Assembly (NCBI GenBank): GCA_946415705.1
Contig: CAMKTN010000013.1
Coordinates: 1 to 56,095 of the forward strand
Source of the DNA: an uncultured Prevotellaceae bacterium
GTDB taxonomy: Bacteria > Bacteroidota > Bacteroidia > Bacteroidales > Bacteroidaceae
Length of the DNA: 56,095 nucleotides
Direction of reading: 5' to 3'
Shown here: positions 1 to 56,095 of the stretch, piece after piece
Position numbering within the stretch: the first letter of the stretch is position 1
Layout: each line of letters starts with the position of its first letter
The notes under the pieces: model-generated
Databases searched by the model: none
What the model saw: only the letters and a program-made list of their open reading frames with translations
Told to the model about the DNA's origin: nothing
Position numbers and translations under genes: made by a program

Positions 1-16
1 TTCTCGTTTGCGGGTG

Positions 17-47
17 CAAAGGTACGGCGTTTTTTTCATTCACGCAA
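17..47 (-). promoter_or_regulatory. Bacteroidota promoter firing leftward out of the window
   Basis: On the minus strand a TACCTTTG -7 box (17-24) is preceded, after exactly 20 bases, by TTG (45-47). This fits the Bacteroidota primary sigma consensus. The gene it serves lies beyond the left edge. Confidence 0.7.
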
Positions 48-168
48 GAGTTTTAAGAAAAAAGTTAACTGAGAAGTGCATTTTTTCTTTCTGGACAGGC
101 TCTTGTGCACGCGCACATGCGTACATATTTTATATATTATAGGGAATGTTCGTTTTTCTGTAAAAAAC

Positions 169-199
169 TTGTTTTTCCGCTAAGCATGCATTACCTTTG
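169..199 (+). promoter_or_regulatory. mnmA promoter
   Basis: TTG at 169-171, 20-base spacer, TACCTTTG at 192-199. Transcription should begin near 205, so the mnmA start must be the ATG at 219 rather than the in-frame ATG at 105, which lies upstream of the promoter. Confidence 0.8.
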
Positions 200-218
200 C
201 AGCGCCAAACAAGAACAC

Positions 219-1316
219 ATGAGAGATTTACGAGGCAAGAAAGTCGCAGCATTGCTATCGGGTGGCGTGGACAGTTCGGTAGCTGTAGCTGTATTGGTGG
301 AGCAAGGCATCCGCCCAGACTTGTGGTATATACAGATTGGCCCTGACCGGGACACGACAGATTTCACATGTACCATAGAGGAGGATTTGGAGATGGCACG
401 TGCGGTGGCGCATAAGTACGGGCTTCCTCTGCAGGTCATCGACTTGCACAAGGATTACTGGGACAAGGTGGTGGATTACACCATCTCGCAAGTGCGGCAG
501 GGCTTGACACCAAACCCCGATGTGATGTGCAATCGGCTAATCAAATTCGGCGTCTTCGACGAGCGCGTAGGCAAAGACTACGACATCATCGCCACGGGGC
601 ATTATGCCACGACAGAGGAAGATGAGAAAGGGCGCATTTGGCTGTGCACCAGCCCCGACCCCGTGAAGGACCAGACGGACTTCCTGGCTCAGCTGCAGCC
701 ATGGCAGCTGCAGAAGGCTTGCTTCCCCATCGGCCATCTGCCGAAGTCGGAGGTACGCGCCATCGCCGAGCGTGAGCACTTGAGCGCCGCACACCGGAAA
801 GACAGCCAGGGAATCTGTTTCTTAGGCAAGATCAACTACAACGACTATATCCGCAAATACCTGGGTGAGCAGCCCGGACAGGTCATCGACCGCGCGACGG
901 GCAAGGTACTGGGAATGCACCGCGGTCTGTGGTTCCACACCATCGGCCAGCGCAAGGGCTTAGGTTTCGGTGGCGGCCCATGGTATGTGGTGGAGAAGGA
1001 TATGGCGCGTAACATCTTGTGGGTAGCCAATGGCTATGACACCATAGAGGCTTACGCAGACCACTTCTTCATCGCAGCGCCCCACTGGCTGACGGTAGAT
1101 CCCTTCGACGGAACCGCCAAGCACACGGCGCTGGCGATGACCATCAAGATCAGGCATACCCCAGACTTCTGCCCGGCAGAGGTCACGCCCCTACCCGACG
1201 GCCGATTGGAAGTGAAGACGGAGCGCCCGCTGCAGGGCGTAGCCCCTGGACAGTTCGCCGTGCTTTACGATGCAGAGAAGCACCGCTGTTACGGTTCTGG
1301 AGAAATCCGCAGATAA
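219..1316 (+). CDS. mnmA: tRNA-specific 2-thiouridylase MnmA
   Basis: ATP-dependent sulfuration of the wobble uridine (U34) of tRNAs for Lys, Glu and Gln in the cytoplasm. The 365-residue product is the usual family length. Visible features are the PP-loop LLSGGVDSS near residue 12, the NPDVMCN segment with the first catalytic Cys at about 104, and SQGICFLG with the second at about 200, followed by the beta-barrel C-terminal domain. An in-frame ATG at 105 would add 38 residues of non-family sequence but lies upstream of the promoter at 169-199, so 219 is chosen. The gene is monocistronic and ends in a hairpin terminator shared with the convergent lyase gene. Confidence 0.95.
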   Translation: MRDLRGKKVAALLSGGVDSSVAVAVLVEQGIRPDLWYIQIGPDRDTTDFTCTIEEDLEMARAVAHKYGLPLQVIDLHKDYWDKVVDYTISQVRQGLTPNPDVMCNRLIKFGVFDERVGKDYDIIATGHYATTEEDEKGRIWLCTSPDPVKDQTDFLAQLQPWQLQKACFPIGHLPKSEVRAIAEREHLSAAHRKDSQGICFLGKINYNDYIRKYLGEQPGQVIDRATGKVLGMHRGLWFHTIGQRKGLGFGGGPWYVVEKDMARNILWVANGYDTIEAYADHFFIAAPHWLTVDPFDGTAKHTALAMTIKIRHTPDFCPAEVTPLPDGRLEVKTERPLQGVAPGQFAVLYDAEKHRCYGSGEIRR

Positions 1317-1317
1317 C

Positions 1318-1353
1318 AATGAAGAAGCCGCCCCTCCGGGCGGCTTCTTCATT
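1318..1353. terminator. bidirectional hairpin terminator between mnmA and the lyase
   Basis: A perfect 16-bp stem (1318-1333 with 1338-1353) closes a 4-base loop, immediately after the mnmA stop and 2 bases before the stop of the convergent gene. The symmetric stem can serve both directions; the T-tracts are short. Confidence 0.8.
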
Positions 1354-1355
1354 TC

Positions 1356-4300
1356 TTATTTCACGAATACTTTCCTACCATTAATGATGTATGTCTGTCC
1401 ACGACGCGTTTCCGTAACACGACGCCCGTCAAGCGTATAGATGACAGTTTTTCCACTCTCATCTGTAGCGACACCACGGATGCCCACAGGAGCTATATCC
1501 GTCACACGAAGAATACCTTGTTGGATATCCTTGGTATCCCAGAAGAGGCCCATCTCGGCATCTATCACCTGCGTCTCCAGAACTGGTGTACCCGTACAGG
1601 TTGTTACATCCTTCCACAGGAGGACACTGTCACCGACTTGTACATTAGAGGCAAATGTCGAGCCATAGTGCAAGCGGATCGTGCCGTTCATCGTCAATCG
1701 ATTAATGTTCTGGATACTCGTGCCACCCGTGTTCGTCACAACACCTGCGGCATTGGTTACGGCAGCACGTGCCAGGCCAAGATCCAAGACGGCACCGCTG
1801 GAGATGGTCACATTCTTGCCACCAAAATCCATGTAGCCTGTAGTGGCTGTTGCCGTAGCACCCACCTGCAACGTAGAGCCAGTACTAAAGGTATAAGAAG
1901 CATTGGTCAATGGCGTAGTACCCGTTGCGCCAGACAGTGTAGCGTTGCGTGCCACAGTCAGCGCTCCCGTTCCGAGCGTTGCTCCCGCCTTGACGCACAG
2001 CGTTCCGGCATTGACACGAGTGTTACCCGTATGAGTGCTCTTGCCACTGAAAGTAGCGATGCCAGTGCCTACTTTCGTAAGGTTGGAGTTGGCAGTCACG
2101 GTTCCGCCCCATGTCCAGTTTGCATCATTGCCCACCTGCCAGGTGTTAGCCCCACTGCCACCACTGCTGCTGAAGCTTGCATATCCTCCCAGCTTACCTG
2201 TGCCCGCAAGCTTGCCGATAGCGAATGTCTTGCCTGTGTTCTGAACTTCCAGACCTGCTGCAATATTCAAGGTTCCCTTCGGCATACCATTAGCCGTATT
2301 CAGTGTCCAACGTGGTCCTGAATCGTCGGTACGGCCCGTGGCATTGATGGTTCCTTCGAAATCGCGGAAATCCATGGCCAGCTGCGTACGCGTGGCGAAC
2401 CAAGTAGTTCCCTTGATCTCAGAGCAATAGATTGTCAACGTTCCCTCGCCAGTGACCTTGTTTGTATAGGTGGCATTATCCACGGAGCTCCAGCTTCCTG
2501 TCTTTCCTTTAGGTACATAAAGTGTAAAACTACTGCCCGTATTCTCGAGGTAGGAACCGCCTTGGAACTCTACTGTATTTGCGATTCTGTTGGCATTGAT
2601 ACATTGTACCGTACCTGCCGCCACAATGAGTCGCTGAAGTGAGGAGGAGGTGTTGAACTTCATCCATCCGGCTCCGCGTTTGGTAAGGACTGTGCCAGAG
2701 ATGGGTTTGTTGACAACGAAGTCGCCAGCATTATTGATGACACCGCCTGCTTCGCTGGCCATCTGCATCGGTGAGCCTTGTGTGACCACACCACTGGTAG
2801 AGAGCTCGGCCCCATTTTCTATCACAAACTTAGATGCCGTCGTCGTCACCGCACCGAGGTTGCCGTATGCCATGTTCTCGTTGCTGAGGTTGGTGACTAT
2901 CACCTTTCCGCCACTAATGCGCGTACCGCCTGTGAAGGTGTTATCGGTTTGAATAGTAAGGCTTCCAGTGCCATCCTTAACCAGCGAGGTCGCGCCTACG
3001 ATAGCACCTGTTCCTTTGAATGTGTAGCCCTTCGAGGCATCAACGATGACACTTTTCGCATCTATCTCGCCTTTGATGTTCACGGAGAGTTTCGTGGCAT
3101 CGTTGGTGAAGCGCACGATATCGCCCGTCACGAAATAGTCCGGTTCACCCTCCGGTTGGTCTGTGAGGCGGAAGTTGCGGTCGCCACCAAACTGCCAGTC
3201 AGCACTCTCCGCTCCCGTCCACAAGACGTCGCTTGCCTGACGAACATCTGTCACAACGAGATAGAGTTTGTCGCCGTCCTGTCGGAGTGAAGACCTCTTC
3301 TCTGTGCCCAGACCTTCAATGATGATCTCAGAAAGCGTTCCTTTGACCGTCTCCAAGCCCTCCATGATGAGGTAATCACCCGAGGCAATCGTGTTGCCGT
3401 GGTTGACGAGCTCAATGACCGGTGCGAGATACTTAGGTCCATAAGTGAGCCAAGTCCCCGACAGCTTTGTCTCGATTTCAAGAGTGCGCGTTGTGACCTT
3501 GTCGGCCTTCACGCCGTCAGCATAGATATCCAGTTGCAATCGCGAACCGAACCCGAGAATCAGGGAGTCTGTTGTGATGGCACCTTGTTTTTCAGCACCT
3601 CCGGGACGTATGGTAGCATTGTAATCCGCTTTAATACGTCTGAAGGAGCCGCCATCGGAATTCAATGCCGTATGGCGGTTGAGCCACAGTGAGGATTGCA
3701 ACATCGTACCCGAGAACGTCAGCGTACCATTCCATACGTCGGTCGGTGCCGTGTGGTTCATTGCCACCGCCGGCAGTTTGAGTTCACCTTCTCCCTGCTT
3801 GACGATTCGTGTTGCTCCAGCAAAGCCGCCGCCAGTAGCAGTGCAGGTATAGGTCGTGAAAGTCGGAGCGATTTTGCTGCTTGATTCTGCAGGATTGTTT
3901 CCCTGCACCCAGTGGGGCACGTTGAAGAACGCGACCTGAGGATGTGCGCCCTCGCTAATGGTGACGCTAAAATTACCGTTCGCAAATGCAAGCACCTGTT
4001 TATCATTCATGTCTGCACCGATGGTACCGCCGTTTGCCACAAGAACTCTTCCGGTGGTTGTCAATGCAGGAGGTGCTTCCGTGATACCTTCCAGCTCTCC
4101 CAGGAAATAGCTGGTATGAGGGGGCTGGTTGTAACCGATGGTTTCCCATACCATACCATTGCGATAGCCATGGTCATACCACAGCGAAGGGATACGGAAG
4201 GTTGTGGGTCTTGAGGTGGTATAGAGGCGCATGCCGGTACCGTTAGCCACCAGCAGTTCCTCACGCCAGTCGCCAAGGATATCACCCGTGAGGCAGGCAT

Positions 4301-5960
4301 TGTTCTTGGAATCGTTATTCAGGTGGCCCTCCGAGTTGAATATACGTCCGCCATCGAGCTTCTCAATTTTAGCGGCCTTGGCAGTACCGGGGCTGTCAAG
4401 GATCTCCGAGCAGAGGTCGCCATCCCAATAGATGCGGAAATTCAGGGCATAACCACCCTGTCCGCTGATAACCTTGTCCGCAGTGAGGCTGAGGACACCC
4501 GTCTGCGATGACTGTCCTACGCATCCCGGGTATCTATTGGTGAAATTGCCAGCAAGCGCACGGCCGTCATCACCGGTGCTCTGCATGCGATAATACATTT
4601 GTGATGTGGTGGCGTTGCGATAGTTCATTGCCGGCTCATCCTCGTTACAAGCAAAGAACTCCAGGCCCCAACGGTAGGGGTCGAGGTCTGAGCAGTGCTG
4701 CGCATCTCCGTGGCCAAGCCCCGTCGTCGAAAGACCCTTACCATTATCATCAATAATCATAGAGCCAAAGACTATCTCATCGCGCCCATCCAGATCTACA
4801 TCCTGAATACCGAAGTTGTGGTAGCCGTTGCCATACCACGGACTGTTCCAGCCTTGGTTGTTACTCCAATACCAACGCTGCGAGAGAGCATGGGTGGCCG
4901 GATCCACATTAAGCGCAACGAATTTATGGCGAGTATAGCAACCACGTCCGAGGAAGATGCTGGGATGCTGGCCATCGAGATAGGGAGCACCGAAATAGTG
5001 CTTTGTAGAGCGGTGACCGCCATCACCGTCCTGCCCCCAAACGGCGAGGCTCTGTGACTCTCCACTCTCATAACGTTTGAGAGGATATGCCATGGGGGTG
5101 AAGCTGTCTTTTGTACCATCCCAGCCGTAAGGTTCGCCCGTCTCGCCATTGAGGTAAAGCAGGTACTCATCGCCCACGCAGGTGTACTGGTCACGCGGAG
5201 CGTAATAGTTCATGTTACCGATGGCTATATCGTGACCTGTTTTGGTGTGAACATACATATTGTTAGCACCGCGCAGCAACACCTCTGCCTTGCCATCCAT
5301 GTCCCAGTCGAAAGCCACAGCATCCCACTGTTCATCGGGACCTGCCATCATGTTCGGACCAAGGTCTATCCACCACAAGCGCTCACCCGTGAGCTTGATG
5401 ATTTCAATACGGTGGAAGCGGGTTTTATTATTGGCATCGTTGACTCCACCTGTATAGTTACGCTTGCAGATGAGTTCTACAATTCCATCACCATCGACAT
5501 CCGCAGGCACGCAGTCATTAAACTCATATAATGAAGTGCAGTCTATTCCTGCCCTATCCACTGCTGGCTGGCACGGAATATCGAGATAGCCAGTATGGGG
5601 ATTATCGCTGACACCGTTCGTGAGATTTGAGATGCCGCTCCAGCGTTGGACTTCCTTGCAGAGCTGACCCTCCTGGCCACCTCTGACAGCAGCCACCTGA
5701 TACTTACTGGCCGCTGTTCCGGTTGCATGCACATAGTTGCTTACCTTCAGGCCGCCCTTGAGGAGCGACCCATTGCAGTAAAGATTATATGTCACATCGT
5801 GGTATTCCTCTGGAAGGATACGCCATGAAATAAAATTTCCAGAGCCGCTCATAGCCACAGTGGCTACAAGACCGCGGTCTAATTTGTCCGTGAAACGCTG
5901 CGCAAAGGCGGTCGCTGACAAACCAAACAGCATCACGAAAAGAAAGATTTTGTGTTTCAT
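1356..5960 (-). CDS. secreted PL11-type rhamnogalacturonan lyase with autotransporter-like repeats and T9SS tail
   Basis: Likely cleaves the rhamnogalacturonan I backbone of pectin by beta-elimination. A signal peptide (residues 1-20, ending AFA-Q) precedes a PL11/YesW-like catalytic region at about 22-625, with Ca-binding-type loops such as DVDGDGIVEL, DWDMDGKAEV and DVDLDGRDEI. Residues about 630-1490 are beta-rich, with passenger-associated-type repeats near 1005 (GGTRISGGKVIV) and 1315 (NTRVNAGTLCVKAG). The last 30 or so residues (IYTLDGRRV ... INGRKVFVK) look like a T9SS sorting tail, implying export to the surface or medium. At 1534 residues it is far longer than a typical ~600-residue PL11. 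It stands alone, with no SusC/SusD genes beside it. Family call is strong; the role of the middle region is unknown. Confidence 0.85.
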   Translation of the reverse strand: MKHKIFLFVMLFGLSATAFAQRFTDKLDRGLVATVAMSGSGNFISWRILPEEYHDVTYNLYCNGSLLKGGLKVSNYVHATGTAASKYQVAAVRGGQEGQLCKEVQRWSGISNLTNGVSDNPHTGYLDIPCQPAVDRAGIDCTSLYEFNDCVPADVDGDGIVELICKRNYTGGVNDANNKTRFHRIEIIKLTGERLWWIDLGPNMMAGPDEQWDAVAFDWDMDGKAEVLLRGANNMYVHTKTGHDIAIGNMNYYAPRDQYTCVGDEYLLYLNGETGEPYGWDGTKDSFTPMAYPLKRYESGESQSLAVWGQDGDGGHRSTKHYFGAPYLDGQHPSIFLGRGCYTRHKFVALNVDPATHALSQRWYWSNNQGWNSPWYGNGYHNFGIQDVDLDGRDEIVFGSMIIDDNGKGLSTTGLGHGDAQHCSDLDPYRWGLEFFACNEDEPAMNYRNATTSQMYYRMQSTGDDGRALAGNFTNRYPGCVGQSSQTGVLSLTADKVISGQGGYALNFRIYWDGDLCSEILDSPGTAKAAKIEKLDGGRIFNSEGHLNNDSKNNACLTGDILGDWREELLVANGTGMRLYTTSRPTTFRIPSLWYDHGYRNGMVWETIGYNQPPHTSYFLGELEGITEAPPALTTTGRVLVANGGTIGADMNDKQVLAFANGNFSVTISEGAHPQVAFFNVPHWVQGNNPAESSSKIAPTFTTYTCTATGGGFAGATRIVKQGEGELKLPAVAMNHTAPTDVWNGTLTFSGTMLQSSLWLNRHTALNSDGGSFRRIKADYNATIRPGGAEKQGAITTDSLILGFGSRLQLDIYADGVKADKVTTRTLEIETKLSGTWLTYGPKYLAPVIELVNHGNTIASGDYLIMEGLETVKGTLSEIIIEGLGTEKRSSLRQDGDKLYLVVTDVRQASDVLWTGAESADWQFGGDRNFRLTDQPEGEPDYFVTGDIVRFTNDATKLSVNIKGEIDAKSVIVDASKGYTFKGTGAIVGATSLVKDGTGSLTIQTDNTFTGGTRISGGKVIVTNLSNENMAYGNLGAVTTTASKFVIENGAELSTSGVVTQGSPMQMASEAGGVINNAGDFVVNKPISGTVLTKRGAGWMKFNTSSSLQRLIVAAGTVQCINANRIANTVEFQGGSYLENTGSSFTLYVPKGKTGSWSSVDNATYTNKVTGEGTLTIYCSEIKGTTWFATRTQLAMDFRDFEGTINATGRTDDSGPRWTLNTANGMPKGTLNIAAGLEVQNTGKTFAIGKLAGTGKLGGYASFSSSGGSGANTWQVGNDANWTWGGTVTANSNLTKVGTGIATFSGKSTHTGNTRVNAGTLCVKAGATLGTGALTVARNATLSGATGTTPLTNASYTFSTGSTLQVGATATATTGYMDFGGKNVTISSGAVLDLGLARAAVTNAAGVVTNTGGTSIQNINRLTMNGTIRLHYGSTFASNVQVGDSVLLWKDVTTCTGTPVLETQVIDAEMGLFWDTKDIQQGILRVTDIAPVGIRGVATDESGKTVIYTLDGRRVTETRRGQTYIINGRKVFVK

Positions 5961-6009
5961 TGATTGTAACTATAGTTTGTTATTCGAGGCAAATGACCAA
6001 TTTCCGGTG

Positions 6010-6017
6010 CAAAGATA
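6010..6017 (-). promoter_or_regulatory. -7 box for the lyase gene
   Basis: TATCTTTG on the minus strand, 50 bases before the lyase ATG. No convincing TTG box lies at the expected distance, so only the -7 element is called. Confidence 0.55.
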
Positions 6018-6108
6018 GCGTGTATTCTTAAAGAAAACGAAAAAAACAAAGGATTTTAACCAAACTTTCGTTCAAAAGGCACTAAAAACAAAGAAAATAT
6101 TCGCTTTG

Positions 6109-6140
6109 CTTGCCCAAACGCAAAAAAATATGTTACTTTG
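6109..6140 (+). promoter_or_regulatory. promoter of the glycan/lipid locus first gene
   Basis: CTTG (6109-6112), 20-base spacer, TTACTTTG (6133-6140). It lies 30 bases before the DUF4254 ATG and diverges from the lyase promoter. Confidence 0.65.
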
Positions 6141-6170
6141 CACACTTAACAATAACAAATACTACTGCTT

Positions 6171-6770
6171 ATGACATTCTCTGAGCTAGCCCGTCCCATC
6201 TTCGAACGCGCCATTCTCGACTACCACAAGGCTGACGATGTGGACACTCCGATGCACAATCCGTACAGCGAAGGCATCGAGGCCGACCTCTATCGCAAGT
6301 GTTGGATTGACACGGTACAATGGCATCTGGAGGACATCATCCGCGACCCGCAGATTGATCCGTTAGAGGCCTTGGCCCTCAAACGTCGCATCGACCAGAG
6401 CAACCAAGACCGCACAGATCTGGTGGAGACTATCGACAGCTACTTCTATACCAAGTACCACGATATCACTCCGCTCCCCGATGCAACCATCAACACTGAA
6501 AGTCCGGCATGGGCCGTCGATCGCCTCAGCATCCTGGCGCTGAAAATCTACCACATGCGAGAACAGGCTGAACGCTCCGATGCCAGCGAGGCACATCGCG
6601 CGACCTGCCAGCAGAAGCTCAATGTGCTGCTGGAGCAGCAGACAGACCTCTCCACCGCCATCGACCAGCTCTTGGCAGACATCGAGGCTGGGCGCAAATG
6701 GATGAAGGTGTATAAGCAGATGAAGATGTACAACGACCCCGATACGAACCCGGTATTGTATTCCAAATGA
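6171..6770 (+). CDS. DUF4254 family protein
   Basis: A 199-residue, predicted all-helical, charged cytoplasmic protein resembling DUF4254 (segments such as NPYSEGIEADLYRKCW near residue 31 and SPAWAVDRLSILALKIYHM near 110). No catalytic motif is recognisable and the family function is unknown to me. Its stop overlaps the start of the GT9 gene (ATGA). This tight coupling suggests it supports lipid A-core or surface-glycan assembly. It has its own promoter and heads the cluster. Confidence 0.8.
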   Translation: MTFSELARPIFERAILDYHKADDVDTPMHNPYSEGIEADLYRKCWIDTVQWHLEDIIRDPQIDPLEALALKRRIDQSNQDRTDLVETIDSYFYTKYHDITPLPDATINTESPAWAVDRLSILALKIYHMREQAERSDASEAHRATCQQKLNVLLEQQTDLSTAIDQLLADIEAGRKWMKVYKQMKMYNDPDTNPVLYSK

Positions 6771-7816
6771 CACACGTTATTGTGCTTCGTTTCTCAGCTA
6801 TGGGCGACGTGTTGATGACGCTTCCCGTTATCGACAGCTTTGCCCGTCAGCACCCCGACGTCCGCGTGACAGTCGTAAGCCGTCCTTGGGCGCAGCCGCT
6901 CTTCAGTCTGTTGCCATCAAACGTAGGATTCATGGCTGCCGACTTGAAAGGAGAGCACGCAGGCTACCATGGGCTTAACCTCTTAGCGCGAAGGCTTTTT
7001 GCCCTGCAGCCGACACACATCGCCGACCTGCACGACGTACTACGGACGAAATGGCTGCGCATGCGCTTGCATATCGCAGGACACCACGTGGCCCATATCC
7101 GAAAGGACCGACGTGCACGGAAAGCCTTCCTGTCTGCGGAGGTAAAAGTGCCGCAGACGAGCATGTTTGAGAAGTACGTGGATGTCTTTCGTCGTCTGGG
7201 TTTCGATGATTGGTCGCTGGATTTCAAGAGCCTTTATCCCCAAGGAGGTGCCGACCTCTCTACGGCAGTGCCCTCTTTCGACCCCTCTTTGCGCCCCGAG
7301 CGTCACTGGGTGGCCATCGCCCCGTTCTCCATACATGAAGGTAAGACATATCCTCAGGAACAGATGGAGGAGGTCATCCGTCAACTCAACGCCCGCGGTG
7401 ACACCCGTATCTTCCTCTTTGGCGCAGGCAAGACGGAGTCCGAAATCCTCGACCAATGGGCCGAGCGCTATGCTCACGCCGAAAACATGGCAGGCAAGCT
7501 CAACAACATCGCTGAAGAGTTGGCACTCATCTCACACTGCCAGGTCATGGTGAGCATGGACTCCGGCAATATGCACTTGGCCGCCTTAGCCGCCGTTCCC
7601 GTCGTCAGCATCTGGGGCGCGACGCACCCTTATGCGGGCTTCCTCGGCTATCAACAAAAACTCGACAACGTTCTGCAACGCACAGACCTCCCCTGCCGTC
7701 CCTGCTCCATTTTTGGTGACAAACCGTGCCAATTCGGCGACTATCGTTGTCTGACAGGCATCACTCCCGAAGCTGTGGTCGAGAAAGTGTCAGCCATCGT
7801 CTACGCCAACGCATAG
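6767..7816 (+). CDS. GT9 (heptosyltransferase-like) glycosyltransferase
   Basis: Probably adds a heptose or similar sugar to the LPS inner core from an ADP-activated donor on the cytoplasmic side. The 349-residue product starts with VLRFSAMGDVLMTLPVI, typical of the GT9 N-terminus. It carries a donor-site region with MVSMDSGNMHLAALAAVPVV and IWGATHPY in the C-terminal half. It overlaps DUF4254 by four bases and is followed 5 bases later by an LTA-synthase-like gene, so the three are probably one transcript. The acceptor cannot be inferred from sequence alone. Confidence 0.88.
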   Translation: MTHVIVLRFSAMGDVLMTLPVIDSFARQHPDVRVTVVSRPWAQPLFSLLPSNVGFMAADLKGEHAGYHGLNLLARRLFALQPTHIADLHDVLRTKWLRMRLHIAGHHVAHIRKDRRARKAFLSAEVKVPQTSMFEKYVDVFRRLGFDDWSLDFKSLYPQGGADLSTAVPSFDPSLRPERHWVAIAPFSIHEGKTYPQEQMEEVIRQLNARGDTRIFLFGAGKTESEILDQWAERYAHAENMAGKLNNIAEELALISHCQVMVSMDSGNMHLAALAAVPVVSIWGATHPYAGFLGYQQKLDNVLQRTDLPCRPCSIFGDKPCQFGDYRCLTGITPEAVVEKVSAIVYANA

Positions 7817-7821
7817 ATTGT

Positions 7822-9639
7822 ATGAGACAAAGAGTTACATTCCTACTTCGGATCTATTTGTGGACAATCCTCGTATTCTGTTTGGCCAAGATAGCCTTTA
7901 TGGTGAGCTGCCATACAGGGGATCTTACAATTACAGATTTGAAGGATGTACTCTGGCACGGGTTGACGCTTGACCTTTCAACAGCCCTGTATTTTCTCAT
8001 TCTGCCATTCCTCCTGACAATGGTGTGTGTCTGGTGGTATCGCCGCTCGGTCATCAACAAGGTTTTTTACACCTATTTTATGATCATCTCCGTCGCCTCT
8101 GCCTTGGCATTCGTGGCAGACTGCAGCCTATACCCCTTCTGGCGATTCAAGCTGGACGCCTCCTGTTTGCAATACCTGTCTTCCCCCAATGAGACCGCGG
8201 CCAGCGTGTCCACGGGTTATCTCATCATCCGGCTACTCATTCTGTTGGCCACGGCGGTATTCATCTTCTGGGGTTATGTGATTCCTATGCACCGGTGGAA
8301 AAATGTTACTGCTTCAGCCATTAAAAAAACGTTTGAAACGATCTTCTACATCCTCTGTATTCCGCTGCTTGTCATAGGCATCCGTGGCGGTCTGGGTGAA
8401 TCGACAACCAACATCGGACAAGTCTATTTCTCTCAGAACCAGTTCCTGAACCATGCCGCCGTGAACCCAGTCTTCAGCTTTCTGGCTTCTTTTGAGAAGA
8501 CGGCAAACCATATCGTGGACTATCATTTCTACGACGACGATGAATGTGCAGCACAACTGGAAGGCCTTTATCCCATTGCATCCACGGAGACTGATACCTT
8601 GCTCACTACCCAGCACCCCAATATCGTCATCGTACTCATGGAAAGTGCGGGGGACATCTTCAGCGAATATATGCCGAACCTGCAACGGCTAAAAGCTGAA
8701 GGCATCAACTTCTCAAACTGCTACGGTAACAGCTATCGGACAGACCGCGGCACCGTATGTACCTACAGCGGTTACCCTTCGTTCCCAACCTCCTCCGTCA
8801 TGAAGATGCCTCAGAAGACACGCTATCTGCCAAGCATCGCCTCCAGTTTGCGTAGAGAGGGATATCACACCTATTATCTCTATGGTGGTGATATCAATTT
8901 CACCAATATGCGCAGTTATCTGGTGACCACAGGTTGGGAGACGTTGACCTGGATGAAAGACTTTACGCAGCAGGAGCAGCACTCTGCGAAATGGGGTGTC
9001 AGGGATGACATCACATTCCATACCCTATACCAACAAATCACAGGTTTGCCCGAGGACGAGCGCTATCTCATCGGCTTCTCAACCCTCAGCTCCCACGAGC
9101 CCTGGGATGTGCCCATCAAGCAATATGAGGACGAAGTGCCCAATGCCTTCTACTACCTTGATACCTGCATCGGCGAATTCATGGAAAAGCTTAAGCAGAC
9201 ACCACAATGGGACAACCTGTTGCTTGTTTTCATCCCAGATCACAGCATAAATTACCGGGAATATTCGCAAACCCATCCGTTGCGCAACAAGATTCCCATG
9301 ATATGGACTGGCGGAGCCGTCAAGGCCCCCAAGGACATCCCCGTCCTCTGTAATCAGACAGACCTCGCCGCCACGTTATTAGGCCAGTTGCACCTGCCCC
9401 ATGACGACTTCCGCTGGAGCCGTGATGTGCTGAGTGCTTCCTATACCTATCCTTTTGCCATTCACACCTTCAACCACGGATTCTCGCTGATAGACAGTAC
9501 AGGATTCGTCGTCTATGACCTCGAAGCCCAACGTTTCTCGACAGTTGAGAGCACACAGCCTCAGCATCTGGAACGCATGGGGAAATCCATCCTGCAGGCC
9601 ACGACTGCAGACTTGAAATCATTAGAATCAAGCCATTGA
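7822..9639 (+). CDS. LTA-synthase/MdoB-like membrane sulfatase-fold phosphotransferase, copy 1
   Basis: Alkaline-phosphatase-superfamily membrane enzyme that likely transfers a phosphoglycerol or phosphoethanolamine-type group to a glycan or lipid outside the inner membrane. Five TM helices occupy about residues 8-190. The catalytic domain follows, with metal-site motifs VLMESAG (about 267), a candidate nucleophile Thr in RTDRGTVC (about 305), SSHEPWDVP and FIPDHS (about 470). Start 7822 follows the GT9 stop; an in-frame ATG at 7726 inside GT9 is rejected because it would add 32 residues before the first membrane helix. It differs from the next two copies around the nucleophile. Substrate is unknown. 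Confidence 0.82.
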   Translation: MRQRVTFLLRIYLWTILVFCLAKIAFMVSCHTGDLTITDLKDVLWHGLTLDLSTALYFLILPFLLTMVCVWWYRRSVINKVFYTYFMIISVASALAFVADCSLYPFWRFKLDASCLQYLSSPNETAASVSTGYLIIRLLILLATAVFIFWGYVIPMHRWKNVTASAIKKTFETIFYILCIPLLVIGIRGGLGESTTNIGQVYFSQNQFLNHAAVNPVFSFLASFEKTANHIVDYHFYDDDECAAQLEGLYPIASTETDTLLTTQHPNIVIVLMESAGDIFSEYMPNLQRLKAEGINFSNCYGNSYRTDRGTVCTYSGYPSFPTSSVMKMPQKTRYLPSIASSLRREGYHTYYLYGGDINFTNMRSYLVTTGWETLTWMKDFTQQEQHSAKWGVRDDITFHTLYQQITGLPEDERYLIGFSTLSSHEPWDVPIKQYEDEVPNAFYYLDTCIGEFMEKLKQTPQWDNLLLVFIPDHSINYREYSQTHPLRNKIPMIWTGGAVKAPKDIPVLCNQTDLAATLLGQLHLPHDDFRWSRDVLSASYTYPFAIHTFNHGFSLIDSTGFVVYDLEAQRFSTVESTQPQHLERMGKSILQATTADLKSLESSH

Positions 9640-9676
9640 CGCCTCATCATATTTCGGAATATCATTCGCTACAGAA

Positions 9677-11641
9677 ATGAAGTCACATCTCCAAAACAAT
9701 GCTCAAAAAGCCAGCCTGCTGCGTCTCATACTGGCTCTTTGCTGCAACGCCCTCCTTTTGGTTGTGTGTTACTTCATCTGTCGCATAGCTTTCTACCTAG
9801 AGAACTACTCCTATTTCGGAGCTCTTCCAGTATCAGAAGCCATCGACATCCTTCGTGGCGGCCTTCGCTTTGACCTTTCAGCCATCGCCTACAGCAATGC
9901 GCTATACCTGCTATTGCTCTTCTTCCCCCTGCACGGAAAGGAGGCTCGGTGGTGGCCTATGTTCCTACGCATCCTATTCGTGAGTGTCAACACCATCTGC
10001 CTGTCAGCCAACCTGGCCGATGCTGTTTATTTCCCATTCATCAAGCGTCGTGCCACGGCCTCCATCTTCACGGAGTTTCAGAATGACGACCTTACTAACA
10101 TTATCGGTATAGAGTTTGTCAACCATTGGTATCTGACATTGTTGGCTCTCCTCTTAGCCGTAGCTCTCTGGTTCCTATACAGAAGCCCTAAGCTCATCGT
10201 CAAGCCCCGATGGAAGTACTATCTCATACAAGTCATCGGTCTGTTACTCTCCGCACTGTTACTCATTGGCGGAATGCGTGGAGGCTTTGACCCAGAACTG
10301 CGGCCATTGCACAACGGTCATGCCCGCGAATATGTGATTACTCCCACTCACGCTGTTCTGGTAACCAATACACCATTCTCCATCTTCCGCACTTCCTCCA
10401 AGAAAGGCTACCCTGAAGTACACTATTTTGAAGAGAGCCAGTTAGAGCAGATTTATACGCCTATTCATGAGCTATCGTACGCTAACGATACTATACAACA
10501 CCACAAGGATAATGTTGTCATCATTGTCTTAGAGAGTTTTTCTACAGCCTATTCCAAACACCTCAACCCTTATGCTGAAGAGGGTTATACACCATTCCTG
10601 GACTCGCTAATGCGTGAAGGGCTAACGTATGACCTATCCCTTTCCAACGGCATCAGCAGCATAGACGCCCAAGCATCTGTTTTCGCATCCATCCCTATGC
10701 TTATAGAGAGTTTCATGAGTTCCCGTGCCACGATGAACGACCTCGATGGAATCGGTAATTATCTCAAGCCGTTGGGTTATACCACTGCCTTCTTCCATGG
10801 TGCCGACAATGGTTCCCTTTCCATCGACGGCTTTGTGAAAGCCTGCGGCATGGATGCCTATTATGGACGGCGTGAATTCAACAACGATGCCGAATGGGAT
10901 CACCATTGGGGTATCTGGGATGAACCCTTCATGCAATTCATGGCACAGACACTGAGCCACACCCCTGAGCCTTTCTGCGCAGGACTCTTCACAGTCACAT
11001 CACACCACCCCTTCCAAATCCCCCCTCAATACCGTGATACCTTCCCCGAAGGGAACCTGCCCATCTACAAAGCTATTCGCTATACAGACCATTCTCTTCG
11101 CCATTTCTTCGAAACCGCCAAGCAACAGTCATGGTACCCACATACTCTCTTCGTGCTAACAGGAGACCATATTAATATGCAACCCTATGCCGAGCTTTCC
11201 AATGATTTAGGGGCATTCATGGTTCCCGTTTTCTTCTATCATCCCACCGATACTACCTGGCGTGGACATCGCGCCGGCATCATACAACAAACAGATATCC
11301 TGCCCACAGTCCTGCACCACGTAGGCTATCAAGGCACCTATTTCTCCTTTGGGAACGATTTGCTAAACGATGCAGAGGAACACATGGGTGCCCTCTCCTA
11401 CATTCATGATCAATACCAATTTGTCCAAGATCATTACCTGCTTCAGTTTGACGGTGAGAAGACTACAGCATTCTATGATTTCCGCATAGACCCGCTCCTA
11501 CAGAACAATCAAGTAGTATCTCCTTCCTATGTGCAACCTCGCGAAGAGATGGAAACCAAGTTAAAAGCAGCTATCCAACAATACATGTCCAGAATGAATG
11601 CCAACCGCATTTGTATCAGACAATCACAGCAAAGTCAATGA
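9677..11641 (+). CDS. LTA-synthase-like membrane phosphotransferase, copy 2
   Basis: A 654-residue paralogue of the next gene, with five TM helices in the first 200 residues and an extracytoplasmic sulfatase-fold domain. Motifs: VIIVLESFS (about 279), SSIDAQASVFASIP (about 326, nucleophile region), TSHHPFQIP and TGDHIN (about 496). Where LtaS-type enzymes have a catalytic Thr, the aligned position here is Ser in SID. The C-terminus IQQYMSRMN is almost identical to copy 3, pointing to tandem duplication. Its stop overlaps the next start (ATGA). It is AT-richer than copy 3. Likely modifies the same surface glycan with a phosphodiester group. Confidence 0.82.
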   Translation: MKSHLQNNAQKASLLRLILALCCNALLLVVCYFICRIAFYLENYSYFGALPVSEAIDILRGGLRFDLSAIAYSNALYLLLLFFPLHGKEARWWPMFLRILFVSVNTICLSANLADAVYFPFIKRRATASIFTEFQNDDLTNIIGIEFVNHWYLTLLALLLAVALWFLYRSPKLIVKPRWKYYLIQVIGLLLSALLLIGGMRGGFDPELRPLHNGHAREYVITPTHAVLVTNTPFSIFRTSSKKGYPEVHYFEESQLEQIYTPIHELSYANDTIQHHKDNVVIIVLESFSTAYSKHLNPYAEEGYTPFLDSLMREGLTYDLSLSNGISSIDAQASVFASIPMLIESFMSSRATMNDLDGIGNYLKPLGYTTAFFHGADNGSLSIDGFVKACGMDAYYGRREFNNDAEWDHHWGIWDEPFMQFMAQTLSHTPEPFCAGLFTVTSHHPFQIPPQYRDTFPEGNLPIYKAIRYTDHSLRHFFETAKQQSWYPHTLFVLTGDHINMQPYAELSNDLGAFMVPVFFYHPTDTTWRGHRAGIIQQTDILPTVLHHVGYQGTYFSFGNDLLNDAEEHMGALSYIHDQYQFVQDHYLLQFDGEKTTAFYDFRIDPLLQNNQVVSPSYVQPREEMETKLKAAIQQYMSRMNANRICIRQSQQSQ

Positions 11642-13653
11642 CCAGAAACTCTACCATACTCACCTTCCTGCGCACACCACTGGCTTTTGTGTGCAACATG
11701 GCTTTGGCCTACGTGGTCTATTGGCTGTGCCGTGTGGTGTTCTGGGCTGAGAACCATGCTGCATTCCCCCAGTTCTGGAGCGGCAACTCCCTGTGCGACA
11801 TCTTCACGGGTGCCTGGATGTTCGACACCTCGGCCATCCTCTATACCAACGTGCTCTATGCCCTACTGATGCTCATTCCCCTGCACCTGAAGGAACGTAG
11901 CTGGTGGCAGATGATGGCGAAAGGGCTCTTCTTGCTGGTGAACAGTCTGGCCGTCATTGTCAACCTGTCCGACGCCGTATATTTCCAATACACAGGACGC
12001 CGCACTACGACCACTGTCTTCCAGGAGTTTTCCAACGAAGGCAACCTCGGAGGCATCGTGGGTGTTGAGTTGTTGCGCCACTGGTATTTGGTGCTCGTCG
12101 GCATCGCCCTTATAGTACTTCTTTGGAAGGTATATAGGCTTCCGTCTGAAGGCCTATACCTTCAGGCCGTAAGGCCTATACCTTCAAGCCATAAGACCAA
12201 GGTCTTCACGTCGAAGGGCCAAGGGCTTTATTATTACCTCCTGCATCTGGTGCTCTTCGCCGCCTACATTCCATTGACCGTTATCGGCATGCGTGGCGGT
12301 GCCACCACGGCTGTGCGTCCCATCACCATCTCCAATGCCAACCAGTATGTCGCGCGTCCAGCCGAAGCCGCTGTTATCCTGAACACGCCCTTCGCCCTTA
12401 TCCGCACGATTGGCAAAGCCAAGTTTATCACACCCGACTACTATAAGGATGCCGATGAAATGGACAAAATCTACACGCCCATTCATCAGCCTCAACCCGA
12501 CAGCACCTTCGTGAAGAAGAATGTCGTGGTGTTCATCATCGAAAGCTTCGGACGCGAATATATCGGAGCCCTCAACGAGACCTTGGAAGACGGACATTAC
12601 GCTGGCTATACTCCCTTCGTGGATGAGCTCTGCCGTGAGAGCGCCACGTTCCGCTGGTCGTTCTGCAACGGTCGCAAAAGCATCGACGGAATGCCCAGCA
12701 TCCTTTCCGCTATCCCCATGTTTGTGGAACCCTTTGTGCTGACGCCGGCCTCCATGAACACCTACGGCGGACTGGCACAGGAGCTCGACAAACACGGCTA
12801 CGAGACCGCCTTCTTCCATGGCGCCGAGAACGGCAGCATGGGCTTCCAGGCCTTTGCACGCAAGACAGGTTTCCAAAAATACTTCGGGCGCGACGAGTTC
12901 AATGCCGATTCCCGTTTCCGTGGGGATGAGGACTTCGACGGCATGTGGGCCATCTGGGACGAGCCCTTCATGCAGTTCTACTGTGCAAAGATGTCGGAAC
13001 TGAAAGAACCTTTCATGACCGCCCTCTTCACCGCCACGAGCCACCATCCCTATGCGATACCTGAAGCCTATCGCGACACGTTCCCCGAGGAGGGCATCAT
13101 CATCCACAAGTGCATCCGCTACACAGACCACGCCCTGCGCCGTTTCTTCGAAGAGGCCCGCAAACAACCGTGGTTCAAGAACACGCTCTTCGTGCTCACC
13201 TCAGACCATACGAACCTCAGCGACCACGCCTTCTACCAGAATGATATCGGTGGTTTCTGCTCACCCATCATCTTCTACGACCCCAGCGGCGAGCTCTTCG
13301 AGGCCGGTATGCGTGAAGCCATCGCCCAACACATTGACATCATGCCTAGCGTCCTGGGGCTCCTCAATCACAACGAGCCCTATCTTGCCTTCGGCTGCGA
13401 CCTCTTCCACACGCCCGCCGACAGCACATGGGCCGTCAACTACAACAACGGCATCTATCAGTATGTAAAGCACAACCGCCTGTTGCAGTTCGATTCCATG
13501 CATACTCACGCCGTTTATGAACTCACGGATAGCCTCCTTCAGCATAACCTCATCGATCAAGAGCCTCAGCTGCAGGCATTGATGGAACGAGAGCTGAAAG
13601 CCATCATCCAACAGTATATGTCTCGCATGAACGAAGACCGCCTCACCCCTTAA
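11638..13653 (+). CDS. LTA-synthase-like membrane phosphotransferase, copy 3
   Basis: A 671-residue paralogue of copy 2. Start 11638 overlaps the previous stop (ATGA); an ATG 27 bases upstream is possible but less coupled. Five TM helices are followed by a catalytic domain with FIIESFG (about 295), RKSIDGMPSILSAIP (about 344), TSHHPYAIP and TSDHTNLSDH (about 523). Relative to copy 2 it has extra residues in the loop before TM5, encoded by a 22-bp duplication (12149-12192). It ends in IQQYMSRMNEDR, matching copy 2. The GC-rich codon use contrasts with copy 2. Confidence 0.82.
   Translation: MTRNSTILTFLRTPLAFVCNMALAYVVYWLCRVVFWAENHAAFPQFWSGNSLCDIFTGAWMFDTSAILYTNVLYALLMLIPLHLKERSWWQMMAKGLFLLVNSLAVIVNLSDAVYFQYTGRRTTTTVFQEFSNEGNLGGIVGVELLRHWYLVLVGIALIVLLWKVYRLPSEGLYLQAVRPIPSSHKTKVFTSKGQGLYYYLLHLVLFAAYIPLTVIGMRGGATTAVRPITISNANQYVARPAEAAVILNTPFALIRTIGKAKFITPDYYKDADEMDKIYTPIHQPQPDSTFVKKNVVVFIIESFGREYIGALNETLEDGHYAGYTPFVDELCRESATFRWSFCNGRKSIDGMPSILSAIPMFVEPFVLTPASMNTYGGLAQELDKHGYETAFFHGAENGSMGFQAFARKTGFQKYFGRDEFNADSRFRGDEDFDGMWAIWDEPFMQFYCAKMSELKEPFMTALFTATSHHPYAIPEAYRDTFPEEGIIIHKCIRYTDHALRRFFEEARKQPWFKNTLFVLTSDHTNLSDHAFYQNDIGGFCSPIIFYDPSGELFEAGMREAIAQHIDIMPSVLGLLNHNEPYLAFGCDLFHTPADSTWAVNYNNGIYQYVKHNRLLQFDSMHTHAVYELTDSLLQHNLIDQEPQLQALMERELKAIIQQYMSRMNEDRLTP
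12149..12192. repeat. 22-bp tandem duplication inside copy 3
   Basis: Two adjacent 22-bp units starting AAGGCCTATACCTTCA differ at two positions. Because 22 is not a multiple of three, the second copy is read in another frame. A degenerate partial unit lies just before. The segment encodes an inter-TM loop absent from copy 2. Confidence 0.85.
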
Positions 13654-13666
13654 CCCACGCACCATC

Positions 13667-14623
13667 ATGGAACAATCCACATACACCCTCAACTTCTGGC
13701 AACGCATAGCCTACGGTTTAGCTTTCACGTTGATCTACAGCGTGTCATTGCTTCCATTCTGGCTGCTATACCGCCTGTCGGACCTCATCTTTGTGCTCAC
13801 CTATTATATAATAGGTTATCGCAGGGCCATTGTCCGCAAGAACCTGCGTGACAGCTTCCCCGAGAAAAATGAGAAAGAGCTGAGTGAGATTGAACGGGCA
13901 TTCTATCGCTGGTTCGGTGACTATATTATGGAAACGCTCAAGCTGTTCTCCATGAGTAAGAAATCCATGTGCAAGCATATGACTTTCCGCAATGTCGAAA
14001 TGGTCGAACAGCTTGTGGCGAAGGGGCAAGGCGTAGCATTATATCTGGGTCACTACTGCAACTGGGAATGGATCTCAAGCATTCCACAATGGCTCAAAGG
14101 CAACTACGCAGGCGCACAGGTCTATCACGTGCTGGAATCCCATGTCATGGACAAGCTCTTGCTCTATTCACGCCATCGTATGGGGACCGAGAACGTGAAG
14201 ATCATGGACGTGCTGCGCTATATCGCTGACAGCAGGAAAGCCGGGCTTCCCGTGGTGATGGGATTCATCGGAGACCAGGTTCCGTTCTGGAACAATATCG
14301 GTCACTGGATGACCTTCCTCAGTCATCCCGACACGCCTGTGCTGACAGGCACCGAACGCATCGCCCGTAAGTATAACATGGCCTGCGTGTATATCGATGT
14401 CAGGCGCCTGCGTCGCGGTTACTACGAGGCTGAGTTCCAGCTCATGACCGACACCCCCAAGGATCAGCCCGACAAAAGCATCACCGAGGATTATTTCCAA
14501 AGGTTGGAGCTGAGCATCCGGCGCCAGCCGTCCTATTGGCTGTGGACCCACAACCGCTGGAAGCGCACCCGTGAAGAATACGATAAGATGATCGATCCCG
14601 CAACAGGAAAACTTAGATTCTAA
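13667..14623 (+). CDS. LpxL/HtrB-like lipid A acyltransferase
   Basis: A 318-residue lysophospholipid-acyltransferase-type membrane protein of the LpxL/HtrB family, which adds secondary acyl chains to lipid A. An N-terminal TM helix (about 15-40) precedes the catalytic HX4E motif in GHYCNWEW (about 127). A downstream GFIGDQVPFWNN segment matches the family's substrate-binding region. It begins 13 bases after the phosphotransferase and ends 5 bases before the deacetylase, so it is part of the same run of genes. This anchors the cluster to lipid A/LPS rather than a free capsule. Confidence 0.87.
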   Translation: MEQSTYTLNFWQRIAYGLAFTLIYSVSLLPFWLLYRLSDLIFVLTYYIIGYRRAIVRKNLRDSFPEKNEKELSEIERAFYRWFGDYIMETLKLFSMSKKSMCKHMTFRNVEMVEQLVAKGQGVALYLGHYCNWEWISSIPQWLKGNYAGAQVYHVLESHVMDKLLLYSRHRMGTENVKIMDVLRYIADSRKAGLPVVMGFIGDQVPFWNNIGHWMTFLSHPDTPVLTGTERIARKYNMACVYIDVRRLRRGYYEAEFQLMTDTPKDQPDKSITEDYFQRLELSIRRQPSYWLWTHNRWKRTREEYDKMIDPATGKLRF

Positions 14624-14628
14624 GCACA

Positions 14629-15411
14629 ATGGTACTTTTGAGTTTCGATACAGAAGAATTTGATGTTCCTCGCGAGCATGGCGTCCATTACGACACGCTC
14701 CGAGAAGGCATGGAGGTCTCTGTGCAGGGCACGAACCGCATCCTTGACGTGTTGAAGGAGAATGGCGTGCGTGCCACCTTCTTCTGCACAGGCAACTTCG
14801 CCGAGCATGCTCCCGAGGTGATGCAACGCATCCTGCGCGAAGGCCATGAGGTGGCCTGCCACGGCGTCGATCACTGGGAGCCAAAGACCTCTGATGTGAG
14901 TCGCTCCAAAGAGATTGTGGAGCGCGTGACGGGCGTAACGGCCTACGGCTATCGCCAGCCGCGCATGTTCCCCGTTTCCGATGAAGCCATCGCTGCAGCA
15001 GGCTACACCTATAACTCATCGCTGAACCCTGCCTTCATACCTGGTCGCTATATGCACCTCACGGCGCCAAGGACGTGGTTCATGAAGGATGGTGTCATGC
15101 AGATTCCAGCCTCCGTCACTCCCTGGCTGCGCTTTCCGCTCTTCTGGCTATCCCTGCATAACCTGCCCGAGCGTGTGTATCATTGGATGGTACGGCGCAC
15201 GCTGCAGCACGACGGCTACTTCGTCACCTACTTCCACCCCTGGGAGTTCTACGAGCTGCGCGAGCACCCTGAGTTGCGCATGCCCTTCATCATCCGCAAT
15301 CACAGCGGACAGCAGATGTGCCAGCGCCTCGACCGCCTCATCAAGATGCTGAAAGCCAAGGGTGAAACCTTCGTTCCCTTCCAAGATTTTGTTCGAATGC
15401 AACAGGTTTAA
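14629..15411 (+). CDS. polysaccharide deacetylase family protein
   Basis: A 260-residue NodB/CE4-type deacetylase. It begins directly with the motif LLSFDTEEFD, containing the catalytic Asp and a metal Asp/Glu position. Next come an ATFFCTGN strand, the metal His pair in HGVDHW (about 84-89), GYRQPRMFP (motif 3-like) and a C-terminal FHPWEF resembling DUF3473-associated deacetylases. No signal peptide, so it likely acts in the cytoplasm on a lipid-linked or nucleotide sugar. It is followed two bases later by gtrA. Confidence 0.85.
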   Translation: MVLLSFDTEEFDVPREHGVHYDTLREGMEVSVQGTNRILDVLKENGVRATFFCTGNFAEHAPEVMQRILREGHEVACHGVDHWEPKTSDVSRSKEIVERVTGVTAYGYRQPRMFPVSDEAIAAAGYTYNSSLNPAFIPGRYMHLTAPRTWFMKDGVMQIPASVTPWLRFPLFWLSLHNLPERVYHWMVRRTLQHDGYFVTYFHPWEFYELREHPELRMPFIIRNHSGQQMCQRLDRLIKMLKAKGETFVPFQDFVRMQQV

Positions 15412-15413
15412 TC

Positions 15414-15833
15414 ATGCTACAGAAGATTCAGACATATTGGAACAATCACCCCGAGAAGCGCGCCATCGTTTATCGCTTTCTTCGGTTCGGAATCGTAGGC
15501 ATCATCGCCTCCGGCATTCATTATGGTGTCTATGCCCTGCTGATTCTGCTGCATCAGGATGCCAACATTGCCTATACAGCAGGCTTCGTCATAAGTTTAT
15601 GTTGCAATTACATCCTCACCACCTACTTCACCTTTCGCCAGAATCCGAATAAACGAAACGTGACTGGCTTCATTGCCAGCCACATCCTTAACTATTTTGT
15701 GGAGATCGCCCTTTTGAATCTTTTCCTGTGGTTGGGGTTCAGCGAATGGATTGCACCTATTCTTGACATGGCCATCGCGTCGTTCATCAATTTCCTGGTG
15801 CTACAATTCGCCTTCCTCTACAAGCGTGCATAA
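15414..15833 (+). CDS. GtrA-family membrane protein
   Basis: A 139-residue, four-TM protein of the GtrA family, thought to flip undecaprenyl-phosphate-linked sugars across the inner membrane. FLRFGIVGIIASGIHYG starts the first helix; a Cys-Asn pair and TTYFTFRQN at the second loop are typical. It ends in a 16-bp overlap with the convergent GT2, whose own family (DPM/GtrB) makes the lipid-linked sugar. The two probably cooperate despite opposite orientation. Confidence 0.85.
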   Translation: MLQKIQTYWNNHPEKRAIVYRFLRFGIVGIIASGIHYGVYALLILLHQDANIAYTAGFVISLCCNYILTTYFTFRQNPNKRNVTGFIASHILNYFVEIALLNLFLWLGFSEWIAPILDMAIASFINFLVLQFAFLYKRA

Positions 15834-16786
15834 CCATCTGTCAACACTTCCCCGTTATATTCACGTGCGATATACGTCGGACGATGCTTGCTTTCATGAT
15901 AGATGTGTCCCAAGTATTCTCCGATGATACCCAACGCCAGCAATTCTACGCCCCCCAAGAAAAGAATCACGACCATCAATGTCGGGTAACCTTGCACGGG
16001 GTCACCCCATATCCACGTGCAGACGAGCACATAGACGAGAAAGAGGAAAGCGGCAAAAGAAACAGCAACACCGATGATGGTTGCCAAACGAAGTGGGAAC
16101 GTGGTAAAGGAGGTGATGCCATCAATGGCTAAGTTAAACAATCCCATGAAGTTCCAGGAAGAAGTACCTGCCACCCGATTCTGCTGCTCAAACAGCAGTT
16201 CCTTCTTGCGGAAACCGATCCAACTATACATTCCCTTCGTATAACGCTGGCTCTCCCGCATCCGACGTAACACGTTGATACATTTGCGGTCAAGGAGCCG
16301 GAAATCGCCCACATTAGGAAGAATATCTACACGAGTTGAGCGTTGCAATAAAGAGTAGAAGAAGAGACTCAGCTTACGTCGCAACCAACTCTCACGTCCT
16401 CGCGAGAGGCGTTTGGCATAGACGTCATCAAAGCCTTGTTCCCATTGCTCCAGCATCTGCGGAATCAATGTCGGCGGATGCTGCAAGTCTGCGTCCATGA
16501 TTATTACACAGTCTCCACTGACAAAGTCAAAGCCTGCCAACATGGCATTTTCCTTCCCGAAGTTGCGCGACAAGTCAATATAGCTGACGCGAGAGTCACG
16601 CTGTCGCAACTCCTTAAGAATGTCAAGCGTATGATCCACGCTGCCGTCATTGATAAAGAGCCACTCCCAATCGTAGCGCTCGCCCAATTCAGGCGATGAC
16701 ACCAGATCGCACAATGCCTGATACATCAAGGGAAGTGACTTCTCCTCATTGTAACAAGGAATCAATATGGAAACTTTCTTGTTCAT
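15818..16786 (-). CDS. GtrB/DPM-like GT2 with two C-terminal TM helices
   Basis: A 322-residue polyprenyl-phosphate glycosyltransferase type of protein. The GT-A domain starts VSILIPCYNEEKSLP; the DxD motif is in IIMDADLQHP (about 93-101). Two TM helices (about 235-260 and 270-295) follow. It probably forms undecaprenyl-phosphate-linked sugar for GtrA to flip. Start 16786 is preceded by a TACCTTTG box (16811-16818), giving a short leader. Convergent with gtrA and divergent from the GT11-like gene. Confidence 0.88.
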   Translation of the reverse strand: MNKKVSILIPCYNEEKSLPLMYQALCDLVSSPELGERYDWEWLFINDGSVDHTLDILKELRQRDSRVSYIDLSRNFGKENAMLAGFDFVSGDCVIIMDADLQHPPTLIPQMLEQWEQGFDDVYAKRLSRGRESWLRRKLSLFFYSLLQRSTRVDILPNVGDFRLLDRKCINVLRRMRESQRYTKGMYSWIGFRKKELLFEQQNRVAGTSSWNFMGLFNLAIDGITSFTTFPLRLATIIGVAVSFAAFLFLVYVLVCTWIWGDPVQGYPTLMVVILFLGGVELLALGIIGEYLGHIYHESKHRPTYIAREYNGEVLTDGYARL

Positions 16787-16810
16787 TCCTAATACTGCCT
16801 ATAATCGCCG

Positions 16811-16818
16811 CAAAGGTA
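16811..16818 (-). promoter_or_regulatory. -7 box of the GtrB-like gene
   Basis: TACCTTTG on the minus strand 25 bases before the ATG. No clear TTG box at the expected spacing. Confidence 0.65.
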
Positions 16819-16880
16819 CGTTTTTTTCACGATATCCCACCTTTTTATTGCTCAAACAACCATCATTCAGCAAAATTTTG

Positions 16881-16888
16881 TACCTTTG
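16881..16888 (+). promoter_or_regulatory. -7 box of the GT11-like gene
   Basis: TACCTTTG, 64 bases before the ATG at 16953 and divergent from the box at 16811-16818. The -33 region is weak. Confidence 0.65.
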
Positions 16889-16952
16889 CCGCCGTTTTTG
16901 AGCTTACAGGCCATACAAAGGCCATCCAAGTTCATCTTTCTGAAGGAAACAA

Positions 16953-17822
16953 ATGGCAATATGGAATAAACATATCCTCTTCGTGCATGACAAAGGACAG
17001 ATGTGCAACAACATCATCCAATACAGTCATGTCTATGCTTGGGCACGTGAGCACAATGTCTGCACAATCTCGCTGCGCTTTGCTTACAAATACCAATACT
17101 TCCGCATCTGCCACACCTTTTGGCACAACATCGTCACACACACCATCGTGAAGGGGCTGGCTCGGATGCACATCCTGCCCGTCACGACTTTCGAGATACC
17201 TTATGTCCCGGAAGCCGAATTAGAGAAGAAGCTAACAAGCCATCCCATCATGGCTGTCACAGGATGGCACATTCGCTTCTATGACCTCTTTGCCAAGTAC
17301 CGAAACGACATCGTCCGCCTCTTCTCTTTCGACGCCCACATCGAGAAACACGTGCAGCACCTGCTCGCGAAATGGAAGCAGGACGAGAACAATGTCCTGT
17401 TGGGCGTGCATATCCGTCGAGGCGACTATAAAAAGCTCATGGGCGGATGCTATTACTTTAATGATGAGACATTTGCCAAGGCCATCCGTCAGTTTCAGGA
17501 GCTCTGTCCAGACAAACATCTCGTCGTCGTTGTATGCGGTAATGTAGCTCTTCCAAAACGTTTCCTGCGTCGCAAATTTGCATCTGTGGACTTCGTCTTT
17601 CCCGAAGGCAATCCGGCCGAGGACCTTTGCGCCCTCTCCCACTGCGACTACCTGATAGGGCCGCCCAGCTCCTACAGCCTCGTGGCCGCCATGTACCATG
17701 ATGTGCCGCTGCATTTCATCCTTTATGCCGATGAAACGTTCACCCTTGACGACTTCCTGTCCTTCGACACTCAGCTCCGTCGTTTCGATGATTATTTCAT
17801 GAGACCTCCACAGCATGATTAG
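16953..17822 (+). CDS. GT11-like (alpha-1,2-fucosyltransferase type) glycosyltransferase
   Basis: A 289-residue cytoplasmic enzyme with the hallmark HIRRGDYKKL (about 151), the GDP-fucose binding motif of the GT11/GT37/NodZ group. A C-terminal GPPSSYSLVAAMY matches the second conserved block. It may cap a glycan with fucose or another GDP-6-deoxyhexose. The N-terminal half is diverged from well-known FUTs, so the exact linkage is uncertain. Its last codons overlap the GT87 start. Confidence 0.75.
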   Translation: MAIWNKHILFVHDKGQMCNNIIQYSHVYAWAREHNVCTISLRFAYKYQYFRICHTFWHNIVTHTIVKGLARMHILPVTTFEIPYVPEAELEKKLTSHPIMAVTGWHIRFYDLFAKYRNDIVRLFSFDAHIEKHVQHLLAKWKQDENNVLLGVHIRRGDYKKLMGGCYYFNDETFAKAIRQFQELCPDKHLVVVVCGNVALPKRFLRRKFASVDFVFPEGNPAEDLCALSHCDYLIGPPSSYSLVAAMYHDVPLHFILYADETFTLDDFLSFDTQLRRFDDYFMRPPQHD

Positions 17823-19014
17823 CCGAATGAAACTCATCACTCAATTGCGCCAATTCTTCCAGCGCCCTTTCTTCAGCAATCCGCGGACGCTATTGGGTCT
17901 GTGGCTTCTGCTCGCATTTGCAGCCGCATTGGCCAAGATTGCCAAGCACAATAACAACTTCCTCATCTTCCGCGGTGTCTTCTGGCATACGCTGCAACAG
18001 ACATCGCTCTATGCGGAATATCCAGCCGAGTATTTCGACACTAACTTCTACGGACCTTTCTTCAGCCTCGTCATAGCGCCCTTTGCCGTGCTGCCAGAAT
18101 GGCTGGGCTTATGGCTGTGGCTCTCGGCGTTATCCCTGTTTCTCTTTGCCGCCATCCGACAGTTGCCTGTGCGTCAGGGCATTCAGATTGCCACCTTGTG
18201 GTTCTGTGCCCATGAGCTGCTCACCAGCCTGTTCATGGCGCAGTTCAACATTGCCACCGCTGCGGCCATCATCCTCACTTATATCTGCCTGCATCGCGAG
18301 CGCGACTTCTGGGCCGCCTTCTGGATTATGTTCGGTACCTTCGTGAAGATCTACGGCATCGTAGGGTTGGCCTTTTTCTTCTTTTCCAAGCACAAAGGGC
18401 GCTTCATCGCCTCGCTCGCCTTCTGGGCTCTTGTGATGTTCGTAGCACCCATGCTCATCAGCAGTCCTGACTATGTCATCGGACAATACGTGGAGTGGTT
18501 CCAGAGCCTCACCTCCAAGAACGCCCAGAACATCTTCTCTGGCGGGCAGAACATCTCGCTTTTGGGTATGGCGCGCAAGATATCGGGCTGTGCCTCCTAT
18601 TCCGACCTCTGGCTCATCCTGCCGGGCATGGCACTGTTGGGACTACCCTTCCTGCGATGGAAGCAATTCCGCCACCTGCCCTTCCAACTGACCATCGTCG
18701 CCAGCGTACTGATGTTCACCGTCCTTTTCAGCACAGGCAGTGAGTCCAGCACCTACATCATTGCCTTCGTGGGTGTGGCGCTGTGGTACTGGGTGGCACC
18801 GTGGTCGCGCTCACGATGGGACATCGCTTTGATGATCTTCGCATTCATCCTTACCTCCATGTCACCCTCCGACCTCTTCCCTGCCTACATCCGCAAAACA
18901 TGGGTGCAACCCTATGCGCTGAAGGCCTTGCCCATCGTCCTCATCTGGTTGCAGCTTACATGGGAATTGTGCCGAAAAGACTACGCTGACATCACAAGTG
19001 ACAAGAACGTATAA
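17815..19014 (+). CDS. GT87 family (DUF2029) polytopic glycosyltransferase
   Basis: A 399-residue membrane protein with about ten TM helices, resembling GT87 mannosyltransferase-like enzymes that use polyprenyl-phosphate sugars on the outer face of the membrane. An acidic loop after TM1 (YAEYPAEYFDTNFYGP) is the expected catalytic position. The start may be 17815 (overlapping the previous gene) or the Met at 17827. It is consistent with a GtrA/GtrB-made lipid-linked donor upstream. Confidence 0.78.
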   Translation: MISRMKLITQLRQFFQRPFFSNPRTLLGLWLLLAFAAALAKIAKHNNNFLIFRGVFWHTLQQTSLYAEYPAEYFDTNFYGPFFSLVIAPFAVLPEWLGLWLWLSALSLFLFAAIRQLPVRQGIQIATLWFCAHELLTSLFMAQFNIATAAAIILTYICLHRERDFWAAFWIMFGTFVKIYGIVGLAFFFFSKHKGRFIASLAFWALVMFVAPMLISSPDYVIGQYVEWFQSLTSKNAQNIFSGGQNISLLGMARKISGCASYSDLWLILPGMALLGLPFLRWKQFRHLPFQLTIVASVLMFTVLFSTGSESSTYIIAFVGVALWYWVAPWSRSRWDIALMIFAFILTSMSPSDLFPAYIRKTWVQPYALKALPIVLIWLQLTWELCRKDYADITSDKNV

Positions 19015-19032
19015 ATCGCCCTTCATCGCTTT

Positions 19033-19081
19033 TTTCACTTTACACTCCTTTATTTTTCACTTTTCATTCTTTCATTCTTCA
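19033..19081. repeat. degenerate pyrimidine-rich heptamer array upstream of the ABC transporter
   Basis: About seven 7-base units close to TTTTCAY lie directly upstream of the promoter of the next gene. Units are degenerate, but the seven-base register is kept from 19054 on. Confidence 0.5.
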
Positions 19082-19090
19082 TTTTATTAC

Positions 19091-19098
19091 TATCTTTG
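19091..19098 (+). promoter_or_regulatory. -7 box of the MsbA-like gene
   Basis: TATCTTTG, 35 bases before the ATG at 19134. No TTG box; the preceding DNA is the heptamer array. Confidence 0.65.
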
Positions 19099-19133
19099 CC
19101 CCCGAAAACCTCTCAACGCCATAACTATCAACT

Positions 19134-20960
19134 ATGCTGAAGCAATTCCTTTCCATAATGGCGCGCTACCTGAAGCCCTACCGTAAGTATCTGGGCTGGT
19201 CGGTCGTGCTCAACTTCCTCTCGCAATGGATGAACGTGTTCTCGTTCATGGTCCTCATCCCAATCCTCAACATCCTGTTCAAGATCGACCAGGCCGTATA
19301 TACCTACAAACCCTTTGAATTTAAGAAGGATATCATCATCAACAACGCCTATGCTTGGGTTCAGGAGATGATGGCTAACAACGGAGCGTTCCTCACGCTG
19401 GTGTTCATGGGCATCGCCTTGATCATCATGACGGGTCTCAAAACACTGGGCTACTTTGGTTCCTCCGCCATCATGGTACCTTTGCGTACAGGTGTCGTTC
19501 GCGATATCCGCATTCAGGTCTATGAGAAGGTGCTGAAGCTGCCGCTGAGTTTCTTCTCCGAGGAGCGCAAAGGAGACATCATCGCCCGTATGTCGGCCGA
19601 CGTACAAGTGGTTGAGAACTCCATCACCAGTTCCATTGACATGCTCATCCGTCAGCCCATCGCTATCCTAGTGTGCTTCTTCACGCTCTTCACCGTGAGT
19701 TGGCAACTGACCGTCTTCGTGATTGTCGTAGCACCCGTGGCAGGCTGGATCATGGGTGTCGTCAGCCGCAAGCTGAAGAGCCAGTCCTCTGCCGTACAAG
19801 GCCAGTGGGGCGACATCATCGCGCAGTTGGATGAGACGCTGGGCGGCCTCCGTATCATCAAGGCTTTCATCGCCGAGCAGAAGATGCTGAAGCGCTTCAC
19901 CTTCGTCAACGACGAGTTCCGCAGGGGCATGAACGCGATGGTCATCCGCCAGAACGCAGCCCATCCCATGTCGGAGTTCCTCGGTACCATCATCATCGTC
20001 ATCGTGCTGTGGTTCGGCGGCTACCTCATTCTCAGCGAGAGCAACCTCATCGATGCCTCCACGTTCATCTTCTACATGGTCATCCTCTACAGCGTCATCA
20101 ACCCGCTGAAGGAGCTGTCGAAGGCCACCTACCAGATTCCCCTCGGCCTTGCCTCCATGGACCGTATCGACTTCATCCTCAAGGCTGAGAACCCAATTAA
20201 GGAGCCTGAGCATCCTCAGCCCCTTCCCTCATTCGAGAAGGAAGTAGAGTTGCGCGACGTCAGCTTCAGCTACATCGAAGGACGCCCCGTGCTCAAGCAC
20301 ATCAACCTCGTCGTGCCCAAGGGCAAGACCATCGCCCTCGTGGGACAGTCGGGTTCTGGTAAGAGTACTCTCGTCGATCTCGTGCCCCGCTACCACGATG
20401 TTAAGGAAGGCGAGGTGCTCATCGACGGCATGAACATCAAGGGCGTGCGCATCTCTGAGCTGCGCCAGCTCATCGGTAATGTCAACCAGGAGGCCATCCT
20501 CTTCAACGACACCTTCTATAATAATATCACCTTCGGCGTCGATAACGCCACCAAAGAACAGGTCATCGAAGCAGCGAAGATCGCCAACGCCCACGAATTC
20601 ATCATGGAGAGCGAGCACGGCTACGACACCATGATTGGCGACCGCGGCGGCCGTCTCTCAGGAGGTCAGCGCCAGCGCGTCAGCATCGCCCGCGCCATCC
20701 TCAAGAACCCGCCCATCCTCATCCTCGACGAAGCTACCTCAGCCCTCGATACGGAGAGCGAGCGCCTCGTGCAGGAAGCCCTGGAGCGCCTGATGAAGAG
20801 CCGCACGACCATCGCCATCGCCCACCGTCTCTCCACCATCAAGAACGCCGACGAGATTTACGTCCTCTACGAAGGCGAGATTGTGGAGCGCGGCCAGCAC
20901 GACGAACTCATCGCCAAGAACGGCTACTATAAACGCCTCTACGACATGCAGCAGCTATAG
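19134..20960 (+). CDS. MsbA-like ABC transporter (fused permease and ATPase)
   Basis: A 608-residue ABC half-transporter that would act as a homodimer to flip lipid A-core or another glycolipid. Six TM helices lie in residues 1-330. The nucleotide-binding domain carries Walker A GQSGSGKST (about 404), the Q-loop, signature LSGGQ (about 508), Walker B ILILDEATSALD (about 525) and the switch His in AHRLST (about 563). Codon use is GC-rich and uniform, unlike the AT-richer glycosyltransferases that follow, so it may be an ancestral backbone gene beside a variable module. Confidence 0.88.
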   Translation: MLKQFLSIMARYLKPYRKYLGWSVVLNFLSQWMNVFSFMVLIPILNILFKIDQAVYTYKPFEFKKDIIINNAYAWVQEMMANNGAFLTLVFMGIALIIMTGLKTLGYFGSSAIMVPLRTGVVRDIRIQVYEKVLKLPLSFFSEERKGDIIARMSADVQVVENSITSSIDMLIRQPIAILVCFFTLFTVSWQLTVFVIVVAPVAGWIMGVVSRKLKSQSSAVQGQWGDIIAQLDETLGGLRIIKAFIAEQKMLKRFTFVNDEFRRGMNAMVIRQNAAHPMSEFLGTIIIVIVLWFGGYLILSESNLIDASTFIFYMVILYSVINPLKELSKATYQIPLGLASMDRIDFILKAENPIKEPEHPQPLPSFEKEVELRDVSFSYIEGRPVLKHINLVVPKGKTIALVGQSGSGKSTLVDLVPRYHDVKEGEVLIDGMNIKGVRISELRQLIGNVNQEAILFNDTFYNNITFGVDNATKEQVIEAAKIANAHEFIMESEHGYDTMIGDRGGRLSGGQRQRVSIARAILKNPPILILDEATSALDTESERLVQEALERLMKSRTTIAIAHRLSTIKNADEIYVLYEGEIVERGQHDELIAKNGYYKRLYDMQQL

Positions 20961-21001
20961 CCTTCAAATTATATCCCATACATTAAACAACCGATCACAT
21001 C

Positions 21002-23155
21002 ATGGAGAAAATTTCTATCTTAGTCCCTTGTTGCAATGTAGAGAAATACGTCCGAGAGTGTTTGGATAGCATTCAGGCACAGACCTATACGAATCTGGAA
21101 ATCATCTGTATTGATGATGGAAGCAAAGATAGCACGGGCACCATCATTGATGAATATGTGGCTACGGATAAGCGCTTTAAAGTCATCCACAAGCCCAATA
21201 CCGGTTATGGAGATTCCATGAATAAGGGGTTGGAATGTTGTACCGGTGACTATATTGGCATCATTGAATCCGACGACTGGATAGAACCCGATATGTTTGA
21301 GACGCTGTTGAAAGCGGCAAAGGACAATAATCTGGATTTGGTGCGTTGTTGTTGGTATGAGGGACCAACGGGTACGGAACGGGAAGTTCATCAAGATTGG
21401 GTGGAGAAGGATTCTGTATATACTCCATTAGACCATGAGGAAGTGCTCCTGCAACAGCCCTCCATTTGGGCCGCCTTGTATCGGAGAGACCTCTTAGAGG
21501 AAGGTCACCAAGTAAGATTCCTACCTACACCAGGAGCGAGCTATCAGGATGTAGGATTTGCTTTCAAGACCTACGCCAAGTCAAAAAGGTTCATGATGCT
21601 TGACAGGCCTTTACATCACTACCGTATCAACTCCAACTCCTCCGTGATGTCCTCTGGAAAAGTTTATTGCGTGTTAGATGAATGGGAGGAGATTCATCGT
21701 TGGATTTGCGAGGATCCTGCGCTGCAAAATCATTTTAGGAAGTCTTCCGTCCTCGCAAGAATGTGGCATAGCGGAATGAGATGGAACTACGACCGCCTCT
21801 CCAAGATAGCCCTTAAGCTGATGTTCCTCCGGAGAACCAGTCGTTTCTTCCGCGAGGCCATTGCCGATGGTATTCTAAACGTGAAGAAAGATGCTAACAA
21901 GTTAGAGTGCAAAGCTGTTCAGCGAGTCGCAGAATCGCCTTTAGGCTATCATTACGACCGCCTGACTGAGCGATTCCAGGAAATCTCTCAACACCATTCA
22001 TCCTCTGACAAGCTGCAGATCCCACAAAAGGAACAAGAACTCATCTCTGTTGTCGTTCCCTGCTATAACACAGCCAAATACATCTATTCTTCCTTGCTGA
22101 GTATTGTCAATCAAAGCTATCAGAACATAGAGATTCTGTGTGTGGACGACTGCTCTACCGACGACACAAAGCTACTGGTACATCGTCTCATGAGAAAGTA
22201 TCCCCAAATACAGTGGCTGAGCACAGAGAAAAACAGCGGTCTGTCTGCATCGCGCAATATGGGACTTTCCCGTTGCTCTGGTAAATACGTGCTGTTTGTA
22301 GATGGCGATGACTGTCTGATGCCTGATGCTATTGCGCGTCTGTATGCCGCAAAGCAGGAAGAGGATGACATGGTGGCTGGAAGTGCCATCGTACACTATG
22401 AGGATGGCGAAGCCCATTACGGTGCGCTCGTGGAAAGCGATAAAAACTACTATACGATTCCACAAGAACTACAAATCAATGCTCTGAAAGAGGTAGAACA
22501 AGCCTGCAAGGTTCATGTGAGCGCTTGGGGTAAGCTATGGAAACTTTCAGTCATCAGGGAGAACGGCATCCGTTTTCCAGAAGGGCTTCTCTACGAGGAC
22601 GCCTGCTTCTTCTGGAAATACCTCAGCGTAGCCCCACGCATGCATGCTATCCAAGAACCTGTATATCTCTATCAGCGGCATCGAACGGGTTCCATCATGA
22701 GCGACACCTTTGAGAAGAAGCCTGGCATGGCCATTCAGCATATACTTATCCTGGAAGACATATACAAGTATGCCTGTGAGAAGCGCATCGAGCATCAAGT
22801 GAAGAATGTCCTCAATAAACTCTATGAACCATTCTTCTGGTTTGCTTTCAATCACTCACCCAAGAGCGACTACGAGGCCGTATGCCAAACGATGTGCCGC
22901 ATACTTAAGGAGCAAGAGGCAGATACTGCTGACTCGCGGATTATGGAATATATATCCCATTATGATGAGGCTAATAAAGGTGAACTCTTCATGCAGGCGT
23001 TCGGAGGGCAAATCCCTGCGCTCAATACGGAGCCTCCCGCTATCTACCGCCTCAACAAAAAACTTCGCAAATATCGTAAGCTCACAAAGGTGTTTGCCCT
23101 GCTTTCCATCCTGCTTATTATATTGTTGGTTGTCATGGGATTAATCGCTTTCTGA
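21002..23155 (+). CDS. bifunctional protein with two tandem GT2 domains and a C-terminal TM helix
   Basis: A 717-residue fusion of two GT-A glycosyltransferase domains. Domain 1 (about 4-235) starts ISILVPCCNVEKYV and has IESDDWIEPD as its metal-site segment. Domain 2 (about 345-575) starts ISVVVPCYNTAKYI and has VDGDDCLMPD. A single TM helix closes the protein (about 694-715). Two domains could add two residues in succession or polymerise a repeat. It starts an AT-richer set of genes with minimal spacing to LicD. Confidence 0.85.
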   Translation: MEKISILVPCCNVEKYVRECLDSIQAQTYTNLEIICIDDGSKDSTGTIIDEYVATDKRFKVIHKPNTGYGDSMNKGLECCTGDYIGIIESDDWIEPDMFETLLKAAKDNNLDLVRCCWYEGPTGTEREVHQDWVEKDSVYTPLDHEEVLLQQPSIWAALYRRDLLEEGHQVRFLPTPGASYQDVGFAFKTYAKSKRFMMLDRPLHHYRINSNSSVMSSGKVYCVLDEWEEIHRWICEDPALQNHFRKSSVLARMWHSGMRWNYDRLSKIALKLMFLRRTSRFFREAIADGILNVKKDANKLECKAVQRVAESPLGYHYDRLTERFQEISQHHSSSDKLQIPQKEQELISVVVPCYNTAKYIYSSLLSIVNQSYQNIEILCVDDCSTDDTKLLVHRLMRKYPQIQWLSTEKNSGLSASRNMGLSRCSGKYVLFVDGDDCLMPDAIARLYAAKQEEDDMVAGSAIVHYEDGEAHYGALVESDKNYYTIPQELQINALKEVEQACKVHVSAWGKLWKLSVIRENGIRFPEGLLYEDACFFWKYLSVAPRMHAIQEPVYLYQRHRTGSIMSDTFEKKPGMAIQHILILEDIYKYACEKRIEHQVKNVLNKLYEPFFWFAFNHSPKSDYEAVCQTMCRILKEQEADTADSRIMEYISHYDEANKGELFMQAFGGQIPALNTEPPAIYRLNKKLRKYRKLTKVFALLSILLIILLVVMGLIAF

Positions 23156-23156
23156 A

Positions 23157-24356
23157 ATGAACGACTTACCTATCAAGCTGAAACTAAAGGAATCTTTCTT
23201 TGAGGCTGAAACCATCTGTGACTACGAGGTGACAACGGAGTCTAAGCAGTTGTGGGCTGTCTTATTAGATTTGATGGTAACCTTTGATGCTGTATGCAAG
23301 CAATACAACATACGGTACAGCATTGACAGCGGCACGCTCTTAGGCGCAGTCCGCCACGGGGGATTCATCCCGTGGGACAACGACGCCGATGTCATCATGT
23401 TACGCTCGGAATACAACAAGTTATGCGCAGTAGCACCCACGGCTTTCGCGGAACCATACTTCTGGCAAACCAATGACACAGACCCTGGTTCTATGCGGCG
23501 ACATGGGCAGTTACGGAACTCGCAAACAACATGTATCCTCACCTCAGAGACAAGTGATGGAACACCGCTTTTCCATTACAATCAAGGTGTTTTCTTGGAT
23601 GTTTTCATCCTCGATGAAGTACCAGATGACGTTGAAGAACGACATCGTTTTCAAGATGAGCTTCAACATGCCCTGGGTGAACTCTGGGATTTTAAGAAGT
23701 TCTATGCTGACAGTCATCTTTCTCCTTGGATGGAAAAAGCACAGAAGCAGGCATACGACAACTTTGAGACCTTGGTGGCACGCTACAATGGCACTGGACA
23801 GAAAAGAGTCGGGAACATCGCTCTAATCCCACAACGAAAGGACTCACTCTTTTTCCTCAAGGAACTCTATGAGGATCTTATAGAGTATGAGTTCGAAGGA
23901 TATACATTTGCAGGTCCCAGAGATTATGAAACCATCTTGAGTGGCCATTATGGGGATTGGCATCAGCTGGTAAGAGGAGCAGGAGACGCACACGGAGAAA
24001 TCATACTGGATTTAAGAAACTCCTATCGCCACTATTTGAAGCCACATGCACCTCAACGTGCAGACGCCGAAGAAAGGATACAGCATCCTATCCTGAAGCT
24101 CTACAGGCATCGGGATATGCTTTTAACTGAGCGTGACAGGGCATGGGCTGACAATCGAATTCTACAAGAAAAACTGACTTCTTGCCAACAAAAGTCGGAT
24201 GTATTAAGGTCAGAACTGAACGATGCCATCAACGTGAAAGCAAGATTAGAGAAGAAAGAGAAGAAGCATCTCAAGGTCATACGCTTGATGATCGGCATTT
24301 CTCTCTTGTTCCTCATATTATCACTGATACTATTATGGAGAATTACGACTATTTAA
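23157..24356 (+). CDS. LicD-family phosphotransferase with coiled coil and TM tail
   Basis: LicD-type nucleotidyl/phosphotransferases place phosphocholine, ribitol-phosphate or similar groups on surface glycans. The hallmark SIDSGTLLGAVRHGGFIPWD, followed by NDADVIM, lies near residue 57, and a FLDVFILDEV segment follows. Residues about 325-375 look like a coiled coil and about 377-396 form a TM helix, which is additional to the usual LicD domain and suggests membrane tethering. The start is one base after the previous stop and the 3' end overlaps glf by 22 bases. Confidence 0.85.
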   Translation: MNDLPIKLKLKESFFEAETICDYEVTTESKQLWAVLLDLMVTFDAVCKQYNIRYSIDSGTLLGAVRHGGFIPWDNDADVIMLRSEYNKLCAVAPTAFAEPYFWQTNDTDPGSMRRHGQLRNSQTTCILTSETSDGTPLFHYNQGVFLDVFILDEVPDDVEERHRFQDELQHALGELWDFKKFYADSHLSPWMEKAQKQAYDNFETLVARYNGTGQKRVGNIALIPQRKDSLFFLKELYEDLIEYEFEGYTFAGPRDYETILSGHYGDWHQLVRGAGDAHGEIILDLRNSYRHYLKPHAPQRADAEERIQHPILKLYRHRDMLLTERDRAWADNRILQEKLTSCQQKSDVLRSELNDAINVKARLEKKEKKHLKVIRLMIGISLLFLILSLILLWRITTI

Positions 24357-25465
24357 TTGTTGGCTCTGGCCTTATGGGAGCAACTTTTGCCTGGCGTGCC
24401 CGCCAAGCAGGCAAGACATGCCTGGTTATTGATCGACGCGACCATGTAGGCGGGAACATCTATTGCGAGGAAAGAGAAGGCATCAACGTACATCGCTATG
24501 GTGCCCATATCTTCCATACCAACAACGAAGAGATATGGCAATTCGTAAATTCATTAGTTCCTTTTAACCGATATACCAACAGCCCTGTTGCCAATTACAA
24601 GGGAAGACTTTATAACCTGCCATTTAATATGAACACCTTCTACCAGATGTGGGGTGTTCATACACCTGCTGAAGCGAATGCGAAGTTGGAGGAACAGCGC
24701 GCAGAAGCTCGTAGGATGCTTGAGCAACAGGGTGTCAAAGAGCCTCGCAACCTGGAGGAACAGGCGCTACTGCTGATTGGAAGTGATATCTACGAGCGCC
24801 TGATTAAAGGATATACTGAAAAGCAATGGGGACGTCCCTGCGCAGAGCTCCCGGCATTCATCATCCGTCGTCTGCCTGTGCGCCTCGTTTTTGACAACAA
24901 CTACTTCAATGACCGCTTTCAAGGCATCCCAGAAGGAGGCTACAATCGGCTTATAGACCGTCTGCTGGAGGGCGTGGAAGTGCGTATGGGCGAAGACTAC
25001 TTTGCCAACCGCGAACACTGGAATCAGATAGCAAAGAACATTATCTTCACGGGTGAGATAGACCGTTTCTATGATTACCGCTTCGGCCATCTTGAATGGC
25101 GAACAGTACGCTTCGAAACGGAGACGCTGACCACCTCCAACTATCAGGGCAATGCTGTCGTCAACTACACCGAGCGTGAAGTGCCATATACACGCATCAT
25201 AGAGCACAAGCACTTTGAGTCTTTCGGTGCAGAGGTGGAAAAGAATCCGAAGACCATCATCTCACGCGAATATTCCACGGAATGGAAACCGGGCATGGAG
25301 CCCTACTATCCTGTCAACGATGCTCGTAACCAACAGCTCTATGAGCAGTACCGGGCCTTGGCTGCGGCAGAGACGAATGTTATCTTCGCTGGCAGATTGG
25401 CAGAATATAAATATTATGACATGGCTCCCACTATGGAGCGTGCCTTTGGCATTGGCATTCACTAA
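24335..25465 (+). CDS. glf: UDP-galactopyranose mutase
   Basis: Interconverts UDP-galactopyranose and UDP-galactofuranose, so the glycan probably contains Galf. The 377-residue flavoprotein begins YDYLIVGSGLMGATFA, the FAD-binding GxGxxG fold. HVGGNIY and GAHIFHTNN are characteristic, and RYSPVANY-like (NSPVANYKGRLYNLPFNMN) and EYSTEWKPGMEPYYPV segments follow. The start at 24335 lies inside the LicD reading frame; a longer in-frame extension from 24182 is rejected because the FAD fold begins right after 24335. Confidence 0.93.
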   Translation: MENYDYLIVGSGLMGATFAWRARQAGKTCLVIDRRDHVGGNIYCEEREGINVHRYGAHIFHTNNEEIWQFVNSLVPFNRYTNSPVANYKGRLYNLPFNMNTFYQMWGVHTPAEANAKLEEQRAEARRMLEQQGVKEPRNLEEQALLLIGSDIYERLIKGYTEKQWGRPCAELPAFIIRRLPVRLVFDNNYFNDRFQGIPEGGYNRLIDRLLEGVEVRMGEDYFANREHWNQIAKNIIFTGEIDRFYDYRFGHLEWRTVRFETETLTTSNYQGNAVVNYTEREVPYTRIIEHKHFESFGAEVEKNPKTIISREYSTEWKPGMEPYYPVNDARNQQLYEQYRALAAAETNVIFAGRLAEYKYYDMAPTMERAFGIGIH

Positions 25466-25498
25466 TGCCATCATAGTGTTTAATGTTTAATTTCCAAG

Positions 25499-26515
25499 AT
25501 GAAAGTCTCTGTCATCATACCCATCTACAACGTGCAACAATATCTGGAAGAGTGTCTTGCATCTGTGGCGGCACAAATATTTCAGGACTTTGAAGTGGTT
25601 GCCATAGATGATTGTAGTACCGATGACAGCATGAGTATTCTATACTCATCTCTTGAGAGGTTACATATGGATATGGAACGGGTGACAATCATCCGCCATG
25701 ACCACAACCGCGGCCTCTCTGCAGCCCGCAATACAGGTGTCCATGCAAGTAAAGGCGACTACGTCTATTTCCTGGACAGCGACGATGCCATCACTCCCGA
25801 CTGCCTGCAACGCTTAGTGGAAGCCTCGCAGCACAGGGGAAAGGATGTGGAAATGGTTGTGGGCGACTATCGTTTTGAAGGTCCGGAGCTGGCTTGTCCA
25901 CATTTACGTGTGGGCCGTACGTTCCTGAATCAACGTGGTTATATCCGGGCTTACTGTAAAGAACGTATCTACCCTATGGCATGGAATCGTCTCCTACGCC
26001 GCGACTTTCTGCTCAAGAACCACCTTCTATTTGAAGAGGGACTTATCCACGAAGATACACTATGGAGTTTCCAACTATTACCGCTTATACACTCCGTCAG
26101 CATCGTGGAACACGAGACATACATCTATCGTGTCCGTCAGCAGTCCATCCAAACCTCCACAGCCTTTGAGAAGCATTTCAAAGCCAATGCCTACATTGTC
26201 GGGAAAATGGCTGACATCATGTTCAGCACACCCATCCTGCAATACAACCATCACGTATATAACTTTGTAGAACAAGAGAAACGGCGACATTTGGATGACT
26301 GCTATCGTAACGACTCCACCCATCTGATACGTGAACTCTATAGTGTCTGCCGTGCGCATCCGCACTATCAGCCGTGGACGGCGATACTCCTTTTCGGGCT
26401 TAACTTTGGCACCTTGAAACGCATCCTTAAACGTGACATGCATTATTGCCAACCTTTCGAAAAGGGATTATCCATGTTCTCACATACTCCTATTTCAACC
26501 ACGAAACATCACTGA
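25499..26515 (+). CDS. GT2 family glycosyltransferase
   Basis: A 338-residue GT-A enzyme opening KVSVIIPIYNVQQYLEECL, with IDDCSTDDS and the metal-site segment FLDSDDAITPD (about 99). A C-terminal helical region resembles bacterial capsule/LOS galactosyl- or glucosyltransferases. Given its place just after glf it might be a galactofuranosyltransferase, but nothing in the sequence proves the donor. It is followed three bases later by a GT4-like gene. Confidence 0.85.
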   Translation: MKVSVIIPIYNVQQYLEECLASVAAQIFQDFEVVAIDDCSTDDSMSILYSSLERLHMDMERVTIIRHDHNRGLSAARNTGVHASKGDYVYFLDSDDAITPDCLQRLVEASQHRGKDVEMVVGDYRFEGPELACPHLRVGRTFLNQRGYIRAYCKERIYPMAWNRLLRRDFLLKNHLLFEEGLIHEDTLWSFQLLPLIHSVSIVEHETYIYRVRQQSIQTSTAFEKHFKANAYIVGKMADIMFSTPILQYNHHVYNFVEQEKRRHLDDCYRNDSTHLIRELYSVCRAHPHYQPWTAILLFGLNFGTLKRILKRDMHYCQPFEKGLSMFSHTPISTTKHH

Positions 26516-26518
26516 GCT

Positions 26519-27871
26519 ATGAAGATTCTATACATACTACCTTGGGTGCCCTACCCGCTCAACAATGGTGGCAATCAGGCAGTCTTCATGATGACTGATG
26601 CCGCGCGAAGGTTGCATCAAGTGTCACTACTCTTGTATATACACAATGCGGGCGAGCGCGAGCGTATGGAACATCTTAAGGCACTGTGGCCTGACGTGAC
26701 TTTCTTTTTGTTTGATGCCCAAGAAGAAGCTCGCATCAAAGGCGAGATACAGCCTTCACCCTATGCTTCAATGCCCTGGTTGAATCGTAAAGTATGCGAA
26801 ATTCTCGACTATTGGCACCACTCCACAAAGCGCAAGCTTGACCGTCGCCAATGGCGCCACGCGCTGCAACAGCTTTCTCAGGCAAAGTCCAAGGCCAGTG
26901 CTATCGCAGCGTTGGGATGTTTTGTACGCGCTAACTCCAACTTGTTTCATCAAACAAACAATGATCTTTCACCTGCCTTCTGCAAATATGTGAAGGAGGT
27001 GTCGGCGAAAGGCTTTGATATCGTTCAGGTGGAGTTCTACGAGTACTTACCTCTGGTTTACATGTTGCCAGCAAACTGTAAGCGAGTTTTTGTACATCAT
27101 GAATTGCGTTTCGTACGAAATGAGAATGAATTGAGTCTATTACAGAATCCCCTACCAACAGATTTCCTGATACTGGAAGAAGAAAAGGCAAAGGAACTGG
27201 TTGCCCTGAAGCATTACGATGCTGTCATCACACTCACAGACATTGACCGCAATCATCTAATCCAGTATCTTCCAGAGGAGAAGATATATGTTTCACCCGC
27301 TATTACACAAAATGTCAATCTTGAAAAGAAGACTTTCCAGACGGCCCAGGAATTAGTATTTGTAGGTAGCGGTTCTCATTTCCCCAATGCCGATGGCATG
27401 CTTTGGTTCTGCAGTCAGGTGGTACCCATTCTTCGTCAGCATCATGAATCTATTCCTCGGATTCATATTACAGGCCATTGGCGTCGTGAATTGAAGGCGT
27501 ATGTGAAGCGCCAGTGTCCCGAGGCGGTCTTTGACGGTTTCGTTGATGACCTGCCCACCTTTATCAATGGTAAGATATCCATTGTTCCCATTCGCATTGG
27601 AAGTGGTATGCGAATGAAGATTCTCGACAGTGCATCTGCTGCAGCACCACTGGTGACAACCTCTAAGGGATGCGAGGGATTACCCGTTGTGCATAAGCAG
27701 CATTGTCTCATCGCGGACACACCCGAAACATATGCTGATGCACTCGTAGAAATACTTGCCGACAAGACTCTGCAGCAATCATTAGCTACAAAGGCACAAG
27801 ACGTAAATAATGCCATGCTAAAAGATGCCGAGCTGATACAGCAACGTCTGGCTATATATAAGAAGATATGA
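26519..27871 (+). CDS. GT-B glycosyltransferase (GT4-like)
   Basis: A 450-residue two-Rossmann glycosyltransferase. The N-terminal WVPYPLNNGGNQ loop is the typical acceptor-domain glycine-rich segment. VFVGSGSHFPNADG (about 281) and PIRIGSGMRMKILDS (about 357) followed by a Gly-Cys-Glu-Gly stretch form the C-terminal donor domain. Similar proteins act in LPS and exopolysaccharide synthesis. Its stop overlaps the next start (ATGA). Confidence 0.85.
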   Translation: MKILYILPWVPYPLNNGGNQAVFMMTDAARRLHQVSLLLYIHNAGERERMEHLKALWPDVTFFLFDAQEEARIKGEIQPSPYASMPWLNRKVCEILDYWHHSTKRKLDRRQWRHALQQLSQAKSKASAIAALGCFVRANSNLFHQTNNDLSPAFCKYVKEVSAKGFDIVQVEFYEYLPLVYMLPANCKRVFVHHELRFVRNENELSLLQNPLPTDFLILEEEKAKELVALKHYDAVITLTDIDRNHLIQYLPEEKIYVSPAITQNVNLEKKTFQTAQELVFVGSGSHFPNADGMLWFCSQVVPILRQHHESIPRIHITGHWRRELKAYVKRQCPEAVFDGFVDDLPTFINGKISIVPIRIGSGMRMKILDSASAAAPLVTTSKGCEGLPVVHKQHCLIADTPETYADALVEILADKTLQQSLATKAQDVNNAMLKDAELIQQRLAIYKKI

Positions 27872-28746
27872 TTAGCTTCATCCTTTGCAGTATTAATCCA
27901 GAGGCGGCAGAAAAGGTATGCCAGAATATTCGCAGTACAGCTGGTTGCGATTGTGAATGTATCGTGATTGACAACAAGACTAAACCGCGCAGTATCGCAC
28001 AGGTTTATAACGAAGGAGCACATCGGGCAAAGGGCCATGTGCTGTGCTTCGTGCATGAGGACGTGCGATTCCTCACCCCGGATTTTGGTCCTGCGATTGA
28101 GCAGAAAGCACTACAGCCACAGACGGGAGTCATAGGCTTTCTTGGCACGCAGTATAAGGCTCAGGCTCCATCTGGTTGGTACGTTCACAACGACCTTTCG
28201 GTGAAACATTATATCCAGTCGGGGCATCGCGGTACAGACGAATGTGTCACACACAATCTGTCACCAGACGGATTTACACCTGTTGTCATCGTGGATGGTT
28301 GCTGCATGTTTGTCAGTCGTGAGACATGGGCATCTCATCCCTTCGATACGCTATTGATTCAGGGATTTCATTGCTACGATGTTGACTTCTGCTTAACATT
28401 GCACCATGCTGGTTTGACAAATTATGTTTGTTCTCTCTCCATGATGGAACATCAATCCTATGGTAGTTACAACCTTCAATGGATAGAGACGACCCTTGCC
28501 CTACATCGAGGAAAGTGGTACGGTCAACTGCCGATGTACGCCAAAGACTTGACGCTGACACCGCAGCAACAAATAGCATATGAACACCATGCTTGGTATG
28601 ATTTTCTCAAAAAATGCGTAAAGTCGCCTCTACCTCTCTCACAGTTCCTTGCACTCCTCAAGGACGCACGTAGAATCGGTTTCCCAAATTCAAAATCATT
28701 CAAACTCCTTTATAAACTTCTTTTCTATCGCGGCCTGAGGAAGTAG
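27868..28746 (+). CDS. GT2-like glycosyltransferase (Glyco_tranf_2_5 type)
   Basis: A 292-residue protein resembling PF13712-type GT-A proteins. It starts ISFILCSINPEAAEKV, has VIDNKTKPRSIAQVYNEGA (about 33), FVHEDVRFLTPDF (about 57) in place of a canonical DxD, then VDGCCMFVSRETW and GFHCYDVDFCL, a second acidic site. Translationally coupled to the upstream GT. Its 3' end overlaps the convergent GT4 by 47 bases, which ends the rightward operon. Confidence 0.75.
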   Translation: MISFILCSINPEAAEKVCQNIRSTAGCDCECIVIDNKTKPRSIAQVYNEGAHRAKGHVLCFVHEDVRFLTPDFGPAIEQKALQPQTGVIGFLGTQYKAQAPSGWYVHNDLSVKHYIQSGHRGTDECVTHNLSPDGFTPVVIVDGCCMFVSRETWASHPFDTLLIQGFHCYDVDFCLTLHHAGLTNYVCSLSMMEHQSYGSYNLQWIETTLALHRGKWYGQLPMYAKDLTLTPQQQIAYEHHAWYDFLKKCVKSPLPLSQFLALLKDARRIGFPNSKSFKLLYKLLFYRGLRK

Positions 28747-29959
28747 CGTTTAAGACATTTATCAATTTTTCAACATTCGTTTGGGGAGAGAACATGATCA
28801 CCTGTTTCCTAACACCTTCCATCAAACGTGTTTGCAAAGTCTCATCTGTGAGAACGGCTTGGATGGCAGTGGCCATGGCATGAGTATCTCCGACGGGTAC
28901 AAGTACGCCCGCTTTACCATCGTCCAGGATTTCACGCGGACCCGTAGGACAAGACGTGGAGACAACGAACTTGCCAAGCATCAAAGCCTCAATGAGTACT
29001 GTCGGTAAGCCTTCAAACTTCGAGCTGTGCACCATCATGCGTGCCTGTTTCATCCAGGGATATGGATTCTGAGTGAAGCCCAACAGATGAATACGGTGTT
29101 CCAAGCCATGCTGGCGAATGAGCTCCTGTAGAAGGTCGCGATCACGTCCCTCACCCAAGACAACTAAATGCGGCAATGCCGACATCCGTGATGCTAATAT
29201 GGCATAGGCTTTGATGAGCGTCGTGAGATCCTTCTGACTTTCCTCCAGACGTTCCACAGCAAGGATGTAACCTTCCTCGGCCAGCTGCGGCCATAAAGGA
29301 TGTGTGATTCCTTCTGCCGCCAACCGCTCGATGCGTTCTTGTCGCACCCCATTGTAGATAACCACAAACTTATCCTTCAACCATGGGAACAGGCGCGCTC
29401 CCTCTTCTGCCATTTCCTTGCAGATGGAAACCACATAATCATACTTTGCCAGTCCCTTGGCCATGCGCTTCATATAATGGGGATGGCTATCCAGCAAGTG
29501 TTGGAAACTGAAATGAAAATAAGATACCTTGAGCGTGGGCAGATTCCAATTTATAATGGAACGCGCGCGCGAGTCCATATCAATCACCACATCATTCTGT
29601 CGCTGTAACCTATGGAACCGGAAACACAGGAGGGCATACCGAATGGGATTGAGGAAACATTCATCCAACAGAGAATAGAACTTGTTGCGATGGCCGTCAA
29701 TACGCCAGCGCTTGTAAACCAGAAGCCACGGCTCGTCTATCAGATAATGCACGTCCACCTCCTTCGGTATCTGCTCAAGGAAGACCTCCTTCCCCTTCAT
29801 CTTGAGGATAATCGTCAATGAAATCTTCAGCGACGGAACCTGACGAATGAGATTCTTCAGCAATTCCACGAGCACCGTATCAATGCCGCCATCCAGGAAA
29901 CGGCTAATCACAAAGAGAATCCGCTTCGGGTGTTGGGGTGTATCGTGATGTCTGCTCAT
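28700..29959 (-). CDS. GT4 family glycosyltransferase
   Basis: A 419-residue GT-B enzyme beginning ILFVISRFLDGGIDTVLVEL. The C-terminal donor site has LAVERLEESQKDLTTLIKAY, VLGEGRDRDLL, LLGFTQNPYPWMKQA and the family block SKFEGLPTVLIEALMLGK (about 320), with the EX7E-type glutamates. Start 29959 overlaps the stop of the upstream GT2 (ATGA), so the two are co-transcribed leftward. Likely acts on the same LPS-type glycan. Confidence 0.88.
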   Translation of the reverse strand: MSRHHDTPQHPKRILFVISRFLDGGIDTVLVELLKNLIRQVPSLKISLTIILKMKGKEVFLEQIPKEVDVHYLIDEPWLLVYKRWRIDGHRNKFYSLLDECFLNPIRYALLCFRFHRLQRQNDVVIDMDSRARSIINWNLPTLKVSYFHFSFQHLLDSHPHYMKRMAKGLAKYDYVVSICKEMAEEGARLFPWLKDKFVVIYNGVRQERIERLAAEGITHPLWPQLAEEGYILAVERLEESQKDLTTLIKAYAILASRMSALPHLVVLGEGRDRDLLQELIRQHGLEHRIHLLGFTQNPYPWMKQARMMVHSSKFEGLPTVLIEALMLGKFVVSTSCPTGPREILDDGKAGVLVPVGDTHAMATAIQAVLTDETLQTRLMEGVRKQVIMFSPQTNVEKLINVLNATSSGRDRKEVYKGV

Positions 29960-30714
29960 GTCCGTCTCCTTTCCTCATCTATCTTGGCCAGCATAATGAA
30001 TTGATAATGTCCCTCAAGGCAAGCACGGATAAAACCAGGAAGACCGTCACGGAAACCACCTTTGAGGATGTATGCCTTGAACCAACGGAAGAAGGGGCGC
30101 CAAAGGTAAGCCCAAGGGCCGTAGTGTTTGTCACGCTTCTTCTCTATTTCATTTTCTGTATATTGATTCGTCTTACGTAGGATATCGGCCACACCATCTT
30201 TTGCCAAATGCTCAAAGGCCAAGTCTATACGCTTTCTCGGAATATGTTCCGTCCGTCCCTTAACAACCGGAAAAGTATGCACATAGGGAGGCCAAACGGT
30301 GCCTTCCTTGACGAAGAAACGCAACAAATAGTCGGGATAATGACAATGCATCATGCGTCCCATGAAATAGTTTTTACGAGGGATATAGATTCCCGCAGGA
30401 CAGTCAGGACGCAGGACTTGCGCATAGAGATAGTCTCGTAGAGCCTGTGGCACTAGCTCATCAGCATCCACGACCAATACCCAATCATACGAGGCAGACT
30501 GTATGGCAAACGTGCGCGCAGGCTCTGCACTCACATAATTTTTCTTAGGAAAGCTAACGATGCGGCATCCATAGCGACGTGCAATCTCCAACGTCGAATC
30601 AGTGCTCTCCATATCACAAATAAGCACTTCGTCAAACGACTGAACCGACTTTAGAACTGCCTCAAGATGCTGTTCGGCGTTATAGGTATTTATGACAACC
30701 GAAATCTTAGCCAT
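29956..30714 (-). CDS. WaaE/KdtX-like GT2 glycosyltransferase
   Basis: A 252-residue GT-A enzyme of the type that decorates the LPS inner core with glucose. The protein opens ISVVINTYNAEQHLEAVL, then SFDEVLICDMESTDSTLEIA and the metal-site segment VVDADELVPQALRD (about 85). The C-terminal half is basic and amphipathic, suggesting membrane association. Start 30714 is selected because the promoter at 30742-30772 lies just upstream; an in-frame ATG at 30771 would precede the transcription start. Confidence 0.87.
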   Translation of the reverse strand: MAKISVVINTYNAEQHLEAVLKSVQSFDEVLICDMESTDSTLEIARRYGCRIVSFPKKNYVSAEPARTFAIQSASYDWVLVVDADELVPQALRDYLYAQVLRPDCPAGIYIPRKNYFMGRMMHCHYPDYLLRFFVKEGTVWPPYVHTFPVVKGRTEHIPRKRIDLAFEHLAKDGVADILRKTNQYTENEIEKKRDKHYGPWAYLWRPFFRWFKAYILKGGFRDGLPGFIRACLEGHYQFIMLAKIDEERRRT

Positions 30715-30741
30715 AAGATGATTGCAAGGGTTTTCTGCGGA

Positions 30742-30772
30742 CAAAGATACAGCTTTTCTCCGAGCCTGCAAA
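30742..30772 (-). promoter_or_regulatory. promoter of the KdtX-like/GT4 pair
   Basis: Minus strand TTTG (30769-30772), 19-base spacer, TATCTTTG (30742-30749). It decides the start of the KdtX-like gene at 30714. Confidence 0.8.
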
Positions 30773-30811
30773 CATTCTTTAACTTTTTCTTCAAAAAAGC
30801 TAAAATTTTAT

Positions 30812-31957
30812 CTATATGACGCTGGCGTAGAGTTCGAGGAGCTGCATGGTGAGCTTCTCGGGGTCGAAGCGTTGGGCATAGGCGTGGCCGTCGGTGATCA
30901 TCTTGGCACGCAGGGCCTCATCGGTGAGGACACGCTGGAGGGCGGCGGCGAGGGCGGCGGGGTCGTCGGGCGACACATAGAGGCAGGAGGGACCACCGGC
31001 TTCCTCGAGGCTGGAACCCGTGCAGCCGATGGCCGGTGTGCCGCTGGTGATGGCTTCGAGCATAGGGATTCCAAAGCCCTCGAAACGGGAGGGATAGACG
31101 AAGGCCTGCGCCAGCTGATAGAAGACGGGCAGGTCTGCGAAGGCCACACCGCTGATCATGCGGAAGCGGTGACCGAGGTCGTGATCTTCGGCATAGCGAC
31201 GCACCTTCTTGGCATACGCGGTCTGATGGCCGAGGGCGATGACGGTGATGTCCTCGTCGGGCAGCTGTGTCTGCGCCTGTGCGAGCAGGAGTAGGTTCTT
31301 ACGCTCTTCGATGCTTCCCACATACAGGACGAAGCGCTCGGGCAGGTGGTAGCGCCGACGCACCAGCTCCCGGTGGTTCTCTGTGGTAGGCTGCGCAAAC
31401 TGCTCGTCGCAACCCTGATAAACGACTGAAATCTTCTCCTCGGCCGTACCGAAGAAATGCATGATATCGCGCTTCGTGCACTCGCTCACGGCGATGATAC
31501 GGTCGGCACGACGGCAGGCGGAACGGAACTTCCAATGGTAGATCCAGCGGTCGATGCAAGAATAGTACTGCGGGAAGCGCAGGAAGATGAGGTCATGGAT
31601 GGTGACCACGCTTTTGATGCCCTTCGCGCGCAATCCCCAGGGCAACTCACCCGTGAGGCCGTGGAAGAGCTTCACTTTCTTATACACCGCATCGCCGACG
31701 ACGCCCCACTGGCGCCACAGCGCACGACAATGACGCCAGAAGAAGCTTTTGGGAAAGCGCAGTGTCACAGCCGCCAGTTTATCGGTACCGTCCATGGCCT
31801 TGGTCTTCTTCGCATTGGGGACAAAGAGGTACAAGCGCAGGTTGGGGGCCCATTTTGCAAGGCCGCGGATGACAAAGCGACTGTAGTTGCCCAGTCCCGT
31901 CTTGTTCTGCGCAGCGCGTTTGGCGTCGAAGCCTATATGAATATGTCTATGTGGCAT
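30812..31957 (-). CDS. GT4 family glycosyltransferase (mannosyltransferase-like)
   Basis: A 381-residue GT-B enzyme starting IHIGFDAKRAAQNKTGLGNY. It has ISVVYQGCDEQF (about 192), VLYVGSIEERKNLLLLAQA (about 219), VAFADLPVFYQLAQAFVYPS and the donor-binding RFEGFGIPMLEAITSGTPA block (about 295). GC-rich codon use resembles the ddl-rluD neighbours rather than the AT-richer glycan genes. It is separated from the upstream NigD-like gene by a heptamer array and probably belongs to the long leftward run. Confidence 0.88.
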   Translation of the reverse strand: MPHRHIHIGFDAKRAAQNKTGLGNYSRFVIRGLAKWAPNLRLYLFVPNAKKTKAMDGTDKLAAVTLRFPKSFFWRHCRALWRQWGVVGDAVYKKVKLFHGLTGELPWGLRAKGIKSVVTIHDLIFLRFPQYYSCIDRWIYHWKFRSACRRADRIIAVSECTKRDIMHFFGTAEEKISVVYQGCDEQFAQPTTENHRELVRRRYHLPERFVLYVGSIEERKNLLLLAQAQTQLPDEDITVIALGHQTAYAKKVRRYAEDHDLGHRFRMISGVAFADLPVFYQLAQAFVYPSRFEGFGIPMLEAITSGTPAIGCTGSSLEEAGGPSCLYVSPDDPAALAAALQRVLTDEALRAKMITDGHAYAQRFDPEKLTMQLLELYASVI

Positions 31958-31960
31958 GCT

Positions 31961-32023
31961 GGTGAGGGGTGAAGGATGAAGGTTTATAGTTTATGGTTGA
32001 GGGGTTATTGTTGAGGAGTGAGG
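31961..32023. repeat. heptamer array (nine units) between a lipoprotein stop and a GT4 start
   Basis: Nine consecutive 7-base units around GTTGAGG / GTTTATG fill the space between the GT4 ATG (31957) and the NigD-like stop (32005), running into the latter's last codons. Confidence 0.75.
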
Positions 32024-32658
32024 GGGAATTGCCACTGATAGGGTTCTGTCTCGAAGGTCGTAATACTCAGGCGCATGCTATCTCCTTCAATACGATGCTT
32101 GCTGAGGGCATCTTCATCGAGGCTGAAATAGACATGCATGCTATATGCCGTAGGGTCATTGCCCTGGTCATGGTAGAGCGACACCACGTAAGTGGTACCG
32201 CCAGCGGCATTGGCATACGAGCCATCCAGGATGAAGCCCCAGGTGTGGTCGGCACCTTTCGTCTTTTTCATCAAATGTATGTTCACGAATCCGCCACCCA
32301 TCCACGCACTCACGACATCTACGGGGTCGCGCTTGAGGGGGGATAGCTTGCTGCTGTTGGGCAGGAGAGGCACGTTCAGCATGGTCCTCACCTCCACGGT
32401 GCCGGCATCCTGCAAGACATAGCCGAAGAGTCCGCGTCCCCATGTGCGGGGCTTCAGACCTTCCAGCTCGCCGGCCACGCGGTATTTCTTACCGCCGTCG
32501 GTGTATATGTTGACATCGCTCGTCGTCTCGCCCACCTCTAAGAGTGCCATCTCCGTGATGAGCGAGGGGAAAGCGTCCTCCGCCTGGTCACTGGAGCAAG
32601 AGACAAGAGGGAGAAATAATAAAGAATAAATGATAAATAATAAATGATTATCTCTCAT
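32005..32658 (-). CDS. NigD-like lipoprotein
   Basis: A 217-residue predicted lipoprotein: hydrophobic signal (residues 5-18) with lipobox LVSC (Cys about 21), then a beta-rich body. The overall plan (signal, short acidic linker, SLITEMALLEV, N-terminal OB-like and C-terminal beta-sandwich regions) resembles the NigD family of Bacteroidota; function unknown. Most of the signal-peptide hydrophobic core is encoded by five heptamer repeats, so a one-unit change would shift the frame right after the start. Only two bases separate it from the acyltransferase upstream. Confidence 0.7.
   Translation of the reverse strand: MRDNHLLFIIYSLLFLPLVSCSSDQAEDAFPSLITEMALLEVGETTSDVNIYTDGGKKYRVAGELEGLKPRTWGRGLFGYVLQDAGTVEVRTMLNVPLLPNSSKLSPLKRDPVDVVSAWMGGGFVNIHLMKKTKGADHTWGFILDGSYANAAGGTTYVVSLYHDQGNDPTAYSMHVYFSLDEDALSKHRIEGDSMRLSITTFETEPYQWQFPLTPQQ
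32614..32648. repeat. heptamer array (five units) inside signal-peptide codons
   Basis: Five units of AAATRAT/AAAGAAT on the plus strand encode, in antisense, the Leu/Ile/Phe/Tyr-rich core of the NigD-like signal peptide. Two further TCTTTAA heptamers lie around 32657-32671. Confidence 0.85.
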
Positions 32659-32660
32659 CT

Positions 32661-33866
32661 TTAATCTTTAATCATATTCCTCACCGGATTGGCGTACATC
32701 GTGAGGATACGTTCACGCAGGAAGGCGGTGTCAGGGGTGACACCTGCAGCCTGCAAGCCCTGTGCGGCCAAAGTCACGCGCTCCTGGAGATACTTCTCGA
32801 AAACAGCCTTGTCAGCTGGGGTATAGTGAGCCCCATTAGACCCATTAGACCCATTAGCCCCGTTAGCCTCATCCAACAAATCGGCGGCCACATAATTGCC
32901 GGGATAGAGCTGGTAGGAGTGGTGTATCTCGTAGTCCATCCGTTGCGCCAGCGCCTGGAAGAACTCCTTCTCAGGCAGCTCGGTCAACGTGTCTATCCAT
33001 TCGTTCACGGGGCGTCCCGTCTGGTAATGCACATGCCCCTTCTGCCCGAAGATACCCGTCTTCATGTTCGTGAGGTCATCCTGCTTCGACTTCTTCCATT
33101 CGGGGTTGTCGCGCTTCAGCTGGAACTCCTGTGCCTTCAGGTAGTCACACGGGTCGTACTCATAGCTGATGGCCAGCGGCACGATATGCAGGTCCTTGAG
33201 GCGTTCAATGGCGGTGGCGGTGTCCTCAGCTCCTATGGCCAGCATCTTGAGCAGCGACGTCTGCGTCTGGTCGCTACTGTCCTTGGCGCGTCCCTCGCGC
33301 TGGGCTATCCAGATATTCTCGTGCTTCTCGTTGATGGCATAGTGCATGTAGCGGCTCATGGTCTGCGAGGCCTTCAGCATCTCACGCATCGGCAGCGAAC
33401 GCTGCACGATGAACGCCTTGTTCAGGCGCACCAGCGTGCGTATCCAGGGATAGATGAGCAGGTTGTCACCAATGGCAATCTCGCAGGTCGTGGGGAAATG
33501 CGCGTCGTGGAGCATCAAGTCCAGGATGGCGCTGTCCAGCACGATGTCGCGGTGGTTGCTGATGAAGGTGTAGCGCTCAGGGCCGGGAGCGATGCCGTCA
33601 TGCACGAAGGAATGTCCTGTGGAGCAACGGCGCAGGATGCGCTTCACGATGGGTTTCATGAAGCGCAACTGGAAGCCGAGAGTAGAGCGGATGCCGATGG
33701 TAGCCAGGCGCAGGATGCCCCTGCTCAAGCCCAGCGGCAGGAAAGGCACCATCCCTTTCAGGATATGCGAGAACTGTCTGTCATGGAGCAGGCTGTCAAT
33801 GGCACCCCGCACCTCAGCATCGTCATAGGGACGAATATCCTTAAACTCTTCCGGCGTCATACACAT
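32661..33866 (-). CDS. 1-acylglycerol-3-phosphate-type acyltransferase
   Basis: A 401-residue protein with a PlsC-like domain. FISNHRDIVLDSAILD (about 100) carries the HX4D motif, with FIVQRS (about 153) and IWIAQREGRAKDS (about 185) as the later acyltransferase blocks. It is longer than classical PlsC (about 240 residues) because of a helical C-terminal domain. A low-complexity NGANGSNGSNGA stretch (about 336-347) is encoded by 9-bp tandem repeats. Likely acylates a lysophospholipid or related lipid on the inner membrane. Separated from ddl by a heptamer array. Confidence 0.8.
   Translation of the reverse strand: MCMTPEEFKDIRPYDDAEVRGAIDSLLHDRQFSHILKGMVPFLPLGLSRGILRLATIGIRSTLGFQLRFMKPIVKRILRRCSTGHSFVHDGIAPGPERYTFISNHRDIVLDSAILDLMLHDAHFPTTCEIAIGDNLLIYPWIRTLVRLNKAFIVQRSLPMREMLKASQTMSRYMHYAINEKHENIWIAQREGRAKDSSDQTQTSLLKMLAIGAEDTATAIERLKDLHIVPLAISYEYDPCDYLKAQEFQLKRDNPEWKKSKQDDLTNMKTGIFGQKGHVHYQTGRPVNEWIDTLTELPEKEFFQALAQRMDYEIHHSYQLYPGNYVAADLLDEANGANGSNGSNGAHYTPADKAVFEKYLQERVTLAAQGLQAAGVTPDTAFLRERILTMYANPVRNMIKD
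32832..32867. repeat. 9-bp tandem repeat within the acyltransferase gene
   Basis: Four units of CCCATTAGA/CCCRTTAGC, in frame, encode the Asn-Gly-Ser/Ala stretch. Length can change without breaking the frame. Confidence 0.85.
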
Positions 33867-33906
33867 TGATGATTGAGGATTGATGAATGATGAACGAAGA
33901 TTGATG
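33865..33906. repeat. heptamer array (six units) between ddl stop and acyltransferase start
   Basis: Six units related to ATTGATG run from the acyltransferase start codon to two bases before the ddl stop codon. Confidence 0.8.
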
Positions 33907-33908
33907 AA

Positions 33909-34979
33909 TTAAATCTTGTCCTCTATGATTTCTGTCAGCACATCCTTGATGTCGAGCCCTGCGGCACGCACCTGCTGGGGGATGAAGCTGGTGGCTGTCA
34001 TGCCAGGTGTTGTATTGATTTCCAGCATGTTGATGCGGTCGTGCTCGCGGCCATCATCGTCCTTGACCTTCGTGACGATATAATCGACGCGGACGATACC
34101 CGAGCAACCCAAGATGTCGTAGATGGCACTGGTGAGTGCCTTCACACGGTCGCTGAGGTCATCGCTGATGCGGGCTGGGGTGATTTCATCGACGGAGCCG
34201 TTGTACTTGGCGTCATAGTCGAAGAACTCGTTGTGCGTCACCACCTCCGTGATGGGGAAGATAACCTCCTTGCCAGCCACCTTATAGCAGCCGCAGGTGA
34301 GCTCCGTGCCAGGCATGAAAGCCTCCACCATCACCTCATCGCTCTCCTCCATTGCCTTATAGATGGCAGGGCGCAGCTGATCCAGCGTCTTCACCTTGGT
34401 CACACCGAAGCTGCTGCCGCCGGCATTGGGCTTCACAAAGCAGGGGAGGCCGATATGCTCGGTGATCTCCTCATCGGTCACCAGGTCCTCGTTGCCGCGG
34501 CGCACGACGAGGCTCTCCGAGACACTCACGCCGAAGCCTTTGAGGTACTGGTTCAGGGTGAACTTATTGAAGGTCATGGCCTCAATGAGCACACCGCTGG
34601 TGCTGTAAGGCATGTGAATCAAGTCGAAGTACCCCTGCAGGATGCCGTTCTCACCTGGGGTGCCGTGGATGGTGATATAGGCGAAATCGGGACGCACCAT
34701 GCGCCGGCCCACCTTGAACGAGAAGTCCTCGCGGCTCACCGTCGCACGCTTGCCGCCCTCGAGTTCAACCTCCCATTTGAGGCCGTTCAGCACCACGATA
34801 AACACTTCGAACTTCTCTTTATCCAAGAAGCTATAGATACCCTGCGCGCTGCGCAGGCTGACATCGTGTTCCGAACTGTCGCCACCGCAGACGATGGCGA
34901 CGACGGGGGACCCTCCCCCCCGCCCCTCCCTTGTAGGGAGGGGAGTAGTTTGTATTTGACTAATTGTGTCTTTTTCCAT
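33909..34979 (-). CDS. ddl: D-alanine--D-alanine ligase
   Basis: Joins two D-alanines for peptidoglycan precursors in the cytoplasm. ATP-grasp features are visible: AIVCGGDSSEHDVSLRSAQG, HGTPGENG, CFVKPNAGGSSFG, the omega-loop region FFDYDAKY and the metal-site INTTPGMT. The omega-loop Tyr fits D-Ala rather than D-lactate as acceptor. The first 25 or so residues are odd: TTPLPTREGRGGG is translated from an interspersed GC-rich repeat (34908-34947), and no ATG, GTG or TTG follows before the conserved core, so the repeat appears to be truly translated. Confidence 0.93.
   Translation of the reverse strand: MEKDTISQIQTTPLPTREGRGGGSPVVAIVCGGDSSEHDVSLRSAQGIYSFLDKEKFEVFIVVLNGLKWEVELEGGKRATVSREDFSFKVGRRMVRPDFAYITIHGTPGENGILQGYFDLIHMPYSTSGVLIEAMTFNKFTLNQYLKGFGVSVSESLVVRRGNEDLVTDEEITEHIGLPCFVKPNAGGSSFGVTKVKTLDQLRPAIYKAMEESDEVMVEAFMPGTELTCGCYKVAGKEVIFPITEVVTHNEFFDYDAKYNGSVDEITPARISDDLSDRVKALTSAIYDILGCSGIVRVDYIVTKVKDDDGREHDRINMLEINTTPGMTATSFIPQQVRAAGLDIKDVLTEIIEDKI
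34908..34947. repeat. REP-like palindromic GC-rich repeat, copy A (in ddl)
   Basis: A 40-bp element containing CCCCTCCCTTGTAGGGAGGGG followed by a C-run (plus strand). It is an inverted 38/40 match to copy B at 35028-35067 and is read into the N-terminus of Ddl. Confidence 0.9.
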
Positions 34980-35027
34980 TTATAATATAATATAGTAATG
35001 TCGTTATATACAATATATTTAGGTCTA

Positions 35028-35067
35028 TACTCCCCTCCCTACAAGGGAGGGGCAGGGGGGTGGGTCC
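35028..35067. repeat. REP-like palindromic GC-rich repeat, copy B (3' end of rluD)
   Basis: Inverted copy of element A, 80 bp away. It supplies the last codons of RluD (HPPAPPL) and its stop codon. Confidence 0.9.
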
Positions 35068-36124
35068 GCCATTTCTCTATCAACTGTTTCATGTCCTCGG
35101 GCAGTGCTGCTTCAAAGAACATCTCCTGCTTGGTACGAGGGTGTACGAAGCCGAGGGTGCGGGCATGGAGTGCCTGACGGGGACATATCTCGAAAGCGTT
35201 GCGCACGAAAGCCTTGTAGCTGGCGGTGGGCTGTCCCCGCAGGATCTCGAAGCCGCCATAGCGTTCATCGGCAAACAGGGGGTGTCCGATGGACTTCATA
35301 TGAGCGCGGATCTGGTGCGTGCGCCCCGTCTCCAACACACATTCCACCCATGTCACCGGCCCGAAGGCCTCCAGCACGCGCCAGTGCGTCACGGCGGGCT
35401 TGCCTATCTCGCTTTCGGGTGGCAGCACCGTCATGCGCTGACGGTCACGTGGGTCGCGGGCGATATTGCCTTCTATCCTACCCTCCTGCGCCTCGAAGTT
35501 GCCCCACACCAGGGCGTTATACTGGCGTTTCGTACTTTTAACGAAGAACTGATGGCAGAGGTGTGTCTTCGCTTCGGGCGTCTTTGCCACGACGAGTAGC
35601 CCGCTGGTGTCCTTGTCAATGCGATGCACGAGACCCACGCTTGGGTCGTTGGGATTGTATTTGGGGTTGTCGCGCAGGTGCCAGGCCAGCGCGTTCACGA
35701 GGGTACCGGTGTAGTTCCCTACGCCAGGGTGTACCACCAGCCCCGCAGGCTTGTTGACCACCAGCAGGTCATCGTCCTCATAGACGATGTCCAGCGGTAT
35801 GTCCTCGGCCACGACCTCCGTCTCCATACGCGGATGGTCCAACATCAGCGTGACCACATCCAGGGGTTTCACCCTGTAGTTGCTCTTGACGGGGCGGTCG
35901 TTGACATGGATGCAACCGGCCTCGGCGGCTCGCTGGATGCGCGCACGGCTGGTGTCGCGCAAATGCTCCATGAGGAACTTATCTACCCGCAGGAGCGTCT
36001 GTCCTTTGTCTGCCACCACGCGACGATGTTCGTAGAGCGTGCCGTCAGGCGCCAGCTCTAAGCCCTCGTCGTCGAGGGTCTCGTCGTCGAGCACCAGCTC
36101 GCCATCCTCATTCGAGCACATCAT
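35039..36124 (-). CDS. rluD: RluD-family 23S rRNA pseudouridine synthase
   Basis: Converts specific uridines of 23S rRNA (helix 69 in E. coli RluD) to pseudouridine. An acidic N-terminal extension (1-30) precedes an S4 RNA-binding domain (RVDKFLMEHL ... IHVNDRPVKSNYRVKPLD). The catalytic domain follows, with the Asp motif VHRIDKDTSGLLVVAK (about 165) and the C-terminal TGRTHQIRAHM. The final residues come from repeat B. The start overlaps the PASTA gene by 17 bases, so they are coupled. Confidence 0.92.
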   Translation of the reverse strand: MMCSNEDGELVLDDETLDDEGLELAPDGTLYEHRRVVADKGQTLLRVDKFLMEHLRDTSRARIQRAAEAGCIHVNDRPVKSNYRVKPLDVVTLMLDHPRMETEVVAEDIPLDIVYEDDDLLVVNKPAGLVVHPGVGNYTGTLVNALAWHLRDNPKYNPNDPSVGLVHRIDKDTSGLLVVAKTPEAKTHLCHQFFVKSTKRQYNALVWGNFEAQEGRIEGNIARDPRDRQRMTVLPPESEIGKPAVTHWRVLEAFGPVTWVECVLETGRTHQIRAHMKSIGHPLFADERYGGFEILRGQPTASYKAFVRNAFEICPRQALHARTLGFVHPRTKQEMFFEAALPEDMKQLIEKWRTHPPAPPL

Positions 36125-36725
36125 CGAGTATATCGTAGGAATCGATGGTCACGTCGTTCAGGCTCTCGTCTTCCTCTTCGGTATCGCCATTGCCCACCTG
36201 CAGCACCAAGGGCACATCGATGGACACGCGCTCGCCAGCATATACGTTGCGGCCGCCGCTCTTGATGCCATAGACCCACTCCTTGTCGCCGTGCACAAGT
36301 TCCACGGGAGCCATACGGAAGCCCATGGCCGTAAGCTTCGCCTGCGCCTCACGCAGCGAGCTGTTGTCGGCCAGGTCGGGCAGCGCCACCGTCGGTGTGC
36401 GCTCGGTGTTGATCGTGATGTAGATGTTGCGACCGCTCTTCACACGGCGGCCGGCCGCCGGCGTGTAATCCAATACGCAGCCCGGTGCCATGCCTTTGTG
36501 ATAGGACGAATCCACCACCATGGCGTGCAGGCCCAGCTGCTCCAGACGGTACTGGGCATCCGTCATCTGCAAGCCCTTCAGCTCCGGCACCTGGATGCTC
36601 TCGCCGTGGTGCGTATAGCTGTCCATTCCCTGCCACACGACCAGCGCCAGAACGATTGTTACCAGCACCATTGCCAGCAGGTTACCCCACACGATGGGGC
36701 TGAGAAGTTTCTGTTTGATACTCAT
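36108..36725 (-). CDS. membrane-anchored PASTA-domain protein
   Basis: A 205-residue protein with one TM helix (about 13-33) and two PASTA domains outside (about 44-110 and 112-185). The VPELKGLQMTDAQYRLEQLG segment is typical. PASTA domains usually bind muropeptides or beta-lactams; here there is no kinase or transpeptidase part. The tail is acidic (DTEEEDESLND). It heads the leftward rluD-ddl run, placing it with cell-wall synthesis. Confidence 0.85.
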   Translation of the reverse strand: MSIKQKLLSPIVWGNLLAMVLVTIVLALVVWQGMDSYTHHGESIQVPELKGLQMTDAQYRLEQLGLHAMVVDSSYHKGMAPGCVLDYTPAAGRRVKSGRNIYITINTERTPTVALPDLADNSSLREAQAKLTAMGFRMAPVELVHGDKEWVYGIKSGGRNVYAGERVSIDVPLVLQVGNGDTEEEDESLNDVTIDSYDILDDVLE

Positions 36726-36737
36726 GTTCGCTTCTTA

Positions 36738-36792
36738 AAAAAGCCGTGCGGCGCAGATGACACATTCACTGGAGTGTATCATCTGCGCCGCG
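36738..36792 (-). terminator. intrinsic terminator of rpmH
   Basis: Leftward: a 13-bp stem (36780-36792 with 36749-36761), an internally paired loop, then a run of six T (minus strand) at 36738-36743. It separates rpmH from the PASTA-rluD-ddl genes, for which no separate promoter was seen. Confidence 0.85.
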
Positions 36793-36816
36793 ACAACAAG
36801 TGTGACGGTCCGAGAA

Positions 36817-36972
36817 TTACTTGCCGTGACGCTCGTCGGAGACGGTCAGCTTCTTACGACCCTTCGCACGACGGGCTGCCAGCACGCGGCGGCCATTGGC
36901 GGTGGTCATACGTTCACGGAAACCGTGCTTGTTTTTTCTTCTGCGATTGTGAGGTTGAAATGTACGTTTCAT
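36817..36972 (-). CDS. rpmH: 50S ribosomal protein L34
   Basis: A 51-residue, highly basic protein starting [18 protein letters not shown] and continuing [17 protein letters not shown], the canonical L34 sequence. It has its own strong promoter (37020-37050) and an intrinsic terminator. Divergent from efp. The usual rnpA/dnaA neighbours are absent, as often in Bacteroidota. Confidence 0.97.
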
Positions 36973-37019
36973 AATGCTATATTTTTTTGTTTTGTTGCAT
37001 AAGATGGTCTAACGGGCTG

Positions 37020-37050
37020 CAAAAGTAGGCACTTTTTTTCATTCACGCAA
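37020..37050 (-). promoter_or_regulatory. rpmH promoter
   Basis: Minus strand TTG (37048-37050), 20-base spacer, TACTTTTG (37020-37027), 48 bases before the rpmH ATG. Confidence 0.75.
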
Positions 37051-37065
37051 CATTTTCCTTAAACT

Positions 37066-37098
37066 TTTGTTCCTTTTCGCTTATTTTCACTACCTTTG
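37066..37098 (+). promoter_or_regulatory. efp promoter
   Basis: TTTG (37066-37069), 21-base spacer, TACCTTTG (37091-37098). The transcript starts near 37105, so the heptamer array at 37134-37189 is in the efp leader. Confidence 0.8.
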
Positions 37099-37133
37099 CA
37101 CCCGATTTCGAGAGAATAGCTTCTTTATTCATC

Positions 37134-37189
37134 TTTAAACATTAAACTTTAAACGCTAAACGATAACCGCTAAACGCTAAACTTTAAAC
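37134..37189. repeat. heptamer array (eight units) in the efp 5' leader
   Basis: Eight consecutive units of NNTAAAC (one GATAACC variant), ending nine bases before the efp start codon. The leader is therefore almost entirely array. Confidence 0.85.
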
Positions 37190-37198
37190 TATAGAATT

Positions 37199-37765
37199 AT
37201 GATCAACTCCCAAGACATCAAGAAGGGCACCTGCATCCGCATGGATGGCAAGCTCTATTTCTGCATCGACTTCCTGCACGTGAAGCCTGGTAAGGGCAAC
37301 ACCATCATGCGCACCACCCTGAAGGACGTGGTCAGCGGCAACGTATTGGAGCGTCGCTTCAACATCGGTGAGAAGCTCGAGGATGTGCGCGTTGAGCGCC
37401 GCAGCTACCAGTTCCTCTACATGGAGGGCGAGGACTACATCTTCATGAACAACGAGACCTTCGAGCAGATTCCCATCCCCAAGGACCAGATCAACGGCGT
37501 CGCCTTCATGAAGGAAGGTGAGAACGTCGAGGTCGTCACCGATGCCAGCACCGAGACCGTCCTCTACGCCGACGTGCCCGTGAAGGTGAAGCTCGCCATC
37601 ACTTGGACCGAACCCGGCCTCAAGGGCGACACCGCCACCAACACGCTGAAGCCCGCCAAGGTGGAGACCGGCGCTGAGATCCGCGTACCTCTCTTCATCA
37701 ACGAAGGCGAGATCGTCGAGGTCGATACCCGTGACGGCAGCTACCTCGGCCGCGTGAAGGCATAA
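37199..37765 (+). CDS. efp: elongation factor P
   Basis: Relieves ribosome stalling at polyproline stretches. The 188-residue protein is full length, with the KOW-like N-terminal domain and the tip loop HVKPGKGNT (Lys about 32) that in many bacteria is modified. IRVPLFINEGEIVEVDTRDGSYLGR closes the C-terminal OB domain. Own promoter and an unusually repetitive leader; ends exactly at a 28-bp terminator stem. Confidence 0.95.
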   Translation: MINSQDIKKGTCIRMDGKLYFCIDFLHVKPGKGNTIMRTTLKDVVSGNVLERRFNIGEKLEDVRVERRSYQFLYMEGEDYIFMNNETFEQIPIPKDQINGVAFMKEGENVEVVTDASTETVLYADVPVKVKLAITWTEPGLKGDTATNTLKPAKVETGAEIRVPLFINEGEIVEVDTRDGSYLGRVKA

Positions 37766-37830
37766 GGAAATATTGATAAAAAGGAAACGCCCGGCATCTC
37801 GTCGGGCGTTTCCTTTTTATCAATATTTCC
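37766..37830. terminator. 28-bp perfect-stem bidirectional terminator between efp and tolC
   Basis: Stem arms 37766-37793 and 37803-37830 are perfectly complementary with a 9-base loop, and A/T tracts flank the GC core. The left arm starts right after the efp stop; the right arm contains the last codons and stop of the convergent tolC-type gene. Confidence 0.9.
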
Positions 37831-39166
37831 GTCTTCCCGTGAGGATGAGGTAGCGCGTCTTGGCCTGCATGTACTCGCAGACGGCGCTGTTGTGCTGCAT
37901 CTGCGCCTGTTGCTGCTGGCGCTGGGCATCCAGGAGTGAGGTCATGTTGGACATACCTGCGCGGTAGTGCTCGCGGTTGATGCGCAGGTTCTCCTCGGCA
38001 CGCGTGATGCTCTTCTCAGCAATCTGCAGCTGACGGTAGGTGCTCTCCAGGTTATCGTAGGCATCCTGCACCTGTAGCGTGATCAACTCACGCTTGTCCT
38101 TGCGGAAGTCGAGGGCTTTCTGCTCGGCAATCTTCGAGCGTTTCACCAGATGGCGCTCGCTCCAGTAAGCACTGATGGGCACCTGCAACGTGGCGAAAGC
38201 GATGGCACGCGGCTTCCAGCCACCGAGGAGCTTTCCATAGTTGGCAGAACCGCCGATGAACACCATGGGGAGGAACGAGGCTTTGGAGATCTTGGTCTCC
38301 AGCGATGCCTTGTCGGCCCAGATATCCAGTAGCTGCGTCTCCGTGCGCGCCTCCACGGCCTGTGCCGTGTTCATCTTCAAGGTCTCGGGAGCCTCCACAT
38401 CGAAATCTACATTCATGTCCACATCGATGTCCTCGTCGGCCATGCCGATGTACTTGGCCAGCGCGCGACGCAGCAGCTTACAGCCGTTGGCCGCCTTCAC
38501 GCGGAGGGCCGACAGCTGATCCTGCACGAGTTCCACGCTGAGGACATCGTTCTTATTCACGAGGCCGTTGTCAAAGATGTTGACCGCATCCTGGTGGATG
38601 CTCTCCGTCTCGCGCTCCATCGCCTCCAACAGCTTGTCGGTCTCGTGGAACTCCACCACCTTATAATATAATAGTTCCGTGGTCTGCACGACATTGTCAT
38701 CCACCACATCCTTCATCATCGTGCGCGCGTCCACGTTCATCTTGGCCAGCTTGTTGTAGTTACGCAGGCGACCGCCCGTGTAGAGGGGCTGCAGGAGCGA
38801 GATGCCCGCCGAAGTGCCGCGCTTGAGGGCACGGATACCACCATCCTTATAGACAGAGACGTCATCGAGGATGAGATCGACAATCTCCTTGAGCGTGCCG
38901 TCGAAGAGATCGACACTGATGAGGTAGTCCGTCGCCTCGAAATGCGAGAACGAGGCGCTGACCATGGGGTAGTACTTGGTCTTCATGTACTTGCGCAGCT
39001 CATCGGCCATCATCAGGTCGTACTCCGCATCCTTGACCTGCGTGTTGCCCTGCCGGGCTGCGGCGATGCAGTCCTTCAGCGTCATAATCTTCTGCGCCTG
39101 CGCCGTCAGCGCCGATGCGACGGCGAGCAGCGCGGTCAGGCACGTTATCTTACATATCTTCGTCAT
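37820..39166 (-). CDS. TolC-family outer-membrane efflux protein
   Basis: A 448-residue outer-membrane channel of the OEP family. The signal peptide (about 1-24, ending AQA-Q) precedes a duplicated pattern of long alpha-helical hairpins; the C-terminal REHYRAGMSNMTSLLDAQRQ is the typical OEP helix signature. Last gene of a fusion protein-pump-channel operon; its start overlaps the pump stop by 17 bases. Substrates unknown. Its 3' end lies inside a terminator stem. Confidence 0.9.
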   Translation of the reverse strand: MTKICKITCLTALLAVASALTAQAQKIMTLKDCIAAARQGNTQVKDAEYDLMMADELRKYMKTKYYPMVSASFSHFEATDYLISVDLFDGTLKEIVDLILDDVSVYKDGGIRALKRGTSAGISLLQPLYTGGRLRNYNKLAKMNVDARTMMKDVVDDNVVQTTELLYYKVVEFHETDKLLEAMERETESIHQDAVNIFDNGLVNKNDVLSVELVQDQLSALRVKAANGCKLLRRALAKYIGMADEDIDVDMNVDFDVEAPETLKMNTAQAVEARTETQLLDIWADKASLETKISKASFLPMVFIGGSANYGKLLGGWKPRAIAFATLQVPISAYWSERHLVKRSKIAEQKALDFRKDKRELITLQVQDAYDNLESTYRQLQIAEKSITRAEENLRINREHYRAGMSNMTSLLDAQRQQQQAQMQHNSAVCEYMQAKTRYLILTGRRKY

Positions 39167-42100
39167 AATCCGTTTCCTTTTGTCTGTTTCGCACGATACA
39201 ATAGCCGACCGGGATCATCGTGACAATCAGCACCATCGACACCAGCGCGCCGATGCTGATGACCACACCCATCGGTCCCCATAGCGGGGAGTTCTTGATG
39301 ACCATCGGGATGACACCCATCGAGGCCGCCGCCGAGGTCAGGAAGACCGGACGGAAGCGTCGTTTGGCCGATTCCAGCGCGGCTTCATTCACGCTGAGGC
39401 CGTCCTTCACATGCAGCTCCTCGGCATAGTCGATCATGATGATGCCGCATCGCGTGATGATACCCATGAGCGAGATGAAGCCCAGCACGGCCGTGGCGCC
39501 GAACTCCTGCCGGAACATGAACATACCCAGCGCGCCGCCCAGCATCGAGAAGCCCAGGGAGTACATGATGAGCAGCGTCAGCGGGATGCTCCTCAGGTGG
39601 AACACGATGATGAAGAAGATGAGGATGACGGCAATCTCCAGTCCGAGATAGATCTGCGGACGGTACGTGGCCTCCATCTCAGCCTGACCGCCCTGACGGA
39701 TCTTCACGCCCTCGGGCAGGTGCAACGTCTCCAGGTCCTTATAGATGCTCTTCGTCAGTTCACCAATCCTGCCATTGCGCCCCATGAGTCCGAACACCGA
39801 GGCGCGACGCTGGCCGTTGACGCGCGTGATGCAGCCGTCGCCCCACCCTGCCTTGACCTCGGCAATCTGCGAGAGGGGCGTCGCCGTCAGCGTCGGCAGC
39901 AGGCCGGTGACGCGGATGTTCTTGAAGTCTTCGATATTGTTATCGCCCTTGTCGGCGTCCTTGACGACCACGTCCAAGGCCTGCTCACCCTCCCATATCG
40001 TGGTCACGGGAATGCCGCCGCCGTAGCGCATGGCGAAGTTCAGCGACAGCAGCGACTTGCTGATGCCCATGCGGTTGGCCTCCTCGGGGTGCATGATGAC
40101 ATCAATGCTGCTGTTGATGGCGCCGAAGCTGGTGCTCAGCGATGCCACGTCCTTGTTCTGTGCCAGACGCCCGCGGATGCTGTCGATGGCCACGTGCAGG
40201 CTGTCCAGATTGTCACCCTCCACGATGACCTCGATGGGGTACTGGCGGTCGGAGTATTCAATCTGTCGGAACAGCACTTGCGCATCGGGGAAGTAAGAGG
40301 CATATTTCTCAGCATAGTCATCGAGCATGCCCTGCGTCTCCTTATCGTTGTGCGTGTTCACGATGAACTGTGCGAAATGTGTGCCGCCGAAGTTAGGCAC
40401 GAATGTCACGTGGAAGCGGGGCGAGCCGCTGCCGTAGAACGTGGTGAGGTTCGCCACACGCTCGTCCTTGCTCAGGATGGCTGCCAGACTATCCGCCACC
40501 TGAGCCGTATATTTCAAATCCGCACCTGTCGGCAGGATGATATCCACCGCAAACTGGTTGCGCTCGGCACGCGGCAGCAGGCGCTGCGGCACCTTCATCA
40601 TCAGCAGTCCGCCCACAATGATGCTTCCCAGTCCCACGGCCATCGTGATGCGCTTATGCCGGAAGCACCCCTCGATGAGGCGGTCATAGCCCCCCTGCAG
40701 CACATCCAGCATCGATCTCCGAGCCGCCTTCTGCTCCCCCTTACCGTTCCCGAGGGCCTCATTACCGTTCCCGAGGGTTCCCCCGAGGGTCTCCTCCTTC
40801 TGATGCAACCCCTTCCGGATAAACTGGTACTGCAAAATCGGCACCACGAAGATGGCCACTATCAGCGACACCGTCAGCACGATGGCCACCGAATACGGGA
40901 ACCACTGCAGGAAGTCGTGAATGATCTGGCTGGTCGTGAAGATGAGGGGGAAGAAGGTGATGCTGATGACGAGCGTCGCCGTGATGATGCTGGCCGCAAA
41001 CTCGCGCGACGACTCCACCGCCGCCCGCCAGCGTCCCACGCCGGCATCCAGCTTATCCAGGTAGCAATCCACCACCACGACGCTGTCATCCACAATCATA
41101 CCCAATGTGACTATCAACGCCGCCAACGTGACGCTGTTGATCTCCACGCCGAAGAGCAGGAAGACCGCGATGGATGCGAAGATGGTGATAGGAATCGTGG
41201 CCACGGCGACGCCCGCCACGCGCAGCGGCAGCATCAACATCACCACGATGATGACGGAGATGATGGCAATCAACATCTCGTTCATGAACTCATCCACGGA
41301 GTGGCTCACGACCTGGCTCTGGTCGCTGATGATGTTGATATGCACGTCCGACGGCAGCGTGGCCTCGTACTCCCGGACGATGTCCTTCACCTGCTCACCA
41401 AAGTCAACGATGTTATTGCCCTTGATCATCTGCAGCGAGAGCAGGATGCATTTCTTGCCGTTGTTCTTGATATAGGTACGCGGGCTGGGGTACTCGCGCT
41501 GGATGGTGGCGATGTCGCCGACACGCACCACCTCGCCCGTGGGGGCGCTGTTGAGGATGGTCTGTGCCACGTCGTTCTCCGTATTGAGCGACGACTGCAC
41601 ATGGATGTCGCGACTCAGCTTGCCGTCTGCCAGGTTACCCGTGTAGAGCGTTCCCGTCTGTCCGGAGAGCTTGCTCACCAGCATGGCCGTGTTGATGCCG
41701 TAGTTGGTCAGGCGGTCGCGGTCGAGATAGATGGCCAGCTGCTCCTTCTGTCCGCCCATGCGGATGACATTCGCCAGGCTGGGCACCGAGCGCAGGCGGT
41801 TGCTGAGCCCCGAGACATATTCCTCCATCTCGCGATAGGTCTTCTGCTCGCTTTCCAGCGTGATGAGCATCGCCGAGGCATCGCCGAAGTCATCATTGGC
41901 AATCAGCGCCAGCACACCTGTCGGCAGCGTCATCTTAAACAACTTCAGGCGTTCCTTCAGCTTGTTCCAGAACTCCGTCGTCTGCTTCACGTTCGGGTCC
42001 AGCCACACGACAGCCGCACAGATGCCGTTGAAACACTGCACGCTGGTTTTCATCTTGTTGATTTCCTTGAACGTCCACAGGAACTCCTCCAGCGGGCATG

Positions 42101-42305
42101 CCAGCTGCTGCTCCACCTCTAATGCCGAGGCGCCGGGATAGACGCCCACGACAAGGCCCAGCGGCATCTGGAAACTCGGGAACTCATCCTTGGGAATATG
42201 AATCAGTGACACGACACCCGCTGCCATCATGACAAACACCAACAGCAGCGTGATGCTCTTGTGGCGCATCGCCGCCGCCACTATGTCCGTTTTTTTCTTT
42301 TCCAT
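39150..42305 (-). CDS. RND (HAE1-type) efflux pump
   Basis: A 1051-residue proton-driven AcrB-like inner-membrane transporter. It has 12 TM helices: TM1 after KSITLLLVFVMMAAGVVSLI and two six-helix bundles at about 330-530 and 880-1040. A GMIVDDSVVVVDCYLDK segment (about 403) is the RND proton-relay region, and two large periplasmic loops follow TM1 and TM7. A cytoplasmic loop (about 505-523) has GNGNEALGNGKG encoded by a 21-bp-spaced repeat. Forms a tripartite pump with its neighbours. Confidence 0.92.
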   Translation of the reverse strand: MEKKKTDIVAAAMRHKSITLLLVFVMMAAGVVSLIHIPKDEFPSFQMPLGLVVGVYPGASALEVEQQLACPLEEFLWTFKEINKMKTSVQCFNGICAAVVWLDPNVKQTTEFWNKLKERLKLFKMTLPTGVLALIANDDFGDASAMLITLESEQKTYREMEEYVSGLSNRLRSVPSLANVIRMGGQKEQLAIYLDRDRLTNYGINTAMLVSKLSGQTGTLYTGNLADGKLSRDIHVQSSLNTENDVAQTILNSAPTGEVVRVGDIATIQREYPSPRTYIKNNGKKCILLSLQMIKGNNIVDFGEQVKDIVREYEATLPSDVHINIISDQSQVVSHSVDEFMNEMLIAIISVIIVVMLMLPLRVAGVAVATIPITIFASIAVFLLFGVEINSVTLAALIVTLGMIVDDSVVVVDCYLDKLDAGVGRWRAAVESSREFAASIITATLVISITFFPLIFTTSQIIHDFLQWFPYSVAIVLTVSLIVAIFVVPILQYQFIRKGLHQKEETLGGTLGNGNEALGNGKGEQKAARRSMLDVLQGGYDRLIEGCFRHKRITMAVGLGSIIVGGLLMMKVPQRLLPRAERNQFAVDIILPTGADLKYTAQVADSLAAILSKDERVANLTTFYGSGSPRFHVTFVPNFGGTHFAQFIVNTHNDKETQGMLDDYAEKYASYFPDAQVLFRQIEYSDRQYPIEVIVEGDNLDSLHVAIDSIRGRLAQNKDVASLSTSFGAINSSIDVIMHPEEANRMGISKSLLSLNFAMRYGGGIPVTTIWEGEQALDVVVKDADKGDNNIEDFKNIRVTGLLPTLTATPLSQIAEVKAGWGDGCITRVNGQRRASVFGLMGRNGRIGELTKSIYKDLETLHLPEGVKIRQGGQAEMEATYRPQIYLGLEIAVILIFFIIVFHLRSIPLTLLIMYSLGFSMLGGALGMFMFRQEFGATAVLGFISLMGIITRCGIIMIDYAEELHVKDGLSVNEAALESAKRRFRPVFLTSAAASMGVIPMVIKNSPLWGPMGVVISIGALVSMVLIVTMIPVGYCIVRNRQKETDYDEDM
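40741..40789. repeat. 21-bp-spaced repeat in the RND pump gene
   Basis: TTACCGTTCCCGAGGG occurs at 40741 and 40762, with a truncated third copy to 40789. In frame; it encodes the Gly-Asn-rich cytoplasmic loop between the two TM bundles. Confidence 0.8.
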
Positions 42306-42330
42306 CTATCTTATTCTCTTGGCGGCCTCA

Positions 42331-42370
42331 TTATTTCGTTATTACGTTATATCGTTATAACGTTATTACG
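42331..42370. repeat. octamer array (five units) between pump and fusion protein
   Basis: Five units of TTATNNCG in a row, downstream of the fusion-protein gene and upstream of the pump gene. Confidence 0.8.
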
Positions 42371-42392
42371 ATATTCCCCGGCCGCCTCTCTC

Positions 42393-42448
42393 TAATCCTT
42401 AATCCTTAATCTTTAATCCTTAATCCTTAATCTCTAATCCTTAATCAT
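42393..42448. repeat. heptamer array (eight units) at the fusion-protein stop
   Basis: Eight units of TAATCYT-type sequence; the last unit includes the stop codon of the membrane-fusion protein (42441). Same unit number and length as the efp leader array but different sequence. Confidence 0.85.
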
Positions 42449-43478
42449 TCTCAACCTCCACCGCCGTGTCCTCGCACACCTTGTTCTGTCCGGAAATGAC
42501 GATTTCATCGCCAGATGTAAGGCCGCTCTCCACGATCACGCCCTCGCTGATGACGTCACCCGTGGTCACCTCCTGGCGATGTGTCTTGCCGCCCTGCACC
42601 TTCCACACGAACTTGTCATGTCCGCTGATCTGCACCGCCTGCTGCGGCACTACGATGGCGTAGTCCTCGCCACCGCCTTCCAGGCGGACCTTGCAGACCA
42701 TGCCCGGCAGCAACGTGTGCTTGCGGTTCTCCACGAGGGCGGTGACGGCATAGGCGTGGTTGATGGGGTTCGCCGTGATGCCGCGGTTCACAACCTTACC
42801 CGTGAAGATGCTGTCGCCCAGGGCACCCACGGTGAAGCGCACCGTCTCGCCCTTGCCAATCTGGCCTATCTCCTTCTCCGGCACGGACAGCTTCACCTTC
42901 ACGCGGTCGATCTTCACGAGGCGGAAGCCTGTCACACCCAGCACGGCACCAGCGCCGACATGGGCGTTGCACGAAGCCACATAGCCGTCGAAGGGCGCGC
43001 GCAGCACGATCTCCTCCACACTCTTGCGCGAGATGGCCTCAGCAGCACGGGCCTTCACCAGCGCGCTCTCCATCTCCACCATACGTATCTCGGGTAGTGT
43101 GCCCTTGTCGTAGAGGTCCTTGACACGGCGGTAGGCATCCTCCACCTGCGCCAGCGTCGAAGAGCTGATCTCGTAGGAGTTACGGACATTCTGTCCGTCC
43201 ACCTCTGCCAGCGCCTGGCCCTGGCGCACAAACTGACCTTCCTCGGCCATCACGCGCACCACCGTGCCGAGGACGCCGAACGAGACATTCGCCCCGTCCT
43301 CCTCTTCGATGACACCCATATAACTCTTGCCGACCACATGGCTGTAGGCCGTCACCTTCATGGTCCGCACCTTCACGCTCGAGGCACGTTCCACCTTCTT
43401 TTCCTTACTGCAGCTGCCCGTCATCAGCGCCGCCAACACCAGCGCCACCAACAGCTGCACACGCATAATCTGATTCAT
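42441..43478 (-). CDS. HlyD/AcrA-family membrane fusion lipoprotein
   Basis: Periplasmic adaptor linking the RND pump to TolC. Predicted lipoprotein with Cys near residue 23 (ALMTGSCSKE). It has a lipoyl half (VMAEEGQFVRQGQALAEVDG), alpha-hairpin (residues about 100-150), second lipoyl half (LRAPFDGYVASCNAHVGAGA) and beta-barrel. The ATG at 43478 (or 43466) is chosen because the -7 box at 43509-43516 overlaps a further upstream ATG at 43511. About 345 residues; first gene of the operon. Confidence 0.88.
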   Translation of the reverse strand: MNQIMRVQLLVALVLAALMTGSCSKEKKVERASSVKVRTMKVTAYSHVVGKSYMGVIEEEDGANVSFGVLGTVVRVMAEEGQFVRQGQALAEVDGQNVRNSYEISSSTLAQVEDAYRRVKDLYDKGTLPEIRMVEMESALVKARAAEAISRKSVEEIVLRAPFDGYVASCNAHVGAGAVLGVTGFRLVKIDRVKVKLSVPEKEIGQIGKGETVRFTVGALGDSIFTGKVVNRGITANPINHAYAVTALVENRKHTLLPGMVCKVRLEGGGEDYAIVVPQQAVQISGHDKFVWKVQGGKTHRQEVTTGDVISEGVIVESGLTSGDEIVISGQNKVCEDTAVEVEND

Positions 43479-43508
43479 ATTGATGCAATATATCCTAATT
43501 CTCGGCCG

Positions 43509-43541
43509 CAAAGTTACTAATAATTATTGAACGAGGCGCAA
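43509..43541 (-). promoter_or_regulatory. promoter of the RND efflux operon
   Basis: Minus strand TAACTTTG (43509-43516), with a TTG 22 bases upstream (43539-43541). Transcription would start near 43502, excluding the ATG at 43511. Confidence 0.65.
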
Positions 43542-43787
43542 CGATGAGTAAAAAAAGAAAAACTACACAGAAAAAGGCCGTAAAGCGCAACTACTGGCAA
43601 TCTTACGACTACCGCTGAAAGACCTTAGGGATGTAACCCGAGTCTTGTCTAACCACAAATTCACAGAGGTACACAAAGGCTAGTCCTCTCGCAACTGGTT
43701 CTTCGCTATTGACCTCTAGGAGTACGGAAAGCCAGACAAAACGCTTCGCAAGGTTTTGGCTTAGACTAAGGACACAAAGAAATACCA

Positions 43788-44180
43788 CTACCCATTAACA
43801 ACTCGACGGATACCATCCTTTAAATGAGCCGTATTGAAGTTAATCAGTAGCCCCAAATAGAGTCCTGACAGTTTGAGATAAGACAGCAACTGAGCAACAT
43901 TCGTTTCAGAAAGTTGCGAGACTGCCTTAAGTTCCAAAATGACACGATCTTCCACCAAGATGTCTATGAAAAGAGGATGCCCAACGGGGTTACCCTTGTA
44001 TATAATAGGCCTCTGCACTTGGCGCGCGACCTTCAATCCACGCTGTTCCAGCTCATACATAAGGCAGTCTTCATATACGGCTTCCAACAGCCCAGGTCCC
44101 ATGTGCTTGTGGACTTCCAATGCTGCTCCTATTATCTCATGACTCAAAGCATTAAGGTGCTCTTTTTCTTGTTCATTCAT
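43788..44180 (-). CDS. GxxExxY family protein (PD-(D/E)XK-like fold)
   Basis: A 130-residue protein with the family signature GPGLLEAVYE (about 28) and a PD-(D/E)XK-like core FIDILVEDRVILELKAV (about 71-87). The family is widespread and often orphan; function is not established, though the fold suggests nuclease ancestry. A TACCTTTG box (44206-44213) gives a short leader to the ATG at 44180. It sits centrally between inverted repeats at 43651 and 44358. Confidence 0.88.
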   Translation of the reverse strand: MNEQEKEHLNALSHEIIGAALEVHKHMGPGLLEAVYEDCLMYELEQRGLKVARQVQRPIIYKGNPVGHPLFIDILVEDRVILELKAVSQLSETNVAQLLSYLKLSGLYLGLLINFNTAHLKDGIRRVVNG

Positions 44181-44205
44181 ACCTCAAATCTGTTATATGA
44201 CGGCT

Positions 44206-44213
44206 CAAAGGTA
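44206..44213 (-). promoter_or_regulatory. -7 box of the GxxExxY gene
   Basis: TACCTTTG on the minus strand, 26 bases before the ATG. Confidence 0.65.
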
Positions 44214-44456
44214 CGCTTTTTCTTTCACACGGCAACCGCATATGTCTCACTTTTTTGACTCACAGCAGAATTTCTCTGTGACCTTCGCCTAGCAGGAAGC
44301 TTGCGTAGCCGTTCCTGCGGCTCTCAGTACTTCAGGATAATGACGACAACAGGACATGCCTTTGTGTGCTTCGTGCCTTTGTGGTTATTATCCGTGTAGA
44401 TCCGAGAGATCCATGTTCGTTATAATTTGAGTCCGTATTTGTTAAATATTCGCAAC

Positions 44457-44491
44457 GGTACACAACTTTGTGGTCCACAAACTTGTGTACC
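44457..44491. repeat. 35-bp palindrome, copy 1
   Basis: Outer arms GGTACACAA / TTGTGTACC and inner arms TTTGTGG / CCACAAA around a single central T. It directly abuts the 5' edge of the ATPase remnant. A second copy is at 47737-47787. Confidence 0.9.
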
Positions 44492-44638
44492 AACGAGACA
44501 TACAACCTCGGCACCAAATCCAACATCAGCCGCATCAGGACAGCCCTGCTCGCCAGAGAGCTTATAGATGTCAATAAAGACGGCATCTTCTTAGAGGACC
44601 CCGTCTTCAAGCTCTGGATGATGACAAGACTTTCATAA
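44489..44638 (+). pseudogene. C-terminal remnant of an AAA-type ATPase gene
   Basis: An open frame of 49 codons with no start reads TYNLGTKSNISRIRTALLAR and ends VFKLWMMTRLS-stop. This matches the C-terminal winged-helix end of the ATPase_2-type (PF01637/DUF4143-like) proteins common in Bacteroidota. Everything upstream is missing and the break coincides with the palindrome. A 38-bp piece (44529-44566) recurs at 46787-46824 with one mismatch. Confidence 0.65.
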
Positions 44639-44672
44639 ATTAGGGCAATTCGAGCAATTCGATGTTAGAAAG

Positions 44673-44743
44673 AAGATTTATGTTCCGATTCCCGTCCGAT
44701 TTAGGTTCTGTATTAAGGTTTTTATAACGGATTCGAGGAAAAT
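44673..44743. repeat. dispersed promoter-proximal repeat, copy 1
   Basis: About 70 bp beginning AAGATTTATGTTC aligns well with 54378-54448. Both copies lie roughly 100 bp upstream of a -7 box. A shared AATTCGAGCWATTCG phrase lies upstream of both. Confidence 0.75.
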
Positions 44744-44757
44744 ATGTACGAAAAAGG

Positions 44758-44786
44758 TTGTTTCTCGTGGAAAATATATAGCTTTG
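44758..44786 (+). promoter_or_regulatory. promoter of the toxin-antitoxin pair
   Basis: TTG (44758-44760), 18-base spacer, TAGCTTTG (44779-44786), 28 bases before the antitoxin ATG. Confidence 0.65.
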
Positions 44787-44814
44787 CAGCGGAAAAAGAA
44801 AAATACGATGCATT

Positions 44815-45117
44815 ATGAGTACAACAGCATTGACTAATTTGCGCGATTACCTGACAGGCACATTGGGTATCCAAGACATGATGTGGTTGGTAGAGGAAAT
44901 GAAGAATTTCATGCGAGGCCCCGAGGAAAAGCTCAAGCCATACACCAAAGAAGAACTGTTAGCACGGATTGCACAGTCTGAACGCGATTCCGCCGAAGGT
45001 AAAGTCTATGACTTTGATGACATGATGCGCGAACTAGAAGAAGAGTTCGCCCACGAAGATGCCGAGGAACTGGCTTGTATGGCACGTCAGGAACAAGAGT
45101 TTGCCGAAGCCGTATGA
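44815..45117 (+). CDS. antitoxin of a ParE-type module
   Basis: A 100-residue acidic protein directly upstream of and overlapping a ParE-like toxin (ATGA). The C-terminal half (KPYTKEELLARIAQSE, then an acidic helix) is like the toxin-wrapping tails of Bacteroidota antitoxins. The N-terminal half (LRDYLTGTLGIQDMMWLVEE) has no obvious ribbon-helix-helix or HTH motif I can name. Assignment rests mainly on position and composition. Confidence 0.7.
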   Translation: MSTTALTNLRDYLTGTLGIQDMMWLVEEMKNFMRGPEEKLKPYTKEELLARIAQSERDSAEGKVYDFDDMMRELEEEFAHEDAEELACMARQEQEFAEAV

Positions 45118-45425
45118 AGGTGACCATGACCGACTTCGCGAGACGACAGGTCCGCGAAACCGCCAAATACATTCAACAGGTATTTGGCAAGCGATACAGG
45201 GACAAATTCTTGGAGGATGTAAAAGAAACGCGCTTGTTACTTGCTAATAACCCGCACCTCGGATCGGTTGAACCACTTTTGTCCGATTCCCCTTCGGGCT
45301 ATCGAAGCATCGTGATTGCCAAACTCAACAAAATGATTTATCGCATATTGGATGAAAGTATCGAAATCGCTGACTTCTGGGATGTGAGACAAGCCCCCGA
45401 CACATTAGCCAGCCGCGTGAAGTAA
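45114..45425 (+). CDS. ParE/RelE-family toxin
   Basis: A 103-residue basic protein of the RelE/ParE superfamily. It opens VTMTDFARRQVRETAKYI, has a central NPHLGSVEPLL region and the family end MIYRILDESIEIADFWDVRQ. The start at 45114 overlaps the antitoxin stop; an upstream in-frame ATG at 45075 lies within the antitoxin gene and is rejected. ParE members poison gyrase, RelE members cut mRNA; the C-terminal pattern favours ParE. Confidence 0.87.
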   Translation: MKVTMTDFARRQVRETAKYIQQVFGKRYRDKFLEDVKETRLLLANNPHLGSVEPLLSDSPSGYRSIVIAKLNKMIYRILDESIEIADFWDVRQAPDTLASRVK

Positions 45426-45487
45426 CGATGTCCTTTTTCATCGGTTGGCATCTAATCAGCTACAGGTCCCAATCCACAACCTATACA

Positions 45488-45524
45488 CCAACAGCTGCAA
45501 CGCGGGATACGTTGCAGCTGTTGG
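45488..45524. repeat. hairpin element, copy 1
   Basis: 14-bp arms CCAACAGCTGCAAC / GTTGCAGCTGTTGG with a 9-base loop GCGGGATAC. Copies 2 and 3 are at 47821 and 49284. It lies 62 bases after the toxin gene and also, leftward, beyond the peptide-gene remnant at 45648. Confidence 0.9.
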
Positions 45525-45560
45525 CAATTTCCGTGGAGGGACGTTAACTTTCAGGTTACC

Positions 45561-45599
45561 ACTCCCCTCGCCCTTTGGAGAGGGGTTGGGGGGGAGGCC
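45561..45599. repeat. REP-like GC-rich repeat, copy C
   Basis: ACTCCCCTCGCCCTTTGGAG then AGGGG and a G-run: a diverged relative of copies A and B near ddl, here in the non-coding accessory region. Confidence 0.7.
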
Positions 45600-45601
45600 A
45601 T

Positions 45602-45636
45602 CCATGAACCATGAACCCTTAACCGTGAACCGCGAA
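45602..45636. repeat. heptamer array (five units)
   Basis: Five units of CCRTGAA type directly after REP copy C, leading into the peptide-gene remnant. Confidence 0.75.
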
Positions 45637-45647
45637 GCTCCGCTTCG

Positions 45648-45713
45648 CTACTCCTCGTCCCAAAGATCCCCGTCTTCATCCTTTCTGGATTCCGCCCCGT
45701 CAAAGCAATTCAT
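45648..45713 (-). pseudogene. remnant of a small acidic-tail peptide gene
   Basis: The last codons read GAESRKDEDGDLWDEE-stop, closely resembling the C-terminus of the intact peptide at 49365-49541 (...YEDDYDLWDE). The N-terminal half with the YITP-type start is missing. A hairpin of the same family lies downstream at 45488-45524. Confidence 0.5.
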
Positions 45714-45904
45714 GATTCATTCATGGTTTTTTTATGGTCAATTCATGTCCGATGTATGTTCGATAAAAGATTTAAGTCTCGATTTAAGTTAGATTTAAGT
45801 TCACTTCTTCATCCGTGTTTATCTTTGTAATCCGTGGTCGAAAGGAAAAGCCTCAGATTCTTTTCGTGTGTATGAACAACAGAGATTCATAGGGCTTGGC
45901 GGGC

Positions 45905-46058
45905 GGAAGAGCTTGCGGTGTGCGCCGGAAGAGCTTGCAGCGTGAGTCGAAAGAGCAAGGTGCGTGAGGTGGATCACCATGGTGGTCCACCCAGAAGATC
46001 TAGGCGCATCGGCCGAAAGGACTAGGCGCATCGGAGCGAGGGGCTAGGCGCATCGGGC
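45905..46058. repeat. 22-bp tandem repeat array (seven units)
   Basis: Seven adjacent 22-base units. Units 1-2 start GGAAGAGCTTGC, units 5-7 share TAGGCGCATCGG at 46001, 46023 and 46045, and unit 4 is the most diverged and contains an internal palindrome around CACCATGGTG. The GC-rich array is set in AT-rich DNA. The unit is not a multiple of three, so it is unlikely to be coding. Confidence 0.85.
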
Positions 46059-46070
46059 AACGGAATAGAA

Positions 46071-46098
46071 GGTTTATGGTTGAGGGATTATGGTTGAG
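46071..46098. repeat. heptamer array (four units)
   Basis: Units GGTTTAT, GGTTGAG, GGATTAT and GGTTGAG follow one another directly. Nearly the same words occur in the array at 31961-32023. Confidence 0.7.
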
Positions 46099-46176
46099 GG
46101 CTTGTTTACGAATAAATAGTTTCATTTTTATAGCATTTATTCGATAGATGGCGGTGAATCAGGTACTTAGCAAAAT

Positions 46177-46491
46177 TTAAATAGCGATTTATATGGTTTA
46201 AATAGGCCTTTTTCGTGTTAAATAGCGGGTTTTTACTCGCTAAATAGGCACTTTTTCTTGCTAATTCAAGCCTTTTTCTGCTAATTTCTGTTGTTTTAGA
46301 TGCTAAATAGGGCATTTTCCAGCGCAATGACGATGAGCTGGAGGACATATCGCGCGACAGCATATTTCAAAAAAAGTGCCTATTTATCTCACTAAATATG
46401 GGTATTTAACCACAAAACAGCCTATTTAATAAGCAAAATAGCCTATTTAATAAGCAAAATAGCCTATTTAAACGCAAAAACGGCTATTTAA
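46177..46491. repeat. two opposed arrays of TTAAATAG boxes phased at about 21 bp
   Basis: Left array: boxes like YTAAATAG (two reduced to CTAATT) start at 46177, 46198, 46218, 46240, 46261, 46281 and 46303. Right array, inverted (CTATTTAA-type): 46380, 46402, 46422, 46443, 46464 and 46484. Steps are 20-22 bases, averaging 21, two helical turns. A spacer of about 70 bp (46311-46379) separates the arrays. A further inverted box at 46525 keeps phase after one gap. No credible coding capacity. Confidence 0.9.
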
Positions 46492-46500
46492 AATCAGTTA

Positions 46501-46786
46501 AACAATTGATTATCAGTAAAGAGGCTATATAATAGACTTTTAAAACTTTTATTTATATTTTTGAGGTCTTAGGCCAACCCTACAAAAGATCAACCAAGAA
46601 CGTAAATCAGGCATAAATCTGAACTTAAATCGATGAATTGGAAACAAATGTGCATAATGACCATCATCTCAGCCACAAATAAGCAAAAATATTTATTCGA
46701 ATTAATCGAACCAAATTATGCGCATTATGCACATTTATTTCCGTGTCTTTCCGCTCTGTTCCGTGTCTTTCCGTGATACAAAATGC
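46501..46786. other. AT-rich non-coding stretch with phrase-like repeats
   Basis: No gene seen. It holds an inverted pair of AAATGTGCATAATG-type words (46648 and 46715-46733; the word recurs at 49633). It also has a CATAAATCTGAACTTAAATC phrase (shared, inverted, with 54378) and about four decamers of TTTCCGTGTC type (46737-46776). Confidence 0.6.
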
Positions 46787-46824
46787 GCCGCATCAGGACA
46801 GCCCTGCTCTCCAGAGAGCTTATA
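46787..46824 (+). pseudogene. 38-bp second fragment of the ATPase gene
   Basis: 37 of 38 bases match 44529-44566 (IRTALLxRELI codons). It ends immediately before the stop codon of the DUF4160 gene. The two copies are direct repeats 2.26 kb apart and bracket the toxin-antitoxin and repeat region. Confidence 0.75.
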
Positions 46825-47103
46825 CTACTTCTCGTAGAACCCCTTCTCGCTGTACAGTGACCAACGCAGGTACATCTCCTGATAGTGATCCTTGATAAAA
46901 TTAGAAATCTTAGCTATCTCGCGGTCGTTCAATACACCTCGGTTCTGAACAACCGCATCGCCGTTGCTCTTCACGAAGAACTTGGCCGAACCTCCCTCAG
47001 TAAGTTTACTGTCACTGGCATGAACATGCATACACTCCACTACACAGAATGATGTGAAATACAGATAATACCCCACCACCTTAAAATCGTAATATTTCGG
47101 CAT
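46825..47103 (-). CDS. DUF4160 family protein
   Basis: A 92-residue protein with the DUF4160 plan: an N-terminal strand-rich segment ending CMHVHASDSK (the HxH near residues 26-28), AKFFVKSNGDAVVQNRGVL, and a C-terminal helix with a Trp (MYLRWSLYSEKGF). Often found with small antitoxin-like partners in mobile regions; function unknown. Last gene of a three-gene leftward cassette. Confidence 0.78.
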   Translation of the reverse strand: MPKYYDFKVVGYYLYFTSFCVVECMHVHASDSKLTEGGSAKFFVKSNGDAVVQNRGVLNDREIAKISNFIKDHYQEMYLRWSLYSEKGFYEK

Positions 47104-47106
47104 CGT

Positions 47107-47328
47107 TCAATCCTCCATGTATTTTAGGTTCTGTTTCAGGTAGCGGTCAGCTATGGAAAGCTCAATGTCGTCCATCGTGGTTTCAAGCACTTCGCCCTTC
47201 GAGCTGAACACAACAGCTTTATCCGGACTGTTCAAGTTGAGCACACGAATTAGGTCATTCTCACGAGTAAAAGCATACCCGTTTATAATAACATCGGCCT
47301 TATCGGCTACAGTTTTGATATCAAGCAT
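47107..47328 (-). CDS. small protein of unknown function (DUF4160 cassette, second gene)
   Basis: Not recognised. 73 residues, acidic, with VIINGYAFTRENDLIRVLNL and a C-terminal MDDIELSIADRYLKQNLKYM helix. It starts within the upstream gene's end (8-base overlap) and stops 3 bases before DUF4160, so all three genes are coupled. By position it could be an antitoxin-like partner, similar in layout to DUF2442-DUF4160 pairs, but I cannot show this. Confidence 0.7.
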   Translation of the reverse strand: MLDIKTVADKADVIINGYAFTRENDLIRVLNLNSPDKAVVFSSKGEVLETTMDDIELSIADRYLKQNLKYMED

Positions 47329-47641
47329 AAGCTAAACGTACACTTTTGATGGGTTTCAAGAATGATGCGGGGTCAATATATAATCCCTCTAGGATAGGTT
47401 TCAGATCTATATACTCTTCCTCTGGCTCGGTATTGTGGTTGTACCTAGCTAACACCACGAGGTAGCCGTCATCCCATTTCACCACGTCCACATACCGATC
47501 CAGACTGTAAGGTGCCCGGAAACGGATATTGTACCCACCAAAGCTAAAGGCTGTGAAGCCTCCGGCATTGCTGAGCAACGCCTCATGGCCCGTAGATTGA
47601 ATATGACCTCTATTTTTCATCTTCTGATTATTAACGACCAT
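47321..47641 (-). CDS. small protein of unknown function (DUF4160 cassette, first gene)
   Basis: Not recognised. 106 residues, soluble, beta-rich, with GHEALLSNAGGFTAFSFGGY and YVDVVKWDDGYLVVLARYN. The starts at 47641 and 47620 are both possible; a TATTTTTG box (47664-47671) is close upstream. It heads the three-gene cassette and has irregular, AT-rich codon use compared with the core genes. Confidence 0.65.
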   Translation of the reverse strand: MVVNNQKMKNRGHIQSTGHEALLSNAGGFTAFSFGGYNIRFRAPYSLDRYVDVVKWDDGYLVVLARYNHNTEPEEEYIDLKPILEGLYIDPASFLKPIKSVRLAYA

Positions 47642-47663
47642 TATTCGTAGCCGTTTCTGGCGG

Positions 47664-47671
47664 CAAAAATA
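47664..47671 (-). promoter_or_regulatory. -7 box of the DUF4160 cassette
   Basis: TATTTTTG on the minus strand, 23 bases before the ATG at 47641. Confidence 0.5.
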
Positions 47672-47736
47672 GCTATTTGTTTTTTAACCAACAATTTTTC
47701 CACGAAAAAAGTGGCAAACACCAGTTCAAAACCCAC

Positions 47737-47787
47737 TTTTATGTGGTACACAACTTTATGGTCCACAAACTTGTGTACCACATAAAA
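47737..47787. repeat. palindrome, copy 2 (51 bp)
   Basis: 17-bp perfect outer arms (47737-47753 with 47771-47787) that contain the same GGTACACAA / TTGTGTACC arms as copy 1. The 17-bp centre is the copy-1 centre with a G-to-A change, which leaves a G-U pair on the minus-strand transcript. Confidence 0.9.
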
Positions 47788-47818
47788 CGCAGCCCCGCAC
47801 TTCGCATCATGATTTATA

Positions 47819-47910
47819 CACCAACAGCTGCAACGCGGGATGTGTTGCAGCTGTTGTACTGTGGTTACGATTGTCGTTGTAGGTTTAAACCGCTTCGCCG
47901 ACTACTCGTC
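47819..47910. repeat. hairpin-plus-tail element, copy 2
   Basis: Hairpin (47821-47856), then a 54-bp tail identical but for one base to copy 3 (49320-49373). The tail ends with codons for Asp-Glu-stop on the minus strand, as in the intact peptide gene, although no peptide gene precedes it here. Confidence 0.9.
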
Positions 47911-47912
47911 TC

Positions 47913-48257
47913 TTACATTGCGAGCAGATAATCCGATAAGCTTTTCATATCTTTGAATTCATACATCCTGGCGGTGCCTACGCCACGTCTCCGTTCTTTT
48001 GCGCGGCCTTCACTTACTTTCGTTAGCATCGTTGCCACATCCTCGTTCTGACCTACGAACGTGAAGACTTTCTCTTTCATGTCATCGATGATATTACACA
48101 CCTCATCTGCAAACGATCGCGACATAAATCCAATACTCTCGAAATCAAGTGTCACCTCATTGGCCTCCTCTTTGATTCGTGAGCGCAGTTCTGAAGCCCT
48201 GGAGCGGGTATATAGATCATCACAATAGATGTCTCGTAGTTTGATCGTCTGTTTCAT
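47913..48257 (-). CDS. STAS-like (DUF4325) protein
   Basis: A 114-residue protein matching STAS-like DUF4325: NEVTLDFESIGFMSRSFADEV (residues about 33-53), then a VFTFVGQNEDVATML block. The sulfate-transporter/anti-sigma-antagonist pattern is clear, but the usual phosphorylated Ser position appears to be Arg (FMSRSF), with Ser on both sides. It follows the GHKL ATPase by 19 bases and is probably its partner. Confidence 0.83.
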   Translation of the reverse strand: MKQTIKLRDIYCDDLYTRSRASELRSRIKEEANEVTLDFESIGFMSRSFADEVCNIIDDMKEKVFTFVGQNEDVATMLTKVSEGRAKERRRGVGTARMYEFKDMKSLSDYLLAM

Positions 48258-48276
48258 AACATCTCTCGCTTATTCA

Positions 48277-49185
48277 TTATTCTAAATAGTTGATATAGTT
48301 AAATCCTTCTGGTAGAACTGTAGGAATGCGCATTAAAATGATGGTTCCCTTCCAGTGAAAAATGTCCTTTAGGTCGATGTAATCATTAGCTCCGTTTTCA
48401 TACCTGTGGAAGGCACTGCCAGAGAGCATGAAAAATGCCCCTTTCATGCCCGAAACAAGCATTGATTTCGAAGTGGAAATGCCGTAGCCTCGGTTTTCTG
48501 CCTCAGGACGATTCTTGGTGGAATAACCCTCATTAGCCAGTTTCAAAGCCTCCGCCTCATTCCCTCCTATTTCTCTTTGGTAGAGGTCTGCTTTTTCGAA
48601 ACTACCAGCAATCGTGATACCCGTATCTGCTATACAGAGATTTATCATGCCATCACGCTCCAAGAACTGCGAGAAGACATATCCATTTATGCTTTCTGAA
48701 TGTTCATAGATATTGTCAAGCAGCTCGCTGATCAGATAGCTCAAAGATGTACTGCCACCTTCTCCAATGTTCGTCTGCTTCATGAGAATCATTTTTATGA
48801 TGGAGCCAAACGTATCTTTGTTTGCATCGGTCATCGAAAAACTGCACAGGGGAAGAAATGTTTTATCTGTGTACTTTTGCATGACAGCTTCCACATCTTC
48901 CTTCTTTTCTTGGCAAAAGTGTAGTAAGCGGTCGAAACAAATGCTATTCAAATATGACTGCACGCGCAGCGACATATTGATGCATTCGATACTTTTGCCT
49001 GAGGTATTTTTATAAATGGCCAATGGGGCAAGGAAGAATGGATGTAGGAACGTGACATCCGCAAAGTCCCACAACACGGCATCGGCTACTTCTGTCTCAG
49101 CTATAACCTGAATCATATAGTTGAAACTATATCCAATGCGTATTTCTTCTACTACGTTGGGTATCTTTACGACTGTTTTTTCCAT
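48277..49185 (-). CDS. GHKL-type ATPase with N-terminal STAS-like region
   Basis: A 302-residue protein. Residues about 35-90 (VLWDFADVTFLHPFFLAPLA) look like a STAS fold. The C-terminal half is a GHKL ATPase: N-box ELLDNIYEHSE (about 158), ADTGI (G1) and the glycine-rich lid RGYGISTSKSML (about 236). No phospho-acceptor His or receiver domain. The start 49185 is chosen because the -7 box at 49207-49214 overlaps the upstream ATG at 49209. With the STAS-like gene it resembles a partner-switching pair. Confidence 0.83.
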   Translation of the reverse strand: MEKTVVKIPNVVEEIRIGYSFNYMIQVIAETEVADAVLWDFADVTFLHPFFLAPLAIYKNTSGKSIECINMSLRVQSYLNSICFDRLLHFCQEKKEDVEAVMQKYTDKTFLPLCSFSMTDANKDTFGSIIKMILMKQTNIGEGGSTSLSYLISELLDNIYEHSESINGYVFSQFLERDGMINLCIADTGITIAGSFEKADLYQREIGGNEAEALKLANEGYSTKNRPEAENRGYGISTSKSMLVSGMKGAFFMLSGSAFHRYENGANDYIDLKDIFHWKGTIILMRIPTVLPEGFNYINYLE

Positions 49186-49206
49186 CTGCAAATGCTTTTC
49201 TGGCGG

Positions 49207-49214
49207 CAAAAATA
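49207..49214 (-). promoter_or_regulatory. -7 box of the ATPase/STAS pair
   Basis: TATTTTTG on the minus strand, 22 bases before the ATG at 49185; the same GGCGGCAAAAATA context precedes the DUF4160 cassette. Confidence 0.55.
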
Positions 49215-49281
49215 CTAAAAGTTTTTGATATGACGTTATTATCGCTAATCTTTTTCGCGATTCAACCCAACAGTAGCACTA

Positions 49282-49373
49282 AACCAACAGCTGCAACGCG
49301 GGATGCGTTGCAGCTGTTGTACTGTGGTTACGATTGTCGTTGTAGGTTAAAACCGCTTCGCCGACTACTCGTC
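49282..49373. repeat. hairpin-plus-tail element, copy 3
   Basis: 15-bp perfect arms (49285-49299 with 49305-49319) and the 54-bp tail that includes the last two codons and stop of the peptide gene. Leftward it forms a terminator-like hairpin 46 bases after that stop. Confidence 0.9.
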
Positions 49374-49541
49374 CCAGAGGTCGTAGTCGTCTTCGTACTT
49401 GGTGTCACCATATTCTCCGTCTGCAGCATCTTGGACACTGGCAAAGCTTGTCGTTCCATTTCCTAGAGATGTGGCTATCATGCTGACAGGATTCAAAGGA
49501 ACTGTCGTCAACGCGGGAGTGATATATGTTTTCTTTTCCAT
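49365..49541 (-). CDS. small peptide with YxxP start and acidic DLWDE tail
   Basis: A 58-residue ORF starting MEKKTYITPALTTVPLN and ending EYGDTKYEDDYDLWDE. The layout (Lys-rich start, Tyr-x-x-Pro, hydrophobic middle, polar spacer, acidic Trp-containing end) is one I associate with short orphan ORFs in Bacteroidota; no function known to me. ATG at 49547 is also possible. A decayed relative lies at 45648 and a 3'-end relic at 47902. It is followed by a strong hairpin. Confidence 0.6.
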   Translation of the reverse strand: MEKKTYITPALTTVPLNPVSMIATSLGNGTTSFASVQDAADGEYGDTKYEDDYDLWDE

Positions 49542-49575
49542 AGTCATATAAAACCTTTAATGATTATCTTTTTCT

Positions 49576-49721
49576 TTCACACGAATTAGCCATGAATGGA
49601 ACCATGAATTGATCACGAATTATTATTAAAAATAAATGTGCATAATCTGCATAATATCATCCATTAATATCTTTAATTCATGAAAAATTTATGAATTAAT
49701 TCGTGGTCAATTCGTGTGAAT
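49576..49721. repeat. inverted TTCACACGAATT words around an AT-rich gap
   Basis: TTCACACGAATT (49576-49587) and AATTCGTGTGAA (49710-49721) are perfect inverted copies. Between them are CAYGAATT-type words about 11-12 bases apart and an AAATGTGCATAAT word. Separates the T9SS-type gene from the small peptide gene; no gene inside. Confidence 0.7.
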
Positions 49722-49731
49722 TCTTTTCTAT

Positions 49732-52700
49732 TTATTTCACGAGTACCTTCTTACCGTTCACGATGTTCACGCCCTTCTGCAGCTTGCTCATCTTCTGGCC
49801 TGCAAGGTTGAAGATCTCTGCATTGTCAATTGTCAATTGTCCATTGTCAATTGCCTTAATGCCGACTGCATCGTCGAAGTTGAAGCCATTCTCAAAGAAA
49901 GCCTTAACGGGCGAGTCTGCATCTACCGTGAAGTAAGCGCGGAAGCCCTTGAGCTTCTGTGTGCCTGTTGACTTCTTCAGTGCATTTGACTTCACATAGT
50001 AAGTATCCAGCGTATTGGGAATAGTAATCTCTCCAGCATAGTTACCTACGAAGTTGACACCATTTTGGATAACAGTAGTAGTACCTTCTTTGATAGTCAC
50101 ACCATTGAAAGTGAAGCTGCTCTTAGCAGCGGTAGTCCTCAGCAATACAGGCACATTGGCCTCAATGGCAGGCTCTACCATCGGAGTGAAGGTCACCCCA
50201 TTCTTATCATCAGCTGAGAAAGTGGAAACGCGTACGTCATCTCCAAACTGATCCTCCAGTGTCGTATTATCAATGTCGAAGGGAACAACAAATGTTGACC
50301 AAGTATTTGCAGCGATACTGCGTGAAAGAGTAACATTAGCAATAGTATAAACAGGAGTATATTCATCGTCTTCATCCAACTCAACAGTTTCTGGAATTGC
50401 CAACAGTGTGATATCATCAAGACCTGCCCAGTTGGAGCTTGCAGTTGTCCAGTTGAAGGTCAGGGTTGTAGATGTGCTACCATCCGACTCGAAGGTCAAG
50501 AAGCGGTATTCCCAACCACGGCCGTTGTTCTCGTTGGCAAAAGTTCCTTCGCTGAAGCTGGCAGCACCAGCTGTCGTGATACCTTTGCCAGTTGAACTCT
50601 TGTGCGGGAAAGTAATGGTGTTTGTACCATCGCTTAATGTCAGGCGACCATTCGTGGATGCACGACCTTTAGCCACCAATACATAAGAAGCCTTAGGCAA
50701 TGTTACAGTTTGAGTCATTGCACGTTCGGCTGCATTATATAAGTCGTAATACTCATCACTACCATCACCCGTCGTACCATCCCAACTTTCACCATGGTTG
50801 TTTCCAGGAGCGTTCGACCAATCGCCAAGTAAATCTGTAGCGTCGAATGTATAGCTGGTTGTAGCGGCGGTGTATTCTGATACATTCATGGTCTGCATGT
50901 TGGAAATCAAAGTAGAAACTGTTGTAGAACTTGTGATAGAAGGAACACTTACGCCCAAAGCTGTCGCAACAACAGACTCTTGAGCATATTCGTCATATGT
51001 ATCCTTAGCAGCAATGAATGTGTTTCTACTATTATTCAGTGCAGCGGTCTGAGTCTGATATTCACTAGACGTTTCAGGTTCTGTACCAGCTTCAGTAATA
51101 ACCGCTATCAAATCTGTCCTTTCCTTCCCCGTCACGATTGCATAGTCACCATTGTCACGGGCAGCAATCGCAGCAGCTTTAGCTGCAGACCACAACCTCT
51201 GACATATACCAATGTTGTCATCTGTGGTTAGCAGAGTGATATCCGAGAAACTTGCCCAGTTGCCTCCTTTCACAATGGCTTCGACTTTCATTGTGACTTC
51301 ACTTTCAGCAGCCAGCGTAAATGGGATGAAACGCCATTCCCAACCGCGACCTACGCCGTTGTTCGCAAAGGTCCCATCGCCATAATTGGCTGCTCCAGAA
51401 GTATCAATACCCTTTCCGCTGTCACCTTGTGGGTCAAAGATCGCATTAGACTCCCCGGTAACTTGCATCGTGAGGGCATCATCCCATACGCCATTAAGGG
51501 CTGCACGCGCAGCAGCCTTAAATACATATTTTCCAGCAGGCAATGTAACTTCGTTTTTCACGCTCATGGTAAATCCAGCGCCATCCCATTTGTCTATATA
51601 ACTTCGTCCATCACCGCTCCAGTGCTGACCACTAGTAGATTCCGTATTCTGTGGTTCCCAGCTACCAAAGATATCTGTGGCATTAACGGTATAGCCACTG
51701 GTTGCAGCTGCATCCTCCAAAACATACAAAGCGCGAAGAGCTGTTGTAAGGTCTTCTTTGCTTCCGCTTACTGGACGCACGATATCACCGGCATCGACAC
51801 CAATGGCTAAAGCCCTGTCTTTCTCATCATCAAATTTATCATAATTAGCCTTTGCTGCCTTGAATGTTGCGGTTGCAGAGATGATAGCATCAATAGCCCC
51901 CATATAAGTGACCTTGTCATCTTCATAAGTATCGTTTGCAATATCTTCCAATGTAGTCCTTTCTGAGCCCGTCACACATTCATAGTCATCATCAGACAAG
52001 ATAGCTTTGAGGGTATTGAACTGAGTCTTTAAAGCCTCTAAAGTGACACCTTTAAAGAACAGGCCTGTTTGTGCAATTGCAAACCAGTTCGTGGTGGCGG
52101 CATCTTGTTTAAGGCCTAACTCTAGTGGATAGTTTGAAATAGAACCTGTTGCATTGTAAAATCTACCTACTGCATTGCCTGGGTTCACCGTAGTTGTTCC
52201 ATCACCAACATAAAGGTCAACTCCTGTTGATGTCGTATTGGCCATCGCCGCAGCACGGAAGCAATATGAACCTGCATACACATTATCTATAGACTGATAG
52301 AATAAGCGTCCAGCTTGTTTTGACCCATCAGATATCCAAGCTTCAAAGTAATTCGCGTCTCCTGTACTGTTGTCACTACCCCAGTAATAATCACTACTTG
52401 TACTGTTTACATTCTTTGTTGTACTCCAATTCGTACTGGTTCCGCTGTCTCTTCTCCATGTAGAAGAAGTCAAGGCATCACCTTTCAGTTTGTAAGAAAT
52501 ATCTATAGGAAGTGATGTACTTGCAGCGGCCAATGCCTCTTGCTCGGATTCATAACGAACAAGGGTGATGTTATCAAATACTACGGAGGTTGAGTGATCG
52601 AGTTCATAACCCTGAGCTTGGTATCCGATACGAACCTGAACCGTTGTTTCTTCAGTCAAGTTAATACCAACATGACCATAACTCATAGAGGTGTTACTCA

Positions 52701-53694
52701 AGTCTTGCACTTGCCCATATACTCCTTTAGACTCTGATGAGATATAGAAACCAACAGTTGACTTAAGAATGGTCTTTTTACTATCAGCAAAGATAGCTTG
52801 TGCAGAATAACCCAATTCATAATAACCTGCAGGAAGTGTAACTTCTTGATAAATACAAGAAGTACCCCTCCATGCGACGCGGAACATGAAGCCATTGTTC
52901 CCATATTCTGAGCCAGAAGAAGCTGGCATTGCCTGATTACTTACCTTATATGATGAGCCGTAAGTGGCGATACCAGCTCCACCGTGTTCTGCAGCCACTA
53001 TTGTCCAGTTAGAAGGAGCATTATATCCCGATACATCCCCAGTTGCCGTAGCGTCACTCTCGAAGCCTGTGTTCTTCAGCTTATAGGTGTAATCTTCTGC
53101 GTACGAATACAGCTTAAAATCATCAGCCTGAAAATGATGACCACCCCAAACGGCGGATTGAGCTGCAAAGGTAACGTCGGTCGTCTCACTCAATGTAAAC
53201 TCCTTGGTAATAATTGTACCATGCATTGCCTGCGCAAATGAGCCACTGGTCGATGCCGTAAATGATAATGGTGCATTCGATGCAGATACCGAACCCTTAA
53301 TATATCCAAGTTCATAATTACCTGGAACGCCTTTTCCTTCTTCTTTATTCTGAAGGTTCGCTGTTAATCTATATGTTCCCGCAGGCAGCCTTACCGGAGT
53401 TGTCTGGTATACAGCGGTACGATTACACCACCATTGTTTGAGTTTAAAAACATAATCTCCATCAGCAGCTTCGCCTCCATTTTCATTAAAGACTGCATAA
53501 TCCTCAGAATCTTTTGCATATACTCCTGAAGCTGGCACCGCGTCTTCGCCAATAACAGTCCAACCTGTAAGATTTCCTGATTCAAAGGACGGATTTGTCA
53601 GTTTGGACGTAAGGTTATGCCACGTTTGCGCCCACGACACAACCGAGCACAAAAGTGCTACAATCATTAAAAGTAATTTTCTTTTCATTTGCAT
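49732..53694 (-). CDS. large secreted multi-module protein with T9SS tail
   Basis: A 1320-residue protein. The signal peptide is about 1-23 (LLLMIVALLCSVVSWAQ). Carbohydrate-binding-like beta-sandwich modules lie at about 30-200 and 201-390, with a further module at 395-550. Helical segments (about 551-660 and 828-945) alternate with a clear duplicated module at about 671-825 and 951-1098 (GRGWEWRF / GRGWEYRF). The C-terminus (FNLAGQKMSKLQKGVNIVNG, then KKVLVK) is a T9SS sorting tail. No catalytic domain recognised, so it may be an adhesin or binding protein. Start 53694 (or 53688) follows the promoter at 53761-53791; the ATG at 53763 lies in the promoter. Confidence 0.78.
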   Translation of the reverse strand: MQMKRKLLLMIVALLCSVVSWAQTWHNLTSKLTNPSFESGNLTGWTVIGEDAVPASGVYAKDSEDYAVFNENGGEAADGDYVFKLKQWWCNRTAVYQTTPVRLPAGTYRLTANLQNKEEGKGVPGNYELGYIKGSVSASNAPLSFTASTSGSFAQAMHGTIITKEFTLSETTDVTFAAQSAVWGGHHFQADDFKLYSYAEDYTYKLKNTGFESDATATGDVSGYNAPSNWTIVAAEHGGAGIATYGSSYKVSNQAMPASSGSEYGNNGFMFRVAWRGTSCIYQEVTLPAGYYELGYSAQAIFADSKKTILKSTVGFYISSESKGVYGQVQDLSNTSMSYGHVGINLTEETTVQVRIGYQAQGYELDHSTSVVFDNITLVRYESEQEALAAASTSLPIDISYKLKGDALTSSTWRRDSGTSTNWSTTKNVNSTSSDYYWGSDNSTGDANYFEAWISDGSKQAGRLFYQSIDNVYAGSYCFRAAAMANTTSTGVDLYVGDGTTTVNPGNAVGRFYNATGSISNYPLELGLKQDAATTNWFAIAQTGLFFKGVTLEALKTQFNTLKAILSDDDYECVTGSERTTLEDIANDTYEDDKVTYMGAIDAIISATATFKAAKANYDKFDDEKDRALAIGVDAGDIVRPVSGSKEDLTTALRALYVLEDAAATSGYTVNATDIFGSWEPQNTESTSGQHWSGDGRSYIDKWDGAGFTMSVKNEVTLPAGKYVFKAAARAALNGVWDDALTMQVTGESNAIFDPQGDSGKGIDTSGAANYGDGTFANNGVGRGWEWRFIPFTLAAESEVTMKVEAIVKGGNWASFSDITLLTTDDNIGICQRLWSAAKAAAIAARDNGDYAIVTGKERTDLIAVITEAGTEPETSSEYQTQTAALNNSRNTFIAAKDTYDEYAQESVVATALGVSVPSITSSTTVSTLISNMQTMNVSEYTAATTSYTFDATDLLGDWSNAPGNNHGESWDGTTGDGSDEYYDLYNAAERAMTQTVTLPKASYVLVAKGRASTNGRLTLSDGTNTITFPHKSSTGKGITTAGAASFSEGTFANENNGRGWEYRFLTFESDGSTSTTLTFNWTTASSNWAGLDDITLLAIPETVELDEDDEYTPVYTIANVTLSRSIAANTWSTFVVPFDIDNTTLEDQFGDDVRVSTFSADDKNGVTFTPMVEPAIEANVPVLLRTTAAKSSFTFNGVTIKEGTTTVIQNGVNFVGNYAGEITIPNTLDTYYVKSNALKKSTGTQKLKGFRAYFTVDADSPVKAFFENGFNFDDAVGIKAIDNGQLTIDNAEIFNLAGQKMSKLQKGVNIVNGKKVLVK
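49824..49853. repeat. heptamer array (four units) inside the T9SS linker
   Basis: Four TGTCAAT-type units encode, in antisense, the NGQLTIDN linker before the sorting tail. The same word occurs in the intergenic array at 55788-55815. Confidence 0.85.
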
Positions 53695-53760
53695 AATGTT
53701 TTTATAAATTTTGTTTGTACTTGTTGACAAGAAGGAGGCACCTCTCGCGAAATGCGGGCG

Positions 53761-53791
53761 CAAAGATAGACATAAATGTCTATGTGAACAA
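53761..53791 (-). promoter_or_regulatory. promoter of the T9SS multi-module gene
   Basis: Minus strand TTG (53789-53791), 20-base spacer, TATCTTTG (53761-53768), giving a leader of about 60 bases to the ATG at 53694. Confidence 0.8.
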
Positions 53792-53841
53792 GGGAATTAC
53801 GGTACTTTTTCATTTGTACCCTATTTTCTTATCACGGATAC

Positions 53842-53888
53842 ACGGAAAGACACGGACGGGAACGGAAATACACGGAAGACGCGGAAAT
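53842..53888. repeat. decamer array (about 4.5 units)
   Basis: ACGGA recurs every ten bases (units such as ACGGAAAGAC). An inverted form of the same phrase is at 54353-54370 and at 46737-46776. Confidence 0.75.
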
Positions 53889-54005
53889 CTTTCGAAGCGA
53901 ATCTTGCTAATCCGACAAATAACAAAGTGAATTAAAAGCAGTCTTAAATTGGAAATTTAATCGGTGGATTGGAAGCAAAACAAGATAAACCATCATATTT
54001 ATTTC

Positions 54006-54244
54006 AACCGCAAAGGCAAAGGCTGGCGCAGAGAATCAAGGGGTCGCTGCGCTCAAAATTAAAGCAAAATTACAAATAAAATTAAAGCAAAAATTTTTGT
54101 TTCAATTTTGAGGAACCGAGTAAGCAGTGAGAGCCATAATGCTCGCATCAATGGCCGAGTCGCGTTCGAGGTCGACGAAGTCAACGAAGTGACGACCAAA
54201 TATAATGTTAACTTGAGGACCAGTTCTTTGCGGCCTTTGCGGTT
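54006..54244. repeat. inverted AACCGCAAAGGC ends around non-coding DNA
   Basis: AACCGCAAAGGCAAAGG (54006-54022) and CTTTGCGGCCTTTGCGGTT (54226-54244) are inverted relatives. Inside are a potential stem (CTCAAAATT / AATTTTGAG, 54052-54114) and no gene. The ends resemble those around the GxxExxY gene. The whole gap 53795-54470 carries no gene I can support. Confidence 0.6.
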
Positions 54245-54377
54245 AAATAGAAAAAAGGAACATAAATCTCACATTAATCTGAACTTAAATCTCCGAGCGT
54301 GGACAATAATGGTTATTTGTGTAAATTCGAGCTATTCGTGTTCGAAAAATTTCCGTGTCTTTCCGTGATTAGAGAAA

Positions 54378-54448
54378 AAGATTTATGTTCAGATTTCCGT
54401 ACGATTTAAGTTCAGTTTTAAAGTTTTTGTGACAATTCTGGATAAAAG
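54378..54448. repeat. dispersed promoter-proximal repeat, copy 2
   Basis: Aligns with 44673-44743 over about 70 bp (starts AAGATTTATGTTC) and lies 96 bases before the -7 box of the lipoprotein gene. Confidence 0.75.
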
Positions 54449-54473
54449 GAGACCGACTTATGTATTTAATGCT

Positions 54474-54481
54474 TACCTTTG
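54474..54481 (+). promoter_or_regulatory. -7 box of the Ala-rich lipoprotein
   Basis: TACCTTTG, 52 bases before the ATG at 54534; no clear TTG box. Confidence 0.65.
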
Positions 54482-54533
54482 CCGCGGATTTAGCGACTAA
54501 CTCACTTATTGTTCCACAAAAAACAAAAATGAA

Positions 54534-55151
54534 ATGAAAAAGATTCTTTTCTTTGCTATGGCTCTCGTGGCCATGAGCTTCGCTGCCTGTGGCGGCAAGA
54601 CCGCAGCTAATGCAGACGCAGACTCCATCGCTGTAGAAGGTACCGCTGAGGAGCAGGCACAGACCGTAGTGGCTCTGCTGCAGGACCAGCTCCAGAATGC
54701 AGACCCCGAGCAGATCAACGCCATCGGCGGCATGATCGCCGAGAAGGTGTCTGAGTTCATCGCTGCCGGCGACACGGTGGCTGCTGCTGCCTACACCGCC
54801 GTCATCACCGAGTTCATCACCGAGAATGCCGAGAAGTTGAAGAACGGCGAGATCGCTTCCACCGTCGCAAACGCCATCGGTAGCGTGCAGGGCATCCCCC
54901 AGAACATCTTCGAGACTGTACAGACGGCCGCCACCAGCGTGGAGGCAGATGCCGACGCTCAGGCTGCTGCCCTGCAGGAGTCCGCAGATGCTGTGAAGGC
55001 CGCCGTTGAAGCTGCCCCCGAGGCTGCCAAGGAAGCCGCTAAGGCAAAGGTGGAAGAAGCCGCTAACGCTGCTCAGCAGAAGGCACAGGAGTCCGCCAAC
55101 AAAGCCATCGACGACGCTGCTGCCGCTGCTAAGAAAAAGCTCGGACTGTAA
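54534..55151 (+). CDS. alanine-rich, amphipathic-helical lipoprotein
   Basis: A 205-residue predicted lipoprotein: signal with lipobox FAAC (Cys about 19). A charged helical body and a long Ala/Glu/Lys C-terminal repeat region (about 140-200, EAAKEAAKAKVEEAANAAQQ) resemble LEA- or apolipoprotein-like amphipathic helices. No enzyme motif. GC-rich, strongly biased codons suggest high expression. It converges with the CYTH gene with only 6 bases between stops and no visible terminator. Confidence 0.72.
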   Translation: MKKILFFAMALVAMSFAACGGKTAANADADSIAVEGTAEEQAQTVVALLQDQLQNADPEQINAIGGMIAEKVSEFIAAGDTVAAAAYTAVITEFITENAEKLKNGEIASTVANAIGSVQGIPQNIFETVQTAATSVEADADAQAAALQESADAVKAAVEAAPEAAKEAAKAKVEEAANAAQQKAQESANKAIDDAAAAAKKKLGL

Positions 55152-55157
55152 GAAGTG

Positions 55158-55634
55158 CTACTCACCCCAGAGGCGGTAGGGGTAGCGACGGAGGTGGGAG
55201 TTGTAATAACGACGGTCTCCGGTCACCTCATCGCCTAAGAAATCGGGACGCAGGAAGGTCTCGTCAGGGCCCGCGAGTTCTATCTCGGCCATGACGAGAC
55301 CTTCGTTGTCACCAAAGAATTCATCGACCTCTACGGTGTGGCCGTCCGCCAGGGGCACGAGCCAGCGCTCCTTCTGTATGATGCCGGGCTCGCAGAGCTG
55401 CATGAGGTCGTGGGCATCGCTGACGGCAATCTCCGTCTCGAACTCATAGCGGCTGAGGCCGCCGTCGAGGCTGGGGCCTTTGATGGTGATATAGCCCCTG
55501 TCGCCCCGGATGCGGACGCGCACGGTGCGACCATTGCCGGAGGCGATGTAGCCTTGTTCGATGCGGGTGTGGCTGGTGGCCAGTGTCTTGTAGCTGTCGT
55601 CGCGGACGCGGAACTTACGCTCGATCTCAAGCAT
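55158..55634 (-). CDS. CYTH-domain protein (triphosphatase-like)
   Basis: A 158-residue CYTH tunnel-fold protein starting LEIERKFRV (the ExExK motif). Alternating charged residues include VRVRIRGDRGYITIKG, RYEFETEI and VEVDEF. Bacterial CYTH proteins usually hydrolyse triphosphate, thiamine triphosphate or similar. The start overlaps the stop of the upstream 48-residue membrane gene, so it is part of a leftward run from prfB. Confidence 0.9.
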   Translation of the reverse strand: MLEIERKFRVRDDSYKTLATSHTRIEQGYIASGNGRTVRVRIRGDRGYITIKGPSLDGGLSRYEFETEIAVSDAHDLMQLCEPGIIQKERWLVPLADGHTVEVDEFFGDNEGLVMAEIELAGPDETFLRPDFLGDEVTGDRRYYNSHLRRYPYRLWGE

Positions 55635-55773
55635 ACATGATCAGGTAGCCGAAGAAGATAACGAGGAAGAAGACGAGGAGTCCCCCGACGATCCAGTTGA
55701 TGACACGCTTAGCCTGACGTTCTTCGCGTGCGGCCTTCTTGGCGGCACGCAGTTCTTTTTTTGTTTTGCTCAT
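55627..55773 (-). CDS. small single-TM protein
   Basis: A 48-residue ORF with a basic N-terminus (MSKTKKELRAAKKAAREER) and a C-terminal TM helix (VINWIVGGLLVFFLVIFFGY). It overlaps the CYTH start by 8 bases, which supports real translation. Likely a small inner-membrane protein; function unknown. Confidence 0.75.
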   Translation of the reverse strand: MSKTKKELRAAKKAAREERQAKRVINWIVGGLLVFFLVIFFGYLIMYA

Positions 55774-55787
55774 TTTTATTTAATTTT

Positions 55788-55815
55788 CAATTGTCAATTT
55801 TCAATTGTCAATTTA
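55788..55815. repeat. heptamer array (four units) after prfB
   Basis: Units CAATTGT and CAATTTT alternate twice between the prfB stop and the next start. Same words as in the T9SS linker at 49824-49853. Confidence 0.85.
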
Positions 55816-55820
55816 AAATT

Positions 55821-56095
55821 TTAGGCTTCGCCTCCGAACTCCATGAGGTAGGCTTTGATGAAACCGTCGATCTTACCGTCCATGACGGCGCCGACATCGG
55901 AGGTCTGGAAACCTGTGCGGTGGTCCTTGACGCGGCGGTCGTCGAAGACATAGGAGCGGATCTGCGAGCCCCATTCAATCTTCTTCTTACCGGCCTCCAC
56001 CTTGGCCTGCTCCTGCATACGGTGCTGAAGCTCCTTGTCATAGAGCATGGAGCGCAGCAGTCGCAGGGCGTTCTCCTTGTTCTTGGGCTGGTCGC
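55821..56095 (-). CDS. prfB: peptide chain release factor 2, C-terminal part
   Basis: The gene continues beyond the right edge. The visible C-terminal 90 residues include PKNKENALRLLRSMLYDKEL and IEWGSQIRSYVFDDRRVKDH (the RF2 signature end) and finish IDGFIKAYLMEFGGEA. RF2 terminates translation at UGA and UAA. The GGQ motif and any programmed frameshift site would lie off the window. Upstream of the small membrane protein and CYTH. Confidence 0.92.
   Translation of the reverse strand, partial: DQPKNKENALRLLRSMLYDKELQHRMQEQAKVEAGKKKIEWGSQIRSYVFDDRRVKDHRTGFQTSDVGAVMDGKIDGFIKAYLMEFGGEA

Follow-up and report, generated by a model that had tools for sequence, protein, structure and literature searches.

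The window, the whole stretch of 56,095 nucleotides analysed here from an uncultured Prevotellaceae bacterium, contains two mirrored arrays of phased boxes that represent the cis portion of a primase-helicase module whose genes are missing here. The same arrays recur at four further sites of the genome, and at one of them, hereafter C32, they flank a helicase gene. From sequence comparison, we are moderately confident that the arrays are iteron-like sites of a PriRep-like helicase, constituting the cis half of a two-gene module that has been dispersed in gene-less form.

Two mirrored arrays phased at 21 bp

The left arm (46177–46323, forward strand) consists of seven ordered units of about 21 bp that point right. 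Units 1–4 and 7 carry TAAATAG boxes, with (T/C)TAAATAG starting at 46177, 46198, 46218, 46240 and 46303, and units 5–6, starting at 46260 and 46280, carry degenerate GCTAATT boxes. The right arm (46372–46491, reverse strand) comprises six CTATTTA units of about 21 bp pointing left, whose boxes start at 46380, 46402 (degenerate), 46422, 46443, 46464 and 46484. The initial annotation had counted seven boxes pointing right and six pointing left. The six were recovered, one of them degenerate; the seven are present in order, although those at 46260 and 46280 are weak. The steps, first given as 20, 21 or 22 bp, do centre on units of about 21 bp but range from 20 to 23 bp.

To compare this periodicity with shuffled sequence, as the annotation had proposed, we searched for chains of any 7-mer with at most one mismatch and steps of 20–22 bp. 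The longest chain in the arrays was 6, and the best among 200 dinucleotide shuffles was 4, reached once. The mirrored 21-bp arrays are therefore genuine and far above shuffled sequence. An 85-aa ORF overlaps them. We reject a coding repeat: 20- and 22-bp steps break the reading frame, as had been argued from the outset, and in the relatives read the arrays lie outside the helicase gene.

The two arms form an inverted repeat of 59 nt that is 73% complementary, in agreement with the suggestion that they could pair, and their single-strand fold beats 100 of 100 shuffles (z −4.7 as DNA and −5.7 as RNA). A strong fold is expected from the layout, since the arrays are mirrored. That the region is a transcribed hairpin, either a structured RNA or a terminator, is a very improbable reading despite these z-scores. 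No Rfam family matched the arrays at gathering score, at C32 the arms are separated by about 2.4 kb that include a gene, and phasing by helical turns would be meaningless for an RNA stem. A tRNA scan of the region likewise returned none.

The feature extends beyond the mirrored arms first described. To their left lies a GC-rich array with a period of 22 bp (45893–46066, forward strand; seven units from 45905, with boxes GAAGAGCTTGC, then CTAGGCGCATCGG), in register with a 24-bp palindrome, GGTGGATCACCATGGTGGTCCACC (45968–45991). The spacer between the arms (46324–46371) contains no clear unwinding element and is only 52% AT (window 49%). To the right of the arms follows an AT-rich tail (46492–46570, 78.5% AT), which is partly common to the copies described below and beyond which similarity fades. 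Any proteins bound by the 22-bp array may be distinct from those of the 21-bp arms.

Five copies, one of which contains genes

We searched the genome's own assembly (84% complete) for further copies of the element and found four sites, C6, C19, C1 and C32, giving five copies with the window. At C6, C19 and C1 both arms are present with no gene between them. At C32 the position of the spacer is occupied by a 735-aa primase-helicase gene (5483–7690) with BT4734-like_N and VapE-like helicase domains. The left arm (5161–5299) lies upstream of this gene, and the right arm (7691–7828) separates it from a downstream 197-aa ORF with an HU-HIG domain, a family reportedly named by Burroughs and colleagues in 2017. 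No VapE-type match was found near the window, C6, C19 or C1 copies. Thus, the initial statement that no gene explains the arrays is true of the window, but not of the C32 copy in the same genome.

The copies share a detailed architecture. In each of them the left arm has seven units in the same order and with the same irregular steps; a second unit of 20 bp and a third of 22 bp occur in 5/5, and since the same units are irregular in all five copies, the irregularity is not noise. The right arm has 6 to 9 units among the four gene-less copies, which are 73–90% alike along the main aligned stretch and all carry TCGCGCGAC in the spacer. All five copies also have the 22-bp-period array beside the palindrome, on the left. 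At C32 this array has the layout seen in the window with a similar box (CTAGGTGCGTTGG), and the palindrome shows no difference among the window, C6, C1 and C32 and has two mismatches in C19.

A BLAST search of the module against 101 genomes (the own genome and 100 related ones) found it in the own genome only, besides one weak 57-bp match. A phage or plasmid source of the element was considered and rejected on the basis of sequence searches. One 32-base core of the left arm, searched for exactly, does not occur in viral_contigs; the helicase relatives among plasmid and phage records all stay below 60% identity; and the viral relatives (80 loci kept of 462) are distant, their best segments being 23–36% identical.

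At C32, scanning two neighbours identified a sugar transferase and an NTP_transf_5 protein, and the next ORF resembles, by eye, a UDP-sugar dehydrogenase. In the window, the element is followed by a DUF7724-DUF7723-DUF4160 cassette (46825–47700) that is also found at L329:1439–2314 and L330:1513–2313, the identity in these two other species being 85% and 75%. Conservation of the cassette in G155 and G158 stops at the end of DUF4160, at its stop codon; by this comparison, the window element is not part of it. In L329, another palindromic array with units of about 23 bp (by eye) follows DUF4160, and the three genes are possibly an accessory cassette that lands beside arrays. To the left of the element, a two-gene unit (44815–45425), whose second protein matches ParE (PF05016), is likely a toxin-antitoxin pair.

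The linked helicase resembles PriRep1

A comparison of the C32 helicase clade with solved chains (E up to 0.01) gave a single match, 7pds (E 3e-11), deposited as PriRep1 with dsDNA. The same entry is the top Foldseek match of the C32 model, with modest TM-scores of 0.28 and 0.42. Because confidence in the model is low across the helicase core (mean pLDDT 68, with residues 496–582 under 50), we used, besides the sequence match, only the order of its C-terminal elements, which is that of a predicted winged helix. NCBIfam has no family for the C32 helicase, and PADLOC reported a CRISPR-associated PrimPol match on its primase domain.

The Walker A Lys and Walker B Asp-Glu are kept in 92 of 94 aligned proteins, with gaps in the other two, so that by sequence the helicase site of the linked protein is intact. 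The primase domain was read from one MAFFT alignment with 21 clade rows, five of which repeat others. Position 1 of motif I is Asp in 17 of these rows; position 3 is Gln in 14 and Glu in three, the second Asp/Glu being mostly absent; and the His position of motif II is Lys in 18 rows, as it is in 55 of 73 rows outside the clade. Active AEP primases have hDhD/E as motif I and sxH as motif II, according to the available portion of PMC5862659, a pattern from which most rows of the C32 clade depart in both motifs. Since these motifs are degenerate in most members, self-priming appears doubtful and may be lost.

These observations bear on whether every copy could be an active extra chromosomal origin fired by the C32 helicase, which we regard as quite improbable. 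Repeats beside a helicase gene would fit SaPI and SCCmec, as described in the accessible text of PMC7581432, and the Walker residues are conserved as stated. However, the primase residues are mostly degenerate, the spacer is not AT-rich, and five extra origins would presumably be costly.

We instead propose that the element corresponds to the cis-acting half of a helicase and HU-HIG module, copied without the genes. Its boxes would be iteron-like sites for the cognate helicase, through the predicted C-terminal winged helix, and/or for the HU-HIG protein, with the proteins lined up along a single helical face at intervals of two turns. The mirrored arms would then load two assemblies facing each other, as suggested by relatives that are initiators binding short repeats and by the winged-helix order at the end of the C32 model. 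The window, C6, C19 and C1 copies would be orphan sites still open to binding by the C32 proteins, perhaps serving as bound platforms or decoys or persisting as remnants. Among the options originally listed, a nucleoprotein platform or origin-like iteron site comes closest, given that the same arrays flank a helicase gene matching 7pds, although a multicopy gene-less element with an attached 22-bp array had not been foreseen. The recombination-site option gained no specific support.

Box sequences change while layout and phase mostly persist

The C32 helicase has a match at 1e-60 in 49 of 139 same-genus genomes, its own included. Flanking sequence was inspected at C32 and at the loci of the 14 relatives closest to it (15 loci, termed the clade). 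The nearest relative (G147 C42), with a helicase 77% identical, has TAAATAG-type boxes in the same layout. The boxes at the other loci include GTGTAAT, GTAGTTT, AGGGTGA, GTGAAAA and more. To detect mirroring irrespective of box sequence, we counted 8-mers common to the upstream flank and the reverse-complemented downstream flank: 12 of the 15 loci beat all of 200 shuffles, and three (G148 C61, G019 C142 and G143 C22) did not. Two loci that passed, G105 C131 and G148 C20, nevertheless have more direct than inverted matches. The same test was passed by none of six own-genome VapE-type genes (six of seven, C10 being left out).

Phasing was assessed with one box per locus, picked by shared counts rather than by spacing, and with steps of up to 45 bp. 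Overall, 65 of 78 steps lie no more than 1.5 bp from a multiple of 10.5 (49 of 61 when the two TAAATAG loci are excluded); phase this strong never arose in 20,000 draws of random steps, steps within one array not being independent of each other. The picked box is weak at G105 C160, G148 C61, G148 C20 and G178 C40. In some loci even the order of steps is mirrored, as in G003 (upstream 11,20; downstream 20,11) and G043 (upstream 11,12,8; downstream 8,12,11). Sequence across the clade thus indicates that the box changes while the mirrored layout and helical phasing mostly persist, and the proposed check of whether phase is conserved as sequence drifts came out positive in most relatives read.

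HU-HIG was found in all ten downstream ORFs scanned among the 14 relatives, these ten having been chosen as HU-like. Of the remaining four relatives, G103 C65 has an ORF that looked alike; the other three have either a dissimilar first long ORF or none.

The arrangement at C32 could also suggest operators, with the arrays regulating the helicase and HU-HIG genes by autoregulation upstream of each and with the gene-less copies forming a regulon or decoys. The end of the left array is indeed upstream of the helicase gene, the right array separates the two genes, and HU-HIG is a DNA-binding family. Nonetheless, the right array keeps its opposite orientation though both genes read the same way, even where the box has changed, and operators have no need of such a mirror. 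Moreover, two of the gene-less copies occupy long intergenic regions, in one case between convergent genes. We therefore consider regulation by operators unlikely and retain facing binding arrays as the preferred reading.

A second inverted-repeat test covered 80 named loci, of which 77 were testable and three too short. Fourteen passed, namely 6/6 of the closest relatives and 8/71 of the others; five of the six (L091, L092, L094, L095 and L096) are clade loci already counted above, and L093 alone is new. Because of this difference, we assign the mirrored arms to the C32 clade and not to the entire BT4734 family, in which the wider feature is the 22-bp array.

22-bp arrays precede many BT4734 genes

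BT4734/VapE relatives numbered at least 364 among the matches listed in a scan that was not limited to any phylum, and all 80 loci kept from these were Bacteroidota. Surveying 75 of the 80, we detected an array with a period of exactly 22 bp within 500 bp upstream of the BT4734 gene at 40. Periods of 21 and 23 bp were found at three and four loci, respectively, and all other periods from 15 to 33 bp at none. Counted as locus-bins, 47 of 153 upstream bins contained a 22-bp array, compared with 13 of 3056 elsewhere, and 12 of these 13 were located 500–1000 bp upstream or at the gene start. The surveyed loci are not fully independent, as L108 and L111 share one array.

Unit identity follows protein identity (Mantel r 0.40, equalled in 0 of 2000 permutations, 41 loci). 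Palindromic unit consensuses, with 7 or 8 of 8 positions paired, occur at 14 of the 41 loci, versus 2.8% of shuffles; in the window, the 24-bp unit is palindromic and the TAAATAG box is not. As a control, twenty stretches of 20 kb from the own genome were examined, in which period 22 gave nine arrays and any other period 0 to 4. Since period 22 is the commonest in this control too, 22-bp arrays are also a dispersed class.

Individual loci illustrate further arrangements. The BT4734 gene of Bacteroides acidifaciens (L108, about 5001–6956) has a long 22-bp array of the GAAACTTTAGTTTC type with about eight units (by eye), together with mirrored GTGACAG boxes on both flanks. That of Bacteroides faecalis (L148, about 5001–6749) is flanked by inverted repeats of about 100 bp (by eye), and the gene of L119 (about 3991–5703) by longer ones (by eye), in both cases beyond shuffles. 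Within the window, a palindromic array of the GAAGGCCTATACCTTC type with a 22-bp period (12125–12217) lies in frame in an LTA-synthase-family ORF (11611–13653). The length of this segment varies among homologues, and the seven closest retain it.

Other unit families are also scattered without genes

In one BT4734 subgroup, several units have the core CAYNNRTG with changing arms. We searched 139 genomes for exact two-unit patterns, and a reversed control pattern gave 0 each time. GTCCCA arms occurred in eight genomes, with five sites in the own genome (G000), nine in G147, six in G026 and one each in five others. TTTGCCA arms occurred in three genomes (five sites in G147, four in G154 and one in G040), and TTTACCA arms in one (four sites in G041). 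Linked BT4734 genes were identified for each family: for GTCCCA at G000 C4, G000 C11, G147 C60 and G056 C70, and at G178 C12 with a slightly different unit; for TTTGCCA at G147 C36; and for TTTACCA at G041 C4. No helicase match was found adjoining the TTTGCCA arrays of G154 and G040, in assemblies 85% and 84% complete. A BLAST search with the left flank of the G147 helicase locus detected no gene-less copy of the TAAATAG-type module in G147. Closely similar helicases offer a natural case for locating the residues that set specificity: G173 C19 is 87–88% identical to G000 C4 and C11, and the arms differ (TTTCTCAT...GATAAA in the former, GTCCCA...TGGGAC in the latter two).

One GTCCCA array of the own genome lies in frame within a 542-aa ORF on C19. 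The three closest homologues of this ORF (88, 90 and 82% identical) have no array segment and a fourth (77%) has it; the array-bearing linker varies in length in further homologues. The GTCCCA array of G147 is found at the same distance from nagB as in the own genome, which suggests, at the level of sequence, that this insertion predates the split between the two.

Could the copies have arisen passively, by segmental duplication or repeat recombination, with the proteins uninvolved in their spread? The copies do lie amid other dispersed repeats, and the flank they share differs in extent. For the C19 copy, the sequence after nagB also differs: a miaB-like gene (by eye) follows in G173 and G147, and the element in G000. 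This comparison matched 129 of 139 genomes, with 30 loci fetched and seven relatives read, and such a difference in gene order proves nothing on insertion. No flanking duplication common to the four gene-less copies was seen, and the comparisons yielded no clean empty site corresponding to the window copy. The C19 element has a terminator-like hairpin and some 40 bp roughly repeated on both sides (by eye, about 29 of the 40 bases agree), which is too weak to call a duplication. Against passive duplication stand the three additional unit families with copies confined to few genomes, and the lack of the array segment in the three closest homologues of the interrupted C19 ORF, though linker length varies elsewhere. 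Furthermore, a BT4734 match at 1e-60 is present in seven of the eight GTCCCA genomes versus 49 of 139 overall (Fisher p 0.003, for a pattern that was itself derived from BT4734 loci). Purely passive spread is consequently distinctly unlikely in our estimation.

Since three more BT4734-linked unit families have scattered gene-less arrays, we suggest that the arrays behave as non-autonomous repeats tied to a helicase gene, much as REP sequences are tied to RAYT. A broader generalization, tentative and in our view somewhat doubtful, is that BT4734/VapE and HU-HIG genes form Bacteroidota-wide dispersal systems, whose own phased arrays spread gene-less, also into ORFs, with fast turnover of boxes, so that a helicase rather than a transposase would shape these genomes. 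If the helicase does drive dispersal, repeats would be spreading by a route that involves no known transposase or integrase. Bacteroidota carry many BT4734/VapE genes, and because a candidate cognate site can be read from sequence for each gene, their function becomes testable, with binding, specificity and spread assayable on defined DNA. The locus-specific arrays with conserved spacing also provide natural data on the evolution of DNA-binding specificity.

Comparison with known systems

Iteron origins consist of direct repeats of about 17–22 bp in helical phase. The direct repeats of the window, at about 21 bp and helically phased, have this size and phase, and a gene of initiator type adjoins the repeats at C32, with none near the window, C6, C19 or C1. 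According to the available part of PMC7581432, PriRep-type initiators bind short repeats located immediately after the initiator gene itself, perhaps as two hexamers; the C-terminal domain of Cch2 binds the repeats; and two facing hexamers are proposed at SaPI-type origins. PriRep1 (7pds), SaPI Rep and Cch2 thus resemble C32 in having a VapE-type helicase with repeats directly beside the gene, and the PriRep-type helicase of phage-inducible islands (PICI/SaPI) is found at C32. The likeness to the repeat-binding domain of Cch2 lies in the predicted C-terminal winged helix. Unlike PriRep, SaPI and SCCmec, however, the C32 gene stands singly within a polysaccharide locus, and the neighbours that were read include no island genes; it has two mirrored arrays, one per side, and a separate 22-bp array; gene-less copies are scattered in the chromosome; and the primase site is degenerate.

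Two further systems share some of these properties. pRN1 (ORF904), as far as the accessible portion of PMC4234260 describes it, combines an AEP-type domain, a helicase and a winged helix, with a cis structure right after the gene that is kept as sequence drifts. It differs in being an episomal plasmid with one 100-nt stem-loop and no phased boxes. PINSR, a 188-bp repeat of Prevotella intermedia, is likewise dispersed, intergenic and non-coding, in a related genus, but is reported without terminal inverted repeats, and the available text (PMC4755523) describes no linked gene or phased array. The literature searched, mostly without subscription papers and hence weak evidence, contained no description of such arrays and no function or DNA site for BT4734/VapE genes. 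The similarly spaced arrays that many related genes in Bacteroidota carry point to a partnership, so far apparently undescribed, between a replication-type enzyme and scattered arrays.

The dispersal resembles that of REP sequences and RAYT, in which, by the accessible portion of PMC3733652, a cognate repeat lies beside a chromosomal gene and gene-less copies are scattered, with unit sequences confined to few species and some families palindromic. In contrast to RAYT (TnpA-REP), the array-linked gene is a primase-helicase: no Y1 HUH transposase was found among the array-linked genes, which encode BT4734-like_N/VapE and HU-HIG proteins instead. Unlike REP, the arrays run in 22- or 21-bp steps, and the TAAATAG box lacks the palindromic form. 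Taken together, the system is best described as an iteron-and-initiator variant with REP-like dispersal, and as a member of neither class.
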